Below, one piece after another: positions 1 through 64,000 of a stretch of DNA of 64,000 nt (positions are counted from its first letter, which is position 1; the number at the start of each line of letters is the position of its first letter). Origin of the DNA: Parachryseolinea silvisoli. GTDB taxonomy: Bacteria > Bacteroidota > Bacteroidia > Cytophagales > Cyclobacteriaceae. The translations under genes and the position numbers were made by a program. The DNA lies in NCBI RefSeq assembly GCF_021190955.1, contig NZ_JAIOAO010000003.1, positions 1,178,001-1,242,000 on the forward strand. Direction: 5' to 3'. Under the pieces are notes generated by a model. The model was given only the letters and a program-made list of their open reading frames with translations. It made no database searches and was not told where the DNA came from.

Positions 1-528
1 AGAGGTGTGTGCGTTGGTACCCTGTGCGCCCAGCGAAGCCATCATGTTGTCATATTCATTGGCAATAGCCTGCTTGGCGGCAACACCCGATACGCTGTCG
101 ATGATGTGATAGATTACCTTGCGCCGGTTGGCGTCCGTCGTTTGATTGTATACCGTATACAGACTGTCGATCCGGTCAATGTACGCGCGTTCTTTATTCC
201 AATCCAGGCTGCCGAACTTGTCGGTGCCTTTAAACAACAAGTGTTCGAGATAGTGGGCGAGGCCGGTATGGTCGGCAGGGTCGCTGTTACTGCCGGCGCG
301 GACGCCAATCAGCGTTTGAATGCGCGGCTCTTTCTTGTTGACGCTTAAAACAACTGTTAGGCCATTCTTCAATTGATAAAAACGGGCGCCCATCGGGTCG
401 TTTGTGACATACTTATACGTATAACCATCTTCCGTCTTCTCCTTCCACTGGTATTGCTTTTGGCCATAGCCCTCAAAAGACATGCAGAGGATAAGGCACA
501 AAAGCACTACGAGACTTCGTTTCAGCAT
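1..528 (-). CDS. M16 family zinc metallopeptidase, N-terminal part (runs off the window)
   Basis: This is the first 176 codons of a gene whose 3' end lies outside the window. The start is taken as the ATG at 526-528, which is followed by a signal peptide of about 22 residues (MLKRSLVVLLCLILCMSFEG), so the protein is probably exported. Around residue 95 there is the inverted zinc motif HYLEH in the context GLAHYLEHLLFKGT, the hallmark of the M16 (pitrilysin/insulinase) family. In that motif the two histidines bind zinc and the glutamate is catalytic. The distal zinc-binding glutamate would lie beyond the window edge. The gene reads away from the lipid kinase downstream of it, and the 279 bp between them should hold its promoter. 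The family assignment is secure; the substrate is unknown. Confidence 0.88.
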   Translation of the reverse strand, partial: MLKRSLVVLLCLILCMSFEGYGQKQYQWKEKTEDGYTYKYVTNDPMGARFYQLKNGLTVVLSVNKKEPRIQTLIGVRAGSNSDPADHTGLAHYLEHLLFKGTDKFGSLDWNKERAYIDRIDSLYTVYNQTTDANRRKVIYHIIDSVSGVAAKQAIANEYDNMMASLGAQGTNAHTS

Positions 529-643
529 AAAGTTTGGTGAATTTTTGATTTGCAGAATTATTTAAGCCGCATCGGTTTTCAAAACGGCGGCATGATATTA
601 AGTATAAATTACGGCATCCGAAAACAACTTCGATAGAATACAT

Positions 644-674
644 ACCGGAGATGTCCGGTCACGGGCCGTGACCG
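644..674. promoter_or_regulatory. Two overlapping inverted repeats in the 529-807 gene-free stretch
   Basis: ACCGG-N6-CCGGT (644-659) overlaps CGGTCACG-GGC-CGTGACCG (656-674). Neither is followed by a T-run on either strand, so a terminator is less likely than a protein-binding site for the M16 gene that starts at 528. The rest of the 529-807 interval shows nothing else recognisable. Confidence 0.3.
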
Positions 675-807
675 CCAACAGAAAGTCTATCCGTATGATA
701 TAGTATATATATTTAAGATCCGCTGCATGCAGCGTAGTATGGGGAGTAACCACTACCAATACCCGCGAATGGGTACACCTGCTGACCGCAAGCCTGACCG
801 TTGTGCC

Positions 808-1716
808 CTAGGTAGCCGGCGTTTCCGTTACCGGCGGCCCCACCAGGAACTGCACAGCGCCGGCCTGCAGCTCGACCTTGATCTCGGTCGGCTCGTCCAG
901 CTTAAGGTAAGCATCGTCTACATGCAGGTGCACGCCGTCCCAGGCGATCCGAAGCTTCTTTGCCTTTAAAATATTGAAGAACGCAGGCTCCTCCTTGCCC
1001 AGGATCTTGCTGAGAATATAGTTGGCGAATTGCTCGCGCTGGGACTCGGTAATGAGCACTACCTCGAATTCGCCGTCACCCGGGTCGGAAAACGGTACGA
1101 GATTCAGGTTGGGGCCGATCGAACGGGTATTCATGATCTCGGCCATGAGGTAATTCCCGGAGTATTCGGCGTCGTCAATTTGGATCGAGCACGCCCGTGC
1201 TTTATAATTCAGCACGATGTCGTGAAAAATCTCCAGCACGGTCTTGATGCTCTTATCGTAATTGTCGCTTTTGCGTTTTTGCTTGTCCATCTCTTTCATC
1301 AGACGGGGAAAGAGCCCGAAGCCAATGCCTTCCAGGAAGAACTTCTCATCCGTCAGGTTGTAAATACGACCGATATCGAACAATTTTAAATTCCGATCAC
1401 CCCAGGTGGCCATGATTTCCCGCGGCTCGCCCGTCACATCCAGCGTCTTGGCAATGTTGTTGGCCGTGCCCATGGGAATCAGTCCGATGGGGAGTCGTTT
1501 GTCCAAAAACGCGAGCACGGTCTTGCGGATGGTGCCGTCGCCGCCGGCCACAACCAGAAAGTCGGTTTGCTTTGTATCTATTTTTTCCCAGCCGTCCTCC
1601 TTTGTAGACGAATAGCTACAGGTGTAGCCCGCGTCTTCTATAGCTTCTATGAGATGTTCTGTTACGTCTTCGGCCTCTCCGGCACTGGGGTTGTGAATCA
1701 GCTTGGCAAATTTCAT
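808..1716 (-). CDS. Diacylglycerol kinase-like lipid kinase (YegS/DgkB type)
   Basis: A 302-residue protein if translation starts at the ATG at 1716. An ATG three codons earlier (1725) is also possible, and longer versions would overlap surE. The N-terminus has HNPSAG, and residues 58-62 are GGDGT, the nucleotide-binding signature of the DAGK catalytic domain. GTANN follows at about residue 84, and a C-terminal beta-rich domain carries the typical VDD/DGE-type acidic residues. The family phosphorylates diacylglycerol or related lipids at the inner membrane. The gene is divergent from surE. The interval between them contains CCTGTG-N12-CACAGG (1739-1762), which might be a shared operator. A second kinase of the same family lies at 59990-60865. 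Confidence 0.88.
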   Translation of the reverse strand: MKFAKLIHNPSAGEAEDVTEHLIEAIEDAGYTCSYSSTKEDGWEKIDTKQTDFLVVAGGDGTIRKTVLAFLDKRLPIGLIPMGTANNIAKTLDVTGEPREIMATWGDRNLKLFDIGRIYNLTDEKFFLEGIGFGLFPRLMKEMDKQKRKSDNYDKSIKTVLEIFHDIVLNYKARACSIQIDDAEYSGNYLMAEIMNTRSIGPNLNLVPFSDPGDGEFEVVLITESQREQFANYILSKILGKEEPAFFNILKAKKLRIAWDGVHLHVDDAYLKLDEPTEIKVELQAGAVQFLVGPPVTETPAT

Positions 1717-1807
1717 TAGGGTCATGTATAGGGGGTGGCCTGTGTGCCTGCATCTGCACAGGATAAACCCATGCCAGGGTAGGAATGATATTATTAGCCC
1801 GTTCGGT

Positions 1808-2554
1808 ATGCGTATACTGATCACAAATGACGATGGCATCTACAGTCCTGGGATTGCCTCGCTCGCCAAAATAGCCTCACGCTTCGGAGAAGTACGCGTG
1901 GTGGCACCCGATGTTGAACAATCCTCCATGGGGCACGCCATTACGGCGTCACGCCCGTTGTTCTATCGCAAGTCTCCCATCGCCTTTGGCGACCTGGAAG
2001 CCTATCGCGTCAACGGTACGCCTGCAGATTGTGTGGCCCTTGGCTCACACCTCGGCCAGACAGACGTGGTACTCTCCGGTATTAACATGGGCCTGAACCT
2101 GGGCAACTCCATGTGGCACTCGGGTACCCTTGCCGGCGCCAAGCAAGCCGTACTCCTGGGCATGAAGGGCATTGCGTTGAGCGCTCCTGTGGGCAAAACT
2201 GAACCGGACTTCAGCAAGCTCGAACCCTTTGTCGAAAAAGCGCTGGCGTTACTCCTGGAAAACCCTAATCTTTCATTGGTCAATGTAAACTTCCCGGAAA
2301 ATCCGGCCGGAGTAAAATGGACGCGCCAATCCGTGCGGCAATACGACGGCAAGATCGTTCCGGGAACCGACCCCTACGGCCGTAAGCACTATTGGTTCAC
2401 CGTCATTCCACTGGAACCTGCGGAAGAAGGAACAGATCGCTGGGCGGTAGAAAACAACTATGTCTCCATCACCCCGCTTCGCCTTGACCTCACAAATGAG
2501 GCAGAGCTGATGGCGGTGTTGCAAAAAACGCCCGCAGAAAATGTGTCGGCATAA
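1808..2554 (+). CDS. surE: 5'/3'-nucleotidase SurE
   Basis: A 248-residue protein starting at ATG 1808. This start places the family N-terminus MRILITNDDGIYSPG at the beginning, with the metal-binding pair D8-D9. Later motifs are APDVEQSSMGHAIT (around residue 35) and SGINMGLNLG (around 95), which supply the conserved Ser and Asn metal ligands. The family removes phosphate from nucleoside 5'- and 3'-monophosphates and short polyphosphates in the cytosol during stationary phase or stress. The length matches the usual 245-260 residues. Upstream in-frame codons back to 1703 are open but would run into the divergent kinase, so the later start is preferred. Confidence 0.95.
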   Translation: MRILITNDDGIYSPGIASLAKIASRFGEVRVVAPDVEQSSMGHAITASRPLFYRKSPIAFGDLEAYRVNGTPADCVALGSHLGQTDVVLSGINMGLNLGNSMWHSGTLAGAKQAVLLGMKGIALSAPVGKTEPDFSKLEPFVEKALALLLENPNLSLVNVNFPENPAGVKWTRQSVRQYDGKIVPGTDPYGRKHYWFTVIPLEPAEEGTDRWAVENNYVSITPLRLDLTNEAELMAVLQKTPAENVSA

Positions 2555-2710
2555 TTGCGGACAGGTTGGCCCTTGAATACCCCAACGTGTAGGGCAAAAG
2601 GTATATTTTTTTGCAATCCCGATAGATTATATAGTATTTTTTCGTATATTTTCCCGTGGCACAGTATTTAATCTTTTTTTGCAGAGTTTCAACTTTAACA
2701 AAAAAAGATT

Positions 2711-2881
2711 ATGGAAAAGATTAAAAACGGCGACCCGATTATTTACCAGAACCAGGAAGGTGTTGTATATGGACGACCGCGGGAAGTGAAGTCTTTAGGG
2801 CTGGTGTATACCATTCGGATCGGCAATGACTATGTAAAACTTTCATCGTGGGAAATAGCCCAGGCGATGAAGATACAATAA
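2711..2881 (+). CDS. Small conserved-looking protein upstream of Ku, unknown function
   Basis: A 56-codon frame begins at ATG 2711 ([17 protein letters not shown]) and ends at TAA 2881, 19 bp before the Ku gene. The composition is soluble, with alternating hydrophobic residues ([20 protein letters not shown]) like a small beta-sheet fold. It has no signal peptide or membrane segment and matches no family I recognise. The short gap and shared strand suggest co-transcription with ku-ligD. The A/T-rich 2600-2710 stretch just upstream is a plausible promoter region. Coding status is supported by sensible codon use and position only. Confidence 0.55.
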
Positions 2882-2900
2882 CCTCAAAACCCTTCTACGT

Positions 2901-3662
2901 ATGCGCGCGATTTGGACAGGTGCAATCGGCTTCGGCCTGGTCAACATTCCCATCAAGATGTACAGTGCTGTACAGAATAGTGATCTCGATCTCGATATGT
3001 TAGATAAGAAAGATCACGCTAACATCCGGTTCAAACGCGTCAACGGCACCACCGGCAAGGAAGTGGAATATGCCAACATCGTAAAGGGTTATAAGCTGGA
3101 CGGCGAATATGTCGTACTCGACGACAAAGACTTTGAACGGGCCAGCCCCCAAAAAAGCAAAACCATCGACATTTCTGACTTCGTACGCGAAAGCGAGATC
3201 GACTCGATCTACTACGAAACGCCGTATTACCTCGAGCCGGAAAAATCGGGCGTACGGGCCTACGCCTTGTTACACGAGGCACTGGTCAAAAGCGAGAAGG
3301 CAGCCATCGGAAGCTTTGTACTGCGCAGCAAGGAACACCTCTGCGTTCTGAAGCCCCGCGGCAAAGCGATTGTATTAAACCGCATACGCTTTGCCGAGGA
3401 GATCCGTAGTACCGAGGAGCTGAACCTGCCGGACGTAAAACCAAAACCCGCCGAGCTCAAGATGGCCCTTTCGCTGATCGACCAGCTCACCGGTGAATTT
3501 GACATCGACAAGTTTAAAGATACCTATGCGTCCGAGCTGTTGAAGATCATCAAGGCAAAGGCCAGTGGCAAGAAACCGGCCGCGACGAAAATGAAGGTAA
3601 CACACCGGAAGTCGACCGACCTGATCTCCCAGCTTAAAGCCAGTCTTAAAAAGGCATCCTGA
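2901..3662 (+). CDS. ku: Prokaryotic Ku DNA end-binding protein
   Basis: A 253-residue protein beginning [20 protein letters not shown], the near-invariant start of bacterial Ku. Ku forms a homodimeric ring that threads onto double-strand DNA ends and recruits the ligase LigD for non-homologous end joining. The core beta-barrel covers about residues 1-190. The C-terminus is lysine-rich ([11 protein letters not shown] and KASLKKAS), as expected for the DNA- and ligase-contacting tail. The stop codon overlaps the start of ligD in TGATG (3660-3664), so the two proteins are very likely translationally coupled. The length is typical. Confidence 0.96.
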
Positions 3663-6307
3663 TGAGCCTGACCCGGTACAAGAAAAAGCGCGACTTCACA
3701 CAGACCTCCGAGCCGAAAGGCGAGAAAAAGAAAAAAGGTGTCGCGCCCCTTACCTTTGTCATTCAACGTCACGATGCCAGTCGACTACACTATGACTTCC
3801 GCCTGGAGCTGGACGGTGTCCTGAAAAGTTGGGCCATTCCCAAAGGGCCGTCGCTGGACCCCGCCGACAAACGACTGGCGATGATGGTCGAAGATCACCC
3901 CCTCGAATACGGCAAGTTCTCCGGCTCCATTCCCAAAGGAAACTACGGCGCCGGTACCGTTGACATCTGGGACTATGGCACCTATACGCCCGACGGTGTC
4001 ACCAAACGTGCCGACTACGAAAAACACTTGCGCGAGCACCTCAAAAAAGGCGACCTGAAGTTTACCCTGAAAGGGAAAAAACTACAGGGCTCTTTTGCGC
4101 TCGTCCAAATGAAGCGCGCCGAGGAAGGCAATGCCTGGCTGCTGATTAAACACCGCGACGAACATGCCACCAAAGGGTATGACATCGAATCGGTAAAGCC
4201 AGCCAAGCCGCACGGCAAAAAGGTATGGGGCAAAGCTGACCCCGAAGCACCGAAGGAGAAGGAAAAAGAAAAAGAAAAAGCAAAAAAGCCTGAGCCCTCG
4301 GCATTAAAATCTGTTCGCAGCGGCAAAGCCCATAAGTATAAAGAATTTATCGAGCCCATGGCCGCGCAAACCCGCGAACAGCCGTTTGATGATCCGGCAT
4401 GGGTGTTTGAGATCAAATGGGACGGCTACCGCGCTGTCGCTGAAATCGGAAAGAAAGAAAAACGTCTATATTCACGCAACGGCCTGTCGTTCGAATCTCT
4501 ATACCCGGATGTCGTTGATGCACTCGACGAGATCAAAGAGCCCGCTATACTGGACGGTGAGATTGTCGTGCTCGACGAAAACGATCGCCCCAGCTTTCAA
4601 AAGCTGCAGCAGTACGGCGAGAATCCAACGCTGCCGATTATCTACTATGTATTCGACATCCTATCGCACAAAGGTAAAAGCCTGACAAGCGTTCCGCTAT
4701 TGGAACGGAAGGAAATCCTGACGAAGCTGTTGCCGAAGGATCATGCGATTATCCGGTACTCCGATCACGTAGAAGAACATGGCAAACGGGTATTCCAACA
4801 TGCCGTCGAGCTGGGCGTAGAAGGGGTCATCGCCAAAAAGGCCGACAGTCTATACAACCCGGGCCGCCGTACGTACGACTGGCTCAAGATCAAAAATCTT
4901 AATACACAAGAAGCTGTCATCGCGGGTTATACCGCGCCACGCAAAAGCCGGAAACATCTCGGTGCACTGATCCTCGGCATGTACAAACGCGGCAAGCTGA
5001 CATACATCGGCCACACCGGCACGGGATTTACCGACAAGCTACTGAAAGAAGTATACAGCGAATTGCAGCCGTTGGTGCGCGAGACGTCTCCGTTCCAGGA
5101 GAAAATACCCTTTAACGCCCCCGTAACCTGGGTGGAGCCCAGGTTGGTATGCGAAATCAAATTCGCGGAGCTTACAGATGAAGGAATATTACGCCAGGCA
5201 GTGTTTATGGGTATGCGTATAGACAAAACACCAAAAGAAGTGGATCACCTCGATGTAGAAGAAGCGGCCGCTAAAGAGAAAGCCACAAAAGGTAAAAAAA
5301 ACAGCCGCACCAGCAAAGCGGCAAAAGCCACCGCCAAGCTGGCATCGAAGCAAGCCACAAAGACGGCAAAGACATCACGAAAGAAAGCAACGGAAGATAT
5401 TCACGAGGGCATCATACGGGTCGATGGCCACGACGTAAAGCTGACCAATCAAAACAAACTATACTTCCCAAAAGATGGCATCACCAAGGGGCAAGTGGTG
5501 GTGTATTACAATAGCATCAGCAAATACATCCTGCCATACCTGAAGGATCGCCCGGAATCACTCAAGCGAAACCCCAACGGCATCGAAGACAAGGGCTTCT
5601 ACCACAAAGACGCCGCCGAAGACGCTCCGTCCTTTGTCGATAGTATCACCTTGTACTCCGAAGGCGCCCGCAAAGACATCGACTATATCCTCTGCAACAA
5701 CAAAGCCACGCTGTTGTACATGAACAACCTGGGCTGCATCGAAGTCAACCCCTGGTGCTCGCGCACCAAAAGCCTTGATAACCCTGACTACCTCGTACTC
5801 GACCTGGACCCATCCGACAAGAATACCTTCAACCAGGTGATTGACACCGCGCTGGCTGTGAAAGAAATCCTCGACAAGGCCGGCGCTGTAGGCTATTGCA
5901 AGACCTCCGGGGCTTCCGGCCTTCACATCTACGTACCCCTTGCCGCGAAATATGACTACGACCAGGCACGCATGTTCGCCGAGCTGGTGGCGCATCACGC
6001 ACAGGAATTGGTTCCCAAGTTTACCACCCTCGAGCGTTCCCTCAACCAACGCAAGGGCCGACTGTACATCGATTATTTACAGAACAAGCGGGGCCAAACG
6101 CTGGCCTCGGTATACAGCATGCGCCCCGTACCCGGCGCCACCATCTCCACACCGCTCGAGTGGAAAGAAGTAAAACACGGCCTGCACCCCAGTGACTTCA
6201 CGATGGAAACCCTACCGAAACGCCTGGAGAAGAAAGGCGACCTGTTCAAGCCTGTGCTGGGTAAGGGCATTGACATGGTGAAGTGCCTGAAGAAGATGGA
6301 AGAGTAG
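3662..6307 (+). CDS. ligD: Multifunctional DNA ligase D (phosphoesterase-ligase-polymerase)
   Basis: An 881-residue, three-domain repair enzyme. Residues about 25-190 form the 3'-phosphoesterase domain (QRHDASRLHYDFRLE, IPKGPS, EDHPLEY). A lysine/glutamate-rich linker at 195-225 leads to the ATP-dependent ligase domain at about 230-540. Its motif I is KWDGYR, with K252 as the predicted AMP-accepting lysine, and DGEIVVLD and EGVIAKK follow. A second basic linker (about 545-585) precedes the primase-type polymerase domain at about 590-880, with the metal-binding pair in DLDPSD (D714 and D716) and SGASGLHIYVP. The domain order PE-LIG-POL matches the Pseudomonas type. With Ku, it processes and seals DNA ends. 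It overlaps the ku stop codon by one base. Confidence 0.96.
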   Translation: MSLTRYKKKRDFTQTSEPKGEKKKKGVAPLTFVIQRHDASRLHYDFRLELDGVLKSWAIPKGPSLDPADKRLAMMVEDHPLEYGKFSGSIPKGNYGAGTVDIWDYGTYTPDGVTKRADYEKHLREHLKKGDLKFTLKGKKLQGSFALVQMKRAEEGNAWLLIKHRDEHATKGYDIESVKPAKPHGKKVWGKADPEAPKEKEKEKEKAKKPEPSALKSVRSGKAHKYKEFIEPMAAQTREQPFDDPAWVFEIKWDGYRAVAEIGKKEKRLYSRNGLSFESLYPDVVDALDEIKEPAILDGEIVVLDENDRPSFQKLQQYGENPTLPIIYYVFDILSHKGKSLTSVPLLERKEILTKLLPKDHAIIRYSDHVEEHGKRVFQHAVELGVEGVIAKKADSLYNPGRRTYDWLKIKNLNTQEAVIAGYTAPRKSRKHLGALILGMYKRGKLTYIGHTGTGFTDKLLKEVYSELQPLVRETSPFQEKIPFNAPVTWVEPRLVCEIKFAELTDEGILRQAVFMGMRIDKTPKEVDHLDVEEAAAKEKATKGKKNSRTSKAAKATAKLASKQATKTAKTSRKKATEDIHEGIIRVDGHDVKLTNQNKLYFPKDGITKGQVVVYYNSISKYILPYLKDRPESLKRNPNGIEDKGFYHKDAAEDAPSFVDSITLYSEGARKDIDYILCNNKATLLYMNNLGCIEVNPWCSRTKSLDNPDYLVLDLDPSDKNTFNQVIDTALAVKEILDKAGAVGYCKTSGASGLHIYVPLAAKYDYDQARMFAELVAHHAQELVPKFTTLERSLNQRKGRLYIDYLQNKRGQTLASVYSMRPVPGATISTPLEWKEVKHGLHPSDFTMETLPKRLEKKGDLFKPVLGKGIDMVKCLKKMEE

Positions 6308-6320
6308 TATATTTGTCCAC

Positions 6321-7463
6321 ATGCAGGACTACGACGTTATCGTCATCGGCCTGGGCGCCACCGGCAGCCAGGCACTATATCAGCTAGCCAAAGCTGGCCA
6401 ACGCGTGCTCGGCATAGACCGCTATACACCGCCCCATATATACGGTTCCTCACATGGCCAAAGCCGCATCATTCGCCAGGCGTACTATGAAAGCCCGGTG
6501 TATGTACCGTTGGTGCAGGAAGCATATCGGCTGTGGCAGGAGCAAGAACGTCTGTCCAATCGAACGCTATTTACTCAAACGGGCGGCCTGATGCTCGGTG
6601 CTCCGGACTCAATCCTGGTAAAAGGTTCACGCCGGAGTGCCGAAACCCACGGCCTGACATACGAATACATGAATGCAGACACCATCCACGCACGATTTCC
6701 AGTATTCCATCCCACACCCGACACGGTAGGCGTATTTGAAGCTGCCGCGGGCATACTTTTTCCCGAAGCCTGTATTGAGACTGCTCTTCAACTAGCGCAA
6801 GCCCACGGCGCCGTGTGCAAGCTGGGAGAGGCGGTAACATCCCTGACGCCACAGCGGAATTACGTTGAGGTCCATACCTCCAACGGCACCTATACGGCCC
6901 GACAGGTGATCGTGAGTGCCGGCGCCTGGCTGGATCAACTGGTGCCCGAGTTAGCCTTGCCGTTGACCGTAGCACGCCAGGTCGTGTTCTGGTTCGACCA
7001 CGCCGGCGGCCGGTTGCAAAGCTTCCACCCCGACCAATTCCCGATCTACATCTGGGAGACCGAAGACACCATGTTCTACGGCTTTCCCGACCTTGGAAAC
7101 GGCCTAAAAGTTGCCTTCCATCATTACGGTCAACCCGCCGACCCCGATAACCTAAACCGCCAGGTTGCCCCCCAGGAGGTTTCAGCCATCGAAGGTGTCA
7201 TTCGCAAACATTTCGGCGTCGACCCCATATTCCGCGAAGCCGCCGTATGCATGTACACCAACACCCCCGATATGGACTTTATCATTGACCGGCATCCCTT
7301 ACATAACAATGTTATTATCGCCAGTCCCTGCTCAGGCCACGGTTTCAAATTCGCCAGCGCCACCGGCAAAATCCTGACAAACATGGCAATGAACCAGCCA
7401 ACGGGATTCGATTTGACGCCATTCACGATGGATCGGTTTGACGCTGGAAGAAAACGTGCGTGA
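6321..7463 (+). CDS. FAD-dependent oxidase of the SolA / monomeric sarcosine oxidase family
   Basis: A 380-residue protein. The N-terminal Rossmann motif DVIVIGLGATGSQALY binds the FAD ADP moiety. SSHGQSRIIRQAYYE (about residues 44-58) is characteristic of the N-methyl-tryptophan oxidase/sarcosine oxidase family. The C-terminal PCSGHGFKFA has the cysteine that carries covalent flavin in that family, and the length is right. The expected reaction is oxidative demethylation or oxidation of a secondary amine, releasing hydrogen peroxide, but the substrate cannot be read from the sequence. It starts 13 bp after ligD on the same strand, so it is probably co-transcribed, although no functional link to end joining is known. 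Confidence 0.87.
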   Translation: MQDYDVIVIGLGATGSQALYQLAKAGQRVLGIDRYTPPHIYGSSHGQSRIIRQAYYESPVYVPLVQEAYRLWQEQERLSNRTLFTQTGGLMLGAPDSILVKGSRRSAETHGLTYEYMNADTIHARFPVFHPTPDTVGVFEAAAGILFPEACIETALQLAQAHGAVCKLGEAVTSLTPQRNYVEVHTSNGTYTARQVIVSAGAWLDQLVPELALPLTVARQVVFWFDHAGGRLQSFHPDQFPIYIWETEDTMFYGFPDLGNGLKVAFHHYGQPADPDNLNRQVAPQEVSAIEGVIRKHFGVDPIFREAAVCMYTNTPDMDFIIDRHPLHNNVIIASPCSGHGFKFASATGKILTNMAMNQPTGFDLTPFTMDRFDAGRKRA

Positions 7464-7664
7464 TCGTCATCAGACTTTTAGATATACTTCTGCGCATAGC
7501 CGCATTGTCGACATGTCTTTTTTCTGTCCTGGCCCTACAGTACGTCACAGGATAGTCCGAAATAAAAATAGAATACAGCGCAAACGTTACAGATGGGACG
7601 GGCCGACAACCCGTTTTCTACCATACCGTTAGTAAGAATAGGATATGATCCGATTAGCATAAAT

Positions 7665-8693
7665 ATGACCTCAGGAGAAGACGAGGAATCAACAAACCCG
7701 GGATGTGGCCTTTTTATTTTTACATTGTTTTTAGCGGGCGGCGCTATATCGCACTACAACAAGGCCTATATAAACAAGTATGAAGATTATTCAGAATTTG
7801 CCGTAGTCTTACGGGCCTCACCGATATATGATCGATCGGGCGGAGAAGCACCCAAAAATTTCATTGATTTTAAACTGACAAACGACAAGACCTTCTCGAT
7901 CATGGGCTGCGAATGTGAGGCCACCAGGAAGTCCGTTCCAACACGCCTTACGCCGGGTGACACAATTGTCATACGGGCGAAAGAATGGCTCAATGGCGAG
8001 AAGTATGACGTATATTCTGTTCGTTCTCCTCGCTATGGCACGATCCTCGATCCGGGTGACATAAGATCGTGCTCCAGCTCTCAGGCGAGGTGGTTTTTGG
8101 GAGCGACCATTGTCTGCGCCATCGGGGCTATCATCGCGTTTTTCTATGCGCTGCGAAAGGAAAATAAACTGGTAAAAATGGACAATCCAACATGGAACGA
8201 ATTCGTGCGTCGATATCAGCAAGTATTGGCGGGCACGATCAGTATACCTCAATTTGCCAAGGGCGCACGTGAGTTACTCCTCGGTGAAAATGGGAATCAC
8301 CACCTCAATGTTTTGTTAGGGCGGGAATATGACAATAGAAACTATGACGGCGTCCAGGTTTTAGTAATAGCAGCCTTACAAGCTCCCAGCAAAAAGTATA
8401 CAACTACTTTGTGTCTGATACTAGATGCCCGGTTAGCCTCAGTCAACAACGATGACATAGTCGATCTCCTGTGCGATATTGGAGATCCTGCAGCCGTGCC
8501 GTCGTTGATACGAGCTGCAAAGACCGAATGGCCCCTGGATGAGCACATGCATATCAATAAAAAATGCATTTGGACACTCCGGAAGATTTGTACAGACGAG
8601 GCTATACGCGGATTACAGGAATTAACACAACATACGTCCGTTGTAATAAACCACGAAGCCCAAAAAGAACTTGAAAGAATAAACAATGCATGA
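7665..8693 (+). CDS. Membrane protein with a HEAT-like C-terminal domain, unknown function
   Basis: A 342-residue protein if started at ATG 7665; the frame is open back to an ATG at 7593 (366 residues). There is a membrane segment near the N-terminus (GLFIFTLFLAGGAI) and a second in the middle (FLGATIVCAIGAIIAFFYAL). Between them is a domain of about 120 residues with a CECEATRK stretch. The C-terminal part is helical, with HEAT-like features (GDPAAVPSLIRAAK, then WTLRKICTDEAIRGLQELTQ). The layout of an extracytoplasmic loop between two segments followed by a cytosolic repeat domain is inferred from hydrophobicity only. Codon use is slightly AT-richer than in ligD. I do not recognise a named family. 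Confidence 0.68.
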   Translation: MTSGEDEESTNPGCGLFIFTLFLAGGAISHYNKAYINKYEDYSEFAVVLRASPIYDRSGGEAPKNFIDFKLTNDKTFSIMGCECEATRKSVPTRLTPGDTIVIRAKEWLNGEKYDVYSVRSPRYGTILDPGDIRSCSSSQARWFLGATIVCAIGAIIAFFYALRKENKLVKMDNPTWNEFVRRYQQVLAGTISIPQFAKGARELLLGENGNHHLNVLLGREYDNRNYDGVQVLVIAALQAPSKKYTTTLCLILDARLASVNNDDIVDLLCDIGDPAAVPSLIRAAKTEWPLDEHMHINKKCIWTLRKICTDEAIRGLQELTQHTSVVINHEAQKELERINNA

Positions 8694-8833
8694 CAGGGCT
8701 GTTCCCGTTTTACCATGTGGTTTCTTATCGTATTTGGTGTTTCTTTGGCATTTGGAAACCGTTGCCCGCGTAGCCAGGCGTCAGGGTAGGCGCGGAGCGG
8801 GACCTACAAATACGAAAAGAAAACAGACACATC

Positions 8834-9100
8834 TTGATAGCATTTAGAAGAATATCCATTGTACTCGCAAACGCAGTAATTCTTTCACTACTGGCGAGAA
8901 TCGTCTTTTTCGGAGACAACAGCAGCGACCTCGGTGCCTTTGGTATAGCATCTTTCATTGCCCTGTTCATTTTCAACATCTACGCCCTGATGCTCTATAA
9001 GTTCTTCTGGGAGAATCCACAGAAGACCTGGTACCTGGAAGTAGCCTATCTGGTGCTGTTGATGCTGCCTATGTTATTATTGATCCAGGTGATCTCATAA
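8834..9100 (+). CDS. Small three-segment membrane protein, unknown
   Basis: An 88-codon frame with three hydrophobic stretches (ISIVLANAVILSLLARIVF, AFGIASFIALFIFNIYALML and VAYLVLLMLPMLLLIQVI). There is no ATG; TTG 8834 is the best available start, and the frame is open back to a stop at 8771. The missing ATG and the unremarkable 140 bp upstream make the start, and possibly the gene, uncertain. The consistent hydrophobic pattern argues that it is real. No family is recognised. Confidence 0.45.
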   Translation: MIAFRRISIVLANAVILSLLARIVFFGDNSSDLGAFGIASFIALFIFNIYALMLYKFFWENPQKTWYLEVAYLVLLMLPMLLLIQVIS

Positions 9101-9145
9101 TATCCCGGGAACCATCCTCCCGAAAAGCATGTTACAACACCAATC

Positions 9146-9152
9146 AAGGAGG
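9146..9152 (+). promoter_or_regulatory. Strong Shine-Dalgarno sequence AAGGAGG
   Basis: A perfect AAGGAGG lies 5 nt before ATG 9158 and fixes that start. Most genes in this window have no such site, as is usual in Bacteroidota, so it stands out. Confidence 0.7.
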
Positions 9153-9157
9153 AACCT

Positions 9158-10171
9158 ATGGAAATTGGAATAGACAGCTTTGCCGCTACCATCGGAAGCA
9201 ATCAAAGTAACATGGATTCGATGGCGCAGCTGCTGCAACGTATCGAGACGGCCGACCGGGTCGGGCTCGATGTCTTTGGCATCGGCGAACATCACCGTCG
9301 CGAATTTCTCGACTCGGCACCGGCCGTCATCCTGGCCGCCGCCGCTGCCCGCACAAAAAATATCAAATTAACCAGTGCCGTAACCGTGCTCAGCGCGGCC
9401 GATCCGGTGCGCGTATTTCAGGAATTTGCCACCCTCGACCTCATTTCGCAGGGACGGGCAGAATTGGTGGTGGGCCGGGGATCCTTCACGGACTCATTTC
9501 CGCTGTTCGGCTTCAAGCTACAAGATTACGACGACCTCTTTGCCGAAAAACTGGACCTGCTCTTAAAGATCCGTGACCAGGAGGTTATTACATGGTCGGG
9601 CCGTTTCCGGCCGGCATTAAAAGAACAGGCTATTTATCCACGGCCCGTACAATCGCCGATACCGGTATGGCTGGGCGTAGGAGGGACGCCGGCATCGTTC
9701 GCCCGTGCCGGCACATTAGGGCTACCGTTGATGGTCGCCATCATCGGTGGCGAGACACACCGCTTCCGTCCCCTGATCGACCTGTATCGCGAGGCAGGCG
9801 CCAAAGCCGGTCATGCTCCGGAGAAACTAAAGGTCGGCCTGCATTCGCTGGGCTTCGTGGCCGCGACCACGCAGGAGGCACACGACGAATTTTTCCCAGG
9901 CTATGCCACGACCTTTACGAAGATCGGTCGCGAGCGTGGTTGGCCGCCCGTAACCCGCCCGCACTTTGATGCCCAGGTCGGGCCGCGCGGCGCCCTGGTG
10001 ATCGGCAGCCCGGAAGAAGTAGCGGAGAAAATCCTGCGCCACAGTGAAGCCCTGGGCGGGGTCAGTCGCTTTACCTTCCAGATGGACAACGCGCATTTGC
10101 AGCAGGAAAAACTGCTGCATTCGATTGAGCTGATCGGAACGAAGGTAATCCCGCTGGTAGCCAAAGGCTGA
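9158..10171 (+). CDS. Luciferase-like (LLM class) flavin-dependent oxidoreductase
   Basis: A 337-residue protein with the bacterial luciferase-like TIM-barrel pattern. GIGEHHRREFLDSAPAVILA near residue 42 is the classic EHH motif. TKNIKLTSAVTVLSAADPVRV and GRAELVVGRGSF follow, then IPVWLGVGGTP in the C-terminal half. Family members use reduced FMN or F420 to oxygenate or reduce organic substrates in the cytosol, and the substrate here is unknown. The start is fixed by the AAGGAGG site. The gene is followed by a hairpin terminator at 10243-10275 and is convergent with the kinase at 10299. Confidence 0.9.
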   Translation: MEIGIDSFAATIGSNQSNMDSMAQLLQRIETADRVGLDVFGIGEHHRREFLDSAPAVILAAAAARTKNIKLTSAVTVLSAADPVRVFQEFATLDLISQGRAELVVGRGSFTDSFPLFGFKLQDYDDLFAEKLDLLLKIRDQEVITWSGRFRPALKEQAIYPRPVQSPIPVWLGVGGTPASFARAGTLGLPLMVAIIGGETHRFRPLIDLYREAGAKAGHAPEKLKVGLHSLGFVAATTQEAHDEFFPGYATTFTKIGRERGWPPVTRPHFDAQVGPRGALVIGSPEEVAEKILRHSEALGGVSRFTFQMDNAHLQQEKLLHSIELIGTKVIPLVAKG

Positions 10172-10242
10172 AGCTCGGGAATCGCCTTACTGTTCTTTTA
10201 ATGGTCATTGGAGGTGGTCTGCAGTAGGAAACTACTATATAG

Positions 10243-10275
10243 AAAAAGCCCAACCGTAAACCGGTCGGGCTTTTT
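10243..10275. terminator. Bidirectional rho-independent terminator
   Basis: A 14-bp stem with one A-C mismatch: AAAAAGCCCAACCG (10243-10256), a 5-nt loop, then CGGTCGGGCTTTTT (10262-10275). A-runs and T-runs flank the GC core, so it can act on both strands. It sits between the convergent genes ending at 10171 and 10299. Confidence 0.85.
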
Positions 10276-10298
10276 CATCTATTGATGAGTTGTGATAA

Positions 10299-11570
10299 CT
10301 ATACGTGATTGGACCCCGCGCGCGTCTGATCCACCAATTCCCCCTGTTGTATCGGCAGCGAGATCGTAAATGTAGACCCTTCACCCGCTGTACTCAACGC
10401 CGAGATAAAACCCTTGTGGTGCTCCACAATCTTCTTACACAGCGCGAGCCCAATACCCGTTCCCTTAAACTCACTGTTGTGATGCAGCCGCTTAAACATA
10501 CCGAAGATCTCCTCGGCATACTTCTGATCAAAGCCCAGCCCATTATCTTTGATAGAGATACGGAGGTATTCCTTCCCATTCACCGGCAACACTTCCGTAT
10601 TCGGAAAGATGGTAGTGATCTGAATAGTCGGTCGCAATTCCTTCTTACGATACTTGAGCGCATTGGTGATGAGATTGTGAAACAACAACTTGATCAGCCC
10701 CGCGTTTACACGGTATACCGGCAGGTTTTCGATGACGATGTCTGCCTCCTTAATATCAAACTCATCATCCATCTCCGATAGCACTTCATTAAGCAGCACC
10801 GAGAGATCCGTGGAAATAAACTCCCCGGCGTCGTCGGAAATACGGGAGAAGGTGAGGATGTCCCGAATCAACGTCTGCATACGTTCAGCCGACCGTTGAA
10901 TACGGTTAAAGTCGTCAATACCGCTATCATCCAGCATGTCCTTATAACGAATGAAGAGCTTGTTACAGAACAAGCGAATCTTGCGCAGCGGCTCCTGCAG
11001 GTCGTGCGACGCCATAAAGGCAAACCGGTCCAGCTCTTTGTTGACGGCCTCCAGGCGCTCGATATTTTCCAACAACTGGCTGTTGAGCTGGCGCACGCGC
11101 TCTTCCGACGCTATGCGTTCTTTGATTTCCAGTTGCAGGCTTTGGTTGATCGAGATCAGCTTTTGCTCCTGGATCTTCAGTTGGTGGTTCTTACGGTAAA
11201 GGTCCACCAGCACGGATACTTTGGCCCGCAACACATCAGCATTGATGGGCTTAAAGATATAATCCACCGCGCCGGCCTGATAGCCGCGAAACATGTTCTC
11301 GTCTCCGAAGTTGTTGGCCGTGATGAATATGATCGGAATGTGCTTGAGCTTGTCGCGCTCGTAGATCAACGAGGCGGTCTCAAAGCCATTCAGGTTCGGC
11401 ATCTTCACGTCCATGAGGATCATGGCGAAGTCGTACTCGGTTAGCAGAATCTTCAGTGCCTGCCGTCCCGACTGGGCTTTCACGAACTGGTAGCCACTGG
11501 GTTCCAGAATGGTCTCGATAGAAAGGAGGTTATCCTCGCGGTCATCCACTAATAAAATCTTAGGTCGCAT
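10299..11570 (-). CDS. Response receiver-histidine kinase hybrid (REC-HisKA-HATPase)
   Basis: A 423-residue cytosolic protein. An N-terminal receiver domain (about 1-120) has the phosphoacceptor D54 in ILMDVKMP and the conserved lysine in FKPIN. A coiled coil (about 125-180) follows, then a HisKA dimerisation domain with H189 in SHDLQEP, and a HATPase domain (about 290-410) with IKDNGLGFD and GTGIGLALCKKIV. There is no membrane segment, so it probably takes input through its receiver from another kinase. It lies 12 bp downstream of the giant HAMP-repeat kinase on the same strand, which is its likely partner and operon mate. The order REC then kinase is reversed compared with classical hybrids. 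Confidence 0.93.
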   Translation of the reverse strand: MRPKILLVDDREDNLLSIETILEPSGYQFVKAQSGRQALKILLTEYDFAMILMDVKMPNLNGFETASLIYERDKLKHIPIIFITANNFGDENMFRGYQAGAVDYIFKPINADVLRAKVSVLVDLYRKNHQLKIQEQKLISINQSLQLEIKERIASEERVRQLNSQLLENIERLEAVNKELDRFAFMASHDLQEPLRKIRLFCNKLFIRYKDMLDDSGIDDFNRIQRSAERMQTLIRDILTFSRISDDAGEFISTDLSVLLNEVLSEMDDEFDIKEADIVIENLPVYRVNAGLIKLLFHNLITNALKYRKKELRPTIQITTIFPNTEVLPVNGKEYLRISIKDNGLGFDQKYAEEIFGMFKRLHHNSEFKGTGIGLALCKKIVEHHKGFISALSTAGEGSTFTISLPIQQGELVDQTRAGSNHV

Positions 11571-11582
11571 CCAAAAAACAGT

Positions 11583-14500
11583 TTATTTACAGAACCAGAA
11601 GCGCATCAGCGACAACAGTTGATCTATTTTAACAGGTTTAGTGATATAATCCGAAGCACCGGCTTCAATGCATTTCTGGCGGTCGCCCTTCATGGCCTTT
11701 GCCGTCACGGCAATGATCGGCAACAAGCTGTTCTTATGCTCACGGCGGATCTTCTGCGTCGTTTCATACCCGTCCATCTCGGGCATCATGATATCCATCA
11801 ATACCATATCGATCTTCGGATCGTCGTTCAGGATCTGAATAGCATCCCGTCCGCTTTCTGCGGTAATGACGTTGATATTATACCGCTCAAACACCGTCGT
11901 TAATGCAAACAGGTTTCGCACGTCGTCATCCACCACCAGGATGTTCTTACCACTCAGGATATCCTCCTTGCTACGAATCGTCTCGATAATGCGACGCTTC
12001 TGCTGCGAGAGATCCTTATGATTGATGTGCAGGTGGGAGATTGTCTCTTCCAGCAGCTGTTCAATAGAGTTTGCATTTTTGAGGATCACCGCGCTCGAAC
12101 TCTGGCCGAGGTGCGCCAGCTCGCCCTTGTCAAAGTCACGTGCCGAATATACAATCACCGGCGTAAGCTTCTTCTTGAGCAAGCTCACCTTGGTCACCAG
12201 GTCCGATCCCGAAATATCGGGCAGGGTGTAATCGAGGATAATACAATCCGGATCTTCCACCTCCAAATAATCGAAGGCCTCTTTACCCGTGGAGACAATC
12301 GATATCGACACATGCGTATCTTCCATCACCTTGGCGATCTGCGACGAGTCAATCTCGTTGTCTTCCACGATCAGTACCGTACGCGAAGGACGCTGGTTGT
12401 AGGAGAGGACATCGCGGAACAGCTCGTCTAACGCCGCGTTGTCGATCGGCTTCAGCAGGAAGTCGCGGGCACCCCGGCGTATCGCCAGCGCGCGGTTCTC
12501 TTCACCCGAGATCACATAGATCGGAATGTGGCGATAGTTGAGGTCGTTGCGCAGCAGGTCGAGCACTTTCCAGCCGCTCGTCGACGGCAACTTCACATCC
12601 AGCGTGATCGCGACAGGAGCGAAGCGGTTGATGAACTCGAACACTTCCACATAGGTCGAAGCAATAACCACTTTCAGTCCATGGGAGTGTGCTTTCTCCA
12701 AAATGATCTTACCAAAGCGATAATCATCTTCGACAACAACGATCACCTTGTCGGTAGCCGATATATTGGTGCGGTCGTCGCCTGCGTCGTTCGTCAGCTC
12801 GTTCACAATCTCCAGGCCCCGGGCCTCGACGCCGTCCTTCGTTACGCGCAGCGTGTTCAGGAGTGAGTCGATCGCGCCCGTATCGTCGGTCAGCTGCAGT
12901 TGATCGATGGCTTTGATGCTCTCCGGCTTCTCGCGCGGAATGGCATTCGACACAGCATTCACCGGCAGGTACAGCGTAAACGTGCTGCCCCGGCCCGGCT
13001 CGCTCTCGAGCTCAATCGTACCGCCCAGCAGTTCCGCCAAACCGCGGCTGATGGAGAGGCCGAGGCCCGTGCCTCCATACTTCCGGCTGGTCGAACCTTC
13101 CGCCTGCTGGAAGGCTTCAAAGATGATAAGTTGTTTCTCTTGCGGGATACCAATCCCTGTATCGGTAATGGAGAAGCCGATCACTCTGCGTGCGGCCTCC
13201 AGTCCCGGGTTGCCGGTCTTCCACGTTTTCTTCGCTTCGAAGATGTTCAGGCTTACTTCGCCCTTCTCTGTAAACTTGAAAGCGTTCGACAACAGGTTCT
13301 TGAGGATCTGGTTGAGACGCTGAATATCGGTGTCCATAGACGCCGGCAGCGAAGCTTCCGTTTCGATCCGGAACTTGAGATTGCGGGCCTCCGAGATCGG
13401 CTTGAACGTAGTCTCCACAAACGACGCGATCTCCGAAATGGACACCAGTGAAATGTTGGTCGAGATAAAACCCGACTCGATCTTCGACAGGTCGAGGATG
13501 TCGTTGATCAGCTGGATCAAGTCGTCACCACACGAGTGGATCGTCTTGGCATACCGGATTTGCTTGTCGTTGAGGTTACCTTCCGCATTCTCATACAGCT
13601 GTTGCGCGAGAATGAGCAAGCTGTTGAGTGGCGTACGCAACTCGTGCGACATGTTCGCCAGGAACTCCGATTTATACTTCGAGGTAAGGGTCAGCTGCTC
13701 GGCTTTTTCTTCGAGCGAACGACGCGCTTCTTCCACCTCGTTGTTCTTGGCTTCCACTTCATCCTTCTGCTTCACCAGCAGCAGCGCCTTGTCTTGCAGC
13801 TCATCGTTGGTACGACGCAACTCTTCTTGCTGGCTCTTGAGCTCGCCCGCCAGCGACTGCGACTGCGACAGCAGCTCCTCTGTACGGGTGTTGGCCTCGA
13901 TCGTGTTCAACACTATACCGATACTTTCTGTCACCTGGTTGAGGAAGTCAAGGTGAGTCTCGCTAAAGATCTCGAGCGACGCAAGCTCGATTACGGCCTT
14001 CACGTCGTTCTCAAACAACACCGGCAGTATGATCAGGTTCGCCGGACGGATCTTGCCGAGTGCCGAGTTGATCTTGATATACCCCTGCGGCACATTGGTT
14101 AGCAAGATGCGTTCTTTCTCCAGCGCGCATTGCCCCACCAGTCCTTCGCCAATGGAAAACTCGCGTGGTATATTCTTCTCTTCTTTATACGCGTATGCTG
14201 CAAACAACTGCAGGCTGACGTGCGACGTCTCTTCATTGTGCTTGAGGATATAAAACGCACCATAGTGCGCCTTGACCACCTGGGCAAGCTCGGACAGAAT
14301 GCGCCGGCTTACGGTATCGAGGTCACGTTGCCCCTGAAGCATTTGCGTAAACTTCGCAAAGTTCGACTTCAGCCAGTCTTGCTCCTGGTTCCGCAGCGTC
14401 GTCGCGCGCAGGTTGGAGATCATCTGGTTGATCGTATCTTTCAAGGCTTCCACCTCACCCTGCGCTTCTACGCGAATCGTACGGGTAAGGTCACCCTTCG

Positions 14501-17500
14501 TTACCGCCGACGCCACCTCCGAGATCGCACGCACCTGCGTGGTCAGATTCTGCGCCAGCTGGTTCACGTTCTCCGTCAGGTTCTTCCAGATACCCGAAGC
14601 ACCCGGCACGTTCGCCTGGCCCCCGAGTCGCCCATCGACACCTACTTCGCGCGCCACGTTTGTTACCTGGTCGGCAAACACCGCCAGCGTCTCGATCATC
14701 TCGTTGATCGTATCCGTCAGCTGCGCCACTTCGCCTTTCGCGTTGATCGACAGCTTTTGGCGCAGGTTACCTGTCGCCACCGACGTCACAACCTTTGCAA
14801 TGCCGCGTACCTGGCTGGTCAGGTTAGAGGCCATCATGTTTACGGAGTCCGTCAAATCTTTCCACGTACCGGCTACACCCCGTACCTCGGCCTGGCCCCC
14901 GAGCTTACCTTCCGTACCCACTTCCCGTGCCACACGCGTTACTTCGAAGGCGAAGGAGTTAAGCTGCTCCACCATCGTGTTAATTGTATTCTTTAAGTCC
15001 AGGATCTCGCCCTTCACGTCGATGGCCACCGTTTTCGAAAGGTCACCAGACGCCACCGCCTTCGTCACCTGGGCAATGTTCCGTACCTGCGCCGTGAGGT
15101 TACCCGTCATCTGGTTCACCGAGTCCGTCAAGTCCTTCCACGTACCGGCTACACCGGGCACGAAGGCCTGACCCCCGAGTTTACCGTCCGTACCCACTTC
15201 CCGCGCCACACGCGTTACCTCCGACGCAAACGCGCGCAACTGATCCACCATGGTGTTGAGGGTCTCCTTCAGCTGGAGAATTTCTCCGCGCACGTCCACC
15301 GTGATCTTCTTCGACATATCGCCGTTCGCTACGGCAATCGCCACCTCGGCAATGTTCCGCACCTGGCCCGTCAGGTTGGACGCCATCTGGTTTACCGAGT
15401 CCGTCAAATCTTTCCAGGTTCCACCTACGCCGGGCACGTTCGCCTGGCCACCGAGCTTACCGTCGGTACCCACTTCGCGTGCCACACGCGTTACTTCCGA
15501 CGCAAAGCCCCGCAGCTGGTCCACCATCGTGTTGATCGTATTCTTCAGCTCCAGGATCTCACCCTTCACGTCCACGTCGATCTTACGCGACAAGTCTCCG
15601 TTCGCCACCGCCGTTGTTACTTCGGCGATGTTCCGCACCTGGCTCGTCAGGTTCGACGCCATCAGGTTTACGGAGCTTGTCAAATCTTTCCATGTACCAC
15701 CCACACCCTGTACGTCGGCCTGGCCGCCAAGCTTACCTTCCGAACCTACCTCCAGCGCCACACGCGTTACTTCCGACGCAAAGCCCCGCAGCTGATCCAC
15801 CATCGTATTGATCGTGTTCTTCAACTCGAGGATCTCACCCTTTACATCCACCGTGATCTTCCACGACAAGTCTCCCTTCGCCACGGCCGTTGTTACTTCG
15901 GCAATGTTCCGCACCTGACCCGTGAGGTTCGACGCCATCTGGTTTACCGAGTCGGTCAGATCTTTCCATACACCACCGACACCTTCCACCGTCGCCTGGC
16001 CGCCGAGCTTACCTTCCGAGCCCACTTCCCGCGCCACGCGCGTTACTTCCGAGCCGAACGAGTTCAGCTGATCCACCATCGTATTGATCGTATTCTTCAG
16101 CTCGAGAATCTCGCCCTTCACGTCCACCGTGATCTTACGCGACAAGTCTCCGTTCGCCACGGCCGTTGTTACTTCCGCAATATTCCGCACCTGGCTGGTA
16201 AGGTTACCCGCCATTTTATTTACAGAGTCTGTTAAATCTTTCCACGTACCGCCTACACCGGGCACGTCCGCCTGGCCACCAAGCATACCTTCCGAGCCCA
16301 CTTCCCGCGCCACACGTGTTACTTCCGAGGCAAACGAGTTGAGCTGATCCACCATCGTGTTGATCGTATCTTTCAATTCGAGGATTTCACCCTTCACATC
16401 CACCGTGATCTTACGCGACAAGTCGCCCTTCGCCACAGCCGTTGTTACCTGCGCAATGTTCCGCACCTGGCCCGTCAGGTTCGACGCCATCTGGTTTACG
16501 GAGTCCGTCAAATCTTTCCATACACCACCGACACCTTCCACCGTCGCCTGGCCACCGAGCTTCCCTTCGGAACCTACTTCCCGCGCCACGCGCGTTACTT
16601 CAGAACCAAAGGAGTTGAGCTGATCCACCATGGTGTTGATCGTATCTTTCAGCTCGCGGATCTCACCCCGCACATCCACCGTGATCTTACGCGACAAGTC
16701 TCCCTTCGCCACGGCCGTTGTCACCTGCGCAATGTTCCGCACCTGGCCCGTGAGGTTCGACGCCATCTGGTTTACCGAGTCGGTCAAATCTTTCCATACA
16801 CCACCAACACCTTTCACCGTCGCCTGCCCACCGAGCTTACCTTCCGAGCCCACTTCCAGCGCCACACGCGTTACTTCTGAAGAGAAGGAGTTCAGCTGAT
16901 CCACCATCGTGTTGATGGTATTCTTCAGCTCCAGAATTTCGCCTTTCACGTCCACCGTGATCTGGCGCGAAAGGTCGCCCTTCGCCACGGCCGTTGTTAC
17001 TTCCGCGATATTACGTACCTGCCCCGTGAGGTTCGAGGCCATCTGGTTTACGGAGTCAGTCAAATCTTTCCACGTGCCGGCGACACCTTTTACCTGCGCC
17101 TGGCCACCGAGCTTACCCTCCGTACCCACTTCGAGCGCCACCCGCGTTACTTCCGACGAGAAGGAGTTCAGCTGATCCACCATCGTGTTGATCGTATTCT
17201 TCAGCTCGAGGATTTCACCCTTCACATCCACCGTAATTTTCTTCGAAAGGTCACCCTTTGCCACAGCCGTTGTTACTTCGGCGATGTTCCGCACCTGGGC
17301 CGTTAGGTTACTACCCATCTGGTTTACCGAATCGGTGAGATCTTTCCACACACCGGCCACGCCTTTTACTTTTGCCTGGCCACCAAGCTTCCCTTCCGAT
17401 CCCACTTCCCGCGCCACGCGCGTTACTTCCATAGAGAACAGGTTCAGCTGTTTCACCATGTCATTTACCTCGCGGGCAATACGCGCAAACTCACCTTGCA

Positions 17501-18023
17501 ACGTGTAGCCCCCAATCTCCAGTGGCATCTCTTGCGAAAGATTACCCTTCGCCACCGAGCTGATCACGTGCGCGATCTCGATCGTCGGGTGTACCAGATC
17601 GGAGATCAGCGCGTTCAACGAAGAAACGCCCTTCGCCCATGAGCCTTGCGCGCTTGGTACCTCAATGCGTTGTGTCAGCTTACCCTGCTTACCGATGGTA
17701 TTACCGGCGCGGGTAAACTCCTGCATCATCTTCTCGTTTAACGCTATAATTTCATTAAGGGTATCACAGACCTTACCCGGCAGCCCTACCTTATCAAAAG
17801 GCATCCGAACAGAAAAGTTACCGTTGCGCATCTCGGTTAAGACACGCAACAACTCACGGTTGTCAAGCATATCGTCAGCGCTACCCGCCACAGTCGTTGC
17901 GTTCGGAGTAGTGACATCAGGCATGGGTGGGTTCTTCGACTTCCTGGCCGGGATCTTAGTCTTAGGGCGTGCGAGGGTAACGGCTTCGGTGGAAGCTTTG
18001 GCAGTACGAATCTTTTTAGCCAT
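11583..18023 (-). CDS. Giant cytosolic hybrid histidine kinase with HAMP-repeat array, GAF, and three receivers
   Basis: A 2146-residue protein with no membrane segment. After a basic, low-complexity N-terminus (about 1-50) and two diverged HAMP-like units, residues 221-1205 hold eleven 92-residue units. Each contains WKDLT (WKNLT in the last) and a HAMP-type GDLS-x-KI-x-VDVKGEI core. Then come a GAF domain (about 1233-1380), a long coiled coil (about 1380-1450) and HisKA with H1460 in MSHELRTP. The HATPase domain (about 1560-1680; [18 protein letters not shown]) precedes three receivers with D1809, D1931 and D2077 as phosphoacceptors. The layout resembles fungal group III kinases (Nik1/Os-1, known in osmotic and fungicide response), which have five or six such units, but with a much longer array. 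It lacks an HPt domain, so transfer to another protein is needed; the downstream receiver-kinase is a candidate. Confidence 0.95.
14409..17363. repeat. In-gene tandem repeat, 276-bp period, eleven units
   Basis: The sequence encoding the tryptophan of WKDLT/WKNLT recurs on the forward strand near 17341, 17065, 16789, 16513, 16237, 15961, 15685, 15409, 15133, 14857 and 14581. Every interval is exactly 276 bp (92 codons), with no insertions or deletions. Units near the middle are most alike and the two at the 3' end of the gene are most diverged, a pattern consistent with expansion by unequal crossing-over. Confidence 0.9.
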
Positions 18024-18120
18024 GATTAGAGTTTATGTGTTCAAGGTAGCGAGAAGGTGGGATAAAATAATACAGCGAAAACCGGAAAAATGCCGTTAAA
18101 AACAAGATTTCTATAAATGG

Positions 18121-18149
18121 AAAAACCCTGAGGAAAATACTCCACAGGG
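18121..18149 (-). terminator. Rho-independent terminator of the DUF748-like gene
   Basis: On the minus strand the stem is CCCTG-T-GGA / TCC-T-CAGGG with a 6-nt loop, followed directly by TTTTT (18125-18121). It lies downstream of the gene ending at 18220 and upstream of the giant kinase start at 18023, so the kinase probably has its own promoter at 18024-18120. Confidence 0.75.
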
Positions 18150-18219
18150 CCGATATCCCGCACGAACAAGGTATATAATAAAAAACTATGCCAACCGTAT
18201 TAACGCCTGCATTAACCCG

Positions 18220-19491
18220 TTAAATATTGCTCCCATCACCTTTCTCTTGCTTTTTTGCCTCGCGCTTCTCCTCACGCTCCCGTTTCTTTTCATCACGTTT
18301 CTTTTTTCGCTCGGCCTTTTTCTCGTCCCTGGATTTGTCCTTCTTATCAGGCTTGTCTGAATCAAATGCTTTTGCCAGGAAGCCTTTTTTCTCTTCCTTT
18401 TCCGACGAATCCACCGATGCCAGATTAATCTCATAGTCGATCGAAGGCTGAATGGCCTGGATAAAGGCGTTTTGCAATACATTAATAATCGCTGACCAGG
18501 TATTGGTGCGCGGTTTTTTTAAGTTGCCCTGGAATTGGATCTTGGTCGCCACCTGGTCCTTGCGTTGATTCTCGAAGATCTCACCGACGCCGCCCGCGAC
18601 CGCCTCCCACATTTTGCGGAAGACATTATCATCGCGATCTTCTTTGCCCAATACGTCGAGGTCTTGAATCAACGGTTTTACATAGCCATTAAACTGTCCT
18701 TCTTTCGCGGCCACTTCGGTATAGAGTCCAAACCGCCCTTTGTTCACATCGATCTTCGCATACGCCTGAAAGAACTCGTTTAGTTTCACCAGATTGGTAT
18801 TCTTTACTTCGGCATTCATATCAAAGGTGGGATTGTCCGCCAGGGGATTAATCTTCATATTAAAATCCAGCGACCCTTCATATATATCGGCGCTGGCCTT
18901 GATAGTCGCAGGCAGTAAGGCGGCGGAGTCGTAGCTGTTACGCAGGTTCAGCGCCAGAATATTGGTGTTGGTCATCGCAATGTCCACCGGAGGGCTGGAG
19001 TGTTGATCTATGTAGCGAATACGCCCGTTGTTTACCTCAAAACGGTTCACCTGCAGCGGCATGAAGTCGTCCAACAGTTGCCGGAAATCCGTGGAGTCGT
19101 TCCGCACATCCGTAGGTTCCACCTTGTCTTTAGTAAATCGTATCACCGGATTCTCAAAAACCAGCTCGCCTACAACCGATCCATGCAGCAGCGCTTTCCA
19201 CTCAATGGATAAGTCGATAGCGGAGGCTGCGAAGAACTCCGTTTGCTTTTGGGTAACGGTATCTACCTGGTTGAGGTAAATACTATCCATCCGGTACGCT
19301 CCGCGGATCAGCGCCAGGTCAATGTCGGTAATATGACCATAATAGCCTTTCATATTGGCGAGCGTCTTGTTGGCATAGCGCAACACGACGTAGGGGAGAA
19401 TAAGCCGTACCACCACCAGCACGATCACAACCGCTAGCAGAATTTTCCAGATGCGGCGACTTTTTCCGGGAGGAACACGTTTCGTTTTCAT
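18220..19491 (-). CDS. AsmA/DUF748-like inner-membrane-anchored protein
   Basis: A 423-residue protein with a basic N-terminus (KTKRVPPGKSRR), one membrane segment at about 16-36 and a long beta-rich periplasmic region. Features such as MDSIYLNQVDT, SVVGELVFENPVIRF and VNRFEVNNGRIRYID are typical of AsmA/DUF748 proteins, which form extended grooves and are linked to lipid or envelope homeostasis. After about residue 365 the protein ends in a highly charged tail of Lys, Glu and Arg (KKDKSRDEKKAERKKKRDEK), which is not part of the domain and probably disordered. The tail is unusual for a periplasmic end. The gene is divergent from the kinase at 19613 and ends before a terminator at 18121-18149. 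Confidence 0.72.
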   Translation of the reverse strand: MKTKRVPPGKSRRIWKILLAVVIVLVVVRLILPYVVLRYANKTLANMKGYYGHITDIDLALIRGAYRMDSIYLNQVDTVTQKQTEFFAASAIDLSIEWKALLHGSVVGELVFENPVIRFTKDKVEPTDVRNDSTDFRQLLDDFMPLQVNRFEVNNGRIRYIDQHSSPPVDIAMTNTNILALNLRNSYDSAALLPATIKASADIYEGSLDFNMKINPLADNPTFDMNAEVKNTNLVKLNEFFQAYAKIDVNKGRFGLYTEVAAKEGQFNGYVKPLIQDLDVLGKEDRDDNVFRKMWEAVAGGVGEIFENQRKDQVATKIQFQGNLKKPRTNTWSAIINVLQNAFIQAIQPSIDYEINLASVDSSEKEEKKGFLAKAFDSDKPDKKDKSRDEKKAERKKKRDEKKREREEKREAKKQEKGDGSNI

Positions 19492-19612
19492 GATTTAATG
19501 AGAGTTGTCTGATACAGTAGAAAAAAAATGGTGCCCGTATACCATCGCCCGGGTTTTGCAATGGGTGGTTCCACGATATTGTTTATATTGATTAGGAATC
19601 CCCGGTTAGCCT

Positions 19613-22600
19613 ATGCTTTTAATGAAATTAGAGAATTGGTCTCGCTTGTTGGTTGTGATCATGGGTGTTGTGTCCGCCCTGGTGCTTGCTGCGTGGCAGC
19701 TCGATGCCGAATGGTTAAAACGGCCGGTGGCCAGCACACTGAGCATGAATCCGCTCACAGCCCTTTGTTTTCTGTTCACCAGCCTGGCTTTGGGGCTTCG
19801 CTCGCCCGGGCATTCGCCGGTGGCACACAAAACCGCAACGGCAGCTACGGTTATCGTCCTGGTTATCGGCGCATACCGATTGGCCGAAATCTTCGGAGGC
19901 CTGCCCTCGGAAATTGATGAAGTGTTATATCACAAAAAGCTGGCGCTGGATGCTGCTGCGCAACGCTTCAGTGGAATGTCACTTAACGTCACGCTGAACT
20001 TTATATTGGCCGGCGTTGCCTGCTTCCTGGTGTATAGCCGACAGTATGCACAGCTGGTCGTCGCGCAGATGCTGGCCGTGGTCATTGCCCTGTTAGCCCT
20101 CTTCGCCTGGCTGGGCTACCTGTACCGCGTGCCGGAGTTCGACCACTCGATACCTTACCTGCCCATGGCCGTACACACCGCAGGTTGCTTTTTGTTGTTA
20201 GCCGGCGCGCTATTATTTGCTACTCCACGCCGGGGCATTATGCGACAGCTCACAAGCCCGTATGCCGGCAGCCTGGTGGCAAAGGTATTGATACCCCTGC
20301 TGATCCTGTTACCCATTCTTATCGGCTACATACGCCTGTGGGGACATCGAAAAGGTCTGATCTCGACAGAGCTGGGCGTTGCGCTTATCGTCATCAGTTT
20401 TATGGTGATCTTTATACTGCTCATCCTCTACAATACCAATTCACTCAACCGTCGCGATGCACGACAAAAAGCCGACGCCTGGCGCCTCAAGTTCGTTAAC
20501 CAGCAATTGCAAACCGCTAACCTCGAGTCTGCCGCCGTCAACGAAGAGCTCAGCGCCACCCTGGAAGAGCTGGCCACCACCAATGAAGAAATGGTCACCT
20601 CCAACGAAAACCTCAGTGTGCTCAACGATCGGCTGGAGCTTGCCAAAGAAACCATCCGCCTGCAAGCCGAAGAGATCATCCGGCAGAAGGACGATCAGCT
20701 AACCGAATACCGCAAGAACCTCGACATCATCTTCACCAACACGCAGGAAGGTATACTTTTGTTAAATGCTGCGGGTGAAGTCGTACTGTTTAATAAAACC
20801 TTTGAATCGTTTATCCGTGGCACCGCAGGCATCCACCCCCGGACCGGCATGCCATTCTTGGACGTGGTGGTGCGTACACGACGCGACGTCGCCCGCGCCC
20901 TGTTCACCAAAGCAGTGGCCGGCGAGACCAGCCAGGTGGAAGCACACATCGATATGCCTACGGGCCCTGTGGTACTCCTGTTGCGCTATGAGCCCGTGCG
21001 GCAATTTGGCCGGGTCACCCACGTCATCATCGTATCCTCCGACATCACCGACAAGAAGGCCCAGGAAAACCGCATTCTGCAATCGGAAGCAAACCTGAAA
21101 GCTATCTTTGACAATACGCTTGATGCCTTCGTGCTGTTAGACCAGGAGCTGCGCGTCGTAGCCTTCAACGAAGCCTACTCACGCAATGCCTTTAACCTGA
21201 ATGGAAAACGCATCGACATGGGGGAGGACATCCGTACGTTTATACGTCCCGAGCGGGTGCCCATATTCGAAAAGATGATCGTACAGGTGCGCGGCGGCGA
21301 GACCATACAGTACGAGACCCAGGTGCGCGAAGATTCCAGCCCGGTGTGGTTCCGCATCGCCATCACCCGCGTCAACAATCCCGACGGCAGTTTGCGGGGA
21401 TATTGTATCAGCTCCCGCGAGATCAGCCAGCAAAAAGAATACGAGAACAACCTCACTACCATTGCCAACGAGCTCTCCGGCCTGATCGACAATTCCAACG
21501 TCCCGATCTTCGGTCTTGACCAGAAAGGATATGTAAACGAATGGAACCAGGTTACCTCACAGGTCACACAGTATAGCAAACAAGAGGTGCTTGGCCACCA
21601 TTGGGTGACCGACTTCATTGAACCGCCGTACCGCGACAGCGTGGGTGAAATATTCAAACGTGTCATTGCCGGCGACTCCATCAATAACTTCGAGCTGCCC
21701 ATCCAGACAAAGACGGGCGAGCGCATTATCTTATTATTGGCAGCCTCACCACGCTACGACACCGAAAACCACATCAAAGGCGTGATCATGGTGGCACAGA
21801 ATATCACAGAGCTGATCGACTACCGCAAAGGTCTCGAACGCATGGTACAGGAGCGTACGCGCGAGCTGAACGAAGCACTGCAAAAAGAAAAAGAACTGGT
21901 CGACCTCAAGACCAAGTTTGTAGCAATGGCCTCGCACGAATTCCGGACACCGCTGTCGACTATATCCCTGGCCACAGGCTTTCTGCGACGCTACAAAGAT
22001 CGCATCGCCGGCGAAGAGATCGACCGCAAGCTCGATGACATCGTACGCCAGATCGAACATATGAACTATCTGCTCGAAGATGTACTCACCGTCGGCAAGA
22101 CCGAGGCGGGCAAGGTAAACGTCAACGTGCAGGTCATCGAAGTCGAGCGTTTCTTCGAAGTACTCGCGCGCGAAGTATACCAAAGCTCTGAAAAGACGCA
22201 CCGCATCCGTCTCTCGGTAGCCTGCGATCACGCCGTCATCGCCACCGACCCGCGCATGTTGCGCATCATTGTCGTCAACCTGTTGACCAATGCTATCAAA
22301 TTCTCGCCGGGACAGCCTTCCGTAGGGCTGCACGTCACCGATACAAATCGCACGCTGCGGGTGCAAGTATCAGACGCCGGCATTGGTATACCCGATGACG
22401 ACCGCGAAAATCTCTTTAACTCTTTTCACCGCGGCTCCAACACCCTGGCCATCCAGGGAACCGGGCTGGGATTGTCCATTGTCAGAAAAACGGTAGATTT
22501 ACTAGGAGGATCCATTCACGTAGAAAGCAGCGTAAACCAAGGCACGACGTTTATCATTGCTATACCTTTACATGAAAACAAAGACGATATTAGTCATTGA
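19613..22600 (+). CDS. Membrane histidine kinase with three PAS domains
   Basis: A 995-residue protein from ATG 19613 (992 from the ATG at 19622). The first 280 residues hold about seven to eight hydrophobic segments forming a membrane sensor. A coiled coil follows (about 290-365, rich in ELSATLEELATTNEEM). Three PAS domains lie at about 368-490, 495-615 and 620-740. A short coiled coil (RKGLERMVQERTRELNEALQ) precedes HisKA with H775 in SHEFRTP, and the HATPase domain ends the protein ([30 protein letters not shown]). It has no receiver of its own. The CheY-like gene overlaps its 3' end by 29 bp and a NarL gene follows, so the three form a coupled operon. Confidence 0.94.
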   Translation: MLLMKLENWSRLLVVIMGVVSALVLAAWQLDAEWLKRPVASTLSMNPLTALCFLFTSLALGLRSPGHSPVAHKTATAATVIVLVIGAYRLAEIFGGLPSEIDEVLYHKKLALDAAAQRFSGMSLNVTLNFILAGVACFLVYSRQYAQLVVAQMLAVVIALLALFAWLGYLYRVPEFDHSIPYLPMAVHTAGCFLLLAGALLFATPRRGIMRQLTSPYAGSLVAKVLIPLLILLPILIGYIRLWGHRKGLISTELGVALIVISFMVIFILLILYNTNSLNRRDARQKADAWRLKFVNQQLQTANLESAAVNEELSATLEELATTNEEMVTSNENLSVLNDRLELAKETIRLQAEEIIRQKDDQLTEYRKNLDIIFTNTQEGILLLNAAGEVVLFNKTFESFIRGTAGIHPRTGMPFLDVVVRTRRDVARALFTKAVAGETSQVEAHIDMPTGPVVLLLRYEPVRQFGRVTHVIIVSSDITDKKAQENRILQSEANLKAIFDNTLDAFVLLDQELRVVAFNEAYSRNAFNLNGKRIDMGEDIRTFIRPERVPIFEKMIVQVRGGETIQYETQVREDSSPVWFRIAITRVNNPDGSLRGYCISSREISQQKEYENNLTTIANELSGLIDNSNVPIFGLDQKGYVNEWNQVTSQVTQYSKQEVLGHHWVTDFIEPPYRDSVGEIFKRVIAGDSINNFELPIQTKTGERIILLLAASPRYDTENHIKGVIMVAQNITELIDYRKGLERMVQERTRELNEALQKEKELVDLKTKFVAMASHEFRTPLSTISLATGFLRRYKDRIAGEEIDRKLDDIVRQIEHMNYLLEDVLTVGKTEAGKVNVNVQVIEVERFFEVLAREVYQSSEKTHRIRLSVACDHAVIATDPRMLRIIVVNLLTNAIKFSPGQPSVGLHVTDTNRTLRVQVSDAGIGIPDDDRENLFNSFHRGSNTLAIQGTGLGLSIVRKTVDLLGGSIHVESSVNQGTTFIIAIPLHENKDDISH

Positions 22601-22943
22601 CGATACACCGGACCTGCAACGAAGCATCATCCAATTTCTCAATATGGAAGGATACGAAACTGTCGGTGCTGCGAACGGCCAGGAGGCCCTCGACACGCTG
22701 GCCCATACGATACCCGACCTGGTCATTACGGATTTGCTGATGCCGGTCATGGATGGATACTCCTTTATTGAACATATCAAAGCTGATGCCCAGCTGCGCG
22801 ATATACCGGTAGTCGTATTCTCCGCCAAACCGGACGACGACAGCCAGGACAAAGCGTTAGCATTGGGCGCGGTCCGGTTTATTCGCAAGCCCGGCAGCAT
22901 TGACCAGATATTAGATACCGTTAATGAAATCATACAACCATGA
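22572..22943 (+). CDS. Single-domain response regulator (CheY-like)
   Basis: A 123-residue receiver domain only. It starts at ATG 22572 (MKTKTILVIDD), inside the end of the upstream kinase. Acidic residues D10-D11, phosphoacceptor D54 in VITDLLMP and the lysine in FIRKPG are all present. It has no output domain, so it probably relays phosphate or acts by binding. Its stop overlaps the ATG of the next gene (ATGA, 22940-22943). Confidence 0.92.
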   Translation: MKTKTILVIDDTPDLQRSIIQFLNMEGYETVGAANGQEALDTLAHTIPDLVITDLLMPVMDGYSFIEHIKADAQLRDIPVVVFSAKPDDDSQDKALALGAVRFIRKPGSIDQILDTVNEIIQP

Positions 22944-23620
22944 GCACACGCATAACAGTAGCCATTGCCGACGACCACGGCCTCATGCGCCAGGGCATTG
23001 CCTCCATGCTAGCGCATATACCCGACATTGAAGTGATCGGAGAGGTGCAAGGCGGTGAAGAAGCCATCAACTTTACCAATACCACGCAACCAGACGTATT
23101 TCTGATGGACATCAAGATGCGCGGCATGACCGGCATTGAAGCTGCCCGCTGGATCACTGACATCAACCCCAAGATCCGCGTGATCTTAATCTCCGCCGAA
23201 GCTAACCGCGACTATATCTCCGCCGGCATAAAAGCCGGCATTGCCGGCTACGTGCTGAAAGATATAGACAAAGACGAACTCATCACCGCCATCCGTACCG
23301 TTGTCAAAGGCGAGCGCTATTTCAGTCCCGAAGTCATGACGATCGTATTTCAAGACTTCTACAGCCAGGAAAAAGGCGCGGCAACACCCAACGCAGTGCG
23401 CGAAACCCGCAACGACCTGACCCGCCGGGAAGTCGAAGTATTAAAATTGATAGGCGAAGGCAAAAGCCTCAAAGAGATTGCCGACCAGCTCTTCATCAAC
23501 ATCAAAACCGTCGAGACCCACAAGCTCAATATCCAAACCAAGCTCCATCTCACCAACGTCGCCCAACTCGTCCGCTTCGCCATCGAAAACAATTACGTCG
23601 CGGTCGGCAAAGGCAAGTAG
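22940..23620 (+). CDS. NarL/FixJ-family response regulator
   Basis: A 226-residue DNA-binding regulator. The N-terminal receiver has D11-D12, phosphoacceptor D57 in FLMDIKMRG and the lysine in YVLKDID. A C-terminal LuxR-type helix-turn-helix (about 155-220; LTRREVEVLKLIGEGKS, IAEQLFIN then IKTVETHKLNI) follows. The 4-bp overlap with the CheY-like gene indicates translational coupling. The expected partner is the kinase at 19613. It is close in sequence to the regulator at 32290-32952. Confidence 0.94.
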   Translation: MSTRITVAIADDHGLMRQGIASMLAHIPDIEVIGEVQGGEEAINFTNTTQPDVFLMDIKMRGMTGIEAARWITDINPKIRVILISAEANRDYISAGIKAGIAGYVLKDIDKDELITAIRTVVKGERYFSPEVMTIVFQDFYSQEKGAATPNAVRETRNDLTRREVEVLKLIGEGKSLKEIADQLFINIKTVETHKLNIQTKLHLTNVAQLVRFAIENNYVAVGKGK

Positions 23621-23635
23621 TATAACATACGAGAG

Positions 23636-23707
23636 AGGTTGATTAATTGTAACAACTTCAACCTAAGTCAATCCCCTAGAAAAAATCTAAGTAATTCCGT
23701 TAGATTT
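23636..23707 (+). terminator. Two hairpins downstream of the NarL gene
   Basis: AGGTTGA (23636-23642) pairs with TCAACCT (23658-23664). AAATCTAA (23683-23690) pairs with TTAGATTT (23700-23707). Both follow the stop at 23620 and may end the operon, but neither has a clear U-tract, so function is uncertain. Confidence 0.35.
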
Positions 23708-23854
23708 CCCCACTTCGCCCCCAAAATCACACACCCCAGCATTTCACAACACACTACACTTATTCATTCTAAGGCCCACCCTGATTTCCCAAAATCCTCC
23801 TTTCACTAAAGGATCACAGGCCCGACTTCCTCAGCTTTGGACTATCAGTTGACT

Positions 23855-24613
23855 ATGAGCACACACGACGACATGTACATGAAGATTCCAAAAGTGGTCA
23901 CGACCGAAGGGGTAGAGCTGGAAAGGCTGAAGCACGTCGTCGGCCAGTTTATCAACAGCTGCTCGCATTCCATGCGGGGGCCGTTGAAGTCGATCGAAGG
24001 CCTTGTTAATCTGCTGCAAAACAAACGGCAGTACTCAGAGGAAGAAACTGCCATACTTTACAAATCGATTACCGACAGCACGCGCAAAATGGAATCCATG
24101 CTGGATGACCTCGAACAGTTCCTGGAAAATTCGCGCCGGGAAGTATTCTCTCACGAAGTGGACCTCGCCGAAGTGATCCACGATGTGTTGAAAGGGTACG
24201 ACGGACAGTTACTAGCCAAAGGCATCGTTACTTCCGTCAAGATCGAACAGCTCGTCAAATTCAACACCGATGCCAACCGTTTGCGCATTGTACTGTCCAA
24301 CATCATCGAAAATGCCATCCTGTTTAGTGACGCCAACAAAGAGCTCCGCTGGCTCGATATCCAGGGCCACGTGAGCTTCAGCAATTGCTCCATCAACATC
24401 ATGGACAACGGCATTGGTATGAAAAGCGGCAGCGAATCAAAAGTGTTCGACTTATTCTTCCGTGGGTCGGAAAAATCGCAGGGACTGGGCGTGGGGTTAT
24501 ACGTTGTACGCGAGATACTCGAAAAGATGGGCGGCAGCATCACCGTCTACTCCAAGCTGGACATCGGTTCTAAATTTTTTATATGGCTGCCTAACCACAT
24601 CAAGGCGAACTGA
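23855..24613 (+). CDS. Small soluble histidine kinase
   Basis: A 252-residue protein from ATG 23855; in-frame codons from 23837 would need a TTG start. It consists only of a HisKA-like dimerisation domain with H38 in SCSHSMRGPL and a HATPase domain (about 130-250). The latter has NIIENAILFSD as N-box, IMDNGIGM as G1 and GLGVGLYVVREIL as G2. It has no sensor domain and no membrane segment. It lies 234 bp after the NarL gene on the same strand and is clearly related to the kinase at 33953-34672, which has SCSHDLRGPL. Confidence 0.9.
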   Translation: MSTHDDMYMKIPKVVTTEGVELERLKHVVGQFINSCSHSMRGPLKSIEGLVNLLQNKRQYSEEETAILYKSITDSTRKMESMLDDLEQFLENSRREVFSHEVDLAEVIHDVLKGYDGQLLAKGIVTSVKIEQLVKFNTDANRLRIVLSNIIENAILFSDANKELRWLDIQGHVSFSNCSINIMDNGIGMKSGSESKVFDLFFRGSEKSQGLGVGLYVVREILEKMGGSITVYSKLDIGSKFFIWLPNHIKAN

Positions 24614-25147
24614 TTGCAATCCGCATGATTCAACTATACTTAACCAGCATTCATTTCTTTTTGCATTCGTTAAATTGGAGCCCAATCCAGTGCCGTGACC
24701 GTTGTATACCTGCCCGCCATCTAACTTTAGGGCAGTATACACGGTCCGGCGAATTTTACTATACGAAACTGCATCGGCGCTAAAAAGACCACACCTCACA
24801 TACTCGCCATTTTCAAATTTCCCCAATCCTCACGAGTACACCCTCAGTTGTAAACAATCAACCCCAGCTATCCACAAATTTATGTTGATAACTCTTTCGG
24901 AGATCATTCAATAGCCAATCAATAGATAAGATATCCCACTGATAACGTAATTTTAATCCATTTATACACCACTCATGACCATGATCTATATACATCTTGG
25001 TCATTTGATGGTCCGGTAGAAAAACTAAAAAGTATATATGTACAATTGACAGTCTTCTGGCTGACACTCCCTATATTGTACGCGGAAACAGTTGCGCCTC
25101 TCGCGACCGTTTTAAAAACCGATCGTTTTATTAACAAATACTAGCCT
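24614..25147. other. 534-bp gene-free stretch with a long imperfect hairpin
   Basis: No convincing gene. Left arm 24697-24715 and right arm 24730-24746 (GGGCAGTATACACGGTC) form a 17-bp stem with two single-base bulges and a 14-nt loop. A second inverted repeat, ATGACCA (24975-24981) with TGGTCAT (24998-25004), lies about 145 bp before the next gene. The right-hand part is AT-rich and should contain the promoter of the gene at 25148. Short frames here look like chance. Confidence 0.5.
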
Positions 25148-26407
25148 ATGGCCTTTTTAGAAGAACTTAAAATTACCGGCAGTCTCGGTAACCTCAGCTT
25201 TTACAAGATGCGCGGCGTAGACAAGATCGTCGTGCGGCGGAAGGGTGGCGCACCCAGGGAATACGTCAAAAATTCGCCCACCTTTAAAGTGCCGCGACTC
25301 AATATGAGTGAATTTGGCGGATGCTCGAAGATGGGCAAAGAGGTGCGCCTTATGATGCACCCCGTGCGTGTCTTATCCGACTATAACTTTAGTGGCTTTA
25401 TTAATAAGGCGCTCAAGATCGTGCAGAAACAGGATGGCATCGGCGAATTGGGTCAACGCTCCATTATGCTATCGAAGCATCCAGGCTTGCTGGCGGGCTT
25501 TCAGCTGAATAAAAATACGATGTTCGACTCGGTTCTCCGTACGCCCATTACCTATGTGCTGGATCGTGAGACTTTGTCCGCCCGCGTGAATATACCGGCG
25601 CTGCTACGCGACATCAACTTTCATCCCAATAATAGACATGCACGGTTCTGTATCGACGTCAGCCTGGGCATTGTACCGGACTTTAATTTTGATCCCAAGG
25701 AGGGTGCCTATAAACCTTCCGCCTGGTATACGACCATGTTTGCGCCAAAGAGCGTATCCTCACCGTGGTTTCCTGCCCTGAAGGGATCGCCTGCGACATC
25801 GATGGAAATAGCACTCACCGACCAGGTGCCGGCGGATGAATCGTATAGTCTGATGCTGACGGTGGGTGTACGGTATGGCTCACCGATGGAAGACGATATA
25901 GTGAAAGATGTGAAACGGGCGGGTGTTGCTAAAGTCATCGCTGTTGCAGGACGCCCGGAGGGTGAGATATCGGAAGAAAAACCGCCTTTAAAGGCGATGA
26001 CGTTAGAAGAGTTTAGGGGGGAAGAGGAAAGGCAGGCGACAGCATCCATTCAGTCCGCGGCAGCGTGTATCTATGGCTGGCGTTCTACTACGCCTCATCA
26101 GACCGTTGAATCTACTGAGCCATCGGATCATCTGCCAAAAGCCGGGCCCGTATCACCAACACAAGTCGAAATAAAAAGCTCTCCCGAAAAATCGGAAGAG
26201 CTTATAATAACGGAAGTCTCGTCTTTCGTTGAACACAATCCCGAGGCGAGGCTAAGACTCACGCCAGATAATCGAACGTCAGAAACTCACGCGTCCCTTC
26301 CGTTTCAGGAACATCACGATGCCGGTGGCGGTAGCCACGACGAGCAACAAGGGCCAGATATAGACAAGTCCCAACAGCAGTTTGGCGACACCTTGCAGTC
26401 CGGTTGA
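25148..26407 (+). CDS. Hypothetical protein with a conserved-looking N-terminal domain and a degenerate tail
   Basis: A 419-codon frame. Residues 1 to about 245 form a beta-rich domain starting MAFLEELKITGSLGNLSFYK, followed by KIVVRRKGGAPREYVKNSP. This is a style I associate with uncharacterised Bacteroidota proteins, but I cannot name a function. From about residue 285 the composition becomes low-complexity (EKPPLKAMTLEEFRGEEE, then STEPSDHLPKAGPV). The last 43 codons lie antisense to the DUF4349 gene, and the frame runs through a hairpin at 26176-26203. It has no signal peptide or membrane segment. The N-terminal part is likely real; the true C-terminus is doubtful, and a frameshift near 25980-26180 could have extended it. 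Confidence 0.65.
   Translation: MAFLEELKITGSLGNLSFYKMRGVDKIVVRRKGGAPREYVKNSPTFKVPRLNMSEFGGCSKMGKEVRLMMHPVRVLSDYNFSGFINKALKIVQKQDGIGELGQRSIMLSKHPGLLAGFQLNKNTMFDSVLRTPITYVLDRETLSARVNIPALLRDINFHPNNRHARFCIDVSLGIVPDFNFDPKEGAYKPSAWYTTMFAPKSVSSPWFPALKGSPATSMEIALTDQVPADESYSLMLTVGVRYGSPMEDDIVKDVKRAGVAKVIAVAGRPEGEISEEKPPLKAMTLEEFRGEEERQATASIQSAAACIYGWRSTTPHQTVESTEPSDHLPKAGPVSPTQVEIKSSPEKSEELIITEVSSFVEHNPEARLRLTPDNRTSETHASLPFQEHHDAGGGSHDEQQGPDIDKSQQQFGDTLQSG
26176..26203 (-). terminator. Hairpin terminator for the DUF4349 gene
   Basis: AAGCTCT-C-CCGA / TCGG-A-AGAGCTT with an AAAA loop. Read on the minus strand it continues TTTATTT, so it suits the gene ending at 26279. It lies inside the 3' part of the opposite-strand reading frame. 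Confidence 0.7.
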
Positions 26408-27148
26408 GAAGGCGTCGGAGAAGCGATCGCCCCAGGCGGGTGTTTCTTCGACGACAACAGTGGGTTGGATGTGCTGGTACAATTCCAGCTTGAGCGTGCT
26501 ATAATTTACCTGTTCGCGAAGATAGTTGACGCGGCTGATGGTGGCTTCGATCTCTTCGTGTAAGATGCCGATCTGCTTTTCGGTCTCAAGCAGCTCTTCG
26601 ATCGTGCCCGCTTTTTTGCGCAGAATGTCGCGGTAGCGCTCTTCGACTTCGCGTTTGGTGCGCAAACGCGACTCCAGGTCGACGAAATCTTTGGCGACGT
26701 CTTCAGTGCTTACATTCCGGAATTCCACCGCAAGGGCCTGGGCATCGATGTCGGTGAGCAGTTCGTGGAAGTACTCGTTTTGTACGCGCAGGACCACATG
26801 GTTCTCCACCAACTGATACTCTGTACGCAGGTTGGAAGACTCCATATAGGCAGGGTACTTCTTGAGCGCCGCTTCGATGGCTTCTGTGCTCCTTTTTATG
26901 TTGGCCACTTCGAAACGGTAATGCAGCGTTTTGATCAGCTTGGTATTTCCCTGGTACGGGTCTTTGAACGCCATCGCGGGTGAAGCTTGCTGTTGATTCG
27001 CGCCCTTGCCTGCGGAAGCGGCAGTCTCGGTCAGGGCTGCTTCTGCAACCGATTCGACGCCAACGGCATCGGCGCTGGACATTTCGGAATTTTTAGACGC
27101 GCAGGAGCATAGTCCCGCGACGCAAAGGACGATGATGAGCTTTTGCAT
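26279..27148 (-). CDS. DUF4349 domain lipoprotein
   Basis: A 289-residue protein. The signal peptide ends in a lipobox (VAGLCSC), so C16 or so would be lipidated. A low-complexity Ala/Ser/Gln linker (about 20-65) leads to a region with ESRLRTKREVEERYRDILRK, ETEKQIGILHEEIEATISR and SRVNYLREQVNYSTLKLEL. These form the long coiled coil flanked by beta-strands that defines DUF4349. A C-terminal membrane segment (about 262-282) ends in the basic tail KRKGRVSF. It is probably an envelope protein anchored at both ends; the role of the family is not established. Its 3' end overlaps the opposite-strand gene by 129 bp. Confidence 0.88.
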   Translation of the reverse strand: MQKLIIVLCVAGLCSCASKNSEMSSADAVGVESVAEAALTETAASAGKGANQQQASPAMAFKDPYQGNTKLIKTLHYRFEVANIKRSTEAIEAALKKYPAYMESSNLRTEYQLVENHVVLRVQNEYFHELLTDIDAQALAVEFRNVSTEDVAKDFVDLESRLRTKREVEERYRDILRKKAGTIEELLETEKQIGILHEEIEATISRVNYLREQVNYSTLKLELYQHIQPTVVVEETPAWGDRFSDAFSTGLQGVAKLLLGLVYIWPLLLVVATATGIVMFLKRKGRVSF

Positions 27149-27284
27149 GGTTACAGATATAATAAAGTGAAGCGATCGTTACCGCCCCGGACAGACTTAT
27201 TCACTCCCAATCTGTACACGATCAGCGTTTATAAGGAGCTAGTACGACTTCTGTAGGGGCGGGGAGAGAAAAAAGGAGAGAGGG

Positions 27285-27329
27285 AAACCTTTGTGAGTTG
27301 GACAGGGTCCATGATGCTCACAAAGGTTT
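27285..27329 (-). terminator. Long inverted repeat after the small lipoprotein gene
   Basis: AAACCTTTGTGAG (27285-27297) pairs perfectly with CTCACAAAGGTTT (27317-27329), and GGAC/GTCC extends the stem inside the loop. On the minus strand it is followed by a pyrimidine-rich tract with six T's, fitting a terminator for the gene ending at 27357. Confidence 0.65.
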
Positions 27330-27356
27330 AGTTTACAGGATAATAGTTGTTTCGAA

Positions 27357-27551
27357 TTAGTGTGCTGGAGCAGCAGTCGCTGTTGTGTCAGTAGCAGTTG
27401 TGTCAGTAGCAGCAGGTGCCACCGGCTCAGGAGCAACAGATTCAGTTGCTGTAGTGTCTACGTCAGTTGCAGTTTCAGCAGGTTTTGAAGAGCAAGCAGC
27501 GGCTACAACTACTGCAGCTACTGCGAAAAATGATGCGATGTTGATTTTCAT
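27357..27551 (-). CDS. Small low-complexity lipoprotein
   Basis: A 64-residue protein from ATG 27551. A signal peptide (MKINIASFFAVAAVVVAAAC) ends with a lipobox cysteine in AAACSSKP. The mature part is almost only Ala, Thr, Asp, Val, Pro and Glu, with repeats such as ATDTTATDTTATAAP. It is probably a surface or periplasmic lipid-anchored peptide without a fold. It is divergent from the sigma factor gene, and its promoter region mirrors that of the sigma gene at the same 25-nt distance from the start codon, so the two are probably co-regulated. Confidence 0.75.
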   Translation of the reverse strand: MKINIASFFAVAAVVVAAACSSKPAETATDVDTTATESVAPEPVAPAATDTTATDTTATAAPAH

Positions 27552-27576
27552 AGTCAAATGTTTAAATTTTCCCTTC

Positions 27577-27660
27577 ATACAAAAAGGTCCCCCCGGTAAC
27601 CCAATATTTTTCAGGTTTGAAAAGTTTTTTTCATGGGTTACCTTGGGGGTTCGTTTGTAT
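27577..27660. promoter_or_regulatory. Mirror-image divergent promoter
   Basis: Both strands carry the same ungapped element pointing outward: TGGGTTACC, 2 nt, GGGG, 5 nt, TTTGTAT. The right copy is 27634-27660 and the left copy is the complement of 27603-27577. AAG follows one base later in both. A 30-nt A/T-rich loop separates them. The element ends exactly 25 nt before GTG 27686 and 25 nt before ATG 27551. The spacing between TTACC and GTAT fits an ECF-type -35/-10 pair, so the neighbouring sigma factor may recognise it. That last step is inference. Confidence 0.75.
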
Positions 27661-27685
27661 AAAGTCCACCTTATTAGCATAAGCA

Positions 27686-28255
27686 GTGTATTATTTTGAT
27701 GAGCTGATTGTCTCGGAGATCAGAAAGAATAACCGGATCGTGCTGCAGGAGCTGTACAAGGCGCATTACCCGATGGTTTTACACCTTATTTGTTCAAATA
27801 GCGGCACGGAGCAGGAGGCGAAGGACATTTACCAGGAGGCGGTGATCGCATTCTACGAAAAGGTTCAGCAACCGGACTTTGTCCTACACTGCAAGGTAAA
27901 GACCTTTCTTTATGCTGTAAGCCGCAGGCTGTGGCTGAAGCGCCTGTGGGAGAAAAAACGGTACCGTGGGCAAATTGAAGAAGGAGAGCTCCTGGCAGGA
28001 ATTGACGAGGAGATGATCGACATCGAAGCCAAAGAGCAGATCTTTTACAAGATGGCAGCTTCCCTGGACGAGCTCGGCGACCCCTGCAAGAGTCTTCTGG
28101 AGGCCTTCTACCTGCAGGAGAGCTCGATGGAGAGTATCCGCGATACCTTTGGGTATAGTAACACGGACACGGCTAAGAACCAGAAATACAAATGTTTACA
28201 ACGCTTAAAAAAGCTTTTTTTCACGCTGCACAACCCACCCTCTCATGAATCCTGA
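27686..28255 (+). CDS. Sigma-70 family (ECF-like) RNA polymerase sigma factor
   Basis: A 189-residue protein with start GTG 27686, supported by its 25-nt distance from the mirrored promoter. Region 2 (about 20-95) has LQELYKAHYPMVLHLI and AKDIYQEAVIAFYEKV, followed by KTFLYAVSRRLWLKRL. Region 4 (about 125-185) has LGDPCKSLLEAFYLQESSME, IRDTFGYSN and the conserved end KYKCLQRLKKLF. It directs RNA polymerase to specific promoters. The last 11 bp overlap the next gene, an anti-sigma/protease fusion, so the pair is translationally coupled. The sigma factor at 41087-41659 shares the GY-A/S-N and KYKCL motifs. Confidence 0.88.
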   Translation: MYYFDELIVSEIRKNNRIVLQELYKAHYPMVLHLICSNSGTEQEAKDIYQEAVIAFYEKVQQPDFVLHCKVKTFLYAVSRRLWLKRLWEKKRYRGQIEEGELLAGIDEEMIDIEAKEQIFYKMAASLDELGDPCKSLLEAFYLQESSMESIRDTFGYSNTDTAKNQKYKCLQRLKKLFFTLHNPPSHES

Positions 28256-29351
28256 CCGCGCTTTGATCGATTTGCTGGACCGCTACGCCAAGAACACGCT
28301 GCCTCCCGACGAAAAGGCGGCACTGGAAGAGCGCATGGAAGGCGACCCGGTACTTTCGCAACAGGTCCAGGAACACCTGAATCTGATCGAATCCATGCGT
28401 TTTTACGGCGGGCGCCGCGACCTGAAAGCCTCATTGAACGAGATACACGACACCATGACGACCTTTGCCCAGCACGAGCAACGGCCACCGGTGATGACCG
28501 TAACCCGCACCAACCTGTGGCGCAAGTATTGGCCAATGACGGCCGTGGCAGCTTCCGTCGCCCTGATCAGTATTCTGGGTACCCTGCAAATGACCCAGTC
28601 GCTGGAGACCAAACAAACCGCCTATTATAAAGAGCTGCGCCGGAACGTGGAGCAAATCCGCAAGTCGCAGAGCCGCATTATGGCCGACATTGCCGAGTCC
28701 AAAGAAAAGACAGGTCCGGCACCTGAGACCTATGCCGGTACGGGCTTCATGATCTCCGCCAACGGCTACGTCGCCACCAGCTACCACGTCATTAAAGATG
28801 CCGACTCGGTTTACATTGAAAATGAGGCTTTTGGCCGTCTGAAAGTAGACATTCTCTTCAGTGACAAAGAAAATGATATTTCGATCCTCAAGATCGCGCC
28901 CGAATTGCTGACGCCGGTCAAGTCGCTGCCATACACGGTGAGCCCGTCCGAAGCCAATCTCGGCGAAGAGGTCTTTACGCTGGGCTTCCCGCGCGAAGAC
29001 ATCGTCTTTGGCGAAGGCTCCGTGAGCGCCGCCACCGGCTACAAACAAAACCCCAATGCCTACCAGGTATCCGTGCCGGTAAACCCCGGCAACAGCGGTG
29101 GCCCGCTGTTCAATGCCAAAGGCGAGCTGGTAGGTATCATTAGCGGTTTGCAGACCGAAACATCGGGCGCAGCCTTTGCCACCAAGTCGACGATCCTGCT
29201 ACACGCCATCACCGACATGCCGATCGATACCGTGAATGTACCCCTGGCCTTACCGCGCATCAATACGCTCAAGAACCTGGGCAAGGTGCAACAAGTGAAG
29301 AAGTGGCGGGAATATGTCTTTATGGTGCGCGTTTATAACGCCCCGAAATAG
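28245..29351 (+). CDS. Anti-sigma-like domain fused to a membrane-anchored trypsin-like (S1C) serine protease
   Basis: A 368-residue protein. Residues 1-90 are a helical domain (LIDLLDRYAKNTLPPDEKAA) like the N-termini of Bacteroidota anti-sigma factors, without a zinc motif. One membrane segment at about 95-115 should place the rest in the periplasm. A short coiled coil (about 120-155) precedes a trypsin-like domain with all three catalytic residues: H181 in TSYHVIK, D211 in ENDISILKI and S284 in PGNSGGPLF. The domain resembles HtrA/DegP proteases, but no PDZ domain follows. It overlaps the sigma gene by 11 bp. The likely model is a membrane protein that holds the sigma factor inside while its protease domain works outside, but the direction of signalling cannot be deduced. 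Confidence 0.88.
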   Translation: MNPDRALIDLLDRYAKNTLPPDEKAALEERMEGDPVLSQQVQEHLNLIESMRFYGGRRDLKASLNEIHDTMTTFAQHEQRPPVMTVTRTNLWRKYWPMTAVAASVALISILGTLQMTQSLETKQTAYYKELRRNVEQIRKSQSRIMADIAESKEKTGPAPETYAGTGFMISANGYVATSYHVIKDADSVYIENEAFGRLKVDILFSDKENDISILKIAPELLTPVKSLPYTVSPSEANLGEEVFTLGFPREDIVFGEGSVSAATGYKQNPNAYQVSVPVNPGNSGGPLFNAKGELVGIISGLQTETSGAAFATKSTILLHAITDMPIDTVNVPLALPRINTLKNLGKVQQVKKWREYVFMVRVYNAPK

Positions 29352-29370
29352 AAGTCTTTGTTATTTGGAC

Positions 29371-29408
29371 CGAAAGCGCGGGTATACGAGAGTATGCTAG
29401 CGCTTTCG
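29371..29408. terminator. Hairpin between convergent protease and ArsR genes
   Basis: CGAAAGCGC (29371-29379) pairs with GCGCTTTCG (29400-29408), with TATAC/GTATG-type pairing inside the loop. It overlaps the last codons of the ArsR gene and is followed on the + strand by CGTTTTACG. It lacks a long T-run but is placed to serve both genes. Confidence 0.55.
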
Positions 29409-29741
29409 CGTTTTACGGGGTTTGGCGCCGGATTCCAGGAATTCGCCCAGGGCGTCCAACCGGGCGGACCAGAATTTTTGGTATTGAGTCGACCACTCCG
29501 ATACCTCGCGGAGGGAGTTGAGGCGAGCCTCGCAGTACCGCTCGCGTCCCTGCTGATGTACGACAATCAGCCCACATTCTGACAGAATGCGAATATGTTT
29601 TGATATCGCCGGGCGGCTGATCTTGAAGTTCTCGGCAACGCCGTTTAAGGTCAGGGTTTTGTTGGCTAGCAAGTGAATAATCTCGCGGCGGGTCGGGTCG
29701 GCAATTGCTTGAAAAACGTCTCTGCGAAGGGTTATGCTCAT
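29397..29741 (-). CDS. ArsR/SmtB-family winged-helix repressor
   Basis: A 114-residue protein. The winged helix-turn-helix covers about residues 8-85 (IADPTRREIIHLLANKTLTL, then ISRPAISKHIRILSECGLI). The C-terminus is aromatic and basic (YQKFWSARLDALGEFLE, then KPRKTRKR). No metal-binding cysteine motif is seen, so it belongs with the ArsR members that respond to other signals and often sit next to SRPBCC (AHSA1) genes, though none is present here. A TATATTTG box ends 5 nt before the ATG, implying a very short or absent leader. Confidence 0.9.
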   Translation of the reverse strand: MSITLRRDVFQAIADPTRREIIHLLANKTLTLNGVAENFKISRPAISKHIRILSECGLIVVHQQGRERYCEARLNSLREVSEWSTQYQKFWSARLDALGEFLESGAKPRKTRKR

Positions 29742-29746
29742 AACGA

Positions 29747-29754
29747 CAAATATA
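29747..29754 (-). promoter_or_regulatory. Bacteroidota-type -7 box (TATATTTG) for the ArsR gene
   Basis: TATATTTG on the minus strand matches the TAnnTTTG consensus and lies 5 nt upstream of ATG 29741. No good TTG-type -33 element is visible at the usual distance. Confidence 0.5.
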
Positions 29755-29830
29755 ATTTATGCCAGCTGATATAGGAAACCTGTTGGTTACGCTGACAGGC
29801 GATAGCGCGATATGCCATTACATGCGACCC

Positions 29831-29877
29831 ACTGACTTGTAATCAGTAAGTCGTTGGTTCGATTCCGTCAGGTGGCT
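29831..29877 (+). pseudogene. tRNA-Thr(TGT)-like 3' half
   Basis: The anticodon arm is perfect (ACTGA, loop CTTGTAA with anticodon TGT at 29838-29840, TCAGT). It is followed by a T-arm with the TTCGATT loop but a weakened stem (GTTGG/CCGTC), a 3' acceptor strand AGGTGGC and discriminator T. No matching 5' half lies at tRNA distance. The nearest partial acceptor match, GCCAGCT at 29761-29767, is about 44 nt too far away. It is best explained as a tRNA remnant, such as the duplicated 3' end left by integration of mobile DNA. The remainder of 29742-30059 holds the ArsR promoter and the promoter region of the kinase at 30060. Confidence 0.45.
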
Positions 29878-30059
29878 CTTGATAATCGTCGTGTTATGAG
29901 ATGGTGTTATGAAAATCGAAAAGTCCTTTAGCAAACGGACGTCTTGAATCTAGTTCCATTTTAATACACTTTATTTGAAGTGTATGGTCTGAACGCAGAA
30001 AGAATCCGTTGCGATTTCGTTTCTAAATGATTAGCTTTTAGTATGACAAAGCTTAGCCA

Positions 30060-32264
30060 ATGAAAATCCCATCCAAGGAAAATGAGCTAAGGTTCACAGG
30101 CATCGATATAATTGGCAACATTCCCTGGGGTACACATTTCTGCAATTTCTTTTATTCGAAGCAAGATTTGCTGGCAACGCTGGTGCCCTACTTTAAGGCT
30201 GGTTTGGAAAACAATGAATTTTGTCTTTGGATAACCAGCGATCCGGTATCTGTGGAGGACGCTATGGCAAGTCTGCGCAATGGGATTCCACTTCTTGACC
30301 AATATCTTACCTCCAACGCTATCGAAGTGTCGTCGCATGCTGACTGGTATTTGAAAGATGGTTTGTTCAACCCCAAACGTGTCATTGACGGGTGGAATGA
30401 AAAACTAAATGATGCTTTAGTAAGAGGGCACGAAGGGATGCGCGTTAACGGCAACGAAGCTTGGGTTGAGCGTCAGGTCTGGAAAGATTTCATTGAGTAC
30501 GAACGTGAACTTAACAATTCAATACTTGACAAGCGTATGATTGTGATGTGCACGTACCCGCTTGACAAATGTAATGGGGCGGATGTGCTTGATGTTGCAC
30601 ATGTACATGAGATGGCAGTTGCTATGAGAAGTGGTGAATGGGAAATAGTTGAAAAACCACAATTAAAACGAAGTAAGGCAGAGATTAATAAACTGAAAGA
30701 TCAGGTGGAAAAACTTGCGGAGGCCCGAAACACGCAACTCATACAAGCCCTCCAGGAGGTAAAGCTTTCTGCGGAACGCTTTTCAAGGTTATTTCATCTT
30801 AATCCATTCCTTCCGATGGTTCTCTCCGAATGGGATGATGGAAGGTACATCGAAGTGAATGCTTCGTTCACAGATCTCTTCGGGTTTACGCCTGGTGAAG
30901 TGATTGGCAAAACATCCAGAGAATTGGATTTCTGGGTTGATCTGGCCCAAAGAGACGCATTCCTGGCAAATATTAAGGAAGGCGGAATGGTAAAGAATGC
31001 CGAAGTCGAACTTAAGGCTAAGAATGGAACGATACTGGACGTCCGCTTCTCGATGATCGCACTCCCCATGAACGATGGTCCCAAAGTGCTGTCCATGGCA
31101 CTTGACTGTACGGAACAAAAGGCGGCTGAAAAAATGCTGAGTGAAAGCGAGCAAAATTTAGATGTTCTGATCAACAGCTCACCCGGGGAGATATGGCTCG
31201 CTAGTAAGGATCTAAAACTGGTAAAAGCGAACAAAGCGTTCTTTAAAAGCTTAAAGAAATTTATCGGCGCTGAAATTACCGAAGGCGATACGTTGATTGC
31301 ACCCGGTTTCCCTGAAGAAATAAAAGAGCTCTGGGAGCGGCTTTATCGACAGGCACTCATGGGAGAAAATATTGTGCATATCAACCGTGTTGAGGAACCG
31401 GACGGTTCAGAAATTTATCTTGAAGTAAGATTAAACCCCGTTAGAAGTGAAGACAATGCCATAATTGGAATCGGATGTTTTTCAAATGACATCACGGAGT
31501 TGATTCAGTTCAGAAAATCCCTTGAACTGAAAGTATCTCTTCGAACGCAGGAGCTGCAGAAGGCATTGGAAAAGGAAAAGGAACTGACTATCTGGAAAGC
31601 GAGGTTCGCTTCGATGGTATCGCATGAATTCAGAATGCCATTGGCGACAATAAAAAATACCGCAAACTACGTTCGAAAGTATAAAAATCGCCTGGCGCCG
31701 GAATCTTTAGGTAACAAGATCGGAATCGTACTTGAACAGGTCGATCTCATGACTCGAATGATGGGAGATTTGTTAGTGCTCGGCAGTGCAGATGAAAACA
31801 AAATTGCAGTAGTCAAGCGAAAAGTCGAAATCAGATCCTTCTTTGAGTCTCTAAAAAAAGATATTGAAGAAATCAACAATGGTTCTCACACCATCGTGTT
31901 CCAGTTTGGGTTTGAACATAAGCATATTGATGCTGACGATGATTTGCTCCGCAATATATTTGTCAATCTCATGAGCAACGCAATCAAATTTTCTCCGGGC
32001 ACACCTCGGGTTTGGGTGCATGTTCACGATCTTGGGGAAAACTTACGAGTTGAGATTAAAGATAAAGGCATCGGTATAAGTGAAGAGGATTTAACGAAAA
32101 TATTTGAGCCCTTTGAGCGGGGAAAAAACACAAAGGGAATTCAGGGAACGGGGTTGGGCCTCTCCATCGTTAAAAAGGCAGTCGATCTAATGGGCGGTAC
32201 TATCGATGTATCCAGTAAGCCGGGAGAGGGTTCAGTGTTTACAGTTACGATACCCGTGAAGTGA
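30060..32264 (+). CDS. MEDS/PAS histidine kinase
   Basis: A 734-residue soluble kinase. Residues about 13-195 match the MEDS sensory domain known from DcmR-type regulators (GNIPWGTHFCNFFYSKQDL, and VMCTYPLDK near 165). A coiled coil (about 203-235) is followed by two PAS domains (about 240-355 and 362-478), a short coiled coil and HisKA with H522 in MVSHEFRMP. The HATPase domain (about 615-733) has NLMSNAIKFSPG and [18 protein letters not shown]. The C-terminal 240 residues closely resemble the kinase at 19613-22600. The gene is visibly richer in A and T than the DNA before 29.8 kb. A NarL regulator follows after 25 bp. Confidence 0.92.
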   Translation: MKIPSKENELRFTGIDIIGNIPWGTHFCNFFYSKQDLLATLVPYFKAGLENNEFCLWITSDPVSVEDAMASLRNGIPLLDQYLTSNAIEVSSHADWYLKDGLFNPKRVIDGWNEKLNDALVRGHEGMRVNGNEAWVERQVWKDFIEYERELNNSILDKRMIVMCTYPLDKCNGADVLDVAHVHEMAVAMRSGEWEIVEKPQLKRSKAEINKLKDQVEKLAEARNTQLIQALQEVKLSAERFSRLFHLNPFLPMVLSEWDDGRYIEVNASFTDLFGFTPGEVIGKTSRELDFWVDLAQRDAFLANIKEGGMVKNAEVELKAKNGTILDVRFSMIALPMNDGPKVLSMALDCTEQKAAEKMLSESEQNLDVLINSSPGEIWLASKDLKLVKANKAFFKSLKKFIGAEITEGDTLIAPGFPEEIKELWERLYRQALMGENIVHINRVEEPDGSEIYLEVRLNPVRSEDNAIIGIGCFSNDITELIQFRKSLELKVSLRTQELQKALEKEKELTIWKARFASMVSHEFRMPLATIKNTANYVRKYKNRLAPESLGNKIGIVLEQVDLMTRMMGDLLVLGSADENKIAVVKRKVEIRSFFESLKKDIEEINNGSHTIVFQFGFEHKHIDADDDLLRNIFVNLMSNAIKFSPGTPRVWVHVHDLGENLRVEIKDKGIGISEEDLTKIFEPFERGKNTKGIQGTGLGLSIVKKAVDLMGGTIDVSSKPGEGSVFTVTIPVK

Positions 32265-32289
32265 CAACTTAATAATTGAATAGAAACTC

Positions 32290-32952
32290 GTGGAGAGAAT
32301 CAAAATTTTACTGGTCGATGATCACACTGTCGTTCGCGATTCAATCGCCATCATGTTGGCGCAGTTCAATGATATACAAATTGTTGGGTCGCTCTCAAGC
32401 GGTGAAGAACTGATCAGTAAAATGAGAGATCTCAACCCCGACATGATTATTATGGATATACACATGAAAGGCATGAGTGGAATTGAAGCTACGCGCTGGG
32501 TAAAAGAACGCAACAGCAAAATAAAGGTGGTTTTGCTTTCAATGGAAGTAAAGAAGGAGCTTGTATCTGCCGGAATACAATCTGGCATTGATGGCTACCT
32601 TCCCAAAGAGGTAGAAAAGTCTACGCTTATACAAGCCATTCGCGCTATCAGTAAAGGAGAGAAATATTTTAATGAAGCGATCACGAACCTGGTTTTCGAA
32701 GATTTCTATAACAAGGAAGTTTCAGAACGCCAGACCAAGCAACATCTTCAACTCAAGGAACTCAGCAAACGTGAAATGGAAGTACTTCAACTGGTCGCCT
32801 CAGGAAAATCCGACAGGGAAGTGGCCGAGCAATTATTCATTAGTACAAAGACAGTGAATACGCATAAAATGCACATCCTTGACAAGCTGGGATTAAAAAA
32901 CACCGCTGAACTTGTCAGGTATGCAATCAAGAATGAACTGATTACTTTTTAA
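32290..32952 (+). CDS. NarL/FixJ-family response regulator
   Basis: A 220-residue regulator starting at GTG 32290. The receiver has D10-D11, phosphoacceptor D56 in IIMDIHMKG, and YLPKEVE where the conserved lysine is expected. The LuxR-type helix-turn-helix (about 150-215) has LSKREMEVLQLVASGKSD and ISTKTVNTHKMHI. The sequence runs parallel to the regulator at 22940-23620 along its whole length, including MDI-M-GM-GIEA-RW and FxDFY. It is the probable partner of the MEDS kinase directly upstream. Confidence 0.93.
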   Translation: MERIKILLVDDHTVVRDSIAIMLAQFNDIQIVGSLSSGEELISKMRDLNPDMIIMDIHMKGMSGIEATRWVKERNSKIKVVLLSMEVKKELVSAGIQSGIDGYLPKEVEKSTLIQAIRAISKGEKYFNEAITNLVFEDFYNKEVSERQTKQHLQLKELSKREMEVLQLVASGKSDREVAEQLFISTKTVNTHKMHILDKLGLKNTAELVRYAIKNELITF

Positions 32953-32984
32953 TTGCAGCGTTTAGTCTGGGTCTTTTATCTCAA

Positions 32985-33130
32985 ATCAGATTTATCTGAT
33001 GCCTCCGCCAGTCTTGACGGATATCTTTCGCTCCGCGAATTTCACTTTCCTGAAAGAATTACACGTTCAAGTAAGAAATTAGTCATTGTATTTCCGTTTG
33101 TCTGATTTTTTGCAATCAGCTATAGCTGAT
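32985..33130. promoter_or_regulatory. Two palindromic sites, ATCAG-N6-CTGAT
   Basis: ATCAGATTTATCTGAT (32985-33000) and ATCAGCTATAGCTGAT (33115-33130) share the same half-sites and 6-nt spacing, with starts 130 bp apart. The second extends to a perfect 18-bp palindrome at 33114-33131. Both lie in the 227-bp gap before the gene at 33180. They look like sites for a dimeric regulator; the NarL protein just upstream is a candidate but this is not shown. Confidence 0.5.
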
Positions 33131-33179
33131 TTATTCTGCACTTCTGAGTTGCACTTTAGTCATACTAAACAGCAATGGT

Positions 33180-33956
33180 ATGACGGCAAAAAAAAGACTC
33201 GAAGAGAACAGCATTTGGCGATGGCTGTTTGTCATTTTGTTCTTGTTTCTATCGCTCAAATCGCGCAAGGCACAATGTGAAACCTTAAAGTTTCATACCC
33301 AGGAATATGGCCACGCTGCAGAAGGTCGGCATCCGCTGGCGGATACCGTTGGCGTGAAAAGTGACAAGCCCCTTTACCTGGGCTATGAGTTTGTCCTGGG
33401 CACCTCTGTCTACACCTTAAAAAGTGATCTTAGCAAACTTAATCGTCTCCGTGTAACGAACCTGGGCGTTGCTGTTGGTGGTGTTCTCGCCAATAAGTTT
33501 GGAAAAATCAGGGGTAGTGCAGGACTCTACTATTCCGATCCGTCTCTTTCCTACAGCTTCGACCTGTTTACAGGGGCCTTGTCTACTAATGTGTATTTGC
33601 TCCGGATGGGTAAGGCCAGGTATCATACCGTAGAGCCATACTTTTTAGGTGGTATCTCCCAGCAGCACATTAAATTCTATGGCAACCTTGATCGGAACAG
33701 CACACGCAACCATAGTAAATCCGAAGAACAGTTTCTGGGGAAAGAAGTTACTACTCAATTCAATCTCGGGCTGGGTGCCGAATATCAGCTAGAGAACGAT
33801 CAGGGAGATTTCATCCACCTGTTTGCAGAAGTTGCCTGGGGTGTTCCCGTGGCGACGCGATGCACCCGCCAAATATTCGATCGCACCCATATCATAAACC
33901 CAGTGAACATTAGTATTGGAATCAATTTTGGAAAAACTAAGCAACGCAGCAAATGA
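33180..33956 (+). CDS. Predicted exported beta-barrel-like protein, unknown
   Basis: A 258-residue protein. The N-terminus has a basic stretch and a hydrophobic segment (WLFVILFLFLSLKSRKAQC) that could be a signal peptide. The remainder alternates polar and hydrophobic residues with glycine and aromatic residues, as in outer-membrane barrels (LYLGYEFVLGTSVYTL, GSAGLYYSDPSLSYSFDL, FNLGLGAEYQL). It ends in a strand-like VNISIGINFG followed by a short basic tail. No named family is recognised. Its last 4 bp overlap the next kinase gene (ATGA), so a role as its sensory or output partner is possible. It may be controlled through the palindromes at 32985-33130. Confidence 0.65.
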   Translation: MTAKKRLEENSIWRWLFVILFLFLSLKSRKAQCETLKFHTQEYGHAAEGRHPLADTVGVKSDKPLYLGYEFVLGTSVYTLKSDLSKLNRLRVTNLGVAVGGVLANKFGKIRGSAGLYYSDPSLSYSFDLFTGALSTNVYLLRMGKARYHTVEPYFLGGISQQHIKFYGNLDRNSTRNHSKSEEQFLGKEVTTQFNLGLGAEYQLENDQGDFIHLFAEVAWGVPVATRCTRQIFDRTHIINPVNISIGINFGKTKQRSK

Positions 33957-34672
33957 AACGGAAAGATGAAAATACACTCAAAGAAGAACTGGCACAAAGT
34001 AAAATGATCATTGACCGGTTCGTTCATAGTTGTTCCCATGATCTCCGCGGACCATTGGCTTCGATACAAGGATTAACAGAGGTAGCCCGTCATGCAAATG
34101 CAGATGAGTTGAGCGGTTGTCTTGACCTTATTCAATGCTGCGCGAAAAATATGAAGGGGATGATTAGCAATCTGGAGGCTTACATTACGCACGCACAGCG
34201 CGATCTGAGTTGTGATGAACTGGATGCCAGCGAGATGGTAGGTATTATTCTCAATCAGTACGAACCGGTAATCAAAGACAACGGCCTTCGGATAATAACA
34301 ACCATTGATCAAAGTCATCGATGGATTTCCGATCACGAATGCAATTTTCTTATTCTTAAACATGTGATCGAAAACGCCATTCAATTTTCTGACCATGAAA
34401 AAGAGGTAAGGCAGATTGATATCAACGCAAGATCGAGTAAAAAAGGAATGCTGATCAACATTCGAGACAATGGAATTGGTATTGGGATGATACAGCAAAA
34501 ATTGATTTGCCAGCCATTCTTTCGCGGGTCGATGCAGTCACATGGCGGTTTGGGATTATTCCTCGTAAAGACGTTAACAAAAAAACTGGGTGCTGAATTT
34601 TCCATTCATTCACAAGAACAGGAAGGGACAACCTGTTCCATCGTTATACCTAATCTAAAAAAAGCAGCATGA
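33953..34672 (+). CDS. Small soluble histidine kinase
   Basis: A 239-residue protein consisting of HisKA (H29 in SCSHDLRGPL) and HATPase (about 120-235) domains. The latter contains HVIENAIQFSD, IRDNGIGIG and GGLGLFLVKTL. It has no sensor domain. It is clearly paralogous to the kinase at 23855-24613 (shared FxHSCSH/FINSCSH lead-in and RGPL box). Its start overlaps the barrel-like gene by 4 bp and its stop overlaps the next small frame by 4 bp, so it sits in a tightly packed transcript. Confidence 0.9.
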   Translation: MKRKDENTLKEELAQSKMIIDRFVHSCSHDLRGPLASIQGLTEVARHANADELSGCLDLIQCCAKNMKGMISNLEAYITHAQRDLSCDELDASEMVGIILNQYEPVIKDNGLRIITTIDQSHRWISDHECNFLILKHVIENAIQFSDHEKEVRQIDINARSSKKGMLINIRDNGIGIGMIQQKLICQPFFRGSMQSHGGLGLFLVKTLTKKLGAEFSIHSQEQEGTTCSIVIPNLKKAA

Positions 34673-34943
34673 AGAGGAAAGACGTTTTTATGATTCTTTT
34701 CGTGACGTCAATATTATTTTCAGCCGGGGTTTCGGTTTCGATGGTGTTTCAATCCCTATGGTGGTTTGGAGGTTTCCAGGCATTGTTAACAAATACTTCC
34801 TGGTTGTGTACCCGGCAGTTGATACCGAATTGAAAATCTCAAAACGATTCAATATAAACGTGGGGCTTGAGTATCCGGAAAGGATACCTGTCAGCGTAAA
34901 CATCATTGAGCATCAAAATATAGAGTATGAACAAGTTAAATGA
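34669..34943 (+). pseudogene. Probable frameshifted exported mini-protein
   Basis: Frame 1 starts at ATG 34669 (ATGA overlap with the kinase) and encodes a signal-peptide-like MILFVTSILFSAGVSVS, then stops at 34833 after 54 residues. A second frame, open from 34659 to TGA 34943, encodes barrel-like strands (GFGFDGVSIPMVVWRFPG, KISKRFNINVGLEYPERIP) but has no start codon before 34758. A single frameshift around 34730-34760 would join the signal peptide to the strands, giving an exported protein of about 90 residues. It could be a decayed remnant of an outer-membrane protein, or the 54-residue frame may stand alone. Confidence 0.4.
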
Positions 34944-35094
34944 TATGGTTGATCCTTATTATCCGGAGCTAAATAAAGCGTGTTTTTCACAACGCATGAA
35001 TCATTACTCAAGAATGATCAGATGGCTCGTGGTTGTGAACATTGTTACGTGGTCGGCTGTGACCTATATCCTAATTAAATCCATGCTAATATGA
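34927..35094 (+). CDS. Small single-pass membrane protein, unknown
   Basis: A 55-codon frame from ATG 34927 to TGA 35094, overlapping the end of the preceding frame. A polar N-terminus (MNKLNDMVDPYYPELNKA) is followed by a membrane segment (WLVVVNIVTWSAVTYILI) and a short tail. It is in a run of overlapping frames and may be part of the same transcript. Its stop also overlaps an ATG at 35091 that opens only 19 codons. No family is recognised. Confidence 0.45.
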   Translation: MNKLNDMVDPYYPELNKACFSQRMNHYSRMIRWLVVVNIVTWSAVTYILIKSMLI

Positions 35095-35101
35095 AGCATA
35101 A

Positions 35102-35278
35102 AGGGTTGAGAACGTCGACTTCAATTACGATTCTACTCGTACAAGTCTAAGGAGTATAGTGATTAAAAACGAAAAAGAAACGGCCCTTATACTGTCGGAA
35201 TTTGCAATACATGGCTATATTCTGGATAAAAATGCGGGAGACCTTGCATTTGGTGCAAAAAATCCGTGGTATTTTTGA
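35102..35278 (+). pseudogene. Short open frame, probable gene remnant
   Basis: An open frame with no ATG runs from 35102 to TGA 35278. The only plausible start is GTG 35159 (39 residues, with GGAG 4 nt upstream), which reads VIKNEKETALILSEFAIHG. It has reasonable codon use but no recognised family. Given the decayed neighbours, it may be the end of a degraded gene at the right edge of the AT-rich segment. Confidence 0.25.
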
Positions 35279-35383
35279 ATTGACGTAGGTCAGTCAAAAG
35301 ATCAGCTTGCGATATTCCGGTAAGTCGACCTTCGTCTGAATTTTCAGTGCATGCTGTTGCCATACAGCTGTCACTCGTTGACG

Positions 35384-35391
35384 TATATTTG
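35384..35391 (+). promoter_or_regulatory. -7 box (TATATTTG) for dinB
   Basis: TATATTTG matches the Bacteroidota consensus and ends 7 nt before GTG 35399, so the transcript would begin at or within a few bases of the start codon. The -33 element is unclear. Confidence 0.45.
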
Positions 35392-35398
35392 CACAGCC

Positions 35399-36466
35399 GT
35401 GCGAAAGATCATTCACATCGACATGGACGCCTTTTATGCGTCGATCGAGCAACGCGACCATCCGGAGTTGTGGGGGAAGCCCCTCGTGGTGGGCGGGCCG
35501 CCCGAGGGTCGGGGGGTGGTGGCGACGGCGAGTTATGAGGCGCGGAAGTTTGGGGTGCGGTCGGCGATGTCGTCGCGGCAGGCGCGGCAGCTTTGTCCGG
35601 AGGCGATCTTTGTGTTCCCACGGTTTGACGTTTACCGCAGCGTGTCGGCGCACCTGCGGGAAATCTTTTCGCGCTATACCGACCTGATCGAGCCGCTATC
35701 TCTGGACGAGGCATACCTGGATGTGACAGAGGATAAGCAGGGCATCGGCTCGGCATTGGATATTGCGCAGCGGATTAAAGATGCCATCCGGGACGAGCTG
35801 CACCTAACAGCGTCGGCGGGGGTGTCGGTGAATAAGTTTGTGGCCAAGATCGCGTCGGACATGCAGAAACCCGACGGGCTGACGTTTATCGGGCCATCGC
35901 GGATCGAGCGGTTTATGGAGAATTTGCCGGTGGAAAAATTCTTTGGCGTGGGACGTGTGACGGCGACGAAGATGAAAAATATGGGCCTGCATACGGGCGC
36001 CGACCTCAAGAAACTGACGGAGGCACAGCTGGTGCAACACTTTGGCAAGACTGGCCGTTTCTTTTACCAGATCGTGCGCGGCCGCGACGAGCGGCGCGTA
36101 CAGCCCGACCGGGAGATCAAGTCGGTGGGCGCGGAAGATACTTTCGCGGAAGACCTGGCCGTAGTAGACGACATGTATGTTGAGCTGGAGCATCTTGCCA
36201 AGGTCGTACACGCCCGGCTGTATAAACGCAACCTGCGGGGCAGAACGGTAACGCTCAAAATAAAATACCACGATTTTAAGCAGATCACGCGTAGCCAATC
36301 GTTTGTGCTGGGGGTGAACGAAAAGGAGACACTGTTTACAGTAGCCTGCCAGTTGCTCGACACGGTGGACCGGCAAGAGAAGCGTGTCCGGCTGCTGGGC
36401 ATCTCAGTCTCAAATTTCGGAACGGCAGAGCCTGATGATCCAGCGGATCAGTTGACGTTGTTTTAG
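35399..36466 (+). CDS. dinB: DNA polymerase IV (Y-family translesion polymerase)
   Basis: A 355-residue protein with start GTG 35399, which gives the family N-terminus RKIIHIDMDAFYASIEQRD. The frame is open to 35351, but that start would lie upstream of the -7 box. Catalytic acidic residues are D8 and D103-E104 (SLDEAYLDVT). The steric gate region is AFYA, and the thumb has FFGVGRVTATKMKNMG with a helix-hairpin-helix. The little-finger domain ends the protein, and the C-terminal QLTLF is the usual sliding-clamp-binding motif. It copies past damaged template bases. It lies at the return to GC-rich composition. Confidence 0.95.
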   Translation: MRKIIHIDMDAFYASIEQRDHPELWGKPLVVGGPPEGRGVVATASYEARKFGVRSAMSSRQARQLCPEAIFVFPRFDVYRSVSAHLREIFSRYTDLIEPLSLDEAYLDVTEDKQGIGSALDIAQRIKDAIRDELHLTASAGVSVNKFVAKIASDMQKPDGLTFIGPSRIERFMENLPVEKFFGVGRVTATKMKNMGLHTGADLKKLTEAQLVQHFGKTGRFFYQIVRGRDERRVQPDREIKSVGAEDTFAEDLAVVDDMYVELEHLAKVVHARLYKRNLRGRTVTLKIKYHDFKQITRSQSFVLGVNEKETLFTVACQLLDTVDRQEKRVRLLGISVSNFGTAEPDDPADQLTLF

Positions 36467-36843
36467 TGTTATTTCTCATTTTCTCAAAACGGCACGAAGT
36501 CGGTTTTAGCAAAACCAAAGAAAGTTAGCGTGCATCCCATAAATGCACCGTTGTACAGAAGGAACTATGGCATAAGAGCCTTGTTCAAGACGAAGATTGG
36601 CGTTCAGACCGTATTTTATAAGATTCCAGAATTGAGACAATAAAATGGTGTTTAGGAAACACTTGTGTCCATTTTAAACGATTGAAGTGGAATTTTGCCT
36701 GGAAATCGATTTACTTTTTGTGCAGCACTAAACAATCCGCTCATGGCATTGTTTTTTGATTAGCCCATGCATACTTCTGAAGGTAAAATCCTAAACCAGA
36801 AGTTTAGTCGTATCTACGTTTATAATATTTAACTCCTGAGCAG
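36467..36843. other. 377-bp gene-free stretch
   Basis: No gene is seen. Near its right end ACTTCTG (36773-36779) pairs with CAGAAGT (36797-36803), and CTAAAC (36791-36796) pairs with GTTTAG (36802-36807). These overlapping inverted repeats lie about 40 bp before the thioredoxin-fold gene and could regulate it. The left part may hold the end of the dinB transcript, but I see no clear terminator. Confidence 0.5.
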
Positions 36844-37476
36844 GTGAGAAAAGTGTTGGTTGGTTTGCTGCTTGCGGCAGCGTCAGTGTCTATCGCGTTA
36901 TTGTTCTGGTCCCAAGAGCTGAAGTACGTAATGCCTACTCCCGTTCCGGCAAATTTCGTATCGAATAGTGTAAACAGTAAAGTAGACGTATCCTGGCTCG
37001 AAGGCTACCGCGCTGGCAAGCCCGCGTATATACACTTCTTCAACCCCGACTGTCCATGCTCTCGCTTCAACCTCAAACACTTTCGTTCGCTGGCCAGCCA
37101 GTTCGGTAACCAGGTGCAGGTGGTTGCCGTTATACCGGCGTACGCCGACCTGGCGCGCGCACAGGACATGATCGGAACAGATAACCCTTCCGTAGTAATC
37201 TTACAGGATCATGCCGACTCGATAGCCTCGGCCTGCGGCGTATACGCAACTCCCCAAGCGGTGGTACTCGACGCTGATCGCCGACTGTTCTACCGCGGCA
37301 ATTATAACAAATCCCGCTACTGCACAACGAAAGACAGTAACTATGCCGAGATCGCATTAACCGCGCTCGTAGCCGGCAAGGCTGCACCACCGTTCGGAGT
37401 ACTGGCCACGCAACCCTATGGCTGCCAGTTTCCGGACGCGGAAAAGCCCAACCTCTTTGTCAGCCTCTTCCAGTAA
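36844..37476 (+). CDS. Membrane-anchored thioredoxin-fold protein
   Basis: A 210-residue protein from GTG 36844. An N-terminal hydrophobic segment (VLVGLLLAAASVSIALLFW) acts as signal or anchor. The thioredoxin-like domain has YIHFFNPDCPCSRFNLKHF, so the redox motif is CPC rather than the usual CxxC. ATPQAVVLD follows, with the conserved cis-proline. Two further cysteines (SRYCTT and YGCQFP) lie near the C-terminus. It is probably a periplasmic peroxidase or disulfide-handling protein of the AhpC/TlpA superfamily. The catalytic mode is uncertain because of the missing spacer residue. Confidence 0.8.
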   Translation: MRKVLVGLLLAAASVSIALLFWSQELKYVMPTPVPANFVSNSVNSKVDVSWLEGYRAGKPAYIHFFNPDCPCSRFNLKHFRSLASQFGNQVQVVAVIPAYADLARAQDMIGTDNPSVVILQDHADSIASACGVYATPQAVVLDADRRLFYRGNYNKSRYCTTKDSNYAEIALTALVAGKAAPPFGVLATQPYGCQFPDAEKPNLFVSLFQ

Positions 37477-37510
37477 TACTCTTGAACTCGTCAAACCTCT
37501 TATACTAAAA

Positions 37511-39661
37511 ATGAATTCGTCTGAAAAACCGTTCATGAAGTCTAGCCAAGCCTTTACGGACATTAATGCAAAGTCCGACGTCAAGATGAACATCGCCCTG
37601 CCGGTGTACTTCCTGGTCGGCATCGCACTGGCATTCTTTTATGACACCTACCTGATCGCGATTGGTGTTGGTACGATCTGTCTGGTCAGTTACTACGGCA
37701 CCAAGCTGCTGCTGCCGCACTCACCACTATACCGCTATGTCCTGGCGGTAGTTGTCGGTGTGTTCTCGGCGCAGTACATTTATCAGATGCATGGCATGTT
37801 TGAAATGCATTTTATGTTCTTTGTAGGCTCCGCCCTGCTGATCACCTATCAGGACTGGCGCCTGCAAATACCGTTGCTGGCCTTTATTGTACTGCACCAC
37901 GGCACATTTGCCTATTTGCAGTTTACAGGCACGAAAGACATATACTTCACACAGCTGGAGTTTATGGACCTGCAGACCTTTTTGTTTCACGCCATCATTG
38001 CTACGCTTATTCTTTATATCAATGCCCTTTGGGGCTATAGCCTGGGCAAACGTACCCGGGAAACGGCGGCGGTTGCCGACCAATTAGGTGATCAGCTTAA
38101 ACACATAGGCCGCAACATTGCCTTCGCAGACGAGATCAGCAAAGGCAACCTGAATACGCAATATGATGTGACCGAAAACGACGATGAACTGGGCAAGTCG
38201 TTACTCAAGATGCAACAGAACATCGTCCAGGCAACAGCGCGCGAGCGCGCTGACAAATACGTCACACAAGGTGTCGCGTCGATCGGCGAGATTCTGCGTC
38301 GCCACGCCGACAACATGCAGACGCTGTCGGATGAGCTGGTGGGGGAACTGAGCCGCTATACACAATCGAATCAGGGTTGTATGTTTCTGCGCGAAGAAGA
38401 TGAAAATGGTGAGCCGTACCTCAAGATGTCTGCCACCTATGCTTATGACCGTAAAAAATTCAAGGAAGGCCGCGTCGAGATCGGCGACTCGCTGGTGGGA
38501 CAGTGTTTCCTCGAGAAAGAGGTAATCGTGCTGACGCAAGTGCCGAAAGATTATGTGAAGATCACGTCCGGCCTCGGCCTGGCCACGCCGTCGAGTGTAA
38601 TCATCATCCCGCTGCTGGCCAACGAAGAAGTAACGGGCGTGCTGGAGTTCGCTTCCTTCACGAAATACAATGAAGGACACGTGGAGTTCTTCAAGAAGGC
38701 TAGTGAGGCCATTGCAACCTCACTGCTGTCGGTAAAAACCACGGAACGCATCAAGAGCCTGCTGACCGATTCGCAGCAGCGTGAAGAGGAGATGCGCGCA
38801 CAGGAAGAAGAGATGCGCCAGAACATGGAAGAGCTGTCGGCGACGCAGGAAGAAATGCGCCGCAACTCCGTCGAGATGGAAAGCCGCGTCAATGCGATCA
38901 ATAACAGTGGCATTGCGGCCATCGAGTTCGAGCTGGACGGCACCATCTTAACGGCGAACAACACCTTCCTGAAGCTCATGGGCTATACACTGGAAGAGAT
39001 TCAAGGTAAACACCACCGCATCTTTGTCGACAAGGAATATGCCCTGACAACTGAGTATCGTAAGTTCTGGGAATTGCTCGGGGCCGGTATACCGCAGCCC
39101 GGCGAGTATGAGCGTGTGAAAAAGAACGGCGCCAAGATCTACATCAACGGTAGCTATTCGGCCTTTACCGACCAAAATGGTAACATCGTTAAGATCCTGA
39201 AACTGGCCACCGACATTACCTTGGCAAAAGTTCAAATGCAGATGGCCAGTCAGCAGGAAGAGGAAATGCGCAGACGTGCCACCGAGTTAGAGAATCGCAT
39301 CCAGGCTGTCGCCGACTGTGGTATCGGTTCGATCGAGTTCGCGCTGGATGGCACCATCCTCGATGCCAACGTGCCTTTCCTCGAAATGATGGGCTACGCA
39401 TTGCACGAAATCCGGGGCAAGCACCACCGCATCTTTGTCAAGCCCGAATATGCCATGAGCAATGCCTACCGTAAATTCTGGGATGACCTACGCCAGGGAA
39501 TTGCACAACCCGGCGACTACGAGCGCGTATCGAAGTCGGGCGAGGAAGTATTGCTGCGCGGTAGTTACGCGGTCATCCGAGACAGTAAACACAATCCGCT
39601 ACGGATCCTAAAAATGGCCACGCAGCTGACACACAAAGAGGTCGGTTCCTACCAGCTCTAA
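37511..39661 (+). CDS. Membrane receptor with HAMP-like, GAF and two PAS domains, no catalytic output
   Basis: A 716-residue protein from ATG 37511; an earlier in-frame ATG lies inside the thioredoxin-fold gene and is disfavoured. About six membrane segments (residues 25-190) contain the His/Met-rich MHGMFEMHFMFFVG, a loop seen in some chemotaxis-receptor-like sensors. A HAMP-like region (about 200-255) leads to a GAF domain (about 280-420) whose IGDSLVGQCFLEKE is close to that of the giant kinase. A coiled coil rich in EEEMRAQEEEMRQ (about 425-465) precedes two near-identical PAS domains, each with GKHHRIFV (about 470-590 and 595-710). No kinase, cyclase or methyl-accepting domain follows, so it must signal through a partner. 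A terminator lies just downstream. Confidence 0.87.
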   Translation: MNSSEKPFMKSSQAFTDINAKSDVKMNIALPVYFLVGIALAFFYDTYLIAIGVGTICLVSYYGTKLLLPHSPLYRYVLAVVVGVFSAQYIYQMHGMFEMHFMFFVGSALLITYQDWRLQIPLLAFIVLHHGTFAYLQFTGTKDIYFTQLEFMDLQTFLFHAIIATLILYINALWGYSLGKRTRETAAVADQLGDQLKHIGRNIAFADEISKGNLNTQYDVTENDDELGKSLLKMQQNIVQATARERADKYVTQGVASIGEILRRHADNMQTLSDELVGELSRYTQSNQGCMFLREEDENGEPYLKMSATYAYDRKKFKEGRVEIGDSLVGQCFLEKEVIVLTQVPKDYVKITSGLGLATPSSVIIIPLLANEEVTGVLEFASFTKYNEGHVEFFKKASEAIATSLLSVKTTERIKSLLTDSQQREEEMRAQEEEMRQNMEELSATQEEMRRNSVEMESRVNAINNSGIAAIEFELDGTILTANNTFLKLMGYTLEEIQGKHHRIFVDKEYALTTEYRKFWELLGAGIPQPGEYERVKKNGAKIYINGSYSAFTDQNGNIVKILKLATDITLAKVQMQMASQQEEEMRRRATELENRIQAVADCGIGSIEFALDGTILDANVPFLEMMGYALHEIRGKHHRIFVKPEYAMSNAYRKFWDDLRQGIAQPGDYERVSKSGEEVLLRGSYAVIRDSKHNPLRILKMATQLTHKEVGSYQL

Positions 39662-39689
39662 TACACTGTGGAGAAAGAAAAGAGGGGAT

Positions 39690-39743
39690 AAAAAACAGCG
39701 TGAGTGTGAGCGCGAGAGCGAACATACTCCGCTGTTTTTTTTT
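39690..39743. terminator. Terminator between convergent genes, with alternative pairing
   Basis: AAAAAACAGCG (39690-39700) pairs with CGCTGTTTTTT (39730-39740), followed by more T's. AGCGTGAG (39697-39704) can instead pair with CTCACGCT (39747-39754). It is placed to stop transcription from both the receptor gene and the receiver gene at 39753. Confidence 0.75.
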
Positions 39744-39752
39744 GCTCTCACG

Positions 39753-40118
39753 CTAATTTTTTACCTGCTCGCGAAATTTCTCCAGGGTAATCGGTTTATA
39801 GATAATGTCGGCAAAACCCGCGCTGCGCAGCTCGCGCGCCTGCTGGTCGTCCACATAATTGGATAGCACAAATGCCTTGAATGTATCGCCTTTAATGGCC
39901 CGCAGATCTTTCAGTACATGGTGGGCCAGTATGGTGGGGGTGAGGTAATAGTCGATCAGCACCACGTCGAAATGATTATCCCCGGCCCAGCGCAGCGCCT
40001 CCTCCACGGAAGTAAAACCTTCCGCCTCGAATTCCAGGCCTAGCAGCTTTTTGGTTACAAACAGGTCCAGCTGTTCATCGTCGACGACCAATATCTTCAC
40101 GGGCAATTTTTTCTGCAA
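39753..40118 (-). CDS. Single-domain response regulator
   Basis: A 121-residue receiver domain (D13-D14, phosphoacceptor D56 in VVLIDYYLT, lysine in IYKPITLEK). It has no output domain. It is convergent with the membrane receptor at 37511-39661, which lacks a kinase, and has no kinase as immediate neighbour, so its partner is unknown. Confidence 0.9.
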   Translation of the reverse strand: MQKKLPVKILVVDDEQLDLFVTKKLLGLEFEAEGFTSVEEALRWAGDNHFDVVLIDYYLTPTILAHHVLKDLRAIKGDTFKAFVLSNYVDDQQARELRSAGFADIIYKPITLEKFREQVKN

Positions 40119-40187
40119 ATAAAGCCTTCGATTGAATAATTGCTAAAAACTGCCGCTAAATTATTAAGCGCCGATTGGTTTCCACAC

Positions 40188-40850
40188 TTATGTTAGCACA
40201 GGCTGTTTAAGCTGGTCGCCGAGCAGACGCATGCCAAAGGACGGCGTGTCAAGCTGCACAACATCGCTGGTATCGCCAAGCACTTCGTCGATCAGACCAA
40301 AATCCCGTGCTTCCGGAGCGGTTAAGTATCGGTCACGTAAAAAATATTCTTCGATCTCCTGCCACGTGTGCCCGGAATGTTTTCCCATGAGATGAAAGAG
40401 TTGTGTCTGAATGCGCTCTTGTTCACGGGTGGCAATGCGTACGTCTTCGGTATAGCCCTGCGCGCCGGCGCTGGTGGGATGCATGTGAATGGTGGCGTGA
40501 GGCAGCGCATAACGCTTGCCCTTGGCGCCCGAGGCAAGCAGGGCGGTGCCCATACTGGCCGACACGCCTACCGCCACCGTCGACACCGGCGCCTGGATCA
40601 TCTGCATGGCATCGTAAATGGCCAGGCCGGCATAGACACTGCCGCCGGGGCTGTTGATGTATAGGCTGATGGGCTGCCGCTGGTCCAGGCTGTTGAGGTA
40701 CAACAGCTGCGCCACGATCACATTGGCCACAGCGTCGTTGATGCCTGTGCCCAGGAAGACAATGCGCTCCTTCAGCAGGAGACTATAAATGTCATAGGCC
40801 CGTTCGCCACGGCCGTCGATGACCATGGGGATAAGATTTGCTTGTACCAT
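40188..40850 (-). CDS. clpP: ClpP-family serine protease
   Basis: A 220-residue protein from ATG 40850 ([20 protein letters not shown]). Longer in-frame versions would overlap the upstream gene. [20 protein letters not shown] and the catalytic S99 in [10 protein letters not shown] are typical of ClpP. The histidine region reads HATIHMHP (H124 is the best match) instead of the usual MIHQP, and the aspartate is D188 in FGLIDEV. The protease forms a tetradecamer that degrades substrates fed by Clp ATPases. This copy is the last gene of an operon headed by a sigma factor, so it may be a second, specialised ClpP. Confidence 0.88.
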
Positions 40851-40854
40851 ACTG

Positions 40855-41121
40855 CTAGTGAAAAAGTTGATGAATTGATTGTTGAAAGTCGGCATGTACC
40901 GGGTCGGTAAACAATTGCCGGTGTATTGCCTCGGCCTGCTGCAATACCTGCTTGCGATGGTATAGCCGTACCAGGTCGTATACCCGCTGTTGGGCACGCA
41001 CGTTGGTGCGGAGCGTGACGTTGGTCAGCATGCGCGCTTCAAACAACAGCCGCTCGCCCGTCGACAACTGCCGGTGCAGATAGCGCTCAATTTGCTGTGT
41101 GTCCGTGTAGGAAGTCATCAT
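40855..41121 (-). CDS. Small anti-sigma-like protein
   Basis: An 88-residue protein from ATG 41121 (or 41118). It overlaps the sigma factor gene by 35 bp and ends 4 bp before clpP. The sequence is helical ([20 protein letters not shown], then [13 protein letters not shown]), resembling the N-terminal domain of the anti-sigma/protease fusion at 28245 in size, charge and position. It has no zinc motif and no membrane segment. A role as soluble partner of the sigma factor is inferred from gene order, not from a recognised domain. Confidence 0.6.
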
Positions 41122-41659
41122 AATCCATCGATTTTTGTTTGACCACAGTGCGTACCTTCTCCAGGCACTTATACTTCTGCACGGCGGCAGCGTGCTCGTT
41201 GGCATAGCCCAGGGTTTCGGCCAGGCGCTTGCCCTTGAGGCCGTCGTAATACCAGGCGCGCAACAAGTCCATGCATTTTTTACCCGTCACTTCCAGGAAG
41301 CGTAGCAGCCGGGTGGCGTCGGGCACAGCGGTGGTATGCTCGGCAATGGACAGGCCGGTCTCGAATGTATCGAGTGACAGCTCGTGCAGCTCTTGCCTGA
41401 CGGTGCGCAGCCAGAGGTGCTTGGCGATCCCTACCACGTAGGCCTCGGGGGTATTTGCCACCTGTAACGTGCCGGCGGCGCGTTTTTCAAGATAGATCAC
41501 CAGGGCGTCGTGAAAGATATCTTTCGCACCCTGGAAGGTGCCGCGTGTGCGGCTCACAAAGCTGGCAACGACGGGAAAAGCCTGCCGGTACATCTGTTCG
41601 AAGAATACCTCATCGGCGGCCGTGTCGGGTACACACAGGACGGGTTCCATTGCGATCAT
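41087..41659 (-). CDS. Sigma-70 family (ECF-like) sigma factor
   Basis: About 190 residues from ATG 41659; ATG 41650 and a longer version from 41704 are also possible. Region 2 has FEQMYRQAFPVVASFVSRTR and AKDIFHDALVIYLEK. Region 4 has LEVTGKKCMDLLRAWYYDGL, LAETLGYANE and the terminal KYKCLEKVRTVV, matching the KYKCL motif of the sigma factor at 27686. It heads a compact operon with the anti-sigma-like gene and clpP. An AGTGTT-N5-AACACT repeat at 41765-41781 lies upstream, but the mirrored promoter motif of the other locus is not seen here. Confidence 0.83.
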   Translation of the reverse strand: MIAMEPVLCVPDTAADEVFFEQMYRQAFPVVASFVSRTRGTFQGAKDIFHDALVIYLEKRAAGTLQVANTPEAYVVGIAKHLWLRTVRQELHELSLDTFETGLSIAEHTTAVPDATRLLRFLEVTGKKCMDLLRAWYYDGLKGKRLAETLGYANEHAAAVQKYKCLEKVRTVVKQKSMDYDDFLHGHTAN

Positions 41660-41859
41660 ACAGTGTTGTTTAGCAGTATGTGTCTTTAACTGGCATAAGA
41701 TCACCCTTTTTAGCGGATTTTTTTTGCCGAAGACGCCACCAGGCGGGCGGGCGCATATTAAACCAGTGTTAAATAAACACTAGTGCGCATAAAAAGCGAC
41801 AAACGACCGCACCGTGCTGCCTTGTTTTTCCGTACCTTATACAAGCGAATCTAACCCTC

Positions 41860-42282
41860 ATGAATACCATCGTTTTTGACGCCCCCTATGCCACGGTGAC
41901 CTATTTTCCGGAGAAACGCTCCATGATCCTGATCTGGAATGGCAGCCCTAACACCGAAGAATACAAAAAGCCATTTCTGACGATGATCGAATTTGGTCGT
42001 AAGGTTCCGGTCGACGGTATGCTATCAGACATCTCCAACCAGGGGGTGATCAACCCCGACAACCGGAAGTGGTTTGAGAAAGAGATGATGCCCCTGGCGG
42101 TTGCGGCGGGGCTCAAGCGAGGGGCCATTGTCACCAACGGCAATGCCTTCAAGCTTTACTACATCAACCTGATCCTTTCCACTGTTAATAAGTTTCCTAT
42201 ACAGACCAAGCTGTTCAACAACCGACAGGAGGCGATCGCCTGGCTCGACAGCTTTTTGGTCGAAGTACCGGCCACTCTTTAA
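41860..42282 (+). CDS. STAS/SpoIIAA-like domain protein
   Basis: A 140-residue single-domain protein. The pattern of a beta-strand with a tryptophan (RSMILIWNGSPNTEEYKKPF), a central PVDGMLSDIS and the C-terminal NNRQEAIAWLDSFL matches the STAS/SpoIIAA-like fold found in many Bacteroidota. Such proteins act as anti-sigma antagonists or as small lipid-binding modules. It has no signal peptide. It lies 200 bp from the sigma operon on the opposite strand, so a link to that system is possible but unproven. Confidence 0.75.
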   Translation: MNTIVFDAPYATVTYFPEKRSMILIWNGSPNTEEYKKPFLTMIEFGRKVPVDGMLSDISNQGVINPDNRKWFEKEMMPLAVAAGLKRGAIVTNGNAFKLYYINLILSTVNKFPIQTKLFNNRQEAIAWLDSFLVEVPATL

Positions 42283-42422
42283 ACCATGGATATAGCTTGC
42301 AACGGCGCGGCCAGGGCAACGTTGGTCGGGTGCGGCGAGCGTTGACCGACTACGTAAGTTTTAAGGCAAACTTCTATTGAATATCTCACTGCTTTTTCTC
42401 CACTTTTGAGGAAATTTGAGGG

Positions 42423-44420
42423 ATGTCAATCCGGGGGAAGTATTTTTTAATCGTATCCATTTTTTTGCTATTCTGCTTTACGAAGGCCCACAGTCAGGAG
42501 GATATCAATGCCGACCTGACCTGGTACGACAGCTTTCCGGAAGCCGGAGAGAAAGTACAGGCAGAGCGATTACTCAAAGAAGCAGACACAAGACTTCAGC
42601 GAGCCCGGCAGACAGGCGATGCTGCTGGACAAGCGAAGGCGCTGACGGAGACCGGGCTGATCTTTTTATCGATCTACAACTTTACCGCATTCGACTTTTT
42701 TGAACAGGCCCTGACGCTCGAAGATTCACTCGGCCTGGAGCAACGCAAGTTGTTTACGTACCTGGCAATGGCCAGGGCGTCGGAAATGACGGGCGACTAC
42801 CAGAATAGCCTCGAACGTCTGATGCTCGTGCTGCAGATGAGCACCGCATTTAACAACCCGCACCTGGAAGCGCGCATCCGTATCGAGCTGGGTAAAGTAT
42901 ATACTGCCATGGGGAATCACGACCAGGCGTCGCAAAACTTCGAACAGGTGATACACAAGGCTGATGACCTGGGGCAGACCAAAGTAATAGCACAGGCGAT
43001 GTTTTACCTCGGCCGGTTGTATGCCTCCATGAAGAATTACACGGAGGCGTTGACGCGGCACAAGAGCGCATTGGCGGTATGGCGTGCCTTGCATGACCGA
43101 AAGAACGAAGCCATCTCGCTCAATGACATTGGGGAATTATATACCTTAACGAAAAACGACGAGCGCACACTGGCCAATCATATGGCGGCGCTTAAGATTC
43201 GGCAGGGCCTGAAAGATAAGAGCGGGATCGCGCAGTCTTATAACAACATTGGTGCACTCTATCTCCGTCAGCAACAATACGAGAAGGCAATTGCTAATCT
43301 GTTGCCGGCACTTGACGCTGCGCTCGAGGTGCAAGCCCAGCATGAGCAGGCCCGGAGCTATGAATACCTGCGGGACTGTTATACTGCGTTGGGCGACCAT
43401 CAACGGGCGCTCCAGTCCAGCAATTCGCTGTTGGCACTGAATGAAATGGTGCAGGCGGAGAAGAGTGACCGACGCCCATCGGAAACCGACACGAAGTTGC
43501 GGAAAGAGCAGATCAAGAACCTCAAACAAGAATCGCTCCTCCGTGCGCAGCAGATTCAGCAACAGGAGGAGCGGCAACTATACCTCTATGCCTTCATTGC
43601 GCTGGCCGGTGTCATTATTCTGCTGGTGTTATACCAATACATGATAAAGCGCCGCACCAACCGCATGTTGGAGCAAACAAATACTACCATTCAACAACAG
43701 AATCTGGCGTTGCAAGACCTGAACGCCACCAAAGACAAATTCTTCTCTATCATCAGCCACGACTTAAAAGGACCACTGAATTCGCTGACGTCGTTTTCAG
43801 GGCTGCTGATCAATCATACCGACAGCCTCAGCAAGGACGAGATCCGCATGCTGGCGCAAGACCTCGACAAGTCGGTGAAGAACCTCTTTGCCCTATTGGA
43901 AAACCTGCTGGAATGGTCACGCTCGCAGACGGGCAATATCGAATTTAAGCCGGAGGTGTTTGACATCGCCACGGTAATGGAAGAAAACAAAGCCCTGCTG
44001 ACCGCGCAGGCGCAGACCAAAAAGATCGAGATTGCCTACAAAAGTGAAGGTACGCGCATCGTGAACGCACATAAGAACTCCGTGACGACGGTGGTGCGCA
44101 ACCTGTTATCAAATGCTATCAAATTTACACCCGAAGGGGGCAGCATCTGGCTGACGGCAGAAGTGCGGCAAGGCCAGGTGCACGTGGCCATTGCAGACAA
44201 CGGGGTGGGCATGAGCCCCGAAGTAGTGCAAAAGCTCTTCCGGATCGACACCAAACACTCGACCAAAGGAACGGCCAACGAAAAAGGCACGGGCCTGGGC
44301 CTGATCCTGTGCAAGGACTTCATTGAAAAGAACGGCGGGCGCCTCTGGGTTGAAAGCGAGCCCGGCAAAGGGTCAGTTTTTGTGTTTACGCTACCACAGC
44401 CACTGGGAAGCGTCGTTTAG
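42423..44420 (+). CDS. TPR-containing membrane histidine kinase
   Basis: A 665-residue protein. A signal peptide (about 1-24) is followed by at least six tetratricopeptide repeats (about 45-345; YNNIGALYLRQQQYEKAIAN is clear) in the periplasm. A coiled coil, one membrane segment (about 384-406) and another coiled coil lead to HisKA with H446 in IISHDLKGPL. The HATPase domain (about 545-660) has NLLSNAIKFTPEGG and GTGLGLILCKDFIEKNGG. This TPR-TM-kinase layout is common in Bacteroidota. No receiver domain or regulator gene lies next to it. Confidence 0.94.
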   Translation: MSIRGKYFLIVSIFLLFCFTKAHSQEDINADLTWYDSFPEAGEKVQAERLLKEADTRLQRARQTGDAAGQAKALTETGLIFLSIYNFTAFDFFEQALTLEDSLGLEQRKLFTYLAMARASEMTGDYQNSLERLMLVLQMSTAFNNPHLEARIRIELGKVYTAMGNHDQASQNFEQVIHKADDLGQTKVIAQAMFYLGRLYASMKNYTEALTRHKSALAVWRALHDRKNEAISLNDIGELYTLTKNDERTLANHMAALKIRQGLKDKSGIAQSYNNIGALYLRQQQYEKAIANLLPALDAALEVQAQHEQARSYEYLRDCYTALGDHQRALQSSNSLLALNEMVQAEKSDRRPSETDTKLRKEQIKNLKQESLLRAQQIQQQEERQLYLYAFIALAGVIILLVLYQYMIKRRTNRMLEQTNTTIQQQNLALQDLNATKDKFFSIISHDLKGPLNSLTSFSGLLINHTDSLSKDEIRMLAQDLDKSVKNLFALLENLLEWSRSQTGNIEFKPEVFDIATVMEENKALLTAQAQTKKIEIAYKSEGTRIVNAHKNSVTTVVRNLLSNAIKFTPEGGSIWLTAEVRQGQVHVAIADNGVGMSPEVVQKLFRIDTKHSTKGTANEKGTGLGLILCKDFIEKNGGRLWVESEPGKGSVFVFTLPQPLGSVV

Positions 44421-44600
44421 CGAAAATCTTACAGTCCGTTCACATTCAATGATTTAGGTTTTGACTGGCGCCTTTCCATCCGCGCCGAATTTCCTATCTT
44501 GCACGATTTTTCAACCGGGCCGCGACATCCCGGAACAAAACGACAGCAAGACCCTGTTTTTTGTCCCTGGCATCGACCGATAACCACCGAACAGACGTAC

Positions 44601-45857
44601 GTGAAGAACCCACTAAGCATTAAAGACCTTGTCAACCTCTTGTACCAAAACAAAGAGGTGATCGAGATGCTTTTTGGCAACAAGGACTCCGTCAACAAGT
44701 CGGAGATCCTGGCCCGGGAGGATATGACGGACGAGAAGCTCGAGAAGCTGGTGGTCAACGAGCTGATCCACGAGAACAACAACATCATCAGCCTCGACGA
44801 CCGGATCATGACCTTCATTGAAGAGTTTCTCGAGATCGGCGAGGTAACGACCAGCTTCATCAATGACAATATCCAGGCGCTGAACGAAGGCCTGCGGTAT
44901 TACCACATTGACAACAATATCAAATTTCTCCGAAACATCAAGCGGTCGTTGAAGAGGATCAACTCCACCACCTCACGCGAGGTGATGAAGCTGCACAAGA
45001 ACATTGACGACACCTATAAGAACCAGGATAACTATGTCATCAAGCTGCAGGAGCTCGAGAAGTATAAACGCAAGCGCGACGACATTATCAACCTGATCCG
45101 CGAATCGGAACAGATCGTTTCCGACGCCCAGGGATTCTTTAATACCATTGTCGATGCGGAGCTGAGCTCGATCGTGCTGGAGCTGCGGTATACGCTGGTG
45201 CGCAATCGCGACTACCTAAACGAGATTCAATCGCAGATCATCGACTACATCAACCGGATCCAGCACCAGTCAGCGATCTATAAAAAGATCCAGCGTCTCA
45301 AAGAATTGAAAGATTACGAAGAGCTGAAGTACAAAACGAATTATGTCGACGTCGTGGCCGACATCAAAGCGATGTTCTTCCACAAGCGTATACCGCTCAA
45401 GTCGCGGTTGTCGCTCGACTTCCTGCATACCGACCACGGCTATCAGTTGACGCAAAAAGTTGCCGGTAAACTGCACCTGCTACGCAACTCGCATCGCAAG
45501 CCGGCCGGCCGGATGGTGGCCGGCTTTGACGACCTGAACCAGGAGGAGTCGTCGAGCCTGAACATTGCGGGCCTGGTGGAAAAGTTTATGGAAAGCCAAA
45601 CCGATCTGTTTCAATTTGTCCTGGACTACAAATTTCCGGAGAAAGCCGGCGATCTTACATTCGAGAAACGCATATCGCTCTATGTGGGCATTACCATCGA
45701 CTATGACACGCAGCTGACCTTCTCGGGCAAGTTCGGGTCGATGAATTTTATCAACGAGAAGAAACAAAAGCAGCGGGTAGGCTACGCGATCGTGAAAGCG
45801 AACACGAAACAACGCACGGCGAAACAACCGTCGAAGGAGGAGGCAGCAACATCATGA
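44601..45857 (+). CDS. mksF: MksF/JetA-like kleisin subunit of a condensin-type complex
   Basis: A 418-residue protein from GTG 44601; the frame is open further upstream but without a convincing start. The N-terminus (about 1-75) looks like a winged-helix module (SIKDLVNLLYQNKEVIEML). A long helical middle (about 100-240; KRINSTTSREVMKLHKN, IQHQSAIYKKIQRLKELKDY) and a beta-rich C-terminus follow. Identification rests mainly on position: it precedes a small MksE-like gene and a large SMC-like ATPase, the order of MksFEB and of JetABC. As a kleisin it should bridge the ATPase heads. Its stop overlaps the next start (ATGA). Confidence 0.75.
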   Translation: MKNPLSIKDLVNLLYQNKEVIEMLFGNKDSVNKSEILAREDMTDEKLEKLVVNELIHENNNIISLDDRIMTFIEEFLEIGEVTTSFINDNIQALNEGLRYYHIDNNIKFLRNIKRSLKRINSTTSREVMKLHKNIDDTYKNQDNYVIKLQELEKYKRKRDDIINLIRESEQIVSDAQGFFNTIVDAELSSIVLELRYTLVRNRDYLNEIQSQIIDYINRIQHQSAIYKKIQRLKELKDYEELKYKTNYVDVVADIKAMFFHKRIPLKSRLSLDFLHTDHGYQLTQKVAGKLHLLRNSHRKPAGRMVAGFDDLNQEESSSLNIAGLVEKFMESQTDLFQFVLDYKFPEKAGDLTFEKRISLYVGITIDYDTQLTFSGKFGSMNFINEKKQKQRVGYAIVKANTKQRTAKQPSKEEAATS

Positions 45858-46405
45858 ACATTCCCAAGCAGACACCGGAGATTTTCAGCATCCTGAGCAA
45901 GGGCAACTTTATCAGCTCAAACGGCAGCCGGGGCAAGTTGTTTGATGTCATCAACTTCGAAGACAACTTTCAAACATTAAAAGAATTCTTTGCCCACACC
46001 GGCTACCACCTGGAGAAGGGACATAATTACTATTACTTCAGCCAGCAGGAAGAGACAAACACGATCATGGAAAAGAAGCTGGAGCAATTTGCCTATTACA
46101 TTGACGTGATGGACTTCTTCTCGTCCATGGACGCAAAGCCCGTGGTGGGCACGCGGTATCGCGTGACACAGATTGCCGAGGAATGTTATGCCAACGAGCG
46201 GCTGAAGCAAAAGCTCTATGCGTTGTCGCGCCGGGAGAAGATGGTGGACAAGGTGGCCGAGATCGCCAACGACCTGACGGCAGGAGGTTTTTTTGAACAA
46301 GAAGACGAGGACACGTATAAGGTCATGGACGCAATCCATTACCTGGAGCAAGTGATCACGCTCATAACAATTGAGGAAGAAGATGGAGAACAGGCGGATT
46401 CTTAA
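45854..46405 (+). CDS. mksE: MksE/JetB-like accessory subunit
   Basis: A 183-residue protein of predicted winged-helix type. Aromatic GYHLEKGHNYYYFSQQ is typical of the DUF4194/MksE family, followed by KLEQFAYYIDVMDFF and a C-terminal wing (GGFFEQEDEDTYKVMDAIHY). It is expected to bind the kleisin and help load the complex on DNA. The gene overlaps the kleisin gene by 4 bp and the ATPase gene by 23 bp. Confidence 0.78.
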   Translation: MNIPKQTPEIFSILSKGNFISSNGSRGKLFDVINFEDNFQTLKEFFAHTGYHLEKGHNYYYFSQQEETNTIMEKKLEQFAYYIDVMDFFSSMDAKPVVGTRYRVTQIAEECYANERLKQKLYALSRREKMVDKVAEIANDLTAGGFFEQEDEDTYKVMDAIHYLEQVITLITIEEEDGEQADS

Positions 46406-49400
46406 CCGGATTATATTTATCAACATCGGTAATACCGATTATGCCAGCATTGAAATTGCGGGCAATACCTGCTTTGTGGGCACCAACAACATGGGCAAGA
46501 CTACGCTGCAACGCGCGATCCTGTTCTTTTACAGCGCCAATACACGGGGACTGGGTATCTCCAGCTCGCAGAAGTCATTTGAAGATTATTACTTTCAATA
46601 TCCCAACTCGTATATCGTATACGAAATTGCAACGGAGGAGGGATTCTTTCACGTGATGCTCTATCGCCGGGAGAAGATTTTTTACCGGTTTGTTGACCAT
46701 GCGTTCGACCAGGATCACTACATCGTCGACAGCGAAGCGCTGTTGCCAAAGGCACTCCTGACGCGGCTGAACGAGCATAAGATTAACTACAGCGACCAGA
46801 TCGAGACCTTTGAGCGGTACCGGAATATCATCTACGGTGCCGACCCGGATAAACGGTATAAAAAGTTTTCCCTGATGAAGGGCAACGCGAATTATCACAA
46901 TATCCCGCTGGCCATTACGTCGATTTTCCTCAGCTCGGAGTCAGTGATCCGCGCGGAGTTTGTAAAAGAATGTATTGCCAACTCCATCGGCACGAAACAT
47001 ACCAACATCGAGCTCAAAACGGTGGAACGCCAGTTGCGTCAGTTCAGCGAGCGGTACCAGGATATAGAGATGTTCTTCCGTAAGGAAAACTCCACGCGGG
47101 GCGACCTGATCAAAGACAACTTTACACAGATCAAAAACCTGAAGCTGAAGCAACGCGCACTGGCTACGGAACTGGGGGGCGCACTAAAATATGCCACCGA
47201 GCAACAACAGGTATTAGGACAGCAAGTAGCACGTTACCGCGAAGAGATCGAATGGCAGGAGAGCGAATTCCGGAAACAGGAACAAGGCCAACAAGAGGCT
47301 AACCGCGAAATCAACCAGGAGATCGGAGCTTTCAAATCAAAAATCCGCGAGGCGGATAAGAAGCAGCGCGAGTACGAGGAGCGCGGCATTGCCGATGCGC
47401 TTAAGCAGATGGACGAGCGTGCCCAGCTGGCATTGGAAGTACAGGCCCGCGAAAACGAATACGCCACACTGACAGCGGGCTTTAGCGATGTGGAGCTCCA
47501 GTTCAAGACATTGTTTGATGGCCTGGAAAATGAACGCCGTGAGTTTGAGAACGTATTGCGTGCCGAAGGCCTGCAACTGGACCGTAAATACCAGGATGAC
47601 CGGAATGTGTTGCGCGACGATTTCCGCAAGGAAGAAAGCGAGCTAAAAGAACAGCACCAGGCAGAAGTAGGCCGGCTGCGACAAGCGTTGAATCAAAAGG
47701 AGCTGGAGAAGAAAGACGAAGACTTTCGCGAGAAAGAAACCCATCGCAAGCGCTATTTTGAAAAGGAGTCGGCACAACTGCGGGCTAACCTGGAAGAGAT
47801 CAGCCGGCGGAAGCTGGAGCGATCGTCGGCGTTCACCGTCAAAAACAACCAGATCGAGTCGCTGAAAAAAGAAGGCGACCACATTCGCGAGAAGAACAAG
47901 CTCACGTCTGAGCAGTACATCGCACGCAACAACGACGAGGTATCGGCACTGGAAGAGAAGATCAAGGCAATCGAACAGAAGCTGTCGGTGCACCAACATA
48001 CACTGTTCGGTTTTTTACAAGAGAACTACCCGGACTGGTATAACACCATCGGCAAGGTGTGTAACGAAGAGATTCTCTTTAACAAAGCACTCAACCCAAA
48101 GGTCATCAAGAAAAACCTGGACACGCTTTACGGCATCCAACTCGACCTCAGTCAGGTGCAGGTACTCTCCAAAACCCTGGAGCAGTACGAATTGGAGAAG
48201 CAGGGATATATCGACAAGATCGCCGCGCTGAACCTGGCCTTTTTAGAATTCCGGGAAACACAGGCTCGCGATGAACAGAATAAGCTGGCATCGATCAGCA
48301 AGAAGTCAGCGCACCTGAAGAACGAGCTGTCGCAACTGGAATACGAAGCCGGGCAGGACGAGCACAAAGAGAAACAATACACCCTCGACCTGAACGAGTG
48401 GAAAGCAAAAGGCGAAGCCCTGCGCGAGAAAGATTTGCTGGAGAGCTATCAGTTGCAAGACGCCATCAAAAAGGAGATTGCCGGACTGACTGAGAGCATG
48501 GCCAACCTGGATGCTGTCTTTGCCAGGAACCGGAAGAAGCTCGAGGGCCGTTTTAACGAGCGACATGCCGTCCTCACGGCCACGTTTGAGCAAGAGTCTA
48601 CACGCTTGAAGGACGTACGCGACGAAAAACTCTCGTCGTATGCCGACCACAAAGCGAAGCTACAAAAAGAGAAAAGTAAGGTGCTCAAGAATAAGGGTAT
48701 CGACGACAGCCGTATTAAAAAGCTTAAAGACGAGATCGAGGCAGCACGCAAGGCGGTACAAACCATCGACAAACACGCGGAGCTGGTCAACGACTACCGC
48801 AAAGACAAACGCGAGCTATTTGACAAAGTAGACGAGTTTAAACGGGAGAAGGAGCGTTTCGAAGATCGTGTACAGCAATCCGAGAAAGAGTTCGCCGCGG
48901 TCAAGCAAGCTTTTGCGAAAAAGAAAAGCCAGCTGGAATTGGACATCCGTTCCTTGGCCGAAGAGTTGAAACGGTATACAGAAGGAATGGAGCACTTTGA
49001 GCGACACTTCCGCGAGCGGGCGCTCTTCGACAGGCTACGCCACATCGTCGAGCCTGCACCGGCAGCGCACTCGGACGCCGGCATTGTTGGACTGTGCTCA
49101 CAGCTGCTGGCCAACGACACCGAGTATCACAACCAGTTTGAGAAATTCCGGAACAACGTGACCGAATTTGCGGGCCGTTTCCGCCCGGACAACCACTTGA
49201 ACTTTAAGGTCAACCCCCAGGCGGGTGAAGGTGAGTACGAGCGCTTTGCAGCCTACCTGCAGGAGTTTTACAACGAGAATAAAATCCAGACTTCCATTGC
49301 CGAGGTGGCCAAGAGTCACGGTATGTTGATCGATGCCATCTCGAGCAAGATGAAGGCATTGGCAGAGCACAAGGGCCGGATCACAAAAATGATCAGCAAG

Positions 49401-50060
49401 ATGGAAGCGGACTTCGGACGCGCGTCGTTCGAAAGCTCGAAGCTGATCGAATATATCAAGCTCAAATCGGAGGATAGCGAGAACAAGGTATTGCGCAAGC
49501 TCCAGAAGATTGCAGAATTCCGTGAGCAGAACCCGTTCCTGTATGGTGAAGTAAACCTGTTCAACCAGTCGAACAAAGCCAAGGCAGAGATCGATAAGCG
49601 CTCGGTGGAGCTGCTGAACGATCTGCAACGAACTATCAGCGAGGAAAAATACGAAGAGATACGCGTGCAAGACCTGTTCGAGCTGCGCTTTCGGATCAAG
49701 GAGGGTAAGAACGACACCGGCTGGATCGAAAAGATCGACAAGGTGGGTTCTACCGGTACGGATATGCTCGTAAAAGCGGTAATCTATATCACGCTGCTAA
49801 ATGTGTTTATCAAGGAATCGACTGAGAAGACAGCCCGGAATTTCTCTGTGCACTGTATCATCGACGAAGTAGGGCAGATCTCCGCGGCCTACCTCAAGGA
49901 ACTGATCAACTTTGCCGAAGAGCGTAACATCTGCCTGATCAACGGTCTGCCGAACGAGAGCAAGCTGGAGACGCACTACAACTACACGTATAAATTCCGG
50001 AAGGACCAGCATGGGTATGTGAAGGTTATTCCGTTGCTGACGATGACAATTGAACCCTAG
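46383..50060 (+). CDS. mksB: SMC-like ATPase, MksB/JetC type
   Basis: A 1225-residue protein from ATG 46383. The Walker A motif is GTNNMGKTT (G33-T41) at the N-terminus. About 800 residues of coiled coil follow (around 240-1000), with a break near 560-600 (HTLFGFLQENYPDWYNTI) that should be the hinge. The C-terminal head has a signature-like GSTGTD (from G1122), Walker B with D1161-E1162 in CIIDEVGQ, and a final INGLPNESKLETHYN. The protein should close into a ring with the kleisin and extrude or trap DNA. It is related to the ATPase of Wadjet plasmid-defence systems and of the MksBEF condensins. The downstream gene is convergent and unrelated, and no JetD is found in the window. Confidence 0.87.
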   Translation: MENRRILNRIIFINIGNTDYASIEIAGNTCFVGTNNMGKTTLQRAILFFYSANTRGLGISSSQKSFEDYYFQYPNSYIVYEIATEEGFFHVMLYRREKIFYRFVDHAFDQDHYIVDSEALLPKALLTRLNEHKINYSDQIETFERYRNIIYGADPDKRYKKFSLMKGNANYHNIPLAITSIFLSSESVIRAEFVKECIANSIGTKHTNIELKTVERQLRQFSERYQDIEMFFRKENSTRGDLIKDNFTQIKNLKLKQRALATELGGALKYATEQQQVLGQQVARYREEIEWQESEFRKQEQGQQEANREINQEIGAFKSKIREADKKQREYEERGIADALKQMDERAQLALEVQARENEYATLTAGFSDVELQFKTLFDGLENERREFENVLRAEGLQLDRKYQDDRNVLRDDFRKEESELKEQHQAEVGRLRQALNQKELEKKDEDFREKETHRKRYFEKESAQLRANLEEISRRKLERSSAFTVKNNQIESLKKEGDHIREKNKLTSEQYIARNNDEVSALEEKIKAIEQKLSVHQHTLFGFLQENYPDWYNTIGKVCNEEILFNKALNPKVIKKNLDTLYGIQLDLSQVQVLSKTLEQYELEKQGYIDKIAALNLAFLEFRETQARDEQNKLASISKKSAHLKNELSQLEYEAGQDEHKEKQYTLDLNEWKAKGEALREKDLLESYQLQDAIKKEIAGLTESMANLDAVFARNRKKLEGRFNERHAVLTATFEQESTRLKDVRDEKLSSYADHKAKLQKEKSKVLKNKGIDDSRIKKLKDEIEAARKAVQTIDKHAELVNDYRKDKRELFDKVDEFKREKERFEDRVQQSEKEFAAVKQAFAKKKSQLELDIRSLAEELKRYTEGMEHFERHFRERALFDRLRHIVEPAPAAHSDAGIVGLCSQLLANDTEYHNQFEKFRNNVTEFAGRFRPDNHLNFKVNPQAGEGEYERFAAYLQEFYNENKIQTSIAEVAKSHGMLIDAISSKMKALAEHKGRITKMISKMEADFGRASFESSKLIEYIKLKSEDSENKVLRKLQKIAEFREQNPFLYGEVNLFNQSNKAKAEIDKRSVELLNDLQRTISEEKYEEIRVQDLFELRFRIKEGKNDTGWIEKIDKVGSTGTDMLVKAVIYITLLNVFIKESTEKTARNFSVHCIIDEVGQISAAYLKELINFAEERNICLINGLPNESKLETHYNYTYKFRKDQHGYVKVIPLLTMTIEP

Positions 50061-50075
50061 CACATAGCCCGTTAT

Positions 50076-52709
50076 TTATTCGTGGCGCACAGTGTCTGCG
50101 GGGTTGGCACGTGCAGCGCGCCAGGTTTGCGACAGCGTGGTGACTAAACCCAGGAGAAGCAGGAGCACGATGCTGATGACGATCTCGGCTACGCCAATAT
50201 CTATGTGGTAATATTGAATGCGTAGAAACACCTTATCAAACAGCAGGTAGGTGATGGGCACAGCAATCATGATGGCAACCGCCAGCAGGCGAAAGTACGA
50301 CTTCGACAACAGCACTACCAGCTGTGCCGTGGATGCGCCCATGATCTTGCGGACGCCTACTTCTTTGGTCCGGTTTTCGGTTGCATAGACCACCATGCCC
50401 AGCAACCCTAAGCAAGAAATGGAAATGGCCAGTATGCCCAATGCCGAGCAGATCTTTACCATCGAGAAATACCCGACGTAGCTGTCCTCGATTTCATCTT
50501 CAAAGAACCGGGCTTCGAACGGGGCATCGGTGCCTAGTTGTTTCCAGGTGCTTTCCATGTCGGTAAAAGTCTGGAAGATATCGTTCGAGGCGATTTTAAG
50601 ATTCGCATACGAAACGTCTTGCATACTATAGCGAAAGAAGAAGCTCTGAACGCGTTCCGTTAACAGCAGGTAATAAAAGTCCTTCACCACGCCGCGTATG
50701 GATACCATGCCCTGGCCCGGCAGGATCAGCGTTTTGCCTACCGCCCCGGTGGCGGTGCCGAGCTTAAATACGCGCAGGAACTCTTCGTTGACCAGGATGT
50801 GATGCGCCTGCTCGCCGGGGGCCTCACCAAAGTTCTCGCCCGCGAGAAGGGTTAGCCCCAGGTTGCCGAGGTAATGTTGATCGATTGACATCGCAAACAC
50901 CTGCGTCGAGTCGATCTGGTCAGGTTGTTTGACCCAGGTCTCTTCCGGGTAGGAGGTGCCGAGCACGTTCGACGACAGGGATATCGTTTGTACGGCCGAT
51001 AGCTTCGAGAACTCGTTGCGAAAACGCTGCGGGTCGACGCCTTGCAGGTTTACATCGACAATGTTGGCTTTGTCGAATCCGAAATCAAAGGTTAGCGCCG
51101 ACCGGTATTGTTTCAGCACAATGGCCACGCTCATGATAAAGCCCAGCGACAGCGCGAACTGAAATACCATGAGGCACTTTCGTATCCACATACTACCCCA
51201 GGCGCCGTGGGGTATGGTGTTGCGCAAGGCTTGCACCGGATTGAGCCTGGAGAAATACGCAGCGGGGAATATACCCGCTACGAACCCGACACTGGTCGCA
51301 AAGATCAGGAAGCATAGGATTGTGGGTAGATCGGCGTTCAGCTCGAGGGCGTCGGAGGACACCAGCATCGAAAGGAACTCCTGGCGCATGAGCAGAAAAA
51401 GTCCGAAAGCGCCTATCAGCGCCAACAACGTGATGAGTACAGTTTCGGTAATGAACTGCTGGAAGATCTGTGCGCGCTGACCGCCCATGGCTTTGCGCAA
51501 CCCGATCTCCTTGGCGCGCTTCAACGCACGGGAGATGGACAGGTTGGTATAATTAAAGCAGGCGGGCAGCAAGATCAGGAGGCACAGGGCACCAAAAATA
51601 TAGAGCGAGGCGTATCCCCACTCCGGGCCGATCTCGTTGGCGTGCTCCGACCCCGGTACGATGTCGTTCAGCGCCTGCAGGTGGAACGCTGCCTGAAATT
51701 TATCAGGTTGAGTATAGATAGACGGTGTTGCCTTTTGAAAATACGCCTCGACGTCGGTGGCGGGTGCATGGTCGGCCAGCAGAAAATATATATAGCTGCC
51801 GCGAAACTCCTGCCAGGCGTCGGTGGCCTGCGGATGTGCCCTCTGCCAGGCGAGCAGGGTTTCATACGAGGTGATGACTTCAAACTGCATATGCGAGTTC
51901 TTGGGGTGATCTTTTAGTACACCGGTGATCTCGAAGTCACCGTATTCTTTCAAGGTAATGATCTTGCCAAGTGGGTCTTCGTCGCGAAAAAGCTTATGCG
52001 CGGCTTTTTCGGTAATCAGCAGGCTATTGGGCTTCAGCAGTGCCGTGGCCGGATTTCCCTTGAGCAGCGGGAAGGTAAACACCTGCAGGAATGTTGGATC
52101 GGCAAAGTATCCTGCGAGGGGCACTTCGTTCTCTTTATAGCGTGCGTTACTGGCCAGACGGTTTTGAATGCGCACGATGGTACCCGCCGCGGCGCACTCG
52201 TGCTGAAGCATTTCAGCCAGGGGTGCGGGCGCGGATGCATACGTGCGGTTGTTGTCGCCGTCCAGCACCTGCGTAGTAACACGATAAATACGGTCGCGGC
52301 GTACATGAAAGGTATCGTACCCGCTGACATACGTCAGCAGGGCAATAAATAATAAGCTGATGGACATGCCAATGGCGAGGCCGGCTACGTTCAGTATCGT
52401 AAAGAATCGTTGCTGCGCCAGGCTGCGCACCGCGATGGTAAAATAACTTTTTAACATCATAAAAGGGTAAGCGTTTGACGATAGGGGATGATGGGCCGCA
52501 TGTTGTTTACGCCGCTTGACAGCGTAGGAGAATAACAACACCAGGGCATTGCGCCAATACAAGCGCCGGGCCTTTCGTACGGGCATCCGTGTGAGGTGCT
52601 GCTGGTATATTTCCTCGAGGTCGCCCAGCAGGTCTTCTACCTGGGCACCGGAACTATACCACCGGAAGATACGCTCCGGCAAACGCGGTGGGCGTGGGAG
52701 AGTCTTCAT
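50076..52709 (-). CDS. FtsX-family ABC transporter permease with permease-prefix domain
   Basis: An 877-residue protein from ATG 52709, overlapping the PadR stop by 4 bp; longer starts would lie inside padR. An N-terminal prefix (about 1-80; QVEDLLGDLEEIYQQHL) is the domain typical of PadR-linked permeases. It is followed by a membrane segment, a large periplasmic MacB-like domain, three segments with FtsX (around 370-500), a second periplasmic domain and a final FtsX set (TKEVGVRKIMGAS near 770). The family exports antimicrobial peptides or lipids, or acts as a stress sensor, and works with a separate ATPase, which is absent here. Confidence 0.92.
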   Translation of the reverse strand: MKTLPRPPRLPERIFRWYSSGAQVEDLLGDLEEIYQQHLTRMPVRKARRLYWRNALVLLFSYAVKRRKQHAAHHPLSSNAYPFMMLKSYFTIAVRSLAQQRFFTILNVAGLAIGMSISLLFIALLTYVSGYDTFHVRRDRIYRVTTQVLDGDNNRTYASAPAPLAEMLQHECAAAGTIVRIQNRLASNARYKENEVPLAGYFADPTFLQVFTFPLLKGNPATALLKPNSLLITEKAAHKLFRDEDPLGKIITLKEYGDFEITGVLKDHPKNSHMQFEVITSYETLLAWQRAHPQATDAWQEFRGSYIYFLLADHAPATDVEAYFQKATPSIYTQPDKFQAAFHLQALNDIVPGSEHANEIGPEWGYASLYIFGALCLLILLPACFNYTNLSISRALKRAKEIGLRKAMGGQRAQIFQQFITETVLITLLALIGAFGLFLLMRQEFLSMLVSSDALELNADLPTILCFLIFATSVGFVAGIFPAAYFSRLNPVQALRNTIPHGAWGSMWIRKCLMVFQFALSLGFIMSVAIVLKQYRSALTFDFGFDKANIVDVNLQGVDPQRFRNEFSKLSAVQTISLSSNVLGTSYPEETWVKQPDQIDSTQVFAMSIDQHYLGNLGLTLLAGENFGEAPGEQAHHILVNEEFLRVFKLGTATGAVGKTLILPGQGMVSIRGVVKDFYYLLLTERVQSFFFRYSMQDVSYANLKIASNDIFQTFTDMESTWKQLGTDAPFEARFFEDEIEDSYVGYFSMVKICSALGILAISISCLGLLGMVVYATENRTKEVGVRKIMGASTAQLVVLLSKSYFRLLAVAIMIAVPITYLLFDKVFLRIQYYHIDIGVAEIVISIVLLLLLGLVTTLSQTWRAARANPADTVRHE

Positions 52710-53035
52710 TTGGGGAGGGCCAGGTTGACTTTGGAAATACGCCAGAGCTCGTCGCGTAGCGCCTTGACATGGTGCAGCGCTACCTTGCCTTCTGCTGTCA
52801 GCCGGAAGAATCGCTTGCGGCGGCCGCCGCGTTCGAGCGTAGGGTCGCCCAGCCACGATTCAATAAAACCTTTCTCTTCCAACCGCGTGATCGTTGCATG
52901 CAACGCGCCGATGCTGATATCCCGGTCCGTGCGCTGTTCGATGTCTTCTTTAATACCGACGCCGTAGGCGCCCTCTTGTAAGGCAGCGATGGTCAGCAAA
53001 ACCAGCTCTTCAAATTCTCCCAGATAGCCTTTCAT
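52706..53035 (-). CDS. PadR-family transcriptional regulator
   Basis: A 109-residue winged-helix protein (GEFEELVLLTIAALQEGAYG, ISIGALHATITRLEEKGFIE, RRKRFFRLTAEG). It overlaps the FtsX permease gene by 4 bp and probably represses this operon. A TATCTTTG -7 box sits 22 nt upstream of the ATG. Confidence 0.94.
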   Translation of the reverse strand: MKGYLGEFEELVLLTIAALQEGAYGVGIKEDIEQRTDRDISIGALHATITRLEEKGFIESWLGDPTLERGGRRKRFFRLTAEGKVALHHVKALRDELWRISKVNLALPK

Positions 53036-53057
53036 ATATGCGGTGTACGTGTGGAAG

Positions 53058-53065
53058 CAAAGATA
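53058..53065 (-). promoter_or_regulatory. -7 box (TATCTTTG) of the padR operon
   Basis: TATCTTTG on the minus strand matches the Bacteroidota TAnnTTTG consensus. A T-rich tract lies upstream but no exact TTG at -33. Confidence 0.5.
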
Positions 53066-53130
53066 TGTTTCTATTTTTAAGAAGAAATAAAAAAATGTGT
53101 TATATTTGTGGGGTAGGATGGCTGGGCCGA

Positions 53131-54525
53131 TTACATCATCGGCAGGGGCGTATACTCTTTGGCGATGGGCAGTCGTACTTGTACTTGTGTGCCTTTGCCT
53201 TCCTGCGCACTGACAGTGAGCTGCCCGTTGTGCAGGCGAATGATGTTGCGCGAAAGCGGCAAACCGATACCATATCCTTTATAGTTGCGTGTATTCGATG
53301 CGCGAAAGAAGGGATCGTAGATATACTTCAATTCACTTTCTGGAATGCCAATGCCCTGGTCGGCAACCGATACGATCACGTCGCGGTCGCTGGCGCCGAT
53401 CGCTACGGAGACGGGGCGATTGTCTGAATATTTGCAAGCATTCATAATAATGTTGCCAAACGCCATGTGCAGCAGTTGTTGGTTGCCTTCGATGGTCAGT
53501 AACGACTCATCTTCCGGAAATAACTTGTGATCAATGTATATCTGGCTATCGGCATGAATATTATGGATAGTATTAAAAACCGTGAAGAGAAGCTCGTCGA
53601 TACGGATACGCTCCCAGTTGACTTTCTTGCCATCAAAGCCTGTTTGCGCCAGGCTGAGCAGGCTGACGGTGATGTGTTTAAGCCGGTTGGCTTCGTCGAG
53701 CATGACCTTGATCGAATTGCGATAGGCCTCTTCGTCGCGTGACTTGCGCAGCGCGTATTCGGCTTCGCCAATGATCGCAGTAAGCGGTGTACCCAGCTCA
53801 TGCGAGGCGTTGCTGATAAAGTTCTTTTGCGACTCAAACGACGTTTCGAGGCGGTCGAGCATATTGTTGAAGGTACTCGACAGCTGCGCAATCTCATCGG
53901 TGCCGTCATGGTCGTCGAGACGCATGTGAAGATTGGTAGAGCTGATGTTTTGCACCTTGGTGGTGATGCGGCGGATGGGTGCCAGCACTTGTTTGGAGAA
54001 CAACATGCCGACGGTGAAGGCCACCAGCACGGATAGCGATGTGCCGATAAAAAAAATGTTGCGCAGGTTGTGTGTGTAGGCCTCGCTGTATTCGTTGGTC
54101 GCCGATACGATCACGACGTAGCGGCCAGCGTGGCCGGTATAAAGTATGCCGGTATAGAAACGATTGCCATGCCGGAATGTACCATACCGATCCTGGATGA
54201 CATCGCGGTAAAAATCAGAGGATAGGGGCAAGGTATATTTCGAATTGGGAATAACCATCCCTTCGTCGTCTACCTGCAGAAAATATTCTTCTTCGGTGGG
54301 AAATTTCTCCAGATGTTTTTGCCGGATTTCTTCGTAGGTACGGGTGTCGGACTCGCTCTCTTCAAAGGCGGCCTTTGCAGCGATAATGGCACGGATGTCG
54401 AGGCGGCGGTAAAAGTCCTGGAATGCATGCTGGCTGGCAAAGTAATAGGCAAGCAAGCTGAGCAGGGCGATAAAAGATGCCGTCAACAAGCTGAACAGCA
54501 GTGCGATCTTAGTTTGTATTTTCAT
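53131..54525 (-). CDS. Membrane histidine kinase (HAMP-HisKA-HATPase)
   Basis: A 464-residue classic sensor kinase. Two membrane segments (about 7-29 and 158-178) bracket a periplasmic sensor of about 130 residues. HAMP (about 180-232) is followed by HisKA with H242 in ASHELGTPL and a HATPase domain (about 345-455; MNACKYSDNRP, VADQGIGIPE, GYGIGLPLSRNII). HELGTP replaces the usual HELRTP. It overlaps the OmpR regulator gene by 17 bp, so the two form a two-component pair. Confidence 0.94.
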   Translation of the reverse strand: MKIQTKIALLFSLLTASFIALLSLLAYYFASQHAFQDFYRRLDIRAIIAAKAAFEESESDTRTYEEIRQKHLEKFPTEEEYFLQVDDEGMVIPNSKYTLPLSSDFYRDVIQDRYGTFRHGNRFYTGILYTGHAGRYVVIVSATNEYSEAYTHNLRNIFFIGTSLSVLVAFTVGMLFSKQVLAPIRRITTKVQNISSTNLHMRLDDHDGTDEIAQLSSTFNNMLDRLETSFESQKNFISNASHELGTPLTAIIGEAEYALRKSRDEEAYRNSIKVMLDEANRLKHITVSLLSLAQTGFDGKKVNWERIRIDELLFTVFNTIHNIHADSQIYIDHKLFPEDESLLTIEGNQQLLHMAFGNIIMNACKYSDNRPVSVAIGASDRDVIVSVADQGIGIPESELKYIYDPFFRASNTRNYKGYGIGLPLSRNIIRLHNGQLTVSAQEGKGTQVQVRLPIAKEYTPLPMM

Positions 54526-55201
54526 GCGCCTCTTTCAATACATAGCCCATGCCGATAACGGTATGAATAAGCTTGGGCTCAAATTCCTTATCAACCTTTT
54601 TTCGCAGGTAGTTGACGTATACATCTACGACGTTGGTGCCCAGGTTAAAGGTAATATCCCACACATTCTCGAGTATATCGACACGTGACAATACACGCCG
54701 GCGATTGCGCAACAAGTATTCCAACAGACGGAACTCGGTTGCGGTGAGCTGGATGGGAATGCCCTGGCGCGTTACGGTTTTACTTTCGATGTCAACAGAA
54801 AGATCTGCCAGCGAGAGGACCCGGCTGTCGGATGCCCGGGGGTTCGCCCGCCGCGAAACGGACCGTATACGTGCCATGAGCTCGTTGAAGTTAAACGGCT
54901 TTACAATGTAGTCGTCCGCACCACTATCCAAGCCGGTCACGGTGTTTTCAGCTGAGCCCAGCGCCGTGAGCATAATCACCGGCATGGTTTTACCTTCCTG
55001 GCGCAGTTCCTTGCAAATCTCGATGCCGCTTTTACCGGGCAGCATGATATCGAGCAGCACCAGATCGAAGACGTTCTGCTTGAGCATCTCAGACGCGGAG
55101 AGGCCATCCATGGCGACACTGACGACATGGTTTTCTTCCTCCAACCCACGTTTGATGAACGACACCACATTCAGCTCATCCTCAACCAAAAGAATCTTCA
55201 T
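54509..55201 (-). CDS. OmpR/PhoB-family response regulator
   Basis: A 230-residue protein from ATG 55201 (MKILLVEDELNVVSFIKRGL). The receiver has phosphoacceptor D51 in LVLLDIMLPG and the lysine in YIVKPFNFNEL. The winged-helix output domain (about 130-228) has TATEFRLLEYLLRNRRRVLS and TNVVDVYVNYLRKKVD. It is the first gene of the kinase operon. Confidence 0.95.
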   Translation of the reverse strand: MKILLVEDELNVVSFIKRGLEEENHVVSVAMDGLSASEMLKQNVFDLVLLDIMLPGKSGIEICKELRQEGKTMPVIMLTALGSAENTVTGLDSGADDYIVKPFNFNELMARIRSVSRRANPRASDSRVLSLADLSVDIESKTVTRQGIPIQLTATEFRLLEYLLRNRRRVLSRVDILENVWDITFNLGTNVVDVYVNYLRKKVDKEFEPKLIHTVIGMGYVLKEAHENTN

Positions 55202-55269
55202 ACCTGCAAAGTTAGTCACCTTCTACGGATAGTTTCAAGCGAAGCGTTTGCCAGGAGCGGGAAGCCCGA

Positions 55270-56196
55270 CTACATAATGTAGTAGTCGTGCTCCTTGCCT
55301 TGGGCGGCCAAAGATTGATGGTGGTCGGAGTGCAGGTCGTTCAGCGCCTGCCGCAGATCCCGTTCGATGGTAGCCGCAATCGCGGTGACGGGCGTGTCGG
55401 TGGGTCGGTTCTCAAACGGATCCTGGAGGTGGATAGCCATCTTTTCGATCAGCAGATACGAAGAGGCAATCCCCACGACCATGGGAATCTCCATCAGTCC
55501 GAACATCTCGATCAAGGCAAACGGAAGCAATATAATGAAAAAGTACATGGCAAAGCGTATGTACAAACTGTACGTAGAAGGGAATACCGTGTTCTTGATC
55601 CGCTCACATTGGCCCATGGCATTGCACAACCGCGTAACGGTACCGTCGATCTCTACCTGCTGGTATTTGTTCAGCCACTTCTTCCGCATGGCAAAATTCA
55701 GGTCGCGACCGTGTAGTTCCAACAGGGCGAAGGACTTGTTATCGTAGCGTTCAATGTAATTGCGCTCTGTGTCAACGAGCAAGTCTTCTAATCCTTTAAA
55801 GGTACGCGCACCCCGTAAGGATTGTCCCAGCACATACGCCCAGGCAATCTGTCGTTTGATGAAACGATCGCGAAAGGTGTCGAGCGCTTCTGTATCGTAT
55901 TCGGTATACGTCATAGTGGCAATCTGTCGTGCCAGCGTACGCGATTCGTTTACAATCGCGCCCCAGATGGTGCGGGCTTCCCACCAGCGATCGTAGGCCT
56001 GGTTGGATTTGAAAGCCAACAACAACGACAGTACGGTGACCATAACCATTGGCACCGACAGGGGTATGGAAATACGTGTGAAGTGAAACTTGTCGTATAC
56101 CAGTGCAATCAGTACGGCGTATGCTGTGACGAGAATGATCTCTTTGCGGATCTTCCCAAGGGCATACGTTAACGGTATTTTATTCTTAAGCAGCAT
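55270..56196 (-). CDS. Bestrophin-family ion channel
   Basis: A 308-residue membrane protein. The signature SNQAYDRWWEARTIWGAIVN lies near residue 65 and RFIKRQIAWAYVLGQSLRG near 110. Hydrophobic segments occur at about 22-60 and 212-255. Bacterial bestrophins form pentameric channels; some conduct anions and others cations. The gene is 69 bp upstream of the OmpR gene on the same strand and may share its transcript. Confidence 0.9.
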   Translation of the reverse strand: MLLKNKIPLTYALGKIRKEIILVTAYAVLIALVYDKFHFTRISIPLSVPMVMVTVLSLLLAFKSNQAYDRWWEARTIWGAIVNESRTLARQIATMTYTEYDTEALDTFRDRFIKRQIAWAYVLGQSLRGARTFKGLEDLLVDTERNYIERYDNKSFALLELHGRDLNFAMRKKWLNKYQQVEIDGTVTRLCNAMGQCERIKNTVFPSTYSLYIRFAMYFFIILLPFALIEMFGLMEIPMVVGIASSYLLIEKMAIHLQDPFENRPTDTPVTAIAATIERDLRQALNDLHSDHHQSLAAQGKEHDYYIM

Positions 56197-56242
56197 CTGA
56201 TCCTGTTTTCGTTAGAATAATGTTCAATCGCACGGGTATAGG

Positions 56243-56725
56243 CTACGTGCCAGACAAAATGGTGAACAGATCCACCTGCCCTTCCTGTTGCGTGGCCGTA
56301 TGGCTAATGTCCATAAGCGGCTTGCGACAGCGGCGGATCAGTGCATACGGATCCACGCTACGGGCATCGATCTTTTTCAGTATCAGTGACTTATTATACA
56401 TGATGACATCCACGTTGCGGGCGTCTACATAGTTTTCAAAGACCGCCGCGGTGCTGCCATAAAAGACCTCGCATTGGATATCAGCAACCGATGATGCGTA
56501 TTTATTCCGGAGTACCGCGCAGGCGTCTTTAAAATCCTGGTTGATGAGCTTTTTCCGAAGCTGCTCTTTGGAAAAGAATAGCAGATCCGTAATCGAATGC
56601 GGAATGTCGACCATGTGGAACAAAAGAATGTTCAGCTTTGCTGTCCCGGCGTCTTCCAACGCGTAGCGGACTACTTGTAAGGACTTTACGGTAAAGTCGG
56701 TGGGGATGAGAACATGCTTGATCAT
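56243..56725 (-). CDS. UspA-like universal stress protein
   Basis: A 160-residue protein. MIKHVLIPTDFTVKSLQVVR matches the N-terminus of the Usp family. The C-terminal nucleotide-binding glycine motif (GxxGS) is not seen; VDVIMYNKSLIL stands in its place, so it may not bind ATP. It is probably a cytosolic stress protein. The gene precedes the bestrophin gene on the same strand. Confidence 0.7.
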   Translation of the reverse strand: MIKHVLIPTDFTVKSLQVVRYALEDAGTAKLNILLFHMVDIPHSITDLLFFSKEQLRKKLINQDFKDACAVLRNKYASSVADIQCEVFYGSTAAVFENYVDARNVDVIMYNKSLILKKIDARSVDPYALIRRCRKPLMDISHTATQQEGQVDLFTILSGT

Positions 56726-56833
56726 CTTCTTTTCTGTTAAAGTGAAAATACTTTCTACCTCGTTGTCTTCCCCAAAGCTGAGGTGACCCGATTAAAACAG
56801 TTTAAGAAGCGGATTAAAATGCGATTAGAGTGG

Positions 56834-57307
56834 CTAGACGCCCGTCAGGGGCGAATCTCTACTGCCGCCCACGAGCATTTCCAGGGTGGCAGAGCGCATG
56901 CGCTCGCAGCGCAGGAGCTCTTCGTAGAGCCGTTTGTTTTCATGGACCATAGCCATGCAGTGATCTAAGAAGGAGCGCAGCGAGGCGTTTGTTACGGTAT
57001 CGCCGGGGACGGAGGCCGGCGCGACGGACGGTCCTTCGGGCCGTTGCTCAAACGACTGAAGGACACACTCGCGCGCAACCCGCTCGCTAAACAGCCGGAT
57101 GATCTCGGGAGAAACTTTTAACTTGTCTGACACCTCGCGCAGGGTGGGATCGTCAATGAGCTCTTTCCCTTCTAACAACGATATTCTTTTCTGAGACCAA
57201 CCCGGCCCAAGCTGCTCGGCCAGGGATTCTTGTTTGACTCCTACCATCTCGCGAAAGCGCTTTAAATTTCTGCCGTGGTGAATGGGTTCTTCTTTTTCAG
57301 ACGCCAT
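56834..57307 (-). CDS. XRE-family helix-turn-helix regulator
   Basis: A 157-residue protein. The DNA-binding domain (about 10-72) reads NLKRFREMVGVKQESLAEQL and WSQKRISLLEGKE, then LREVSDKLKVSPEIIRLF. The C-terminal half is helical (SLRSFLDHCMAMVHENKRLY) and probably dimerises or senses. It is divergent from the HsdS/HsdM-like genes across a 184-bp, palindrome-rich gap, like control proteins of restriction-modification loci. Confidence 0.88.
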   Translation of the reverse strand: MASEKEEPIHHGRNLKRFREMVGVKQESLAEQLGPGWSQKRISLLEGKELIDDPTLREVSDKLKVSPEIIRLFSERVARECVLQSFEQRPEGPSVAPASVPGDTVTNASLRSFLDHCMAMVHENKRLYEELLRCERMRSATLEMLVGGSRDSPLTGV

Positions 57308-57436
57308 AAATTGTACATAAATTGCTAACAGTGATGGTAAAAATCTGTTGTTTTTATCAGTCTCACAACGAATGCCCGGAATATAGTATACCCACGTGAG
57401 CGTCAGCAGAATACCTTAAAAATACATTTTCATAAA

Positions 57437-57480
57437 ACTTGCATCGTAGCAATTATGCAAGTACTTTGGTTAACCGTTAA
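57437..57480. promoter_or_regulatory. Palindrome cluster between XRE and hsdS-like genes
   Basis: ACTTGCAT (57437-57444) and ATGCAAGT (57455-57462) form a perfect 8-bp inverted repeat with a 10-nt spacer. GGTTAACC (57468-57475) and TTAAC-C-GTTAA (57470-57480) follow. They lie just before ATG 57492 and are likely operators, most simply for the XRE protein. Confidence 0.5.
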
Positions 57481-57491
57481 TCGCCATTGGT

Positions 57492-58097
57492 ATGATTCCC
57501 GTAGAAAAACTTCCCGCTGTTTTATCCGGTATATGGGCCGGCTATTCCTTCCGTAACAAGCTTTCACAAACGCCCGGCGGCAATCTGCACGTGCTGCAAA
57601 TGAAAGACCTGGAAGAACACTATACCGCCATCGGCTCGTCGCTCACCTGTATCAGCTTTGATACTATGCCGAAGAAATTCCTGCTGCAGGCCGGGGATGT
57701 ACTGTTCCTGGCGAAGGGTGCTAACAACTATGCGACGGCGTATACCCCGGTTTTGCCCCGCGTGGTACCGGCCTCGGCGTTTTTTATTCTCCGCCCCAAT
57801 GTACAAAAGATCGATCCCGGCTACCTGGCCTGGTATATCAACCAGCCGCCCGTACAACACTACCTGAAAACGCACGCTTCGGGAAAGCGTACACCGAATA
57901 TCAACAAAGATGTCATCGAACGGATCACGCTGCCGGTGCCACCCCTGGCACGGCAACAAGCTATCGCCACCATCGACCGGCTGCGCCGGGAGGAAATGCG
58001 TTTGCTGCGTACAATCCAGGAGCGACGCACCGAGCTTATCGCCCGGCAATTATTAACCGTTGTGTCAACCCCCGCCCTGTATGACCCTTGCGCATGA
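57492..58097 (+). CDS. Half-size type I specificity (HsdS-like) protein
   Basis: A 201-residue protein with a single target-recognition domain (about 1-150). VLQMKDL, KKFLLQAGDVLFLAKGANNY, GYLAWYINQPPVQHYLKTHA and RTPNINKDVIERITLPVPPL are all standard HsdS features. A coiled-coil helix (RQQAIATIDRLRREEMRLL) follows. Typical HsdS has two such domains and about 400 residues, so this one would need to dimerise to recognise a bipartite or palindromic site. It overlaps the HsdM-like gene by 17 bp. Confidence 0.85.
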   Translation: MIPVEKLPAVLSGIWAGYSFRNKLSQTPGGNLHVLQMKDLEEHYTAIGSSLTCISFDTMPKKFLLQAGDVLFLAKGANNYATAYTPVLPRVVPASAFFILRPNVQKIDPGYLAWYINQPPVQHYLKTHASGKRTPNINKDVIERITLPVPPLARQQAIATIDRLRREEMRLLRTIQERRTELIARQLLTVVSTPALYDPCA

Positions 58098-59937
58098 GCT
58101 TACGCCCGATACTGTGACGCGCCACCAGCTACTCTGGCGCGTGTATAAAATGATGGCGCGAACCTACACCTTCGCAGACAGCCTGCAATATACAGCAGGG
58201 CTCTTGCTGCTGCGTACGATCAGCACCGGCTGGCGTACACAACGAGCGATCTATGAGAAGCGGTACGGTGCCGGAAACCCCCAGGTGGCACGCATGATGA
58301 TGTTCTACCGTTTTCAGCTGCCTGAGAAATCTTCGTTTGAATACCTGTTGCTGCACCGCGAAAGAGACGACATCCCTGCGCGGGTAATCCAGGCATTGCA
58401 ACAACTGGATGCGTGTAACCCCGATACGTTGCAGGGTATATTTCGAGACGTTGATTTTAACAATTGTAAACCTGGTGCGACGGGCGGCGCGTCCGAGACG
58501 ATCCGGCAGTCGTTGAAATACCTGTCGCGTGCGGCGTTCGACACCGCGGCCGGTGAGGCATTTCACTATCTGTTGGAGAAGCTGGCGCACGCACGTGAGA
58601 ACCACTATAAGGCATTGTTCGTGCCATCGGCAGTCAGCCATCTGGTAGCGTTGTTGGCCGCGCCGCGGGCCGGAGAACGCATCGGCGACCCCGTATGCGG
58701 CTGTGGCTCACTGCTGGTTCCTACCATTCAGCATACCCGCGCCCGGAATGCACGTCTATCGCCCGACTTCTCGGCGTTTGGCCAGGAGCATCACGACGGC
58801 GGCTTTCGGCTGGCACGTATACACACGCATCTCTACGGGCTGGCGGGCGTTCGGCTGGAAGGCGCCAGCAGTATTTCCGATCCGCGCTTTCTGGAAGAAG
58901 ACGGCACGCTGATGAAGTTTGACGTGGTCGTGGCCAACCTGATGATATCCCTGAAACATTGGGGCTATCCCGAAGCACGGGCAGATCAACACCAACGGTT
59001 CCGGCACGGGCTTCCACCCCGGGGCAAAGGTGACTACGCCTATGTACAGCATATACTGGCCACGCTGGCGCCCGGCGGCCGGGCCGTGATCCTGATAACA
59101 CTAAACGCGCTGTCGCGGCAGGGCGCTGAGGCGAAAATTCGGCGGGCACTGATAGACGCCAACGTGATCGATGCGGTGATTGCCTTGCCGGTCAATCTTT
59201 TCTCTGACACGGCGGCCTCGACAGCAGTCCTGATCCTTCGGCCATCACGAACACGTAACGAGGTACTTTTTATCGACGCCCGGCAACATTATCAAGCGGG
59301 ACGAAAGCAACATGTGTTACGTCCGCAAGATATCACACGCATTACCGCTGCCTATGCCCGCTACGAAAACCAGGAGGAACTGGCGGTTTGTGTTCCCCGG
59401 GAAGAGATTGCCCGGAACACCTTCAGCCTCTCCGTCGTGCCTTATATTCACCGCGTCACGCCGACGGGGCATGCTGACGTGTCATCGTTACGACAAGAAA
59501 TCGACCAGTTGGATCACACCTTGCACCAAACACGTGTCACCCTGGATACGCTTCTGCAGGCGCTACAGGATGTTAACAACGAAACCGATATACGAACATT
59601 GCCCTACACATACCCACCCACGACTGACGTCTTTGAAGACGCTCTTGCCGCATATGATGCAACGCTGGAACATTCCTTTATTGTGGCAGTACATCACGCA
59701 ATACCACATATTTCAGACGTCTTTGCCGCGGCTGCCGGAGCGGGGATCCAGGCCGTATACCGGCGTCGCATCATCCGGGATTGGAAAACAAATACCGACT
59801 GGCAACGCGAAACGGACCGCGATGTAGAGGATTTACTATACAGGTTAACCTCGGATAAAAGTTTGCCTGTAACCGAGGCCATGCGCGACGCTATCCGGTT
59901 CACCTGCCGGGAAGCAGCGACGCGAATATTTCAGTAG
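58081..59937 (+). CDS. HsdM-like N6-adenine methyltransferase homologue with altered catalytic motifs
   Basis: A 618-residue protein from ATG 58081. The HsdM N-terminal helical domain (about 1-150) is followed by the Rossmann domain. AdoMet motif I reads DPVCGCGSLL (from D203) instead of the family DPxCGSGG. Motif IV, normally NPPF/Y, reads VVVANLMISLKHW, so N286 is followed by Leu-Met-Ile (AAC CTG ATG ATA in the DNA). The stacking residue and both prolines are lost, which should abolish or strongly reduce methylation. Motifs around KGDYAYVQHILATLAPGGRA and the C-terminal coiled coil are kept. An extra C-terminal region beyond about residue 470 is longer than in typical HsdM. It is clearly intact as a reading frame, so it was probably repurposed, for example for DNA binding with HsdS. 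Confidence 0.85.
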   Translation: MTLAHELTPDTVTRHQLLWRVYKMMARTYTFADSLQYTAGLLLLRTISTGWRTQRAIYEKRYGAGNPQVARMMMFYRFQLPEKSSFEYLLLHRERDDIPARVIQALQQLDACNPDTLQGIFRDVDFNNCKPGATGGASETIRQSLKYLSRAAFDTAAGEAFHYLLEKLAHARENHYKALFVPSAVSHLVALLAAPRAGERIGDPVCGCGSLLVPTIQHTRARNARLSPDFSAFGQEHHDGGFRLARIHTHLYGLAGVRLEGASSISDPRFLEEDGTLMKFDVVVANLMISLKHWGYPEARADQHQRFRHGLPPRGKGDYAYVQHILATLAPGGRAVILITLNALSRQGAEAKIRRALIDANVIDAVIALPVNLFSDTAASTAVLILRPSRTRNEVLFIDARQHYQAGRKQHVLRPQDITRITAAYARYENQEELAVCVPREEIARNTFSLSVVPYIHRVTPTGHADVSSLRQEIDQLDHTLHQTRVTLDTLLQALQDVNNETDIRTLPYTYPPTTDVFEDALAAYDATLEHSFIVAVHHAIPHISDVFAAAAGAGIQAVYRRRIIRDWKTNTDWQRETDRDVEDLLYRLTSDKSLPVTEAMRDAIRFTCREAATRIFQ

Positions 59938-59989
59938 TGGCATAGTTTTTTACTTATCCTATTCGTCACCCGACTGTCCTTAAAAATCC

Positions 59990-60865
59990 ATGAAAATACT
60001 TTTTGTAATCAATCCTGCCTCCGGAAACAAAAATATTGACAAGGCCATCTTGCGCATCCATGCGCTGGCCGTGGAAACGGGGTTCGACTTTAAATTTATG
60101 TATACCACCGGTGTGGACGACGACAATGCTATTCAGGAGCAACTCCACACGTATAAACCTGACCGGATCATAGCGGGCGGCGGTGACGGCACCTTGCAGA
60201 TGGTCGCGCGCAACATACTCAACCGGAAGATTCCGTTTGGGGTACTTCCGTTTGGATCGGCTAACGGTTTCGCCACGGCGATCGGCATTCCGGCGAACCC
60301 CGTCGAGGCAGTCGAGGCGGTCGTTCGCGCCGAGCGCACACATCCCCTGGACTTGTTGAAGTTCAACGACAAACACCTGTGTATACATTTAGGTGATATC
60401 GGCATCAATGCGCTGATGGTAAAAGAATACTCCGAGGATGAATCGCGTGGCATGTTGGGATATGCCAAACATTTGATCGCCTCTACGCAGGCCACACCGC
60501 TGCTGCACTATACCATTAAAACACCCGAGCAGGAATACAAGAAGGAGGGATATATGTTGGCCTTTGCCAACGCACACAAATATGGTACAGGTATTCACAT
60601 CTCCGAAGGATCGGTATCAGACGGTAAGTTTGAGATCTGCAATGTAGAACATATCGCACTGGACTCCGCGATCAAAGCCGGGCTCACAGCCCTGAACGTC
60701 TTTATCGATAAGAATATGTTTGCCGATGTCATCTGTTGCCGCGAGGCCGAGATACACATTAGTGAAAAGGTTCATTTTCAGATCGATGGCGAGTATATGG
60801 GCATGACGGATCATTTGACCGTCCGGATACTTGCCGCCGCTATTCCCCTGCTGATTCCATCATGA
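59990..60865 (+). CDS. Diacylglycerol kinase-like lipid kinase
   Basis: A 291-residue protein. FVINPASGNK is at the N-terminus, GGGDGT at 63-68 and LPFGSANGFATAIGIP near 90, the nucleotide-binding and catalytic pattern of the DAGK family. The C-terminal beta-domain has FQIDGEYMGM. It should phosphorylate a lipid such as diacylglycerol to phosphatidate. The stop overlaps the start of an App1-type phosphatase gene (ATGA, 60862-60865), whose reaction would be the reverse. Confidence 0.9.
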   Translation: MKILFVINPASGNKNIDKAILRIHALAVETGFDFKFMYTTGVDDDNAIQEQLHTYKPDRIIAGGGDGTLQMVARNILNRKIPFGVLPFGSANGFATAIGIPANPVEAVEAVVRAERTHPLDLLKFNDKHLCIHLGDIGINALMVKEYSEDESRGMLGYAKHLIASTQATPLLHYTIKTPEQEYKKEGYMLAFANAHKYGTGIHISEGSVSDGKFEICNVEHIALDSAIKAGLTALNVFIDKNMFADVICCREAEIHISEKVHFQIDGEYMGMTDHLTVRILAAAIPLLIPS

Positions 60866-61806
60866 GTATTAAAAAGATACCTGTACTGCTAAGCTTTTAT
60901 GCGCTCTCCAATGGAAAGGAAGCACTGATGTTTGGTCAAATCGCCACAACACGGTTAAACGACCTGAGCTTTACGGCGTACAGCCCACGACGCACATTCC
61001 GCACATTGTTTGCCTTATACCGCACGCGCCCGGTAGCGCATACTTCTGTCACGTTACACTTCGGCCCGGTCTCGATGTCGGCAAAAACCGATGCTACGGG
61101 CGCATTTTTCTTCAAACATCCTGTCGAACAAATATCAAGCGCGTTGCAACGCGTTACACTGAACGCAGGGGGAGAAGTGACACTGTTAGAAGGCTTATAC
61201 CTGCTCACCGTACATCATGTCGTCAGTCCCATGGTGATGGTGTCCGACATTGATGATACGCTGCTACACTCGTTCATTCGCAACAAGTTCCGAAAGCTTC
61301 GGACATTGCTCTTTACGCCAGTTGAAAAACGTGGGGCGGTTAAAAACATGCGTGAGCTGATGTCAGATGCGGCGCAACAAGGAGGAACGGTTTTATACCT
61401 CTCTAACAGCGAACAAAATTTATATCCGTTGATATACAGGTTCCTGCTACACAACAAATTCCCGACGGGGCCACTATTCCTAAAACAGTTACGCAAGCTC
61501 CGGGATGTGTTTTTGTACCGGAAGGTAGGTGTGCCCGGCATTCACAAGTTAAAGATGCTGGATCAAATCCTGGCATTGTTTCCCGATAAACGATTTGCAT
61601 TAGTCGGTGACAACACGCAACAGGATCTCCCGATCTATCTGACTGCTTCGGAGAAATACCCGGATAACATCCGGTATATATTAATTCGGAAGGCGCGGCG
61701 ATCCTCCTCAGCGCAAGCCTTGATTAAAAAGACAGAAGCCCGGCTACGGGAACAAAATATCACCCTATACTATGAAGAAAATTTACCGACGTCGTTGAAC
61801 TGGTGA
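60862..61806 (+). CDS. App1-type phosphatidate phosphatase (DUF2183)
   Basis: A 314-residue protein. A beta-rich N-terminal half (about 1-120) precedes the catalytic domain, whose motif is SDIDDTLLHS (D129, D131, T133), the DxDxT of HAD-type phosphatases. YLSNSEQNLYPLIYRFLLHN and FALVGDNTQQDLPIYL are typical of App1/DUF2183 proteins. Yeast App1 dephosphorylates phosphatidate to diacylglycerol. The 4-bp overlap with the lipid kinase suggests joint control of one lipid pool. Confidence 0.9.
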   Translation: MSIKKIPVLLSFYALSNGKEALMFGQIATTRLNDLSFTAYSPRRTFRTLFALYRTRPVAHTSVTLHFGPVSMSAKTDATGAFFFKHPVEQISSALQRVTLNAGGEVTLLEGLYLLTVHHVVSPMVMVSDIDDTLLHSFIRNKFRKLRTLLFTPVEKRGAVKNMRELMSDAAQQGGTVLYLSNSEQNLYPLIYRFLLHNKFPTGPLFLKQLRKLRDVFLYRKVGVPGIHKLKMLDQILALFPDKRFALVGDNTQQDLPIYLTASEKYPDNIRYILIRKARRSSSAQALIKKTEARLREQNITLYYEENLPTSLNW

Positions 61807-61809
61807 TAT

Positions 61810-62232
61810 TCATTGCGTCTCGTGGCGCAACGCGACAATATTCTGCAGGCATTCGTAAATAAGCGTCTTGAGCTGAGCGAAATACACAGGCTTCTGAATG
61901 TACTGAAAAGCTCCGCCTTCGAGTGTTGCCCGGCTTACGCTGTTTTCAGACGAAGTGGAAATCATGACTACCGGAATGTCTTTTAGACGTGGGTGCTGTT
62001 TAATTTCTTTCAAACATTGAAAGCCATTCTTAACAGGCATGTTCCAGTCGAGAAAAATAACATCCGGAAGCGTTGGTGTCGTGCGTAAAGTATCGAGCAA
62101 TGCATGTCCACTGTCGGCCAGTGTAAGTTGTAGTGACACATCGATCTCACTGACTACTTCCTGGAAAAGAAAACGATCGTCAGGATCGTCATCGGCATAG
62201 TAAACATGTCTGATACTATAGAACGATTTCAT
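61810..62232 (-). CDS. Single-domain response regulator
   Basis: A 140-residue receiver (start ATG 62232, MKSFYSIRHVYYADDDPDDR) with phosphoacceptor D62 in VIFLDWNMPVKNG and the lysine in YIQKPV. It ends 4 bp from the convergent App1 gene. It has no output domain. YADDDPDDRFLF is typical of receivers that work with soluble or PAS kinases; the kinase at 63203 is the closest. Confidence 0.9.
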   Translation of the reverse strand: MKSFYSIRHVYYADDDPDDRFLFQEVVSEIDVSLQLTLADSGHALLDTLRTTPTLPDVIFLDWNMPVKNGFQCLKEIKQHPRLKDIPVVMISTSSENSVSRATLEGGAFQYIQKPVYFAQLKTLIYECLQNIVALRHETQ

Positions 62233-62418
62233 GACATGTATTGTTGACGTATACGTGCGCTGTGGTGGTGCTTCGGACAAGCTCGGTGGATGGCACAATT
62301 TTTACATATAAAAAACGATAGCACTACTATTCTATAATTCAATGCACGAACAATTTATGTATGCTGTGAAGTCGTCGGTAAATACCTTCAATATTAGACG
62401 GTTACCCTCTGACATTCT

Positions 62419-62436
62419 ATCAGGGATTTCCCTGAT
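62419..62436. promoter_or_regulatory. Palindrome ATCAGGGA-TT-TCCCTGAT
   Basis: A perfect 8-bp inverted repeat about 76 bp before the NarL gene, followed on the + strand by TTTT. It could be an operator or, with a 4-nt loop, a small attenuator hairpin. The outer half-sites ATCAG/CTGAT equal those at 32985-33130 but with 8 nt between them. Confidence 0.4.
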
Positions 62437-62512
62437 TTTTACAACTATTTGATCTATCACTTGATCCAATTATCCCCACGATTCTACCTTTAAGGTTGTA
62501 ACAAACAGTACG

Positions 62513-63190
62513 ATGCCCGAAAAGATCAAAGTATTCCATCTAGAAGATTATAAAATTATCCGGGACGGTGTCCGGTTTTTGTTAAATCAAGATAACGAGC
62601 TGGAGGTAGTAGGAGAAGCAAAACAAGGAGAAGAGCTCCTGAAAGTAATTGACGAAAGAGATATCGACATCCTGCTTCTGGATATTTACCTGGATGGGAT
62701 GCAAGAAGTAAGAACCATCGACGGATTTGAGATTTGCGAAATCGTCAGCAAGAAGTACCCCAAGATCAGGATCGTGGCGCACTCTGTGTATGACGATGCC
62801 GACCGGGTGGCCAAAATCATGAAAGCCGGCGCCATGGGGTTTGTATCGAAGAAGGCCGGATATGAAGAGCTGATCAAGGCAATCAAAGTCGTGCATGCCG
62901 ACAAGAAATATATTTGCACTGAAACCTCCCGGAAGCTCAAAAATATTAATAAATTCCTAGCGGGTATCGAAGATACCCTGCGCGGTGAGGACGAGTTCTT
63001 CTCCAAACGCGAGCGTGAGGTGCTGGAATTGATCGCAAAAGGCCTTTCGTCCCGGCGAATTGCTGAGCAGCTTTTCATCACCGAGAAGACGGTGGAATCG
63101 CACCGGAAGAATATGGTGTTGAAAGCCAAAGTAAAAAATACAGCAGAGCTCATTGCGCACGCTTCTGCCCGCGGTTTTTTAAAAGTGTAA
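62513..63190 (+). CDS. NarL/FixJ-family response regulator
   Basis: A 225-residue regulator. The receiver has phosphoacceptor D57 in ILLLDIYLDG, with HLED in place of the usual acidic pair DD, and FVSKKAGYEE. A LuxR-type helix-turn-helix (about 158-222; FSKREREVLELIAKGLSS, ITEKTVESHRKNM) follows. An inserted MQEVRTIDG lengthens the loop after the phosphorylation site. The kinase start at 63203 follows after 12 bp, so the two are probably a pair. Confidence 0.92.
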   Translation: MPEKIKVFHLEDYKIIRDGVRFLLNQDNELEVVGEAKQGEELLKVIDERDIDILLLDIYLDGMQEVRTIDGFEICEIVSKKYPKIRIVAHSVYDDADRVAKIMKAGAMGFVSKKAGYEELIKAIKVVHADKKYICTETSRKLKNINKFLAGIEDTLRGEDEFFSKREREVLELIAKGLSSRRIAEQLFITEKTVESHRKNMVLKAKVKNTAELIAHASARGFLKV

Positions 63191-63202
63191 TGAACTAATT
63201 CT

Positions 63203-64000
63203 ATGCAGGTATCACACGAGACACAACAGGCGGAGCGGTTTTATGACATTAAACGCATCGGAGGTCTTTCACAGGATGGGGTTTTTGTTTACAAGCTGCC
63301 AGAGGGTTCATTCGACTATCTTAACGCGGCGTTCACCGGCATTTTTGGTGTAACACGTGAGAATGTATTGGCGCAATCGCGATTGCTGCTGGACTTTATC
63401 ATGTCGGAGGACCGGCACTACCTGCAACAGCGCTTTGCCGACCTCATCTCGACAGGCTGCATTACCAACACTGAGTTCCGCATCCGCCTTTCTAGTGGCG
63501 TGGTTAAACACATATCGTGTGATGCGTATTTACTGGAGGAAGGCGAATATGTGGCTGGTTTTGTGAAAGACATGAGCCATATGAAAGAGCACGAGAACTA
63601 CATGATAAACTACGGGGCCAAGAAGGACACGTTGCTGGATATGATTACACACAACCTGTACGGACCGCTGACCCTGTCGGAGAATCTCATTCAAAACGCA
63701 CAGAAATCCTATCAGGGCGAACAATATGACGCGATACACAACCACCTGCGTATGATTCAGGATGTTACCCGCGAGTGTATCGAGATCGTCAACAACCTGC
63801 TGCGGGAGGAACACCTGGAATCGGAGCACATTTTTGTAAAAAAAGGCCGCTTCGACATCCTGGAAAAGATCAGTTCCACATTAGAAAAGCTGGTCGAAAC
63901 GAATAAAGACAAACAATTCCGCCTGATCACCAAGTTGGAGAACCTTTACATCAACATCGATGGCGTAAAGTTCTTTCAGGCGCTGCACAACCTGGTCTCT
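63203..64000 (+). CDS. PAS histidine kinase, N-terminal part (runs off the window)
   Basis: The first 266 codons of a gene starting at ATG 63203. A PAS domain (about 18-125; FDYLNAAFTGIFGVTRENVL) is followed by a HisKA-like dimerisation helix with H150 in DMITHNLYGPLTLSENL. THN replaces the common SHD. The frame ends at residue 266 at the beginning of the HATPase domain (GVKFFQALHNLVS is the N-box start). It has no membrane segment in the part seen. It is the likely partner of the NarL regulator 12 bp upstream. Confidence 0.88.
   Translation, partial: MQVSHETQQAERFYDIKRIGGLSQDGVFVYKLPEGSFDYLNAAFTGIFGVTRENVLAQSRLLLDFIMSEDRHYLQQRFADLISTGCITNTEFRIRLSSGVVKHISCDAYLLEEGEYVAGFVKDMSHMKEHENYMINYGAKKDTLLDMITHNLYGPLTLSENLIQNAQKSYQGEQYDAIHNHLRMIQDVTRECIEIVNNLLREEHLESEHIFVKKGRFDILEKISSTLEKLVETNKDKQFRLITKLENLYINIDGVKFFQALHNLVS

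Follow-up and report, generated by a model that had tools for sequence, protein, structure and literature searches.

Type I restriction-modification (R-M) systems are built from parts that are known for fast change and loss. In the gamma-class methylases, motif X serves the methionine part of AdoMet, motif III its adenine and motif IV the target base. Half-size specificity subunits (half-S) can work as dimers, as reported for engineered EcoR124I with the symmetric site GAAN7TTC (PMC3320862, PMC2877798) and also for an engineered S. aureus system (PMC6158711). For PacII, F171 and F279 of M1 are named as residues of the base pocket, the mutants F171A and N276A/F279A are reported to affect methylation, and the C-terminal tail of HsdM is reported to be required to hold S (PMC9613975). 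Two EcoR124I papers implicate the C-terminal region of HsdR in its attachment to the methylase (PMC2878639, PMC5248579).

The locus described here lies in a window of 64,000 nucleotides, the whole stretch of DNA that was analyzed, from Parachryseolinea silvisoli. It consists of a gene for a half-size HsdS-like protein (57492..58097, + strand; Pfam Methylase_S, E 2e-7) and a gene for an HsdM-like protein without catalytic motifs, fused to a tail from the C-terminus of HsdR (58081..59937, + strand; 618 aa). The half-S has 201 aa and a single TRD instead of the two of a type I HsdS. As the sequence-only reading had claimed, the HsdM-like frame is intact from its ATG start over 618 codons and overlaps the HsdS-like gene by 17 bp; the same 17-bp overlap is present in Dawidia soli (S ends at L039:8017, M starts at 8001). 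The HsdM portion (58126..59565, + strand; about residues 16-495) comprises HsdM_N, a methylase-like fold and a C-terminal helix, and stops at the point where sister HsdMs stop. Pfam assigned residues 16-129 to HsdM_N (PF12161) and residues 157-457 to N6_Mtase (PF02384, E 6e-63). The predicted model of the whole protein shows a confident HsdM fold, mostly with pLDDT >80, and the nearest solved structures by sequence are HsdM subunits (PacII M1 and M2, EcoR124I M and others). PADLOC placed both proteins, half-S and M, among type I subunits. Against the NCBIfam model TIGR00497 (hsdM) the protein reached 146 bits, below the curated cut-off of 242.75, and with 36 and 19.6 bits it fell far short of the curated cut-offs for MAD2 and MAD5 of the MADS defence system (720 and 400).

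To define the extent of motif loss, the proteins of the window and of D. soli were aligned with 26 related motif-intact HsdMs, and a column was taken as near-invariant if it was conserved in 24 or more of these relatives, which gave 233 columns. The window protein retains 103 of these positions and the D. soli protein 100. Motif IV (58936..58947, + strand) reads NLMI (N286-L-M-I289) in the window protein and NLML in D. soli. In 26/26 relatives it is NPPF, with P, P and F at the positions of L287, M288 and I289; with N286, one of four near-invariant positions is left in either species. The destroyed motif IV of the sequence-only reading, and with it the lack of the NPP(F/Y/W) of a type I methylase, is therefore borne out. 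At the motif X site (58609..58626, + strand), KALFVP has replaced GEF(F/Y)TP with 1/5 positions retained in both proteins, and motif III, where GDT has become ASS in the window protein, retains 0/3 in both. Region 340-347 retains 2/7 in each. Motif II is complete in both (3/3), including its GQE, and motif I (58687..58716, + strand) is largely retained as DPVCGCGSLL in the window protein (8/9) and DPVCGYGALL in D. soli (7/9). The change of CGSGG to CGCGS that had been claimed for motif I is thus present but slight. Outside the motifs, 88/202 near-invariant positions are kept in the window protein and 86/202 in D. soli, so that the loss is spread across the protein and heaviest at motifs X, III and IV. 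In the alignment, the pocket residues F171 and F279 of PacII M1 correspond to L179 and I289 (L in D. soli at the latter). With motif I and the motif II GQE still present, binding of the methyl donor AdoMet, or even weak activity, is possible. Among 21 viral-contig loci, an HsdM frame was present in 20, and all 20 frames contained NPP. The losses of motifs X and III and a C-terminal tail foreign to HsdM were absent from the earlier reading.

The HsdMs of the relatives end at about residue 495, and what lies beyond in the window protein has no equivalent in them. A linker follows (59563..59664, + strand; about residues 495-528, 494-527 in the model), which is predicted to be disordered (pLDDT mostly <50) and is the fastest-evolving part of the protein, with 34% identity to D. 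soli at 501-535. The remainder (59638..59934, + strand; about residues 520-618) forms four predicted helices, which were of low confidence in the whole-protein model and appeared again as four when the tail was modelled alone. The whole protein matched the end of the HsdR of an order-level relative, G052 (E 7e-8), as did the tail alone (E 3.6e-9); this was the only clear tail match among 30 HsdRs of relatives. Four further HsdRs from the closest sister systems (L121, L122, L123, L125) match the window tail as well (blastp, E 2e-8 to 3e-4). Local alignments of the two fusion tails with the five sister HsdRs exceeded the best of 300 shuffles in 10/10 cases (z 6.6-19.9). A profile built from the ends of these five HsdRs matched both fusions (8e-9 and 3e-7), the best other window ORF reaching E 0.26. 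The core common to tails and HsdR ends is IRDW-N-D. The tail is recognisable only in the HsdRs of one sister group. A Pfam search of the tail alone gave no match, EcoR124I HsdR was not matched in a profile search with the ends of the sister HsdRs, and a fold search with the predicted tail gave no informative match. At the level of sequence, residues ~520-618 qualify as homologous to the C-terminal end of HsdR, the T1RH-like_C region. A docking of the tail to HsdM is proposed from its position and by analogy to EcoR124I.

With a complete sister HsdR as query (E 0.001), the fusion tail was found in each of the two genomes (E about 6e-4), and the only other match was an HsdR of another subfamily in the window's genome (33%). 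No HsdR of the matching subfamily, with nuclease and translocase, was found in either genome apart from the fusion tail. The earlier claim that no HsdR is present is thus correct for the surroundings of the locus and for the matching subfamily, but a C-terminal remnant of HsdR is part of the same polypeptide.

The closest sister systems (L041, L121-L125) follow the order half-S - M - S - R with cargo genes in between. Their half-S and M are 31-46% and 32-35% identical to those of the window, respectively, and the C-terminal end of their HsdR is the relative of the fusion tail; they carry NPPF in M and a separate S, whereas the window locus contains only the half-S and the fusion of M and R tail. 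Five of the six encode a full HsdR of about 1040 aa, while L124 ends at the contig end before the tail region and has its S in two frames. In the operon of G052, half-S and M are followed by further genes and R; the identities of half-S, M and R were tested, and we take the whole to read half-S, M, RhuM-like, S, R, metalloprotease-like, with the labels RhuM-like, S and metalloprotease-like assumed. More generally, a half-size HsdS was located near HsdM in 25/26 motif-intact type I loci (exception: L010), at least 12 of the 26 also showed a full-size HsdS in the stretch examined, and in several, unrelated cargo genes separated M, S and R. A literature search on the role of the half-S in such systems gave nothing that names it. 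Because the tail is homologous to the sister HsdR ends, half-S, M and the end of HsdR appear to have been retained in ancestral order with the remainder gone. The locus is best read as a half-S - M - S - R system minus the full HsdS and nearly all of HsdR, and a deletion would be the simplest account of the fusion.

Both genomes hold other type I-like genes. In the window's genome, a cluster of another subfamily (L126:10829-18124; G000:C7:238829-246124) encodes M (807 aa), S (377 aa), R (1016 aa) and a metalloprotease-like protein, with a paralogue of the HTH gene of our locus (see below) about 4 kb upstream, and HSDR_N matched a frame of 164 aa at C5:279841. In a type I-like cluster of D. soli (L128:822-6975; G002:C58), M has 525 aa and S has 386 aa, and a frame of 1125 aa matches HSDR_N.

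The locus of D. soli PWU37 (L039; G002:C75) has the same order as that of the window: HTH, half-S, M, lipid kinase, phosphatidate phosphatase. M is about 65% identical between the two (66% over residues 1-616), S 81% and the HTH protein 62-66%. Among the neighbour proteins, which include the lipid kinase, the phosphatidate phosphatase, a universal stress protein and signalling proteins encoded in the same order in both species, seven are 89-96% and two others 81-84% identical. The M frames have 618 (window) and 622 codons (D. soli), with six gap columns across the gene. The genes for the YegS-like lipid kinase and the APP1-like phosphatidate phosphatase (59990-61806) overlap by 4 bp in the window and are adjacent in 7/7 genomes of the genus examined; in the five further genomes S-M is not beside this pair, and no full-length match to the window protein was obtained.

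Searches over wider samples returned the same two carriers. Among 59 relatives, full-length matches occurred only in the window's own genome and in D. soli (G002). In 390 family genomes (E 1e-60), 25 matched, full-length again in these two, and the other 23 matches ended by residue 504; in 395 phylum genomes (E 1e-80), three matched, and the two besides the own genome ended by residue 501. The tail alone, searched against 390 order genomes (E 0.001), hit only the own genome and the G052 HsdR. G002 evidently lies outside the samples of 395 phylum and 390 order genomes. A scan of genome contigs gave one locus, that of D. soli. Matching records numbered 3100 for plasmids and 79 for phages, and none of the 15 and eight matches listed, respectively, extended beyond residue 518 and residue 512. 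The fusion is thus known from two species of one genus. A sequencing error or recent decay is rejected, because loss of motif IV, frame and gene order are common to both species; the substitution is not unique to one sequence, which the sequence-only reading had named as a case against its own claim. The conservation of NLMI-type substitutions that it had proposed to check extends to these two species; no wide clade of such HsdMs was found in the family, order and phylum samples.

For estimating selection, substitution rates were compared between the window and D. soli (NG86, dN/dS). M gave 0.236/1.253 (about 0.19), S 0.118/0.666 (0.18), the HTH gene 0.251/1.149 and the lipid kinase 0.050/1.131, which shows that S and M are both constrained, less than the lipid kinase and the other compared neighbours. 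This estimate rests on one species pair, as the carriers are two species of one genus. Constraint within M is stronger in the methylase part: dN is 0.148 for residues 301-400, 0.582 for the linker and 0.326 for the tail. Out of 325 pairs of motif-intact HsdMs, the nine non-identical ones with pS up to 0.70 had a pN of 0.025-0.086; the pN of M in the pair of window and D. soli was 0.204 at a pS of 0.607. Judged by these rates, M of the two species is a released yet still constrained methylase. The ratio of pN between M and half-S is 1.87 in this pair and 0.49 in the median of 299 motif-intact non-identical pairs with both genes. The six sister systems are 76-90% identical in M and 32-58% in half-S; the respective values for window and D. 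soli are 65% and 81%. As a hallmark, this reversal of constraint is strong but not absolute, and a strict form was rejected: pN of M exceeded that of S in 4/299 motif-intact pairs as well, all four involving the identical L036/L037.

In the midpoint-rooted M tree, a very long stem of 7.99 changes per column, which is probably saturated, leads to the two HsdMs; the amino-acid composition of their rows is unusual, and L010 too is very long. In the half-S tree the two proteins fall together with the half-S proteins from the six sister systems (stem 0.93, support 99/99), but this tree carries a long-branch warning that names their group and serves only as support for the result of the HsdR tail. 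The methylase was freed early and retained afterwards. Since the motif loss is common to the orthologue, the frame intact and dN/dS well below 1, the locus is, on this evidence, no freshly decayed R-M gene. Thus, the earlier statement "not a decayed R-M system" stands as far as fresh decay is concerned; the locus nevertheless arose through extensive loss from a type I R-M system.

Upstream of the half-S gene, a divergent gene encodes a helix-turn-helix protein of 157 aa (56834..57307, - strand), a possible local regulator that adjoins S-M in both species. Its family has several copies per genome in the genus (up to 8 at E 0.001; 6/7 genomes). The intergenic region between the HTH and S genes contains a perfect inverted repeat of two 8-bp arms with a 10-bp gap (57437..57462), a candidate operator. 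In D. soli the arms are identical and the spacer is different, and the perfect form is a single copy in each genome. An equally good repeat was present in 8% of 2000 shuffles, which makes it weak evidence alone. The intergenic region is 86.3% identical between the species and unexceptional in this respect (two nearby regions: 87.0% and 90.6%). A regulon search allowing up to 3 mismatches found the repeat more rarely than its reversed-pattern control (19 vs 30 and 7 vs 20 per strand), so that no regulon is visible and the repeat is no recurrent motif of the genome. The divergent HTH neighbour together with the conserved repeat suggests local control. The third-position G+C of S and M (62-64%) is inside the range of the neighbours (47-66%), whereas their total G+C (55-57%) is higher than that of the neighbours (46-51%) except for the HTH gene (56.5%).

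Taken together, a type I system that was reduced to a sequence-specific DNA clamp, perhaps for gene control, is in our view a likely overall account. Its starting point would have been a complete half-S - M - S - R system with interspersed cargo genes. This system would have lost its cargo, the full HsdS and hsdR except for roughly the last 100 codons, which, as the anatomy of the fusion suggests, brought hsdM in frame with the hsdR tail. The methylase residues responsible for holding the methyl donor and the flipped adenine were lost, most simply once in the common ancestor, and by its dN/dS the pseudo-methylase was then maintained by purifying selection. Two half-S proteins may pair and bind a symmetric split DNA site, around which two pseudo-M proteins would close in the style of an M2S clamp. 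The R tail may pack on M or DNA and occupy the protein's own motor-docking surface, so that no motor would dock and neither cutting nor methylation would occur. Most likely the complex acts without methylation or nuclease as a putative sequence-specific DNA binder, for which a role in regulation, immunity or anti-restriction may be considered. Among its possible roles we consider the control of genes at one or a few sites the most likely, perhaps including its own divergent promoter and together with the HTH protein. Its specific form, a half-S dimer with two pseudo-HsdMs, each bearing its own HsdR docking tail, that clamps a split site like a transcription factor or chromatin protein, is put forward tentatively; no description of such a clamp in either function was found in the literature.

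The same parts could serve other ends. Tail, pseudo-M and half-S might mimic the parts of a methylase and either titrate the HsdR of type I systems, whether resident or incoming, or mask the sites of these systems, which we regard as unlikely. Such a decoy would exploit the HsdR region that is implicated in joining the methylase (PMC2878639, PMC5248579), and EcoR124I HsdR mutants that assemble without cutting are reported to lower restriction in trans (PMC5248579). However, the decoy has no obvious resident target, because an HsdR of the matching subfamily was found in neither genome; the type I-like clusters of another subfamily in both genomes (G000:C7 and D. soli L128) are in its favour, and the D. 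soli cluster slightly weakens this argument against it. A defence against phages or plasmids through methylation-free site binding, possibly with a partner effector, would agree with the ancestry in a defence system and with the PADLOC assignment of both proteins. It appears quite unlikely to us, since no effector gene lies beside the locus, where lipid kinase, phosphatidate phosphatase, universal stress protein and signalling genes are found instead, and the third-position G+C of S and M falls within the range of these neighbours, though total G+C is higher.

That the locus is a slowly decaying, functionless remnant, open in both species by chance, we hold to be improbable: the frames of 618 and 622 codons have stayed intact at a synonymous divergence of about 1.25 with a dN/dS of 0.19, the gene shows just six gap columns and the 17-bp overlap is conserved, even if constraint on the methylase is much weaker than in motif-intact systems and the distribution of the locus is narrow. 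It would be most surprising if the protein were still a methylase with an unusual pocket or for another base. The nearly intact motif I and GQE of motif II would fit such an enzyme, but L179 and I289 (L in D. soli) take the places of F171 and F279 in the pocket of PacII M1, where F171A and N276A/F279A affect methylation (PMC9613975), and motifs X and III are lost too.

If the reduction to a DNA clamp is true, a lost catalysis followed by conservation, with a motor tail on a dead methylase, would mean that DNA-recognition machines can be reused for another job. As a two-gene object, the locus is suited to asking whether clamps of the M2S type regulate without methylation.

Compared with known systems, the window protein resembles the type IIB RM fusions (BcgI, BsaXI) in combining R and M parts in one polypeptide. 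In type IIB fusions the nuclease stands in front of M. The window protein differs in that HsdM_N begins at residue 16, Pfam gives no nuclease domain, and the HsdR C-terminal tail follows M without nuclease or ATPase. METTL14 is a catalytically dead methyltransferase partner that has kept its fold, takes part in nucleic-acid binding and partners an active subunit; it belongs to another family, and no active HsdM is encoded beside the HsdM of the window. With EcoR124I and the engineered EcoR124INT, the locus has the HsdM fold and the half-S arrangement in common (PMC3320862, PMC2877798), but EcoR124INT methylates and, with HsdR, cuts, whereas the catalytic residues and the HsdR motor are missing here. 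PacII M1M2S (7vru, 7vs4) is the closest solved HsdM by sequence (E 4.9e-50) and fold, and the helix of the HsdM C-terminal tail is still predicted in the window protein; unlike the window locus, PacII retains the catalytic motif and the motif X pocket, and its S has two recognition domains (PMC9613975). Judged by titles and the starts of abstracts, with most subscription papers outside reach, neither an HsdM fused to an HsdR tail nor a conserved HsdM lacking motif IV was found described. The parts are of known kind; their combination, in which a pseudo-M with an HsdR tail is under selection together with a half-S, appears to be new.
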